The notes under the pieces are model-generated. The model made no database searches, was not told the origin of the DNA, and saw only the letters and a program-made list of their open reading frames with translations. A stretch of DNA of 21,434 bases. Source: Gammaproteobacteria bacterium (GTDB lineage: Bacteria; Pseudomonadota; Gammaproteobacteria; GRL18). A program made the position numbers and the translations under genes. Within the stretch, counting starts at the first letter, position 1. Each line of letters begins with the position of its first letter. Location: contig DAOVUK010000007.1 of the NCBI GenBank assembly GCA_030632625.1, positions 1-21,434 of the forward strand, read 5' to 3'. Shown piece by piece: positions 1 to 21,434 of this stretch.

Positions 1-911
1 GGACCGTTTGCATGTCGATCCCACCATAATTTATTTTGTGAATCAACACAGGTATCATCAATTTCGTCAGGGCCCTGACGCACAAAAAGGCCTTCTGAAG
101 GACTGCTTTCTTCGGTATTCACCAGCTCAGCAGAATTGGTATACTGGATCAGAAAATCCCGGTCGTACAAGCCCTGCTGAATGATTTCATTAATGATGGC
201 CAGTATTAACGCGCCGTCAGTGCCGGGTTTAATGGGCACCCATTCATCGGCAATGGCAGAATAACCGGAACGAATAGGATTAATGGAAATAAAACGACCA
301 CCATTTCGCTTAAACTCAGACAATTGCATTTTAAGAGGGTTGGAATGGTGATCTTCTGCGGTGCCGAACATAATGAATAATTTGGAACGCTCTAAATCAG
401 GCCCGCCAAATTCCCAGAAAGAACCACCGATGGTGTAAATCATGCCTGCAGCCATATTGACTGAGCAGAAGCCGCCATGGGCTGCATAGTTCGGCGTACC
501 AAATTGTTTGGCAAACAAACCGGTCAGAGCCTGCATCTGATCACGTCCGGTAAACAGCGCAAATTTTTTCGGATCAGTGGCTCGAATTTCTCTTAGCCGC
601 TCTTCCATAATGGCATAAGCTTCATCCCAGGAGATTTCTTCAAAATCATTATCTCCCCGCTCAGCCCCTTTTCTACGCCGCAAAGGTTTGGTCAGACGAG
701 CCGGTGAATACTGCTTCATAATACCGGAAGACCCTTTGGCACAGATAACACCCTTGTTTAAGGGGTGATCAGGATTACCCTGAATATAGCGGACTTCACC
801 ATTTTTCAGGGTGACACGAATACCGCAGCGACAGGCGCACATATAACAGGTCGTATTTTTGACCTCAATGTGATCATTGCTATCAGCTTCTATATTATTC
901 TCTGAGTGCAT
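1..911 (-). CDS. soeA: Molybdopterin oxidoreductase, SoeA-like catalytic subunit (partial, N-terminal 303 residues)
   Basis: This is the N-terminal part of a bis-MGD molybdoenzyme; the gene runs off the left edge of the window. The start is the ATG at 909-911, preceded by GAGG about 9 nt upstream. Residues C22, C25, C29 and C57 form the N-terminal [4Fe-4S] motif (CxxCxxxC...C), and C149 in GGFCSVNMAAG is the likely Mo ligand. No twin-arginine signal is present, which fits a cytoplasmic enzyme. SoeA of the SoeABC complex oxidises sulfite to sulfate in the cytoplasm of sulfur bacteria and passes electrons to quinone. The stretches CYMCACRCGI, GNPDHPLNKGV and GTPNYAAHGGFCSVNMAAG match my memory of SoeA better than nitrate reductase or formate dehydrogenase. 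Related polysulfide or thiosulfate reductase subunits remain possible. The B and C subunits would lie outside the window, so the exact substrate is inferred. Confidence 0.72.
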   Translation of the reverse strand, partial: MHSENNIEADSNDHIEVKNTTCYMCACRCGIRVTLKNGEVRYIQGNPDHPLNKGVICAKGSSGIMKQYSPARLTKPLRRRKGAERGDNDFEEISWDEAYAIMEERLREIRATDPKKFALFTGRDQMQALTGLFAKQFGTPNYAAHGGFCSVNMAAGMIYTIGGSFWEFGGPDLERSKLFIMFGTAEDHHSNPLKMQLSEFKRNGGRFISINPIRSGYSAIADEWVPIKPGTDGALILAIINEIIQQGLYDRDFLIQYTNSAELVNTEESSPSEGLFVRQGPDEIDDTCVDSQNKLWWDRHANG

Positions 912-1213
912 TCAGATAAACCTCATAAAACGCCATTGAAAAACTTTCTGTAATAGAATAAAGATGATTCACCATTTTATTCTAATATACTAATTTGGTC
1001 TACTATTGACCTGAGTCATCGGATAAAACTATCACCAAAGAGTTTATATATTCAATTTATAACAAATTTATCTATTACCTTTGGGTAGTGTCAGGGGAAC
1101 TCTTATCAACATTCATCTAAAAGCAGCCATGCACTGAATAAAAAATCCCGTTAGCTGAGCAAAAAGTCATTTCTTTTGTTAAAATCCACAAAAACTCAAT
1201 GCAGGAAATAATA
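912..1213. other. Divergent intergenic region, soeA-like / tcdA
   Basis: This AT-rich spacer separates two divergently transcribed genes and should hold both promoters. I see a TTGACC at about 1005-1010 that could be a -35 element on the plus strand, but no -10 at good spacing, so I call no promoter. No ORF, hairpin terminator or repeat stands out. Confidence 0.4.
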
Positions 1214-2032
1214 GTGACATCAAATGACTACTCTGAACGCTTTGCCGGCATCCAGAGGCTTTATGGTAAAAATAAAGCGCAAATCATCCCGACTCTGCAT
1301 GTTTGTGTCATTGGCATTGGCGGTGTGGGTTCGTGGGCTGTAGAAGCGCTGGCACGTTCCGGTGTGGGTGAAATCACCTTGATTGATCATGATGATATCG
1401 CCCTGTCGAATATCAATCGCCAAATCCACACTCTGGATGCAACGATTAATCAGGCAAAAGTCACAGCTATGCAGCAAAGGGTTCTGCAAATCAATCCCGA
1501 ATGTCATTGTCATGCTATTGATGATCTATTGACTGAAAATAATCTCTCTAAATATTTCCATAAAGACTCATACAACAGCAAGCAAAAAAAATATGATTAC
1601 GTCATTGATGCCATAGATAGTGTCAAGCATAAAAGCGCTCTGATCTATTATTGCAAGCGTAATAAAATCCCCATCATTACCACAGGTGGTGCCGGTGGTC
1701 TCAGCAATCCGACGGCCATTGAAATTTGTGATTTAAGTAAAACCTACAATGATCCGCTGGCCGCAAAAGTTCGCTCGCAGCTACGCTGCAATTATAATTT
1801 TACCCGCAATCCCAAAAGTCGCTTTGGTGTAGAATGCGTCTTTTCCACAGAACAACAGCTTTACCCTCAGGCAGACGGCAGTGTTGGTCAGGAAAAACCG
1901 GGGATAAAAGGTGTCAGCCTGGATTGTAATTTTGGCTATGGCTCATCCAGCTGTGTCACCTCTGTATTCGGCTTTGCTGCTGCGGCTCGTGCTATGGAAA
2001 AATCGCTGCTGCGAAGACAGAGAAATGCCTGA
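1214..2032 (+). CDS. tcdA: tRNA threonylcarbamoyladenosine dehydratase TcdA (CsdL)
   Basis: This E1/ThiF/MoeB-fold enzyme uses ATP to cyclise the t6A modification at position 37 of ANN-decoding tRNAs to ct6A. The nucleotide-binding glycine motif is IGIGGVGSW near residues 34-42. It is followed by the family motifs LIDHDDIALSNINRQIH, YVIDAIDSVKHK and KIPIITTGGAGG, then GVECVFSTE near the C-terminus. These agree closely with E. coli TcdA, and the length (272 residues) is normal for the family. The start chosen is the GTG at 1214, with AGGA 7 nt upstream. An in-frame ATG at 1199 would add five residues but lacks a visible ribosome binding site. The gene is monocistronic, divergent from the soeA-like gene and convergent with the AsmA-family gene 17 bp downstream. 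Confidence 0.93.
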   Translation: MTSNDYSERFAGIQRLYGKNKAQIIPTLHVCVIGIGGVGSWAVEALARSGVGEITLIDHDDIALSNINRQIHTLDATINQAKVTAMQQRVLQINPECHCHAIDDLLTENNLSKYFHKDSYNSKQKKYDYVIDAIDSVKHKSALIYYCKRNKIPIITTGGAGGLSNPTAIEICDLSKTYNDPLAAKVRSQLRCNYNFTRNPKSRFGVECVFSTEQQLYPQADGSVGQEKPGIKGVSLDCNFGYGSSSCVTSVFGFAAAARAMEKSLLRRQRNA

Positions 2033-2049
2033 GAGTTCATGGATGGATA

Positions 2050-4107
2050 CTATTTAAGCGGCGCTTTTACAACCCCATCATAAAAAGGTTCTTTACATTT
2101 TATATTTAAAGGCTTTTTGATTTTTGAAACCAGTGAAGAAATAGGGTTAACAACACCGCTGACCAGGATATTCACTTTTTTAACAGTAGGAGAATTCAGG
2201 CTTCCTGTTACTTCTTCCTCATATACAGGACAGCCATCTTTGTCTATGGTAGCTAATTTAAAATTGATAAATGTATTTTTATCTATGTTAACTTTTCCTT
2301 TTACCGCAAGACGATACTTGTCTGTAGAAAATGCCACATCATGCATCGTTGCAATATCATCAGAATAAGATATTTCTGAATTTAACTGCCTAATTTTACT
2401 GGTTCCTTTACTACCCAATGTATTAACAAGTGTATTATAATCGTTACCCTTGGTGACTAATACGCCGGCAGGTCCCAGCAATGCAACCGCTCCAACATCT
2501 AATAAACCAACGCTTTGAGAATTCTGAAAATCATTTAATAATCTATTAACATCTATCCCACTCACGAGCAAGTTATTTGCTTTGGTCTTAACTGTCCCGC
2601 TAATAACGCTAAAATCTGAATCTTTGTAAGCACCTGACAGATTAGTATCAATTGCAGCATAACCTTTTATTTCAACAGGCAAATTCAATAGCGAAAAAAG
2701 TGGTTTCAAATTCAGTTTATCACTATGAATTTTAAGCTGCCATTCAGCTGCACCTTTTTGATCTTTTTTATTAAACAAAAAATGTCCCTTACTGTTAACC
2801 TTGGAATCCATTGCGTAAAATGACAAATTAGCAAGTGCTATTTTATTGTTTTTTCCTTCAAGAGCCATATTAATTTTCTGAAGTTCCTGATATTGGTTTG
2901 AAAAGCTGTCACTAGAAAATTTCACGCGTCCCTTTTGAGAAAATTTTCTAAGAAACGTTTCGGACATGATATCAATATATTTACCTTTGTGAATAACCGG
3001 CAGGTTGCTGAGCTGCAAAACAAATTGATTAAAATGATACTCCTCTTTATTTTTCAATTTGACATCAATTGTTTTACCATCAAAATTCAATGATTTAATT
3101 TGTAGATCATCCAGAGCATATTTGCTGGTCTCAAAAATTGCAACTTCTTCCAACATAACTTGAGCCTGTGAAATTTCTAGCTGAAATTCTTTTTTCGACA
3201 GTTTCAATTTTGGCAGACTAAAATCAATTTTTCCGACTTTTATGATATCAGGCCGGGACCAAAGTGGTTCAGACGCCCCCTCAGGAACATGGTAACGCAG
3301 TTTAAATGACAATTTTCCTTTGGCATCAAACATTAATGGTGGAGCAGCATGTTCAGCACCTTCCTGAATGAAATTAAAAGCCAGTTTGTCGGCAATAAAA
3401 TCACCTTTTTGATCTTTAAAACTCATTGACAGGTCGGCAATCTGAAATTGGTTAATCAAGGCCTGTTTAATATCCAACTCACCCGAGTAGGTGTAATCAA
3501 CCAAAACTCTGGGATCATCAATCACTAACTCATGGTGATCAATAATAGGTAAAAGTGAAAGAGATGCATTAACTGAATTTAATTTTACAGACACGGATTC
3601 CAAATCATCCAGATATTGGAATTGTTCAATGGAAAGTTGTATATTTTTTAGAGCTAAATAATTTAATGCTAACTTATCTTGTACTGAAACTGCTCCCTTT
3701 TGACTATCAGTTTTATTTTTATAAAGAGGTAAAAAATTAAACTGACCATTCTTATCCCTAAACATCTTAAGTGTTTTAACATCCAGTTCAACTGAATCAA
3801 TTTCAGGTTCTCCAATATAAAGAGAATAAGGATCCATTCCGATGTGCAATGAATTGATATTTGCAATAAGCTCATCACCTAGAAATAATTTAACCTTTTC
3901 AGCATTAAATTTTAAACCTGAAAAAATAGTGAGCTTCATATCACCATTAATTTTCAGTTGCAAACCGCTTTCCTGTTCGACCAGTTCTGCTATTTCACCT
4001 TTATACTGGTTAATATCAACAAAATTAGAAATCAAAATTGAAGCGATAAAAAATAATATCACCAGAGCAGCAACAATTTTTAATAAAAATTTAAATATTT
4101 TTTTCAT
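2050..4107 (-). CDS. AsmA-family protein (membrane-anchored, envelope)
   Basis: This 685-residue protein has one N-terminal transmembrane anchor (about residues 8-28). A large, mostly beta-rich periplasmic region follows. The opening, with a VDINQYKGEIAELVEQESG block just after the anchor, is the hallmark of AsmA. The C-terminal block (CPVYEEEVTGSLNSP, then GVVNPISSLVSKIKKP and CKEPFYDGVV) is the typical AsmA_2 ending. AsmA-like proteins are related to bridge-like lipid transporters and affect outer-membrane lipid homeostasis; that role is known for the family and not shown here. The ATG at 4107 follows a GGGG ribosome binding site about 8 nt away. It lies 53 bp downstream of yheS on the same strand, so cotranscription is possible. 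It is large for a classical AsmA (about 617 residues) but within the family range. Confidence 0.85.
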   Translation of the reverse strand: MKKIFKFLLKIVAALVILFFIASILISNFVDINQYKGEIAELVEQESGLQLKINGDMKLTIFSGLKFNAEKVKLFLGDELIANINSLHIGMDPYSLYIGEPEIDSVELDVKTLKMFRDKNGQFNFLPLYKNKTDSQKGAVSVQDKLALNYLALKNIQLSIEQFQYLDDLESVSVKLNSVNASLSLLPIIDHHELVIDDPRVLVDYTYSGELDIKQALINQFQIADLSMSFKDQKGDFIADKLAFNFIQEGAEHAAPPLMFDAKGKLSFKLRYHVPEGASEPLWSRPDIIKVGKIDFSLPKLKLSKKEFQLEISQAQVMLEEVAIFETSKYALDDLQIKSLNFDGKTIDVKLKNKEEYHFNQFVLQLSNLPVIHKGKYIDIMSETFLRKFSQKGRVKFSSDSFSNQYQELQKINMALEGKNNKIALANLSFYAMDSKVNSKGHFLFNKKDQKGAAEWQLKIHSDKLNLKPLFSLLNLPVEIKGYAAIDTNLSGAYKDSDFSVISGTVKTKANNLLVSGIDVNRLLNDFQNSQSVGLLDVGAVALLGPAGVLVTKGNDYNTLVNTLGSKGTSKIRQLNSEISYSDDIATMHDVAFSTDKYRLAVKGKVNIDKNTFINFKLATIDKDGCPVYEEEVTGSLNSPTVKKVNILVSGVVNPISSLVSKIKKPLNIKCKEPFYDGVVKAPLK

Positions 4108-4160
4108 TATTCTATCCCCTGCTGATAGTTCTATTGTATATATTGAGGTGACATAATTAT

Positions 4161-6077
4161 CTACGCATCTTCCAGCTCTTCACTCAATTGCATCCACTGC
4201 TCTTCTGTTTCATTAAGCGCCTGGATTGTTTTTACCTGTTGTTGTAAAAGTTCTTTCAATTGATTTTTATTCGTTTCTTCATAGATTTCCGGGCCGGCCA
4301 GCAATCCTTCTAATGTTTCTTTTTCATGAGTTAATTTGTCCATCTGCTTTTCAAGTTTTGACAACCTGTTTTTCATTGGCTGAAGTTGTTTACGTTTTTC
4401 TGCATCCAGCCGTTTCTGTTCTTTCTTACTTGGGAAAGAGTTTTGAGAATTACTTACCGATGTATTAGTGGATTGTTTAGATAATTGAGAGGACTGAGCC
4501 TCCCGTTTTTTCTGTTCGGTGATCCAGTTTCGATAATCATCCAGATCACCCTTAAAAGCAGCCACTTTTTGATCTGCCACCAGATAGAACTCATCGGTGA
4601 CGCTGCGTAATAGATGGCGATCATGAGAAACAATGACCATAGCGCCTTCGAACTCCTGCAGGGCAAGACTAATGGCATGACGCATATCCAGATCCAGATG
4701 GTTGGTCGGCTCATCCAGTAATAATAAATTAGGTTTTTGATAAACCAGCGTGGCAAAGACCAGCCTGGCCTTTTCACCACCGGAAAAATGCGCTATTTTT
4801 GACTCCACCTTGTCACCGCTAAAACCAAAATTACCCAGATGATTACGTAGAGACTGTTCCGTGGCTCTTTTATCCAGCCGCTGGAAATGTTCCATGGGGG
4901 TATCTTCCGGATGCAGCTGTTCCAGCTGGTGCTGAGCAAAATAGCCTATGCGTAATTCACTGGAACGTTCAATACGACCAGACTGAACGCTTAGTTCGCC
5001 TGCTAATAATTTAATCAGTGTCGATTTTCCCGCGCCATTATGGCCTAACAGTCCTATGCGCGATCCCGGCTGCAGGTTAATGTGCACATGATCTAAAATA
5101 GTCGTTGTTCCATATCCCAGTTTAATATCGTCTAAGGAGACCAGAGGATTCGGGACTTTTTCCGGTGCATGAAATTCAAAATGAAAGGGGGAATCCACAT
5201 GAGCCTGAGCTATCAGTTCCATTTTTTCCAGTGTTTTTACCCGGGATTGTGCCTGTTTTGCTTTGGTCGCCTTGGCTTTAAAGCGATTAATGAAACTCTG
5301 AATGTGTTTGATTTCCTGCTGCTGACGTTCATAAAGAACCTGCTGCTGCGACAATTGTTCTGCTCGAACTCGCTCAAACTGTGAGTAGTTACCGCTGTAT
5401 AAGGTCATCGCCTGATGTTCAATATGAGCAATATGGGTCATAACACTATCAAGAAAATCACGGTCATGGGAAATCAGCAGAAGTGTTCCCGGGTATTTTT
5501 TCAGCCATTCTTCAAGCCACAGCACGGCATCCAGATCAAGGTGATTGGTTGGTTCATCCAATAATAATAAATCCGAACGACACATGAGTGCCTGTGCCAG
5601 ATTGAGACGCATTCGCCAGCCGCCGGAAAAGCTGTTAACCGGATTTTGCAGCTGATTTTGTAAAAAACCCAGGCCGGTCAGGAGTTGTGATGCCCTGCTG
5701 TTTGCAGTATAGCCATCCACTTCTTCTAATTGGGCATATAATTTGCCTAAGAGTTCACCGTGTCCGGTGTCATTCGCTGCTGCGATTGCCTGTTCAATGC
5801 GGCGTAATTCGCTGTCGCCATCAATAACATAATCAATGGCAGAAAGTTCAGATGAAGGAGATTCCTGTGCCACATGAGCGATGACCCAGTTTTGAGGTAT
5901 AAAAAATTCGCCACTATCCGCATGAAGTTGATCATTAATCAATGCAAAAAGGCTGGATTTGCCACAGCCATTGCCACCGGTAATACCCACTTTTTGTCGC
6001 GGGTGAATGGTGATATTGACATCCTGGAGCAGTAACTGCACACCGCGGCGTAATGTAAGGTTAGAAAATTTAAGCAT
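4161..6077 (-). CDS. yheS: ABC-F family ATPase YheS
   Basis: This is a soluble 638-residue protein with two ABC domains and no membrane segment. ABC-F proteins act on the ribosome during translation. Domain 1 has Walker A GGNGCGKSS (about 34-42), signature FSGGWRMRLNLAQAL (150-164) and Walker B LLLLDEPTNHLDLDA. The ABC-F linker spans about 240-292, including FKAKATKAKQAQSR. Domain 2 has Walker A GHNGAGKST (345-353), signature FSGGEKARLVFA and Walker B LLLLDEPTNHLDLDM. A charged coiled coil (KRLDAEKRKQLQPMKNRLSK and onward) ends the protein. The order and motif wording match E. coli YheS nearly throughout, from memory. The start is the ATG at 6077, which gives the expected YheS N-terminus, although the ribosome binding site is weak. 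All catalytic motifs look intact. Confidence 0.93.
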   Translation of the reverse strand: MLKFSNLTLRRGVQLLLQDVNITIHPRQKVGITGGNGCGKSSLFALINDQLHADSGEFFIPQNWVIAHVAQESPSSELSAIDYVIDGDSELRRIEQAIAAANDTGHGELLGKLYAQLEEVDGYTANSRASQLLTGLGFLQNQLQNPVNSFSGGWRMRLNLAQALMCRSDLLLLDEPTNHLDLDAVLWLEEWLKKYPGTLLLISHDRDFLDSVMTHIAHIEHQAMTLYSGNYSQFERVRAEQLSQQQVLYERQQQEIKHIQSFINRFKAKATKAKQAQSRVKTLEKMELIAQAHVDSPFHFEFHAPEKVPNPLVSLDDIKLGYGTTTILDHVHINLQPGSRIGLLGHNGAGKSTLIKLLAGELSVQSGRIERSSELRIGYFAQHQLEQLHPEDTPMEHFQRLDKRATEQSLRNHLGNFGFSGDKVESKIAHFSGGEKARLVFATLVYQKPNLLLLDEPTNHLDLDMRHAISLALQEFEGAMVIVSHDRHLLRSVTDEFYLVADQKVAAFKGDLDDYRNWITEQKKREAQSSQLSKQSTNTSVSNSQNSFPSKKEQKRLDAEKRKQLQPMKNRLSKLEKQMDKLTHEKETLEGLLAGPEIYEETNKNQLKELLQQQVKTIQALNETEEQWMQLSEELEDA

Positions 6078-6191
6078 AATTCGGTATCAAAAGAAAAAGC
6101 ATTTTAGCAATTTATCATGATAAGGAACAGCATTAAGACTAGGAGCCTGTCCGAGTTTGCAATATTGTTCTTAGTAATCAAGCGGGAAAAG

Positions 6192-6869
6192 TCAAAAGTC
6201 ATACTTATAGCCCACGCCATAGAGAGAATGAATCATCTCTTCCGCACAGCCAGCCTGATGCAGCTTCTTTCTAAGATTCTTAATATGACTGTCAATGGTG
6301 CGATCGGTTACGATACGGTGATCAGTATATAAAGCATTCATCAACTGCTCACGGGAAAAAACTTTTCCCGGCATATTTTTCAAAACAGACAAGAGTCGAA
6401 ATTCAACCGGAGTCAAATCCAGATTAGTCTGATTAAAACGAGCGAGGTACTTTTCTTCATCAAGCAGCAGCCCTGAAGAGTGTTCCGGCAACTGGCTGGC
6501 TGATACGTCCAGGCGGCGAAATATTGCTTTTGCGCGTGCCACCACTTCACGTGGACTAAAGGGTTTACAAATATAATCATCCGCACCAATTTCCAGACCC
6601 AGAATGCGATCGATTTCCTCCACCCTGGCAGTGATCATAATAATAGGTACATTGGAAAACTGGCGAATTTCCCGACAAACATCCAGACCATCTTTACCCG
6701 GCAGCATTAAATCCAGCAAAATTAAAGCAGGTTCATGTTCTCTGACCCACTCAGCGACCTGAGTACCTTCATAGAGTGCTGATGTTGCAAATTGACTGGC
6801 ATGAAAATAATCTTCCAGTAAGCGGACAATTTTTATTTCATCTTCAACAATCAAAATATGTTTTGTCAT
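6192..6869 (-). CDS. baeR: Response regulator BaeR (OmpR/PhoB family)
   Basis: This 225-residue regulator has a receiver domain (about 1-120) followed by a winged-helix DNA-binding domain (about 128-225). The phosphoacceptor is D53 in LILLDLMLPG, acidic residues D10 and E11 lie in the pocket, and the conserved lysine is K102 in YICKPFSPREVV. The stretches CREIRQFSNVPIIM, EEIDRILGLEIGADDYICKP and VTDRTIDSHIKNLRKKL match E. coli BaeR closely. PhoB is a poorer fit. The start is the ATG at 6869, giving the classical MTKHILIVEDE opening. An in-frame ATG at 6890 lies inside the end of baeS and would add seven unlikely residues. The gene begins 4 bp after the baeS stop, so the two are coupled. It should control the divergent Spy-like gene. 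Confidence 0.88.
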   Translation of the reverse strand: MTKHILIVEDEIKIVRLLEDYFHASQFATSALYEGTQVAEWVREHEPALILLDLMLPGKDGLDVCREIRQFSNVPIIMITARVEEIDRILGLEIGADDYICKPFSPREVVARAKAIFRRLDVSASQLPEHSSGLLLDEEKYLARFNQTNLDLTPVEFRLLSVLKNMPGKVFSREQLMNALYTDHRIVTDRTIDSHIKNLRKKLHQAGCAEEMIHSLYGVGYKYDF

Positions 6870-6873
6870 AATT

Positions 6874-8325
6874 TTACTTTGGCAATACACATTTAATTAT
6901 GATCCCACCTCGTTCAGATGACTGAGCAGAGATATCACCATGATGTGCGATTACAATTTGTCTGGCAATCGCCAAACCCAGACCAGCACCACCATTGTCA
7001 CGAGAGCGTGAATTTTCCAGGCGAAACAGTCGCTCAAATATATGCGGCAGTTTATCTGGTGCAATTCCCGGAGCTGAATCCTCAATTGATATGATGACCT
7101 GTCTGTCATTCTCCTGACAATGAATCACAACCGCACCGCCAGTATCGGTATAACGTAATGAATTTTCTAATAAATTACTCAACAACTGATAGAGACGCTG
7201 TTTATCACCATTAAATAAAAACTGCTGAGAAATACTATTCTCAAGTTGCAATATTAAATTTTGTTTTTCAAAGCGATTTGCAAAGCTGTCTATTATTTCT
7301 GCAATCAGGTCATTAAAAATAAATTTCTGTTTTACATATTTTAAAGCGCCCATATCAGAGATGGACAGCTGATAAAGATCGTCAATCAATTTATTCAAAC
7401 GGTCACTTTCCTGCATCAGTGACATAAGGGCCGTTTTATCCAAAGGACGAATATCATCATCGAGTGCTTCCAGTTCACCTTTTAAAATAGCAACAGGTGT
7501 ACGCAGTTCATGGGAAATATCGGCAATCCATTGTCTTTGTGACTGTTGATTCTTTTCTAAGGTTCTGGCCAGAGTATTAAAGTCCTCCCCCAGCTGTCCC
7601 AGTTCATCTTTATGTTTTATGATAACCCGCTGCTGGTATTGTCCGGAAGTCAATTGCTGAGCAATCTGTGTCAGGGCATTAATGCGCCTGCGAAAATAAA
7701 CCGATACCAGCAAAGCAACTAATACTGACAGAATTAATGACAGCAGTGTATTGATAAAAAAAGCCCGGCTTTGCTGAGCTGCAAACATTTTATCTAAGCG
7801 GTCAGTGACTCCGGTAAATTTCTTACTTTGAATATACGCAATAATTTGTCCCTGACTTTTGATGGGGTAATATTGCATATCAGTCTCATTGGATAGTCTG
7901 CCGACTATCAATTTTTTCTGAGCATCCAGCAAACTTCGTTTCGGGGATCTTTTCTTATAAGCAGACTTACGACGGGTGGATGATTGCAAAAAGTCTTTTT
8001 TTCGCTCCTCATAATCCGCTGAAGAAAAGGTTTGTGAACGTTCTCTTTTGGATTTTTCACTGGCATTAAAGGATTCATGTCTGGCGCGCAAATAAAAAAA
8101 CCATAAACGATTATTGTCTCGAATAAATTCCCAATCACCATTTTCTTCATAAGCTATCAGCAGATTATTGCCCAGATTTTCCAGACGACGCTGCTGCTGC
8201 TGGTATAAATAATTGGCAAAGCCATTTTTAAAACTGCGTTGCGACAAACCAATACTCATCACAACAGTTAAGGTTGTAATGGCGATTAATATTAATGCCA
8301 GTTTATGCCAAATTTTAAGATTCAT
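6874..8325 (-). CDS. baeS: Envelope-stress sensor histidine kinase BaeS
   Basis: This 483-residue inner-membrane sensor kinase has TM1 at about 9-27, a periplasmic sensor region, TM2 at about 188-210, HAMP at 211-263, and HisKA with H272 in DISHELRTPVAILKGELEAL. The HATPase_c domain has the N box ENSLRYTDTGG, G1 DSAPGIA and G2 GAGLGLAIARQIV. The wording around QQRRLENLGNNL, GDWEFIRDNNRLW and DDLYQLSISDMGALKY matches E. coli BaeS, which responds to envelope stress, indole, flavonoids and metals. The periplasmic loop carries a Lys/Arg/Ser-rich insert (about 90-135) that I do not recall from E. coli BaeS and that may alter signal recognition. It is the first gene of a baeS-baeR operon and is divergent from its likely target at 8505. 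Confidence 0.88.
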   Translation of the reverse strand: MNLKIWHKLALILIAITTLTVVMSIGLSQRSFKNGFANYLYQQQQRRLENLGNNLLIAYEENGDWEFIRDNNRLWFFYLRARHESFNASEKSKRERSQTFSSADYEERKKDFLQSSTRRKSAYKKRSPKRSLLDAQKKLIVGRLSNETDMQYYPIKSQGQIIAYIQSKKFTGVTDRLDKMFAAQQSRAFFINTLLSLILSVLVALLVSVYFRRRINALTQIAQQLTSGQYQQRVIIKHKDELGQLGEDFNTLARTLEKNQQSQRQWIADISHELRTPVAILKGELEALDDDIRPLDKTALMSLMQESDRLNKLIDDLYQLSISDMGALKYVKQKFIFNDLIAEIIDSFANRFEKQNLILQLENSISQQFLFNGDKQRLYQLLSNLLENSLRYTDTGGAVVIHCQENDRQVIISIEDSAPGIAPDKLPHIFERLFRLENSRSRDNGGAGLGLAIARQIVIAHHGDISAQSSERGGIIIKCVLPK

Positions 8326-8400
8326 TCTGAAGTTGATATTTCTCTGTACGGTAGCTAATAGTAACTCTTTTTAATCAGAAAAAAACATATAAATAATAAA

Positions 8401-8418
8401 CTCCACAATTTCTCCACA
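8401..8418. promoter_or_regulatory. Candidate BaeR operator (two CTCCACA heptamers, 11-bp period)
   Basis: CTCCACA occurs at 8401-8407 and again at 8412-8418, separated by ATTT. Two direct heptamers with one-helical-turn spacing is the classical arrangement for OmpR/PhoB-type regulators, and TTTCTCCA resembles the core I remember for the E. coli BaeR box. It sits between the divergent baeS and Spy-like genes, about 85 bp before the Spy-like start. A weak -10 (CATACT, 8426-8431) follows. Assignment to BaeR is by inference. Confidence 0.5.
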
Positions 8419-8504
8419 TTCTATTCATACTCACTGCTCATTCCAGGCATAGACTGATAACCAAGATAAGAAATTATTTTTCAATCAAGGAAAGGAAAGT
8501 CATT

Positions 8505-8864
8505 ATGCCCACTAAATTAAACAAACTGTTAATTGGTATTGCAGTCATTTCATTAACATCTGCTCCTCTGGCCTTCGCACAGGCATTCAATGGCAAGGGA
8601 CCCGACCAGAATCAGGCAGTAAAATCCAATTCTATCGGCTACGGCCTGACGAAAAAACTTAATCTGGATAAACAGCAAGAGAAACAGGTGCAGATTATTA
8701 TGAAACAACAACGAAAAGAATCCCGGACATGGAGGAAGCAGCACAGGCAAGAAACTGAAGCTAAATTAAGCACGGTGCTCAACACCGAGCAAATGGAAAA
8801 ATTTAAGGCTTTAAAACAACAGCGTCGCAATTTAAGAGCCAGGAAATATAAGCAGTCTTTGTAG
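8505..8864 (+). CDS. Spy/CpxP-like periplasmic protein (LTxxQ family)
   Basis: This is a 119-residue exported protein. A signal peptide (about 1-26, ending LAFAQA) precedes a charged helical region. It has two degenerate LTxxQ-type motifs, LNLDKQQEKQ (about 52-61) and LNTEQMEKF, with basic helix between them (MKQQRKESRTWRKQHRQ). That arrangement is typical of Spy and CpxP, which are periplasmic chaperones or stress adaptors. It is shorter than E. coli Spy (161 residues), and the LTxxQ threonines are replaced by Asn. The ATG at 8505 has a good ribosome binding site (AAGGAAAGGAAAG, purine-rich). Placement divergent from baeSR supports a BaeR-dependent stress target, as spy is in E. coli. Family assignment rests on motif and context, since this family diverges fast. 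Confidence 0.7.
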   Translation: MPTKLNKLLIGIAVISLTSAPLAFAQAFNGKGPDQNQAVKSNSIGYGLTKKLNLDKQQEKQVQIIMKQQRKESRTWRKQHRQETEAKLSTVLNTEQMEKFKALKQQRRNLRARKYKQSL

Positions 8865-8997
8865 GACTGACTGATTTGTGAATCTTAATTTGCAGTAAAT
8901 TTTACATACTTATTCTGATTGTAATTGACTTGTTGCTAATTAAAGCCGGTTGTTTTCAGAAAGTATTTATTAATATCAATGAATAGAGGAAATTATC

Positions 8998-9528
8998 ATG
9001 ACTATTTTATTAAAGCGGTTGACCATATTTTCTACTTCAATCTTTATGCTGGGTGCAATGTTCGCAATGAGCGATCAGGCTTATGCTGAGCAGAGACAGG
9101 GGCATTATAAACAGGAACAGAGCCATTTTAAAAACAAGCAGGCGAATTTTAAGCAGGAACAGAATCGCTATAAACACAAACAGACGCATTATAAGCAGGA
9201 ACACAATCGTTATAAAAACAAACAGACGCATTATAAGCAGGAACACAATCGCTATAAAAACAAACAGGCGCATTATAAACAGGAACACAATCGCTATAAA
9301 AACAAACAGGCGCATTATAAACAGGAACACAATCGCTATAAAAACAAACAGGCGCATTATAAGCAGGAACACAATCGCTATAAAAACAAACAGGCGCATT
9401 ATAAGCAGAAAAATCACAGACCTGCTCACGCCAGTAAACGTTATGCAAAAAACAGATACTCTGATTCATACGGCATAAATAATAGGCGCTATAATTCTGC
9501 CTCTTCATATCGCAGGTATCGCTATTAA
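8998..9528 (+). CDS. Exported Lys/Gln/His/Tyr-rich protein with seven 14-residue tandem repeats
   Basis: This is a 176-residue protein with a signal peptide (about 1-30, ending DQAYA). Seven units of consensus HYKQEHNRYKNKQA follow (about 36-133), then a partial eighth and a Tyr/Arg/Ser-rich tail ending SSYRRYRY. I do not recognise the family. Units 1 and 2 are degenerate (for example NFKQEQNRYKHKQT) and units 3-7 nearly identical. The mature protein is strongly basic, lacks cysteine, and has one or two His and two Tyr per unit at fixed spacing. The ATG has GAGGAAA about 7 nt upstream. It lies 133 bp after the Spy-like gene on the same strand, so it may belong to the same envelope-stress unit. 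Metal binding through His, or binding to anionic envelope polymers through Lys/Arg, is possible but unsupported beyond composition. Confidence 0.8.
   Translation: MTILLKRLTIFSTSIFMLGAMFAMSDQAYAEQRQGHYKQEQSHFKNKQANFKQEQNRYKHKQTHYKQEHNRYKNKQTHYKQEHNRYKNKQAHYKQEHNRYKNKQAHYKQEHNRYKNKQAHYKQEHNRYKNKQAHYKQKNHRPAHASKRYAKNRYSDSYGINNRRYNSASSYRRYRY
9103..9408 (+). repeat. 42-bp tandem repeat array, 7 units plus a 12-bp partial
   Basis: Units begin at 9103, 9145, 9187, 9229, 9271, 9313 and 9355, with a partial unit from 9397. Units 5 and 6 are identical to each other, as are 4 and 7, and the two pairs differ by one base (AAA versus AAG, both Lys). Units 1-3 are more diverged. The unit is 14 codons, so copy number can change without a frameshift. 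Its stop-free reading in other frames produces spurious overlapping ORFs on both strands. Confidence 0.97.
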
Positions 9529-9538
9529 AATACCAATA

Positions 9539-9859
9539 TTGTTTGCTATTTTGCTCCTCTATACCACGACTATGGTGAGACAATCACCGGAAACTGGAGA
9601 GGGGCAACCGATCCTGTCACACTACAGAGAAGCATTACAAATTATTTATAAGACTAAACCTGTTGCTTCTCATCCCATTGCTGTACATCCCAGAGTACCT
9701 GTTGATTTTAGAAATGCCATTAAATCGGCTTTTCTAAAACTCGGACAAACAACTGAGGGCAGCAACTTATTGGCAAAAATCCCCATAAAAAATATTGGTG
9801 AAGCATCAATGGCTGATTATCATATTTTGAAAAAAATGGAACTTAACGTTTTTATGTAA
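9539..9859 (+). pseudogene. C-terminal remnant of a PhnD-like phosphate/phosphonate-binding protein
   Basis: The translated stretch from about 9620 to 9859 (ALQIIYKTKPVASHPIAVHP, RVPVDFRNAIKSAFLKLGQT, then LLAKIPIKNIGEASMADY) reads like the last 80 or so residues of the PhnD/PtxB family of periplasmic ABC-transporter binding proteins. The usual 200-plus residues before it, including the signal peptide and ligand site, are absent. The only starts are a TTG at 9539 and an ATG at 9572, with no visible ribosome binding site. I read it as a decayed fragment left by deletion. The adjoining repeat gene ends 10 bp before it, so the array may have arisen near the deletion endpoint. A short expressed peptide cannot be excluded. 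Confidence 0.55.
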
Positions 9860-10088
9860 AGCAGGATTAGAGTTTTCTCAAAATCAGCCCCAATAAGTGA
9901 GTGGCCTGAATTTATCTGTAATTGCCAAATGACAAGCTGGATGTGCATCCCTTCATGCAGCTGCCGTCTATTCCTAAAAGCCCAATTACGTATATTCCGA
10001 AGTTTTTCACGTATCAATACGAACAGATTAAAAAAATGTTTTCTATAAACTAAAGCCATACTTAATTAAAACAAAAGGAAACATTATC

Positions 10089-10454
10089 ATGAAAACTTTA
10101 AAAACATTATTAACTTCTGCTCTTTTCGCTTCAGTTGCTGTCACAGGTATTGCACAGGCTGACAGTTCTTTATCAAGTCTTATCTATGAGGAGTCTGCAA
10201 ACATATATGCTGATGTGAGTTATAAGCAAAGCACCGCAGCCAGCATTCGCAGTTATGGCGATGATCATAATCAAAACTCAGTCTGGAGTTATGAGTATGA
10301 ACAATATGTTAATCCGACTGATTTTTCACAAGCAGAAATTGCCAGTGTTGGAGGCATCAATCAATATATGGGCAGCAATCCAGCAGCAGCAGGACAAAGC
10401 AGCGGCAACATTTTTTTCTATAATGAAACAGCCGGCGAATATCATCTGCAATAA
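10089..10454 (+). CDS. Small exported protein of unknown function
   Basis: This is a 121-residue protein with a clear signal peptide (about 1-24, MKTLKTLLTSALFASVAVTG then IAQA). The mature part is about 97 residues, acidic, rich in Ser, Tyr, Asn and Gln, and without cysteine. It includes SYGDDHNQNSVWSYEYEQY and GGINQYMGSNPAAAGQSSG. I do not recognise a family. The ATG at 10089 has AAAAGGAAA about 9 nt upstream, and a strong intrinsic terminator begins about 20 bp after the stop, which supports a real monocistronic gene. Low complexity and polar/aromatic composition fit a secreted or surface protein, but no function can be assigned. Confidence 0.7.
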   Translation: MKTLKTLLTSALFASVAVTGIAQADSSLSSLIYEESANIYADVSYKQSTAASIRSYGDDHNQNSVWSYEYEQYVNPTDFSQAEIASVGGINQYMGSNPAAAGQSSGNIFFYNETAGEYHLQ

Positions 10455-10465
10455 AATCCAGCATC

Positions 10466-10500
10466 AAAAAAAAGGCCATCTCTATGAGGTGGCTTTTTTT
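10466..10500 (+). terminator. Rho-independent terminator after the 10089 gene
   Basis: The stem GCCATCT (10475-10481) pairs with AGGTGGC (10487-10493) with one G-T wobble and a 5-nt loop. It is flanked by A8 on the left and T7 on the right. It lies just after the stop of the small exported protein and could work in both directions. Confidence 0.9.
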
Positions 10501-10601
10501 ACTCTACTCAAATTTTTAAGCCTGACAAAAACCTTACAACTTACAATGACACTCTAGAATTCTCCTTATCAATTAGTAATAAGCTGCTGTTTTTATAAAT
10601 C

Positions 10602-10610
10602 TTATCCACT
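10602..10610 (+). promoter_or_regulatory. DnaA-box-like site TTATCCACT
   Basis: This differs at the last base from the consensus TTATCCACA. Alone it would be unremarkable; it gains weight from the perfect box about 210 bp away across AT-rich sequence. Confidence 0.3.
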
Positions 10611-10813
10611 TTTAGAAAATTGTACTAAAAAGTGAATATTAGCTACTAATTCTATACCTTTCATGTCAATAGCTAATTTCATAAAACATCATAAGACTCT
10701 GAATAATAAAGAATTAATTATTATACGCAGATGGCTGTATAAAAAACAATCAAATTAAATAGCAGGCAATTATAGAGCTACTCTGATGTGGTTATTCAAA
10801 CTTATTAACAAAG

Positions 10814-10836
10814 TTATCCACAACTTCTGTGGATTA
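10814..10836. promoter_or_regulatory. Perfect DnaA box TTATCCACA plus inverted one-mismatch box
   Basis: TTATCCACA is at 10814-10822. TGTGGATTA at 10828-10836 is a one-mismatch box on the opposite strand. Together they form an inverted repeat, ATCCACA and TGTGGAT around a 5-nt spacer. Such pairs are typical of DnaA-bound sites at origins, titration loci or DnaA-regulated promoters, but a chance match is possible. Confidence 0.45.
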
Positions 10837-10909
10837 TTCCCAAACAAACAAATAAGGTTCATCACATTATTGCGTACTTTTTATCGGGTTCACCAGATAG
10901 GTTCAAATG

Positions 10910-10937
10910 GTAGAGACGTTGCATGCAACGTCTCTAC
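10910..10937. repeat. Perfect 28-bp palindrome
   Basis: The left arm GTAGAGACGTTGCA (10910-10923) is exactly mirrored by TGCAACGTCTCTAC (10924-10937) with no loop. It is not followed by a T-tract and is distant from any stop codon, so it is not a normal terminator. From memory, similar palindromes are abundant as dispersed intergenic repeats in filamentous cyanobacteria. I see no second copy and no target-site duplication in this window. Confidence 0.9.
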
Positions 10938-11088
10938 GCTCTACGTATTCTTCTGTATAGCTTTCATGTGCTTTTGTTGATAATTAAAAATACACATTTT
11001 TGTGAAGAACCACAAATAACCTAGAAAATTAGTCAGAATAGATTATACTTGTATTAAAGTTGAGTTTAATCATAAAAGGGGAGCCGGA

Positions 11089-11427
11089 ATGAAAATTGAA
11101 CAATTAATAAATCGATGGAAAATGCTGCCTCAGGAAATTCTTGATGGTGAAGACTATAAAATTACAGTTTCCCGGTCTGAGGCAGCAAAGATTGAAGCCA
11201 TCCAGGAACTCTATTCTGGTCTGACCTCACAAATGGTCATTCATCAGTTACTGGTCTCCGCTTTGAATTCTTTTGAAGAAGCCTTACCCTATGTTAAGGG
11301 TTCCAAAATTATCGGTGAAGATGAATTTGATGAGCCTATTTTTGAAGATATAGGTGATACCCCAAAATACATCAAGTTAATTGAAAAACATCATCAGCGA
11401 ATTAACCAAGAGCAGAGATTGCAATGA
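11089..11427 (+). CDS. Conserved hypothetical protein (family labelled 'type 1 pili tip component')
   Basis: This 112-residue soluble acidic protein has no signal peptide, membrane segment or cysteine. The pattern VSRSEAAKIEAIQELYSGLT, then LLVSALNSFEEALPYVKGSK and IGEDEFDEPIFEDIGDTPKY matches, from memory, a small gammaproteobacterial family. Databases often name it 'type 1 pili tip component'. That name is not supported by anything here: there is no export signal and no pilus gene nearby, and the protein looks cytoplasmic. The region around residues 25-65 resembles a ribbon-helix-helix-like helical segment, which is only an impression. The ATG at 11089 has GGGGAG about 8 nt upstream. It is convergent with the pst operon, with 128 bp between stops. 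Confidence 0.75.
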   Translation: MKIEQLINRWKMLPQEILDGEDYKITVSRSEAAKIEAIQELYSGLTSQMVIHQLLVSALNSFEEALPYVKGSKIIGEDEFDEPIFEDIGDTPKYIKLIEKHHQRINQEQRLQ

Positions 11428-11555
11428 AGCTCATATTGTGGATACCTCATTAATAATACGCCAATTGTCATTTTATTATTACCTATTCTCATTAGTGTTT
11501 CTTTACGTACTTCGACCACCGCATCTTCTATCCTCATGCCTGTTGGTTTTGCAAC

Positions 11556-12359
11556 TTAACCATATCTTCCTTCAATATAATCAGCAGTTTCTTTACACTT
11601 TGGTACGACAAACAGATCATCTGTTTTCTGATGTTCTACGACCTTACCCATGAGCATAAAAATACATTCATCACTGGCTCGTCTGGCCTGAGCCATATTG
11701 TGAGTCACCATTAAAATGGAATATTCTCCGCGTAACTCCCAAATCAACTCTTCTACTGCTGCTGTACCTTTGGGATCAAGCGCTGAACAGGGTTCATCCA
11801 TTAATAAAACATTGGGCTTTACCGGTAATAATCGAGCAATACAGAGTTTTTGCTGTTCTTCCAGCGATAAACTAATGGCTTTATGATTTAGCTTGTCTTT
11901 GACCTTATCCCATAACAAGACCTGGCGCAGTGAACTTTCAACAATATCATCATAATCTGCCGATGAATAGGATTTATCTTTCATATGCAGTTTATGACCA
12001 AATAAGATATTTTCTTTTATGGTGGCGGGTAATGGATTGGGTCGTTGAAAAACCATGCCGATTTGTTTTCGAACTTGTATCAGCTCCACATCATCTGCAT
12101 AGATATTTTGCTTATGAACATGAATACCACCTTCAATTCGGACATATCCCAGACGTTCGTTAATCCGATTAATGCTGCGTAGAAAAGTAGATTTTCCACA
12201 GCCTGAGGGACCAATTAATGACGTTATTATGCCGCTTTTAATATCCAGATCGATATCAAAAAGTGCCTGAAATGCTCCATACCAGAGATTCAGCTTTTTC
12301 GATTGAATGGCATAATGATTTGCGTTTTCGTTTGTTTGTTCAGCAGTTGCTGTATTCAT
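11556..12359 (-). CDS. pstB: Phosphate ABC transporter ATPase PstB, signature-degenerate paralogue
   Basis: This 267-residue ATPase would power phosphate import through PstC/PstA at the inner membrane. Walker A is GPSGCGKS (50-57), the Q-loop is Q105 in VFQRPNPLP, Walker B is VLLMDEPCSALDP (184-196) and the H-loop is H220 in VTHNMAQARRA. The ABC signature is altered: LSGGQ is replaced by LSLEE (164-168) within LSLEEQQKLCIAR. The codons read cleanly, so I see no sign of a sequencing error. The upstream paralogue keeps the signature but has lost Q- and H-loop residues, which suggests an obligate heterodimer. It is last in the operon, 72 bp after the first pstB; its ribosome binding site is weak (AAGG, 3-nt spacing). 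The C-terminus YIEGRYG is typical PstB. Confidence 0.9.
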   Translation of the reverse strand: MNTATAEQTNENANHYAIQSKKLNLWYGAFQALFDIDLDIKSGIITSLIGPSGCGKSTFLRSINRINERLGYVRIEGGIHVHKQNIYADDVELIQVRKQIGMVFQRPNPLPATIKENILFGHKLHMKDKSYSSADYDDIVESSLRQVLLWDKVKDKLNHKAISLSLEEQQKLCIARLLPVKPNVLLMDEPCSALDPKGTAAVEELIWELRGEYSILMVTHNMAQARRASDECIFMLMGKVVEHQKTDDLFVVPKCKETADYIEGRYG

Positions 12360-12431
12360 TGACCTTGGCCTATAAAAAACAATGTTATAAATGAGTTATG
12401 AATGAATTAAGTTTTAGTCAGAGATAAAACT

Positions 12432-13253
12432 CTAGCCAAAGCGACCTTCAATATAGTCTGTGGTTTTACTATTCTCTACCTGACCATTAAACAGTGCTTC
12501 TGTATCACCTGTTTCTATGCACTCTCCTTCCAGGAAAAATGCTGTTCGATCAGCCAGTCGACGAGCCTGCTGAACTAAATTGGTGACCAGAATAATAGTC
12601 ATTTCATTTTTTAACTCTTTCAGGACTTCTTCAATTCGCATCGTTGTCACTGGATCAACCGCAATAGAAAATTCATCTAAAATCAGCAGTTCCGGCTCCT
12701 GAGACAATGCTCTGGCAATGGTCAGACGCTGCTGCTGTCCGCCTGAAAGCAGGCTGCCCAAAGAATCCAGCCGGTCTTTTACTTCATCCCATAGCGCAGA
12801 ACGCTGCAAGCATCTTTGTACTATTTCATCCAGTGACGCTTTATCCTTAATTCCTCTGAGTCGAGGCGACAGGGCAACATTTTCATAAACCGTCATGGGC
12901 AGACCCACGGGCAGAGGAAATACCACACCGATACGACTGCGCAATGCATAGACATTTTTTAATTGATGAATATCTCTGCCATTAAACAGGATCTTACCTT
13001 CCACCTTCATATTTGCATCAAAGGTGTTCATCAGATTAAGTGCTTTTAAAAAACTGGTTTTACCCGCATTAGCAGGGCCAATAATACCGAAAATTTCGTT
13101 TTCATAAATTTTAAAATTAACATCACTGATGGCTGCTTCTTTGCCATAAGAAACAGTCAGATCACTGATATCAAGCTTTATTTTTTTTTGCTCTGCAGTC
13201 GACTCTGTTTCTGATTTTCTTTGTACCATTGCTTCTAACATTGTGTCTACCAT
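12432..13253 (-). CDS. pstB: Phosphate ABC transporter ATPase PstB, paralogue with degenerate Q- and H-loops
   Basis: This is a 273-residue ATPase of the PstB family. Walker A GPANAGKT (59-66), signature LSGGQQQRLTIAR (169-181) and Walker B LLILDE (189-194) are present. The Q-loop Gln is Pro113 (VFPLPVGLP where E. coli has VFQKPTPFP), the DEPCSALDP block reads DEFSIAVDP, and the switch His is Asn225 (VTNLVQQARR). A site built from these Walker motifs should hydrolyse ATP poorly, but its intact signature can complete the site of the partner PstB. The start overlaps the pstA stop by 7 bp, indicating translational coupling; a second in-frame ATG 12 nt downstream is possible. The N-terminal 25 residues are a polar extension. 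The C-terminus YIEGRFG is typical. Confidence 0.9.
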   Translation of the reverse strand: MVDTMLEAMVQRKSETESTAEQKKIKLDISDLTVSYGKEAAISDVNFKIYENEIFGIIGPANAGKTSFLKALNLMNTFDANMKVEGKILFNGRDIHQLKNVYALRSRIGVVFPLPVGLPMTVYENVALSPRLRGIKDKASLDEIVQRCLQRSALWDEVKDRLDSLGSLLSGGQQQRLTIARALSQEPELLILDEFSIAVDPVTTMRIEEVLKELKNEMTIILVTNLVQQARRLADRTAFFLEGECIETGDTEALFNGQVENSKTTDYIEGRFG

Positions 13254-14176
13254 TTTTTCTTACCCCGTAAATACATTCTAAAAGCAATCGAAACACTATT
13301 CATTAATAAAACCATACCAATCAAAACAAGCGCGACTGCATAAGGTAATGACTCAGGGACATTCGGAACCTGTGTTGAGACAACAAACAGATGCAGGGAC
13401 AATGCCATCGTTTGATCAAAAACACTCTGTGGTAAGAAAGGCAGAAAGAATGCGGCACCGGTGAACATAATAGGGGCGGTTTCACCCGTGGTTCTGGAAA
13501 CTTCCAGAATAACACCGGTTAAAATACCACTCACGGCATTAGGCAAAACGACCCGCCTGATAGTTTGCCAGCGAGTCGCCCCCATATTCCAGCAGGCTTC
13601 ACGAAAGGCATGAGGAACCGCCTGTAATGCTTCCCGGGTGGAGACAATAACCACCGGTAAAGTCATAATAGCGAGCGTTAAACTGGCCGCCATAATACTG
13701 GTTCCAAAGCCGAAAAACATCACAAAAGCACCGACACCAAAGAGTGCATGAACAATAGAAGGTACTCCGGCAAGATTAATAATCGCCAGATTGATAGCAC
13801 GGGTAAACCAGTTCTCTGAGGCATATTCACTTAAATAAATGGCAGCGGCTATTCCCAGCGGTACAGAAATAAGTAACGCCAGACTCACTAGCCATACAGT
13901 ACCCAGTAAAGCAGGAAAAATACCACCCTCAGTCATACCATTGATCGGATCAGTAAAAAGAAAGTCAATGGAGATCATTGAACCGCCTTTAACAATCAGC
14001 GTACCTAAAATGATTAATACCGGAAGGATTAATAATAAAGTCATCATTAAAAAAAGAACACGATAAAGACTTTGTATTTTTTTATTTTTTACATTAAGTT
14101 GAGATTCTGCAAACAGGCTTTCTGTTAACTTGTTTTCAACGGGCATTGCTTCTACAGACATCGATTCTACAGACAT
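13247..14176 (-). CDS. pstA: Phosphate ABC transporter permease PstA
   Basis: This is an inner-membrane permease of 309 residues with about six hydrophobic helices, the first at about 39-62. It forms the phosphate channel with PstC. The cytoplasmic EAA loop that docks PstB reads FREACWNMGATRWQTIRRVV (about 191-210), with LPNA following. TTGETAPIMFTGAAF near the C-terminus is a PstA hallmark and separates it from PstC. The first 15 residues (MSVESMSVEAMPVEN) come from a 15-bp tandem triplication that supplies three in-frame ATGs. The first, at 14176, has AGGA about 6 nt upstream and is chosen. It lies 46 bp after pstC and overlaps the following pstB by 7 bp. Confidence 0.93.
   Translation of the reverse strand: MSVESMSVEAMPVENKLTESLFAESQLNVKNKKIQSLYRVLFLMMTLLLILPVLIILGTLIVKGGSMISIDFLFTDPINGMTEGGIFPALLGTVWLVSLALLISVPLGIAAAIYLSEYASENWFTRAINLAIINLAGVPSIVHALFGVGAFVMFFGFGTSIMAASLTLAIMTLPVVIVSTREALQAVPHAFREACWNMGATRWQTIRRVVLPNAVSGILTGVILEVSRTTGETAPIMFTGAAFFLPFLPQSVFDQTMALSLHLFVVSTQVPNVPESLPYAVALVLIGMVLLMNSVSIAFRMYLRGKKKW
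14132..14176 (-). repeat. 15-bp tandem repeat at the pstA start (3 units)
   Basis: Three successive 15-nt units on the minus strand each begin ATG and encode MSVES, MSVEA and MPVEN. The first two differ at two bases and the third is more diverged. The result is three in-frame start codons 15 nt apart. Confidence 0.85.
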
Positions 14177-14222
14177 AGTTTTTCCTTAATAAATAACAAG
14201 GAGTAAATAATTACTAAAAGAG

Positions 14223-15152
14223 TTATTGATTTTTTATACCACGAACAATTAAATCAGCCGTGAGATTAATAACAAAGGTGATCAGGAACAAGAAAATTCC
14301 AATGGTGAACAACACCTGATAGTGTTCTGAACCCACTGCCGTTTCACCCAGTTCAGCCGCGATAGTAGCGGTTAATGCTCTGACAGAATCAAACACACTG
14401 CCCGGTATATTAACCGCATGCCCCGTGGCCATCAAAACGGCCATGGTTTCACCAAAACCGCGACCGACACCCAGAAGTATTGCGCCTAACAAGCCATTTT
14501 TTGCAGCCGGTAAGACTGTTTTATAAATGACCTGCCAGCGTGTAGCACCTAATGCTTCTGCTGCTTCGCGATATCGGTCAGGTACTGCTTTAAGTGCATC
14601 TTCCGCAATAGAAGTCATAATCGGTGCAGCCATCAAACCCAGAATAATACCGGCATTGAGTACGGTGAGTCCCACCGGTACATCAAAAATCTCAATAATG
14701 AGCGGATTCATAATGGTCAGGCCGATAAAGCCCCACACAACTGAAGGTATAGCCGCCAGAAGCTCGACCAGAACTTTTAAATATTCTCTGGTTTTTCCGG
14801 TTGAAAATTCAGCAATATAGATTGCCGTACCTAAAGAAAATGGAATAGCGATTAACATAGCCAGTCCGGTGACACTGGCAGTACCGGCTATCAGGGCTAA
14901 AATACCATATTCCGGAGCATCTTCATCACTGGGTTCCCAATATTCTGAGCCAAAAAACTCACTGAAACTAAAGCTGTCGAATAAAAACCCCATACCTTCC
15001 ATGGTCACAAAAACAAAAATACCTACAACAAAAATAATTGCTGAGATACCACTGATAAAGACAATTATTTCAACAAGCTTATCGATATACCAGTCTAAAG
15101 TTCGCCGGTCAAACTGTTCATTCATTGCTTCTCTGGTTTGTGTTGTTGTCAT
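14223..15152 (-). CDS. pstC: Phosphate ABC transporter permease PstC
   Basis: This 309-residue inner-membrane permease has a first helix at about 27-50, then an acidic periplasmic loop (EYWEPSDEDAPEYG), and further helices in the binding-protein-dependent permease fold. The EAA loop YREAAEALGATRWQVIYKTV (about 194-213) contacts PstB. GVGRGFGETMAVLMATGHA is the typical PstC motif containing the conserved Arg and Glu implicated in phosphate transport. The ATG at 15152 has GAGG about 8 nt upstream, overlapping the end of phoU; only 3 bp separate the phoU stop from this start, so the two are tightly coupled. Length is normal for the family. Confidence 0.93.
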   Translation of the reverse strand: MTTTQTREAMNEQFDRRTLDWYIDKLVEIIVFISGISAIIFVVGIFVFVTMEGMGFLFDSFSFSEFFGSEYWEPSDEDAPEYGILALIAGTASVTGLAMLIAIPFSLGTAIYIAEFSTGKTREYLKVLVELLAAIPSVVWGFIGLTIMNPLIIEIFDVPVGLTVLNAGIILGLMAAPIMTSIAEDALKAVPDRYREAAEALGATRWQVIYKTVLPAAKNGLLGAILLGVGRGFGETMAVLMATGHAVNIPGSVFDSVRALTATIAAELGETAVGSEHYQVLFTIGIFLFLITFVINLTADLIVRGIKNQ

Positions 15153-15155
15153 TTG

Positions 15156-16220
15156 TTACACCTCTTCACCCAGTAACAGCACCATTAAATCTTTAATGTG
15201 CAAAGCTAAAGTACGGTAGAGGACTTCCATATTGTGTTCATCTGACTCTGAGCTGATATCCCACTCTACAGCACTGGTATGAAAGGGAATTGAATCCAGA
15301 TAACTACTGACATCGCCCTGTAAACTGACAATAACGTGTTTTTCTGAAATTTCCTGATGACTTAACTGCTCCAGGCTGGTGATACTCAAATCAGTTATAT
15401 CAGATCCCCTTGAGTCGAGAAAATCGACCAATTTCGGGTTAATAGATGCGGCAGCCGTGCGTCCGGCACTATCAAAATCACAGATACCGGGATAATTTTT
15501 TCGGGCTATAGCCACTGCCAGTTGACTCAGATTACTATTATCTTCGTCAATAAATAATATTTTATAAACCTTGGGGGCCTTTTGCTCACCGGTTACCGCA
15601 AAAATAGTATCCTCACACAGATTTTTTGCCTGATCTGCCACACGCTTAAGCTGGGTAAAAACAACAAACAGCGCCAGCGTATCTTTAGCATTTTGTTTCT
15701 GGTTATTCTGACTGATTGCCTCATACACGACATCAAGGTTATATTCCATACTCCCGGCCATCACCATGGTGCTTCTTGCAAATTCGGCATTTAATTCTTC
15801 AAATGATTTAATTGACTGTTTTAACATCAGCAGGGATTCGGTGGCCAGACGTTCGATTTCTCTACCGATAAGCCCTTCTGGAGAAGCGCTTAATTGAATA
15901 GCTTCACGTGCTATAATAACGGCATAATCCCCCATGCGCTCCAGCTCAATGTTAATTCTTATAATTGAAGACAGTAAGCGTAAGTGTGATCCGCTGGGCA
16001 AATGTGTGGCAATAAATTTATGGCATAACCGATCGATCTCACGCATGGTCCGATTAATCGGATGGTCATTTAGAATCGTTGCATAAGCTAACTTATTATT
16101 GCCTGTCTGCAAAGCATGGACAGAATCATGAACGCCTGTTTGTACTTTCCGGGCTTGTTCTATAATGCGAGCACGTATATTTTGCAAATCATTTTCAAGA
16201 CGTTGTTCCAGGTGTGACAT
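15156..16220 (-). CDS. phoU: PhoU fused to an inactive LMW-phosphatase/ArsC-like domain
   Basis: PhoU represses phosphate signalling and restrains the Pst transporter. Residues 1-210 form the usual two three-helix PhoU repeats, with ELERMGDYA (about 92-100) and LKRVADQAKNLCEDTIF (191-207) carrying the metal-binding pattern. Standard PhoU (about 240 residues) ends here. This protein runs to 354, and about 219-350 reads as a low-molecular-weight phosphotyrosine phosphatase/arsenate reductase fold: KILFIDEDNSNLSQLA in place of the P-loop, then FDSAGRTAAASINPKLVDFL, HVIVSLQGD and AVEWDI. The catalytic Cys of CxxNxCRS is Asp225 and the Arg is Leu231, so it should not be a phosphatase. The start is the ATG at 16220 (MSHLEQRLENDLQ); an upstream in-frame ATG would read through the terminator hairpin after pstS. 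PhoU before pstC is an unusual order. Confidence 0.88.
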   Translation of the reverse strand: MSHLEQRLENDLQNIRARIIEQARKVQTGVHDSVHALQTGNNKLAYATILNDHPINRTMREIDRLCHKFIATHLPSGSHLRLLSSIIRINIELERMGDYAVIIAREAIQLSASPEGLIGREIERLATESLLMLKQSIKSFEELNAEFARSTMVMAGSMEYNLDVVYEAISQNNQKQNAKDTLALFVVFTQLKRVADQAKNLCEDTIFAVTGEQKAPKVYKILFIDEDNSNLSQLAVAIARKNYPGICDFDSAGRTAAASINPKLVDFLDSRGSDITDLSITSLEQLSHQEISEKHVIVSLQGDVSSYLDSIPFHTSAVEWDISSESDEHNMEVLYRTLALHIKDLMVLLLGEEV

Positions 16221-16298
16221 AAATAATTCCAGTGATAATTTAAAGCGATAATTTAAGGCTATAGTTATGGGTAATGGCCAGGTAAAAAGTCTAACCGC

Positions 16299-16330
16299 AA
16301 AAAGAGTACAGGCTAATTCGCCCTGCACTC
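16299..16330 (-). terminator. Intrinsic terminator between pstS and phoU
   Basis: On the minus strand GAGTGCAGG (16330-16322) pairs with CCTGTACTC (16312-16304) with one G-T wobble and a 9-nt loop, followed by a T5 run. It sits about 30 bp after the pstS stop, where partial termination would give more PstS than membrane components. Confidence 0.75.
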
Positions 16331-16360
16331 CTCACTCATCATCCCTGATTGAGACTTTTT

Positions 16361-17239
16361 TTAGTCACATTTCACATCTTTTGCTGGCGCATAGCCTTTC
16401 TTAAGAAGTATGCATTGACCTTTATCACTGAGGATCCAGTCAAGGTATTTTTTGGTTTCACCGGCAGGTTCGCCATTGGTATACATAAAGAGTGGACGGG
16501 CAATAGGATAACTGCGGTCACTGGCAGTTGCTACACTGGGGTTAACACAGGTATCGCCCGTTTTTTTAGAGATACAGGCCATTTTTACATGCTTATTGGC
16601 ATAGGCTAAACCACTATAACCGATTGCACAGGGTGTATTTTCAACCAGATCCACCACGTCTTTTGAACCATGCATATCTAAAGTACCCTGACGAAATTTT
16701 CCTTTCTTGCCTAAGGCTGCTTTTTTGAAATAGGCATAAGTGCCTGAATTATTCTGACGACTGACGACAACAATCTTATCCTGCTTACAACCAGGAACAG
16801 TCACATCTAAATCAGACCATTTAGTTGCCTTACCGCCACGTCCAAAGATTTCTTTTAATTGTTCAAAAGACAGTGTATTGATAGGACTATTTTTATGTAA
16901 AAAAACAGCTAAAGCATCATAGCCTACAATATGTTGAATGGGGTTTTGACCTTTTTTCTTAGCTCGTTCAATTTCTTTTTTCTTCATTGCCCGACTGGCG
17001 TTAGCGATATCAACCGTACCATTAATCAACGCTGCAATTCCAGTGCCTGAACCTCCGCCTGAAACAGCAACGGCGACATTTTTATCAATATTTCGATACT
17101 CTTCTGCCCATGCCTGAGCAACATTGACCAGCGTGTCTGAACCTTTATTCTGTATCACAGTACGAGCGTATACATGAGCAGATATCATACCCATACTCAA
17201 AACCAACAGGCTGGAGATTGTTAATTGTTTTTTATTCAT
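16361..17239 (-). CDS. pstS: Phosphate-binding periplasmic protein PstS
   Basis: This 292-residue exported binding protein captures phosphate in the periplasm and delivers it to PstCA. The signal peptide covers about 1-25 (ending HVYA). Ligand-site motifs follow family order: KGSDTLV (about 32-38), VSGGGSGTGIAALINGTVDI, ANASRAM, and SRQNNSGTYAYF. The C-terminal half keeps AIGYSGLAYA, RPLFMYTNGEPAGE and YLDWILSDKGQ. Four cysteines (including PGCKQD, PCAIG and DTCVN) may form disulfides. The ATG at 17239 is preceded by AAGGAA about 6 nt away. It is the first gene after a PHO box, and a terminator after it probably makes it the most abundant product of the operon. Confidence 0.95.
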   Translation of the reverse strand: MNKKQLTISSLLVLSMGMISAHVYARTVIQNKGSDTLVNVAQAWAEEYRNIDKNVAVAVSGGGSGTGIAALINGTVDIANASRAMKKKEIERAKKKGQNPIQHIVGYDALAVFLHKNSPINTLSFEQLKEIFGRGGKATKWSDLDVTVPGCKQDKIVVVSRQNNSGTYAYFKKAALGKKGKFRQGTLDMHGSKDVVDLVENTPCAIGYSGLAYANKHVKMACISKKTGDTCVNPSVATASDRSYPIARPLFMYTNGEPAGETKKYLDWILSDKGQCILLKKGYAPAKDVKCD

Positions 17240-17279
17240 GCGAATTCCTTAATATATTATCAGCAAAATCTTGATACTT

Positions 17280-17313
17280 AGTATATGAAAGGAATATGAC
17301 AGTATTGTGACAG
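17280..17313 (-). promoter_or_regulatory. PHO box and -10 of the pst promoter
   Basis: On the minus strand CTGTCACAATACTGTCAT (17313-17296) gives two CTGTCA(C/T) heptamers with 4-bp spacing, an almost perfect PhoB site. TATACT (17285-17280) follows after 10 bp, the right position for a PhoB-activated promoter without a -35. It lies about 40 bp upstream of pstS. This predicts induction by phosphate starvation, although phoB and phoR are not in the window. Confidence 0.9.
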
Positions 17314-17344
17314 AATTAAAATGATTAGGCGTTTTTATGGCGCG

Positions 17345-17382
17345 TTGTGACACTAAGTTGTGACACTAAGTTGTGACACTAA
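17345..17382. repeat. 13-bp tandem repeat TTGTGACACTAAG (2.9 copies)
   Basis: Units lie at 17345-17357, 17358-17370 and 17371-17382 (last base missing and final bases diverging), filling the gap between the apgM stop and the pst promoter region. On the minus strand each unit contains GTGTCAC, one base from the PHO-box heptamer CTGTCAC. The 13-bp period differs from the canonical 11 bp. Confidence 0.9.
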
Positions 17383-18693
17383 TTAGTTTTTATGACACTC
17401 TGATGATATTTTTGACGACACATGAACCGGCTCAATATAGGGTGTATCTTCTTTTTTAAAATTATGAAGATAACCCATCTGATCTAACACTGATAATAAA
17501 AATGAGTTAGCAGAGAGTCGGCCCAGACCACCATATAAACATTCCTGTTCTGAGTAGGTCATGCTTTTATCATGGCGACCATAAGGAGAATAGAGGATAG
17601 AAGGTACTGGATCACCACAATGAAATCCCGTATTACTGTCAGTGGAGTGGTCACCTGTGACGGCAATAATGGTATTATTGATCTCAATGTCTGCCAGTGC
17701 GGCATCAATTTTTTCAATAAACTGACTTTTTAGTTTTGCCTGATGATCATGAGCACAGATATCAGTGCCCTTTATATGCAAATAAACCAAATCATGATGC
17801 TTCATTGCCTTCAGAGACGATTCAACTTTAGTTTTTAAGTCAGTATCAATCAGTGCCGTAAACTCGGGTCGTGTAACCGTAGTGAAACCAAATAGTTTGC
17901 TCAGGCCTTGAACTGTGGTCTCTCCGGAAATAACCGCCGTTTTTATTTTATAATAATTGAGTAAATTATTAATTGAATTTATTTGACCGGCACTACGGCA
18001 GATAATACCTGTGGCTGGTATTTTTCCCTGTTTTAAACGTTGTTTGTTTACTGGATGTGCAGTTAAAATCTGATGAGCCTGGCGGCTGAAGAGATTGACT
18101 GCTTCAGCTGTTTGTCTGGCTGCTTTTCCGCTGCTTAATGGCTGGCATTGCTGAACATTGGCAGGCACACTTTGACTACAATCTGTATCACTTATCTTTG
18201 CTGATAAATTTTTCCCTTGTAGATGCAGTACGGCTCTATGCTGGGTGGCAGGATGTAAACTGGCTTTGATTCCATACGGTAGTTCAATATCATTTAAAGC
18301 CTGTGCCAGAGCCTCAGTCTGATGATTTACTCTGCCTGCTCTTCTATCGAGAACGTTTAAATGCCCCTCCTGTGCTGCTTCAATATGAGCAAAATTACAG
18401 CGTAATAAAACATCACCTTCCCGGGCTGATAAATTGATTCCTGCTGCTTCTACCGGCCCCCGTGAAAGACAGGCAGTATCTTTAGGCGTCAGCCCCATCA
18501 ATAAAGCCATTCCCGTATGCGTACTAACAGGCATGCCGGGTGTTAGCGGATCGACCATTGCACCCATACCTTTACTGACCAGTTTGTCAAAAAAAGGCGT
18601 TTGAGCATTTTCTAATGGCGTCAGTCCGTTTAATTCTGCTACCGGACGATCGCCAAGACCATCCATAATAATGATTAAAGCTTTATGTTTCAT
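17383..18693 (-). CDS. apgM: Archaeal-type (ApgM family) phosphoglycerate mutase
   Basis: This 436-residue member of the alkaline phosphatase superfamily should interconvert 3- and 2-phosphoglycerate without a 2,3-BPG cofactor, in the cytosol. Metal-site residues are visible: D11 in IIIMDGLGDRP, D311 and H315 in HIKGTDICAHD, D348-H349 in VTGDHST, and H358 in HCGDPVP. SRGPVEAAGI, GDVLLRCNFA, LDRRAGRV and KISDTDC follow ApgM order. The nucleophile region reads PVSTHTGMALLMGLTP, where archaeal enzymes, as I recall, have PGSDTAHLALLGYDP. Ser57 is kept but neighbouring residues differ, so this is a divergent subfamily. The ATG overlaps the stop of the 2-phosphoglycerate kinase gene (ATGA), indicating coupled translation. 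No PHO box is visible upstream of the pair. Confidence 0.87.
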   Translation of the reverse strand: MKHKALIIIMDGLGDRPVAELNGLTPLENAQTPFFDKLVSKGMGAMVDPLTPGMPVSTHTGMALLMGLTPKDTACLSRGPVEAAGINLSAREGDVLLRCNFAHIEAAQEGHLNVLDRRAGRVNHQTEALAQALNDIELPYGIKASLHPATQHRAVLHLQGKNLSAKISDTDCSQSVPANVQQCQPLSSGKAARQTAEAVNLFSRQAHQILTAHPVNKQRLKQGKIPATGIICRSAGQINSINNLLNYYKIKTAVISGETTVQGLSKLFGFTTVTRPEFTALIDTDLKTKVESSLKAMKHHDLVYLHIKGTDICAHDHQAKLKSQFIEKIDAALADIEINNTIIAVTGDHSTDSNTGFHCGDPVPSILYSPYGRHDKSMTYSEQECLYGGLGRLSANSFLLSVLDQMGYLHNFKKEDTPYIEPVHVSSKISSECHKN

Positions 18694-19874
18694 ACAGGAA
18701 AAACTTCATCTATATCAAAAGAAAAATACGGGAACAGGATATCATTGATGTTTTTCATCACATCCTGAATAGCTCTTTCTTTGTTAATATTGGATACGAT
18801 AGGGACATTATAGCGATCAGCTTCTGCCATAAGAAATGATTGTAATTCCCAGATTTCAGAAAAATGTTCCAGATAGCGTTTTGCTCGTCGCTCCTGCACT
18901 TCCTGACCACGCCCTTTAAGGCGCTCTTTTAACTTTCCAGCTTTTAACACCGATAACATCACAGGTGCAATAATAGCGGTATTAATATTGGGTAAAATTT
19001 CCAGCAAACCAGGATGAAAATGTACACCTTCTAAAATTAACGAAACTTGTTCCTTTATAGCCCGGTTGAGTATTGCTTCACAAGCAACAGATATTAATTC
19101 AGCCTGACGAAGATAACCACCCACCACCAATTGTTCAGTCATTGGCTCATCTATTTCAATACCCGGCTGAACTTTCCATGCGTTATATGATGAGGTATGC
19201 AACACTGGAGACAAGCGTTGCGGAGTCATTATTCGCATCACTTCACGCAGCATATCAGTAGACTGAGTGCGTACAATACCAAAACGGTGTCCTACTTCTG
19301 TGGCAATGGTACTTTTACCTACTCCTGCAGTACCGCCAATCAGGATAATAAGCGGCCGCCCGCTATGCAAAAAATCTGACCAGATCAAATAACGTTTTGC
19401 GACATTTTCATCCAGTTCGGATAATAATAGTTGATAGGTCATACGCCCTAACTCATTAGAGGAAATTTCGGAGGAACCCCGAACTAATAAATTATTATAA
19501 ATCGTCAGGGTAATCGAATTGGACTCTTCACTGGAAAGACCACAAGATTCCATACACAATCGATGCTGAGCCCGAGAAAAGGGCAGCGGATCTTTTCCAG
19601 CATTGATAACCATAATAGTGGACGTACTAGATGCAGCAGAGGTAAAGCTTTCAATAATATCCTGTGCAACCTCACCTTTTAGTTTAGAAGTGACAATATC
19701 ACGTAATTCTGATGTAGTGATCTGCTGCTTATCATTAATCTGCTGTCTTATTTCACTGGCCAGGTAATAAGCAAGATCAAATTCGACACCAGCATCCATC
19801 AATGAACTGGTCAGAATTCCTCTCAGGAAAGGTGTTTGCATCCCTTCTGAATTTTTTACAATGGTTTTGGACAT
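18690..19874 (-). CDS. 2-phosphoglycerate kinase with two ATP-cone-like modules
   Basis: This 394-residue cytosolic enzyme should phosphorylate 2-phosphoglycerate to 2,3-bisphosphoglycerate with ATP; in methanogens this leads to cyclic 2,3-diphosphoglycerate. The P-loop kinase domain (about 173-385) has IILIGGTAGVGKST (176-189), STDMLREVMR (205-214), LILEGVHFHPG, and a basic LKERLKGRGQEVQERRAKRY segment. Two modules precede it: about 13-75 (TPFLRGILTSSLMDAGVEFD) and about 96-166 (LPFSRAQHRLCMESCGLSSE). Both read like the ATP-cone nucleotide-sensing fold; archaeal enzymes, as I recall, have one. The start is the ATG at 19874 with AAGG about 8 nt upstream. It is coupled to apgM by a 4-bp overlap. 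Whether the in vivo substrate is 2-phosphoglycerate cannot be proven from sequence. Confidence 0.85.
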   Translation of the reverse strand: MSKTIVKNSEGMQTPFLRGILTSSLMDAGVEFDLAYYLASEIRQQINDKQQITTSELRDIVTSKLKGEVAQDIIESFTSAASSTSTIMVINAGKDPLPFSRAQHRLCMESCGLSSEESNSITLTIYNNLLVRGSSEISSNELGRMTYQLLLSELDENVAKRYLIWSDFLHSGRPLIILIGGTAGVGKSTIATEVGHRFGIVRTQSTDMLREVMRIMTPQRLSPVLHTSSYNAWKVQPGIEIDEPMTEQLVVGGYLRQAELISVACEAILNRAIKEQVSLILEGVHFHPGLLEILPNINTAIIAPVMLSVLKAGKLKERLKGRGQEVQERRAKRYLEHFSEIWELQSFLMAEADRYNVPIVSNINKERAIQDVMKNINDILFPYFSFDIDEVFPV

Positions 19875-20001
19875 AAAAAAGCCTTAGCTAGTGTTCATCC
19901 ATTTATTCCAACTTGTTGATATTATTTTAAAAAAGTTTACAACATTGAAATAAACAGCTGGACAGAATGCAGTGCGTGACGTATTTTTATAATCAAAAGT
20001 G

Positions 20002-20031
20002 ACCAAACATCAGGAAACCAAACATCAGGAA
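20002..20031. repeat. 15-bp direct repeat ACCAAACATCAGGAA (2 copies)
   Basis: Two exact adjacent copies (20002-20016 and 20017-20031) lie in the 316-bp spacer between the 2-phosphoglycerate kinase gene and the hicA-like gene. The spacer otherwise holds the second 15-bp array at 20093 and the hicA promoter; no clear PHO box and no gene were seen. Confidence 0.95.
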
Positions 20032-20092
20032 ACAGAGTCACACTGTTCAACACAGTATATTCGAATTTTACCCGAAACACGAACCTGACAGT

Positions 20093-20132
20093 ATTAAACA
20101 AGACATTATTAAACAAGACGCTATTAAACAAG
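20093..20132. repeat. 15-bp tandem repeat ATTAAACAAGAC(ATT/GCT), 2.7 copies
   Basis: Units lie at 20093-20107 and 20108-20122, with a 10-bp third copy at 20123-20132. The first 12 bases are identical in the two full units. The array ends 2 bp before the -35 of the hicA-like gene. Confidence 0.9.
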
Positions 20133-20134
20133 TG

Positions 20135-20162
20135 TTGTAAATTCTTAATCTCAAACTACAAT
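20135..20162 (+). promoter_or_regulatory. Predicted sigma-70 promoter for the hicA-like gene
   Basis: TTGTAA (20135-20140) and TACAAT (20157-20162) are separated by 16 bp and end 28 bp before the chosen start codon. The match is good but not experimentally supported. Confidence 0.5.
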
Positions 20163-20190
20163 AGAGTGAAACTTAGAGGCAATTTTGGCA

Positions 20191-20460
20191 ATGAGTAAAA
20201 AACACCAAAAGGTACTTTCGGCCATATTTAGTGACCATCTTAGTAGTAATATCCACTGGAAAGAGATTGAGTCACTACTGAACCACCTTGGTGCCGAATT
20301 TAGAGAAGGTCCAGGATCCAGTTTGATTACTATTATCAATGGTGTTGAGTTTTCCATGCATCGGAGTCATCATAAGACAACGATGTCTAAAAGTAGTTTG
20401 CATCAGCTGAGAAAATTTCTGGAATCAGTAAACATAATAAACAATGACAGCAAAAAATAA
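20191..20460 (+). CDS. Orphan HicA-like protein
   Basis: This 89-residue protein resembles the HicA family of dsRNA-binding-fold mRNA interferases in its larger variant: KHQKVLSAIFSDHLSSNIHW, then EIESLLNHLGAEFREGPGSS and a C-terminal LHQLRKFLESVNI helix. Classical HicA has a catalytic His in GSHH. The matching place here reads GPGSSL, so the toxin activity may be lost or use another residue. No HicB antitoxin gene is seen on either side. The start chosen is the ATG at 20191 (AGAGG 11 nt upstream); an in-frame TTG at 20185 has better spacing and would add two residues. It could be a remnant, a solitary domesticated gene, or one with an unlinked partner. Confidence 0.75.
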   Translation: MSKKHQKVLSAIFSDHLSSNIHWKEIESLLNHLGAEFREGPGSSLITIINGVEFSMHRSHHKTTMSKSSLHQLRKFLESVNIINNDSKK

Positions 20461-20547
20461 AATTCCAATATATCAAAACACCTAAAAGTAATCATCCTGA
20501 CACCCCAAAAGCACAATAGACATCAGCAAAGATAGGGTGCATATTAA

Positions 20548-20757
20548 CTGACAGACAAATCCTGCCCCTCAACCACTGAGCAAAGAGAAACGATAGAAGA
20601 GAGTCTTCGTGCTTTAGATGGCGTTGTGAGTTTTCATAATTCGGAAAAAACACCACATCTTAGCATTGTGCAATACAATCCTGACAAAATTGATTCTCAC
20701 AACATTCTAAAACGCGTTACGGATCAGGGTACCCATGCCGAGCTTGTTGGTTTGTAA
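20548..20757 (+). pseudogene. 5'-truncated HMA-like (ferredoxin-fold) fragment
   Basis: The frame ending at the TAA at 20755-20757 reads TEQRETIEESLRALDGVVSF, then HNSEKTPHLSIVQYNPDKID and SHNILKRVTDQGTHAELVGL. This fits helix 1 through the last strand of a heavy-metal-associated domain. The first strand and the CxxC metal loop are missing. No ATG, GTG or TTG lies upstream of the conserved part in this frame, only a TAA at 20545-20547. A neighbouring frame upstream stays open to about 20578 (ILTDRQILPLNH), so a frameshift could have broken the gene. CTG initiation at 20548 is the alternative. It is convergent with the rhodanese gene. Confidence 0.5.
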
Positions 20758-20790
20758 ATGCCCCTGCCCGTGATCCACCTTTTATTGAAT

Positions 20791-20820
20791 GCCGGGGAGC
20801 ACAATAAATTGCTCCCCGGC
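20791..20820. terminator. Hairpin between convergent genes
   Basis: GCCGGGGAGCA (20791-20801) pairs perfectly with TGCTCCCCGGC (20810-20820) around an 8-nt loop, 12 bp from the rhodanese stop. The 11-bp GC-rich stem is strong. A T-tract is lacking on the plus side and weak on the minus side, so termination may be partial or the hairpin may protect the 3' ends. Confidence 0.7.
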
Positions 20821-20831
20821 TCAACTAATAA

Positions 20832-21287
20832 TTAATAAGCTGTTTTTGGTGAAAGATACTTTGCCAGATCCTGGAGACCAAGCTTTAGAGAATACACATT
20901 GTTAAATCCTATGTGACGCAATGCTGTACTCACGGCCATTGCTCGGTGACCTGCTTTACAAACAACAACAACCTTCTTATCTGTTGGTAAAAGAGCCAGA
21001 TTTTCTGCCTTGAAGACCTGATCCATTGGAATTACAACACTTCCATGAATTGTAATGCCGTAGATCCCTGTTTCCCCAGGTGTTCTTACATCAATTACAA
21101 ACAGTTTGCCAGCTCTGACACCTTTTACAAAGTCTGCTGTCTTGATCATGTGTAATGACTTGGAAGTTGCTTTTTCTGAAAAGGGCTTGAAGTACTGGTC
21201 ATAACTCTCAGCCATCATCTTGTCATAAGCCCAGGCAAAGGAAGTGGTTAAAAGAAATAGAACCATTAATAAACTAAATTTTTTCAT
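20832..21287 (-). CDS. Exported single-domain rhodanese
   Basis: This 151-residue protein has a signal peptide (about 1-20, ending FAWA) and one rhodanese domain (about 45-147). The catalytic loop is CKAGHR (C110-R115), and VIDVRTPGE (64-72) is the usual CH2A-type motif. Rhodaneses bind sulfane sulfur on the active-site Cys as a persulfide. A periplasmic location and a possible sulfur-oxidising host fit a role in handling sulfur intermediates, but the substrate is unknown. AGGAG lies about 7 nt before the ATG at 21287, and a good promoter is 90 bp upstream. It appears monocistronic. The signal peptide looks Sec-type; no lipobox is present. Confidence 0.88.
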   Translation of the reverse strand: MKKFSLLMVLFLLTTSFAWAYDKMMAESYDQYFKPFSEKATSKSLHMIKTADFVKGVRAGKLFVIDVRTPGETGIYGITIHGSVVIPMDQVFKAENLALLPTDKKVVVVCKAGHRAMAVSTALRHIGFNNVYSLKLGLQDLAKYLSPKTAY

Positions 21288-21377
21288 AACGTTCTCCTTT
21301 CTAAAATATACCCCCCTTGATTAATAAAAGATGTACAAATACAAAATTGGAGTCGCCTTGAGTCTCTATTTGTTTAC

Positions 21378-21405
21378 ATTATACGCCAGTGCATGTGTAA
21401 TGTAA
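21378..21405 (-). promoter_or_regulatory. Predicted sigma-70 promoter of the rhodanese gene, with overlapping inverted repeat
   Basis: On the minus strand TTACAT (21405-21400) and a consensus TATAAT (21383-21378) are separated by 16 bp. The inverted repeat GCCAGT (21385-21390) and ACTGGC (21409-21414), 18 bp apart, straddles the spacer and -35 and could be a repressor operator. Confidence 0.65.
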
Positions 21406-21434
21406 TTGACTGGCATCATGATCACTTACAATAC

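What the first reader, a model, noticed from the sequence alone, without database searches (positions are those of the whole stretch)
11556..13253. Two PstB paralogues with complementary motif losses: a predicted asymmetric phosphate importer
The first PstB keeps Walker A, Walker B and an intact LSGGQ signature but has Pro for the Q-loop Gln (P113) and Asn for the switch His (N225). The second PstB keeps Walker A, Q105, Walker B and H220 but has LSLEE in place of LSGGQ. ABC sites form between the Walker motifs of one subunit and the signature of the other. A heterodimer would therefore have one fully canonical site (second PstB Walker/Q/H plus first PstB signature) and one site with all the lesions. 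This is the logic of asymmetric exporters such as TAP or TM287/288; the PstB I know from E. coli is a homodimer. Either homodimer should be impaired, so the two genes would be mutually dependent.
Basis: partly seen in the sequence, partly recalled or inferred. Interest (0 to 1): 0.78.

Follow-up and report, generated by a model that had tools for sequence, protein, structure and literature searches.

The report
Asymmetric two-ATPase phosphate importer
Bacteria known mostly from environmental DNA carry a phosphate importer whose two motor proteins are each altered in a different, complementary way, so that together they should form one working and one silent engine; the variant looks old and conserved, and I found no description of it in the papers searched.

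Summary
It is not a local oddity. In 82 distinct PstB-a proteins Pro, Asn and LSGGQ are invariant; in 77 distinct PstB-b proteins Gln is invariant, His kept in 76, LSGGQ in 0. Each type stays one group when motif columns are removed. 79 of 82 PstB-a genes have PstB-b directly downstream; 3 lie at a sequence end. In 369 genomes of the window's class the same 8 carry both. The pair occurs under nine phylum labels. In 12 of 28 genomes it is the only PstB match at E 1e-30. The operon is a pst operon, usually with a PhoU fused to an ArsC-like domain lacking its catalytic Cys (26 of 27). Best reading: an obligate PstB heterodimer with one consensus and one degenerate ATP site, working like TAP or Pdr5 but in an importer. 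Unlike Pdr5, PstB-a keeps the Walker Lys and catalytic Glu. Heterodimer assembly and ATP stoichiometry are untested.

The parts
12432..13253 (-). pstB-a (first PstB): Q-loop Gln->Pro113, switch His->Asn225, LSGGQ kept, Walker Lys and catalytic Glu kept
   Evidence: TIGR00972 290.9 bits, below its 343.2 cut-off; model pLDDT 85.0, first PDB match E. coli PstB 9k3x
12915..12917 (-). codon of Pro113 (Q-loop position) in pstB-a
12579..12581 (-). codon of Asn225 (switch-His position) in pstB-a
12735..12749 (-). intact signature LSGGQ (169-173) of pstB-a
11556..12359 (-). pstB-b (second PstB): Walker A, Gln105, Walker B and His220 canonical; signature LSLEE
   Evidence: TIGR00972 320.6 bits, below its 343.2 cut-off
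11856..11870 (-). replaced signature LSLEE (164-168) of pstB-b
13247..14176 (-). pstA permease; Trp196 in the EAA coupling loop is specific to the asymmetric systems compared
   Evidence: TIGR00974 266 bits over cut-off 193.45; Trp in 35 of 35 asymmetric PstA
14223..15152 (-). pstC permease; Glu199 at the equivalent coupling-loop position
   Evidence: TIGR02138 276.8 bits over cut-off 196.45; Glu in 28 of 35 asymmetric PstC
15156..16328 (-). phoU fused to a C-terminal ArsC/LMW-phosphatase-like domain (residues ~253-390) without the catalytic Cys; the conserved start is probably Met37 (codon 16218-16220)
   Evidence: AlphaFold2 model pLDDT 86.9 matching PhoU 4q25 and ArsC 1lk0
16361..17239 (-). 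pstS phosphate-binding protein
   Evidence: TIGR02136 243.1 bits over cut-off 206.6
17286..17313 (-). two overlapping Pho-box-like sites (repeats 11 bases apart), 1 mismatch each to a recalled consensus
   Evidence: sites with 2 mismatches near the pstS start in 3 of 7 relatives tested

Best explanation
The operon encodes a high-affinity phosphate ABC importer (PstS, PstC, PstA) powered by an obligate PstB-a/PstB-b heterodimer. ABC ATP sites are built from the Walker motifs, Q-loop and switch of one subunit and the signature of the other. One site (PstB-b Walker/Q105/H220 with PstB-a LSGGQ) is therefore fully consensus and hydrolyses ATP. The other (PstB-a Walker with Pro113/Asn225 and PstB-b LSLEE) can probably still bind Mg-ATP through its intact P-loop and Asp-Glu, but should be slow or silent in hydrolysis, acting as a structural, regulatory or 'glue' site. 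Shown here: motif states, strict pairing, deep conservation, operon context, purifying selection. Inferred: heterodimer assembly, one dominant hydrolysis per transport cycle, loss of function of each homodimer. Each of the two types looks like a single lineage; whether they are sisters is not resolved. The pair usually goes with a PhoU carrying a largely dead ArsC-like domain, so the asymmetry may also serve Pho signalling.
For: Exact complementary lesions, invariant across 82 and nearly so across 77 distinct proteins. Each type is one group with 49 motif columns dropped and in an IQ-TREE run. Adjacent in 79/82, the other 3 at sequence ends; the same 8 of 369 class genomes have both. PstB-a and PstB-b distance matrices of 77 pairs correlate (r 0.905, 0 of 1000 permutations as high). 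dN/dS 0.03-0.20 for six operon genes against two relatives. In 12 of 28 genomes no other PstB match at E 1e-30. PstA, PstC and PstS score over curated phosphate cut-offs. Pho-box-like sites before pstS. E. coli PstB signature mutant Q160K is transport-dead (PMC5775613, passages). The yeast Pdr5 degenerate site uses signature LNVEQ with an H-loop change (PMC7756269, passages), close to LSLEQ/LQLEQ here.
Against: The catalytic Glu and Walker Lys persist in PstB-a in 82/82, so hydrolysis at the second site is possible. The 27 named records with the pair or its first gene (L039-L064, L066) are all labelled MAG. The PstA and PstC coupling regions as a whole are not unusually diverged, so a rewired coupling interface rests on single positions. 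The link between the PstB-a P-loop residue and the PstB-b signature residue is not independent of ancestry. No Pho-box-like site with up to 3 mismatches was found at the pstS start in 4 of 7 relatives. Correlated distance matrices follow from shared descent and do not prove contact.
Confidence: 0.8

Rival explanations
1. The complex is mainly a phosphate sensor (transceptor): the signature-defective half keeps the transporter in a signalling state read by the fused PhoU, and transport is secondary or absent.
For: E. coli PstB Q160K (signature) does not transport but signals phosphate sufficiency (PMC5775613, passages). The PhoU fusion is in the same 8 of 369 class genomes as the pair and in 40 of 45 planctomycete-class genomes with PstB-a, the other 5 lying at contig ends.
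Against: 12 of 28 genomes have no other PstB match; one complete consensus ATP site is preserved; genomes of L051-L054, L056 and L064 show only plain PhoU and that of L055 none at E 1e-5.
Confidence: 0.12
2. The heterodimer exists but both ATP sites hydrolyse in turn, the second slowly, so that the asymmetry changes kinetics or order but not the two-ATP stoichiometry (overlaps with the best explanation).
For: Walker Lys and Walker B Glu are kept in 82 of 82 PstB-a, unlike the degenerate site of Pdr5, which lost both (PMC7756269, passages).
Against: Q-loop, switch His and the opposing signature are all replaced in the same composite site.
Confidence: 0.25
3. The two PstB proteins form separate homodimers that swap on the same PstCA, as alternative motors for different conditions.
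For: Enterococcus faecalis tandem pstB1/pstB2 have non-overlapping functions (PMC12096839, abstract and passages).
Against: Those two proteins keep the four motifs examined there, as do two adjacent (L095, L098) and two nearby (L092, L118) pairs of Bacillota seen here. In this system each homodimer would have two damaged sites, and the lesions are complementary in the 77 full pairs compared.
Confidence: 0.05
4. The substrate is not ordinary phosphate (for example another oxyanion), the ArsC-like domain pointing to arsenate.
For: ArsC/LMW-phosphatase-like domain on PhoU.
Against: PstS, PstC and PstA pass curated phosphate cut-offs; Pho-box-like sites precede pstS; the catalytic Cys is replaced in 26 of 27 fusion proteins aligned.
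Confidence: 0.04
5. Decay or sequencing artefact.
For: None beyond the lesions themselves.
Against: Invariance under nine phylum labels and dN/dS 0.03-0.20.
Confidence: 0.01

Closest known systems
E. coli PstSCAB (two copies of one PstB; PDB 9k3x, 9k3s)
   Same: Same gene set, fold and operon logic; the PstB-a model aligns to 9k3x_C over 245 columns with 1.6 A rmsd.
   Different: E. coli uses two copies of one canonical PstB (4 chains in 2 entries); here two paired, differently lesioned PstB.
Tandem pstB of Bacillota (E. faecalis pstB1/pstB2, B. subtilis PstBA/PstBB)
   Same: Two adjacent pstB genes; PstBA and PstBB were modelled together for B. subtilis (PMC11466899, passages).
   Different: Both copies keep canonical motifs (PMC12096839, passages; own loci L095, L098, and the nearby copies in L092, L118); these four loci fall with ordinary PstB in the tree.
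Asymmetric exporters: TAP (ABCB2/B3), TM287/288, Pdr5
   Same: One consensus and one degenerate composite ATP site with lesions split over both NBDs; the Pdr5 signature LNVEQ resembles LSLEQ/LQLEQ (PMC7756269, passages).
   Different: Those are exporters, and their degenerate sites commonly lose the Walker B Glu (Pdr5 also the Walker Lys); PstB-a keeps both. No common descent of the asymmetry is implied.
RbsA and NupO type fused importer NBDs
   Same: Importers with one degenerate ATP site (PMC11466899, passages).
   Different: Fused NBDs, type II importers, Walker A Lys lost in the second domain; here separate subunits of a Pst importer.

Membership tests
PstB equivalog (TIGR00972) | whole-protein score over curated cut-off 343.2 bits | tested here: not met
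   PstB-a 290.9, PstB-b 320.6; the genome's other PstB on contig C140 scores 401.9
PstB equivalog (TIGR00972) | canonical Walker A, Q-loop Gln, LSGGQ, Walker B and switch His in one subunit | tested here: not met
   each subunit lacks a different part
Pst phosphate importer (as a complex) | PstA, PstC and PstS over curated cut-offs, in one operon with PstB-like ATPases | tested here: met
   same order in relatives
Pst phosphate importer (as a complex) | phosphate uptake | not testable with these tools
   no assay
ABC transporter with one degenerate site | lesions split so that one composite site is consensus and the other degenerate | tested here: met
   motif logic in 77 full pairs
ABC transporter with one degenerate site | loss of the catalytic Walker B Glu in the degenerate site (common, not universal) | tested here: not met
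   Asp-Glu kept in 82 of 82 PstB-a
ABC transporter with one degenerate site | physical NBD heterodimer | not testable with these tools
   single-chain prediction only
PhoU | two PhoU domains, PhoU fold | tested here: met
   PF01895, two stretches; 4q25_A TM 0.94 by target length
LMW phosphatase / ArsC (PF01451) | catalytic CX5R loop | tested here: not met
   window reads IDEDNSNLSQ at the loop; of 27 fusion proteins aligned only L059 has the Cys and CX5R; the fold matches ArsC

The most novel reading that the evidence does not exclude
A conserved class of phosphate importer runs on a single catalytic ATP site (about one ATP per phosphate) while its ATP-holding degenerate site, read by a PhoU with a dead phosphatase-like domain, works as the cell's phosphate sensor: transport and sensing are divided between the two halves of one ATPase dimer.
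Probability: 0.25. Interest if true: 0.87.

Novelty: new variant of a known kind. Interest (0 to 1): 0.73.

Why it matters
Pst is the textbook high-affinity phosphate importer and is treated as powered by two copies of one PstB. Here a version in which the two ATP sites were made unequal has been kept under nine phylum labels, including Accumulibacter (L040-L042), a key genus in biological phosphorus removal (PMC11131965, abstract start in a search listing). It offers a natural test of two open questions: how many ATP a binding-protein-dependent importer needs per substrate, and how the Pst complex reports phosphate status to PhoU. Both can be tested in a laboratory E. coli pst-null strain. 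It also means that genomes whose only PstB-like genes are this pair may be mis-scored by annotation, since both subunits in the window fall below the curated PstB cut-off.

Tried and rejected
Decay or artefact: rejected by invariance and dN/dS. Ordinary tandem pstB copies: rejected, because adjacent pairs of Bacillota (L095, L098) and nearby ones (L092, L118) keep all motifs. Circular classification (the profiles contain the motifs): answered by a tree with 49 motif columns removed, in which each type stays one group. Coupling-helix rewiring as a region-wide signal: not supported; 127 of 259 sliding windows in PstA and 225 of 271 in PstC diverge more than the coupling window, although PstA Trp196 and PstC Glu199 stand out. 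Coevolution of the PstB-a P-loop residue with the PstB-b signature residue: visible in counts, but 1 of 5 independent pairs informative. The Pho-box pattern with up to 3 mismatches gives 10 matches in the window against 5.59 expected, reached by 4 of 100 shuffles; only the 1-mismatch sites count for me. Plasmid search: the 5000 best records, where the cap stopped it, all match under 60% identity; not followed. The control genomes gave no readable loci, so cyanobacterial tandem pstB could not be checked. A heterodimer model was not possible with the single-chain predictor.

Discordant cases: L066/G414 has a truncated PstB-a and no PstB-b match at E 1e-30 (the contig ends inside PstB-a). L041/G415 and L047/G396 show PstB-b only in pieces at contig ends. 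One PstB-b (L234) has Tyr for the switch His. In the planctomycete class 5 genomes have PstB-a but no PhoU-fusion match and 3 the reverse; contig lengths show that in all 8 the contig ends before, or within about 60 bases of, the place where the partner is expected from the spacing in L043. Of the 45 planctomycete-class PstB-a places only 30 were fetched and looked at for PstB-b; of the 23 acidobacterial ones all 23. Genomes without a match are so only at the thresholds used (E 1e-74 to 1e-84, and only the best first-look candidates were scored), so more diverged members may be missed.

No description in print was found in ten searches of an open-licence library; subscription papers are mostly not covered.

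Full report
Observation. The two ORFs and all named residues are exactly as stated: PstB-a 12432-13253 (Pro113, Asn225, LSGGQ 169-173) and PstB-b 11556-12359 (Gln105, His220, LSLEE 164-168), both minus strand. Alignment to E. coli PstB in the PDB places the changes on the Q-loop Gln, the switch His and the signature. Both proteins score below the curated PstB cut-off of NCBIfam TIGR00972 (290.9 and 320.6 against 343.2), while a third PstB-like gene elsewhere in the same genome scores 401.9.

Surroundings. On the minus strand the order is 2-phosphoglycerate kinase-like (18690-19874), apgM-type phosphoglycerate mutase (17383-18693), then pstS, phoU fusion, pstC, pstA, pstB-a, pstB-b. PstS, PstC and PstA pass their curated cut-offs. 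Two overlapping Pho-box-like sites with one mismatch each precede pstS at 17286-17313; only one other site that good exists in the window, both strands. The consensus is recalled, not from a call. In seven relatives tested with the same pattern, 5 of all 7 sites with at most 2 mismatches among 230,932 positions lie in the 370-base stretch around the start of the pstS frame, in 3 of the 7 loci (L170, L169, L165; L170 is a near relative of the window); the other 4 have none there even with 3 mismatches.

Conservation of the lesions. The 120 listed nearest homologues of each protein keep its lesion pattern without exception (these are the top 120 of 7998 and 8000 scored, so close relatives). For deeper sampling I pooled loci from the GTDB contig scan and whole-genome searches. 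Among distinct proteins longer than 225 residues, PstB-a has Pro 82/82, Asn 82/82, LSGGQ 82/82, Asp-Glu 82/82 and Phe after Glu 82/82. PstB-b has Gln 77/77, His 76/77, Asp-Glu 77/77 and LSGGQ 0/77 (LSLEE 47, LSLEQ 13, LQLEQ 10, seven others once each). Ninety-five other PstB-like proteins keep Gln in 91, His in 92 and [LMI]SGGQ in 89. The seven of the 95 with any departure are third PstB-like copies beside the pair (L054; L056 and L233, one gene seen twice), an Anaerolineae PstB (L113), two further PstB-like proteins (L156, L158) and a distant ABC protein (L004).

Pairing. By distinct protein, 79 of 82 PstB-a have PstB-b directly downstream and 3 are at the end of the held sequence; 76 of 77 PstB-b have PstB-a upstream and 1 is at an end. 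In one genome (G407) the two lie at the ends of two contigs, as expected of a broken assembly. In 369 genomes sampled from the window's class, the same 8 carry PstB-a and PstB-b at the thresholds used. PstB-a frequencies elsewhere: 4 of 24 in the family, 45 of 154 in the class of planctomycete genome G392 (30 of the 45 places fetched and examined for PstB-b), 23 of 199 in the phylum of acidobacterial genome G412 (23 of 23 examined).

History. In a 116-row IQ-TREE quick tree (some rows are one place seen through two searches) PstB-a and PstB-b are each one side of a branch with 100% SH-aLRT. In a FastTree tree of 254 distinct proteins with 49 motif columns removed both remain single groups at 99%. 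PstB-b sits among ordinary PstB; the place of PstB-a, on a long branch, is not resolved, so the two are not shown to be sisters. Labels place the pair in Pseudomonadota, Planctomycetota, Acidobacteriota, Verrucomicrobiota, Nitrospirota, Myxococcota, Bdellovibrionota, Rhodothermota and Poribacteria; the 27 named records are all labelled MAG. The two distance matrices over 77 pairs correlate at 0.905, as expected of joint inheritance. dN/dS against G012 and G007 is 0.03-0.20 for six operon genes.

Function. In 12 of 28 genomes searched (G392, G393, G394, G397, G398, G400, G401, G402, G404, G406, G408, G410) the pair gives the only matches to PstB-b at E 1e-30. There it is the only candidate Pst motor unless the assembly lacks another. 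Because each ATP site is shared between subunits, the arrangement predicts one consensus and one degenerate site. E. coli PstB Q160K, a signature change, abolishes transport and signals phosphate sufficiency, and E179Q also abolishes transport (PMC5775613, passages read), so a PstB-b homodimer is expected to fail. The degenerate site keeps its P-loop Lys and its Asp-Glu, so nucleotide binding is likely and slow hydrolysis is not excluded. A predicted PstB-a model (pLDDT 85.0; apart from the N-terminus weakest around the Q-loop, block 111-120 mean 65) matches E. coli PstB first.

Permeases. Against PstA and PstC of ordinary systems (42 and 38 loci), the asymmetric ones (34 loci plus the window) differ at the same coupling-loop position in different ways: PstA Trp196 in 35/35 against mostly Leu/Tyr, and PstC Glu199 in 28/35 against mostly Leu/Tyr. 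The coupling windows as a whole are not exceptional. Which permease holds which PstB is open.

The PhoU partner. PhoU in this operon carries a C-terminal domain that Pfam calls LMWPc above its cut-off in 5 of 7 relatives tested (below cut-off in L164, unmatched in L170 and, in the window, where NCBIfam finds a weak ArsC match). The predicted structure matches ArsC (TM 0.86 by target length) beside PhoU (0.94). Of 36 asymmetric loci examined (window, L039-L064, L066, L164-L171), 27 have the fusion. For L166 and L058 it lies on another contig of the genome. The genomes of L051-L054, L056 and L064 show only plain PhoU, that of L055 none at E 1e-5. None of the 59 other PhoU rows in the alignment has the domain, and of the 27 that do 24 have Asp, 2 Gly and 1 (L059, with CX5R) Cys at the catalytic position. 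In the class sample the same 8 of 369 genomes hold the fusion, PstB-a and PstB-b. In the planctomycete class 40 genomes hold both fusion and PstB-a, 5 only PstB-a, 3 only the fusion, 106 neither; the 8 discordant ones are at contig ends.

What is known. Tandem pstB genes are described for Bacillota, with both copies canonical and non-equivalent in E. faecalis (PMC12096839, abstract and passages). B. subtilis PstBA/PstBB were modelled together, and degenerate sites are noted for the fused NBDs RbsA and NupO (PMC11466899, passages). Degenerate sites in exporters are reviewed in PMC7756269 (passages), where Pdr5 has the signature LNVEQ and ATP in the degenerate site is suggested to act as glue. 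Ten searches found no account of complementary lesions in PstB or of this PhoU fusion. The library lacks most subscription papers.

Verdict. It is a new variant of a known kind: a Pst importer with a heteromeric, asymmetric ATPase. What remains is the bench: assembly, stoichiometry and signalling.

Noticed in passing
15156-16328 (residues ~253-390): PhoU fused to an ArsC/LMW-phosphatase-like domain that lost its catalytic Cys; closely tied to the asymmetric PstB pair in two genome samples, and one relative (L059) still has the CX5R loop.
   Followed up: yes
17383-19874: 2-phosphoglycerate kinase-like and apgM phosphoglycerate mutase genes directly upstream of pstS; also beside the pst operon in L170 and L167 (both genes), L048 (2PGK), L045 and L066 (apgM). 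A possible link to 2,3-bisphosphoglycerate as a phosphate store.
   Followed up: partly
L054:12495-13292 and L056:7612-8496: A third, differently degenerate PstB (Asn at the switch, Arg or Thr at the Q position, LSIGQ or LTTSM) lies downstream of the pair in a Poribacteria and an Acidobacteria contig; in L054 with a PstA-like frame between.
   Followed up: partly
L113:4569-5339: A PstB in an Anaerolineae contig with Ala at the Q-loop Gln but His and LSGGQ kept; no second PstB was found in that locus.
   Followed up: no
17344-17382: Three tandem copies of a 13-base unit (TTAGTGTCACAAC on the minus strand) between apgM and the Pho-box-like sites.
   Followed up: no
8998-9528: ORF made of repeated HYKQEHNRYKNKQA-like units, next to a BaeS/BaeR-like pair (6192-8325) and a small ORF with a signal-peptide-like start (8505-8864).
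   Followed up: no
G000:C140:3529-4287: The same genome carries a canonical PstB elsewhere, so here the asymmetric system is a second one.
   Followed up: partly
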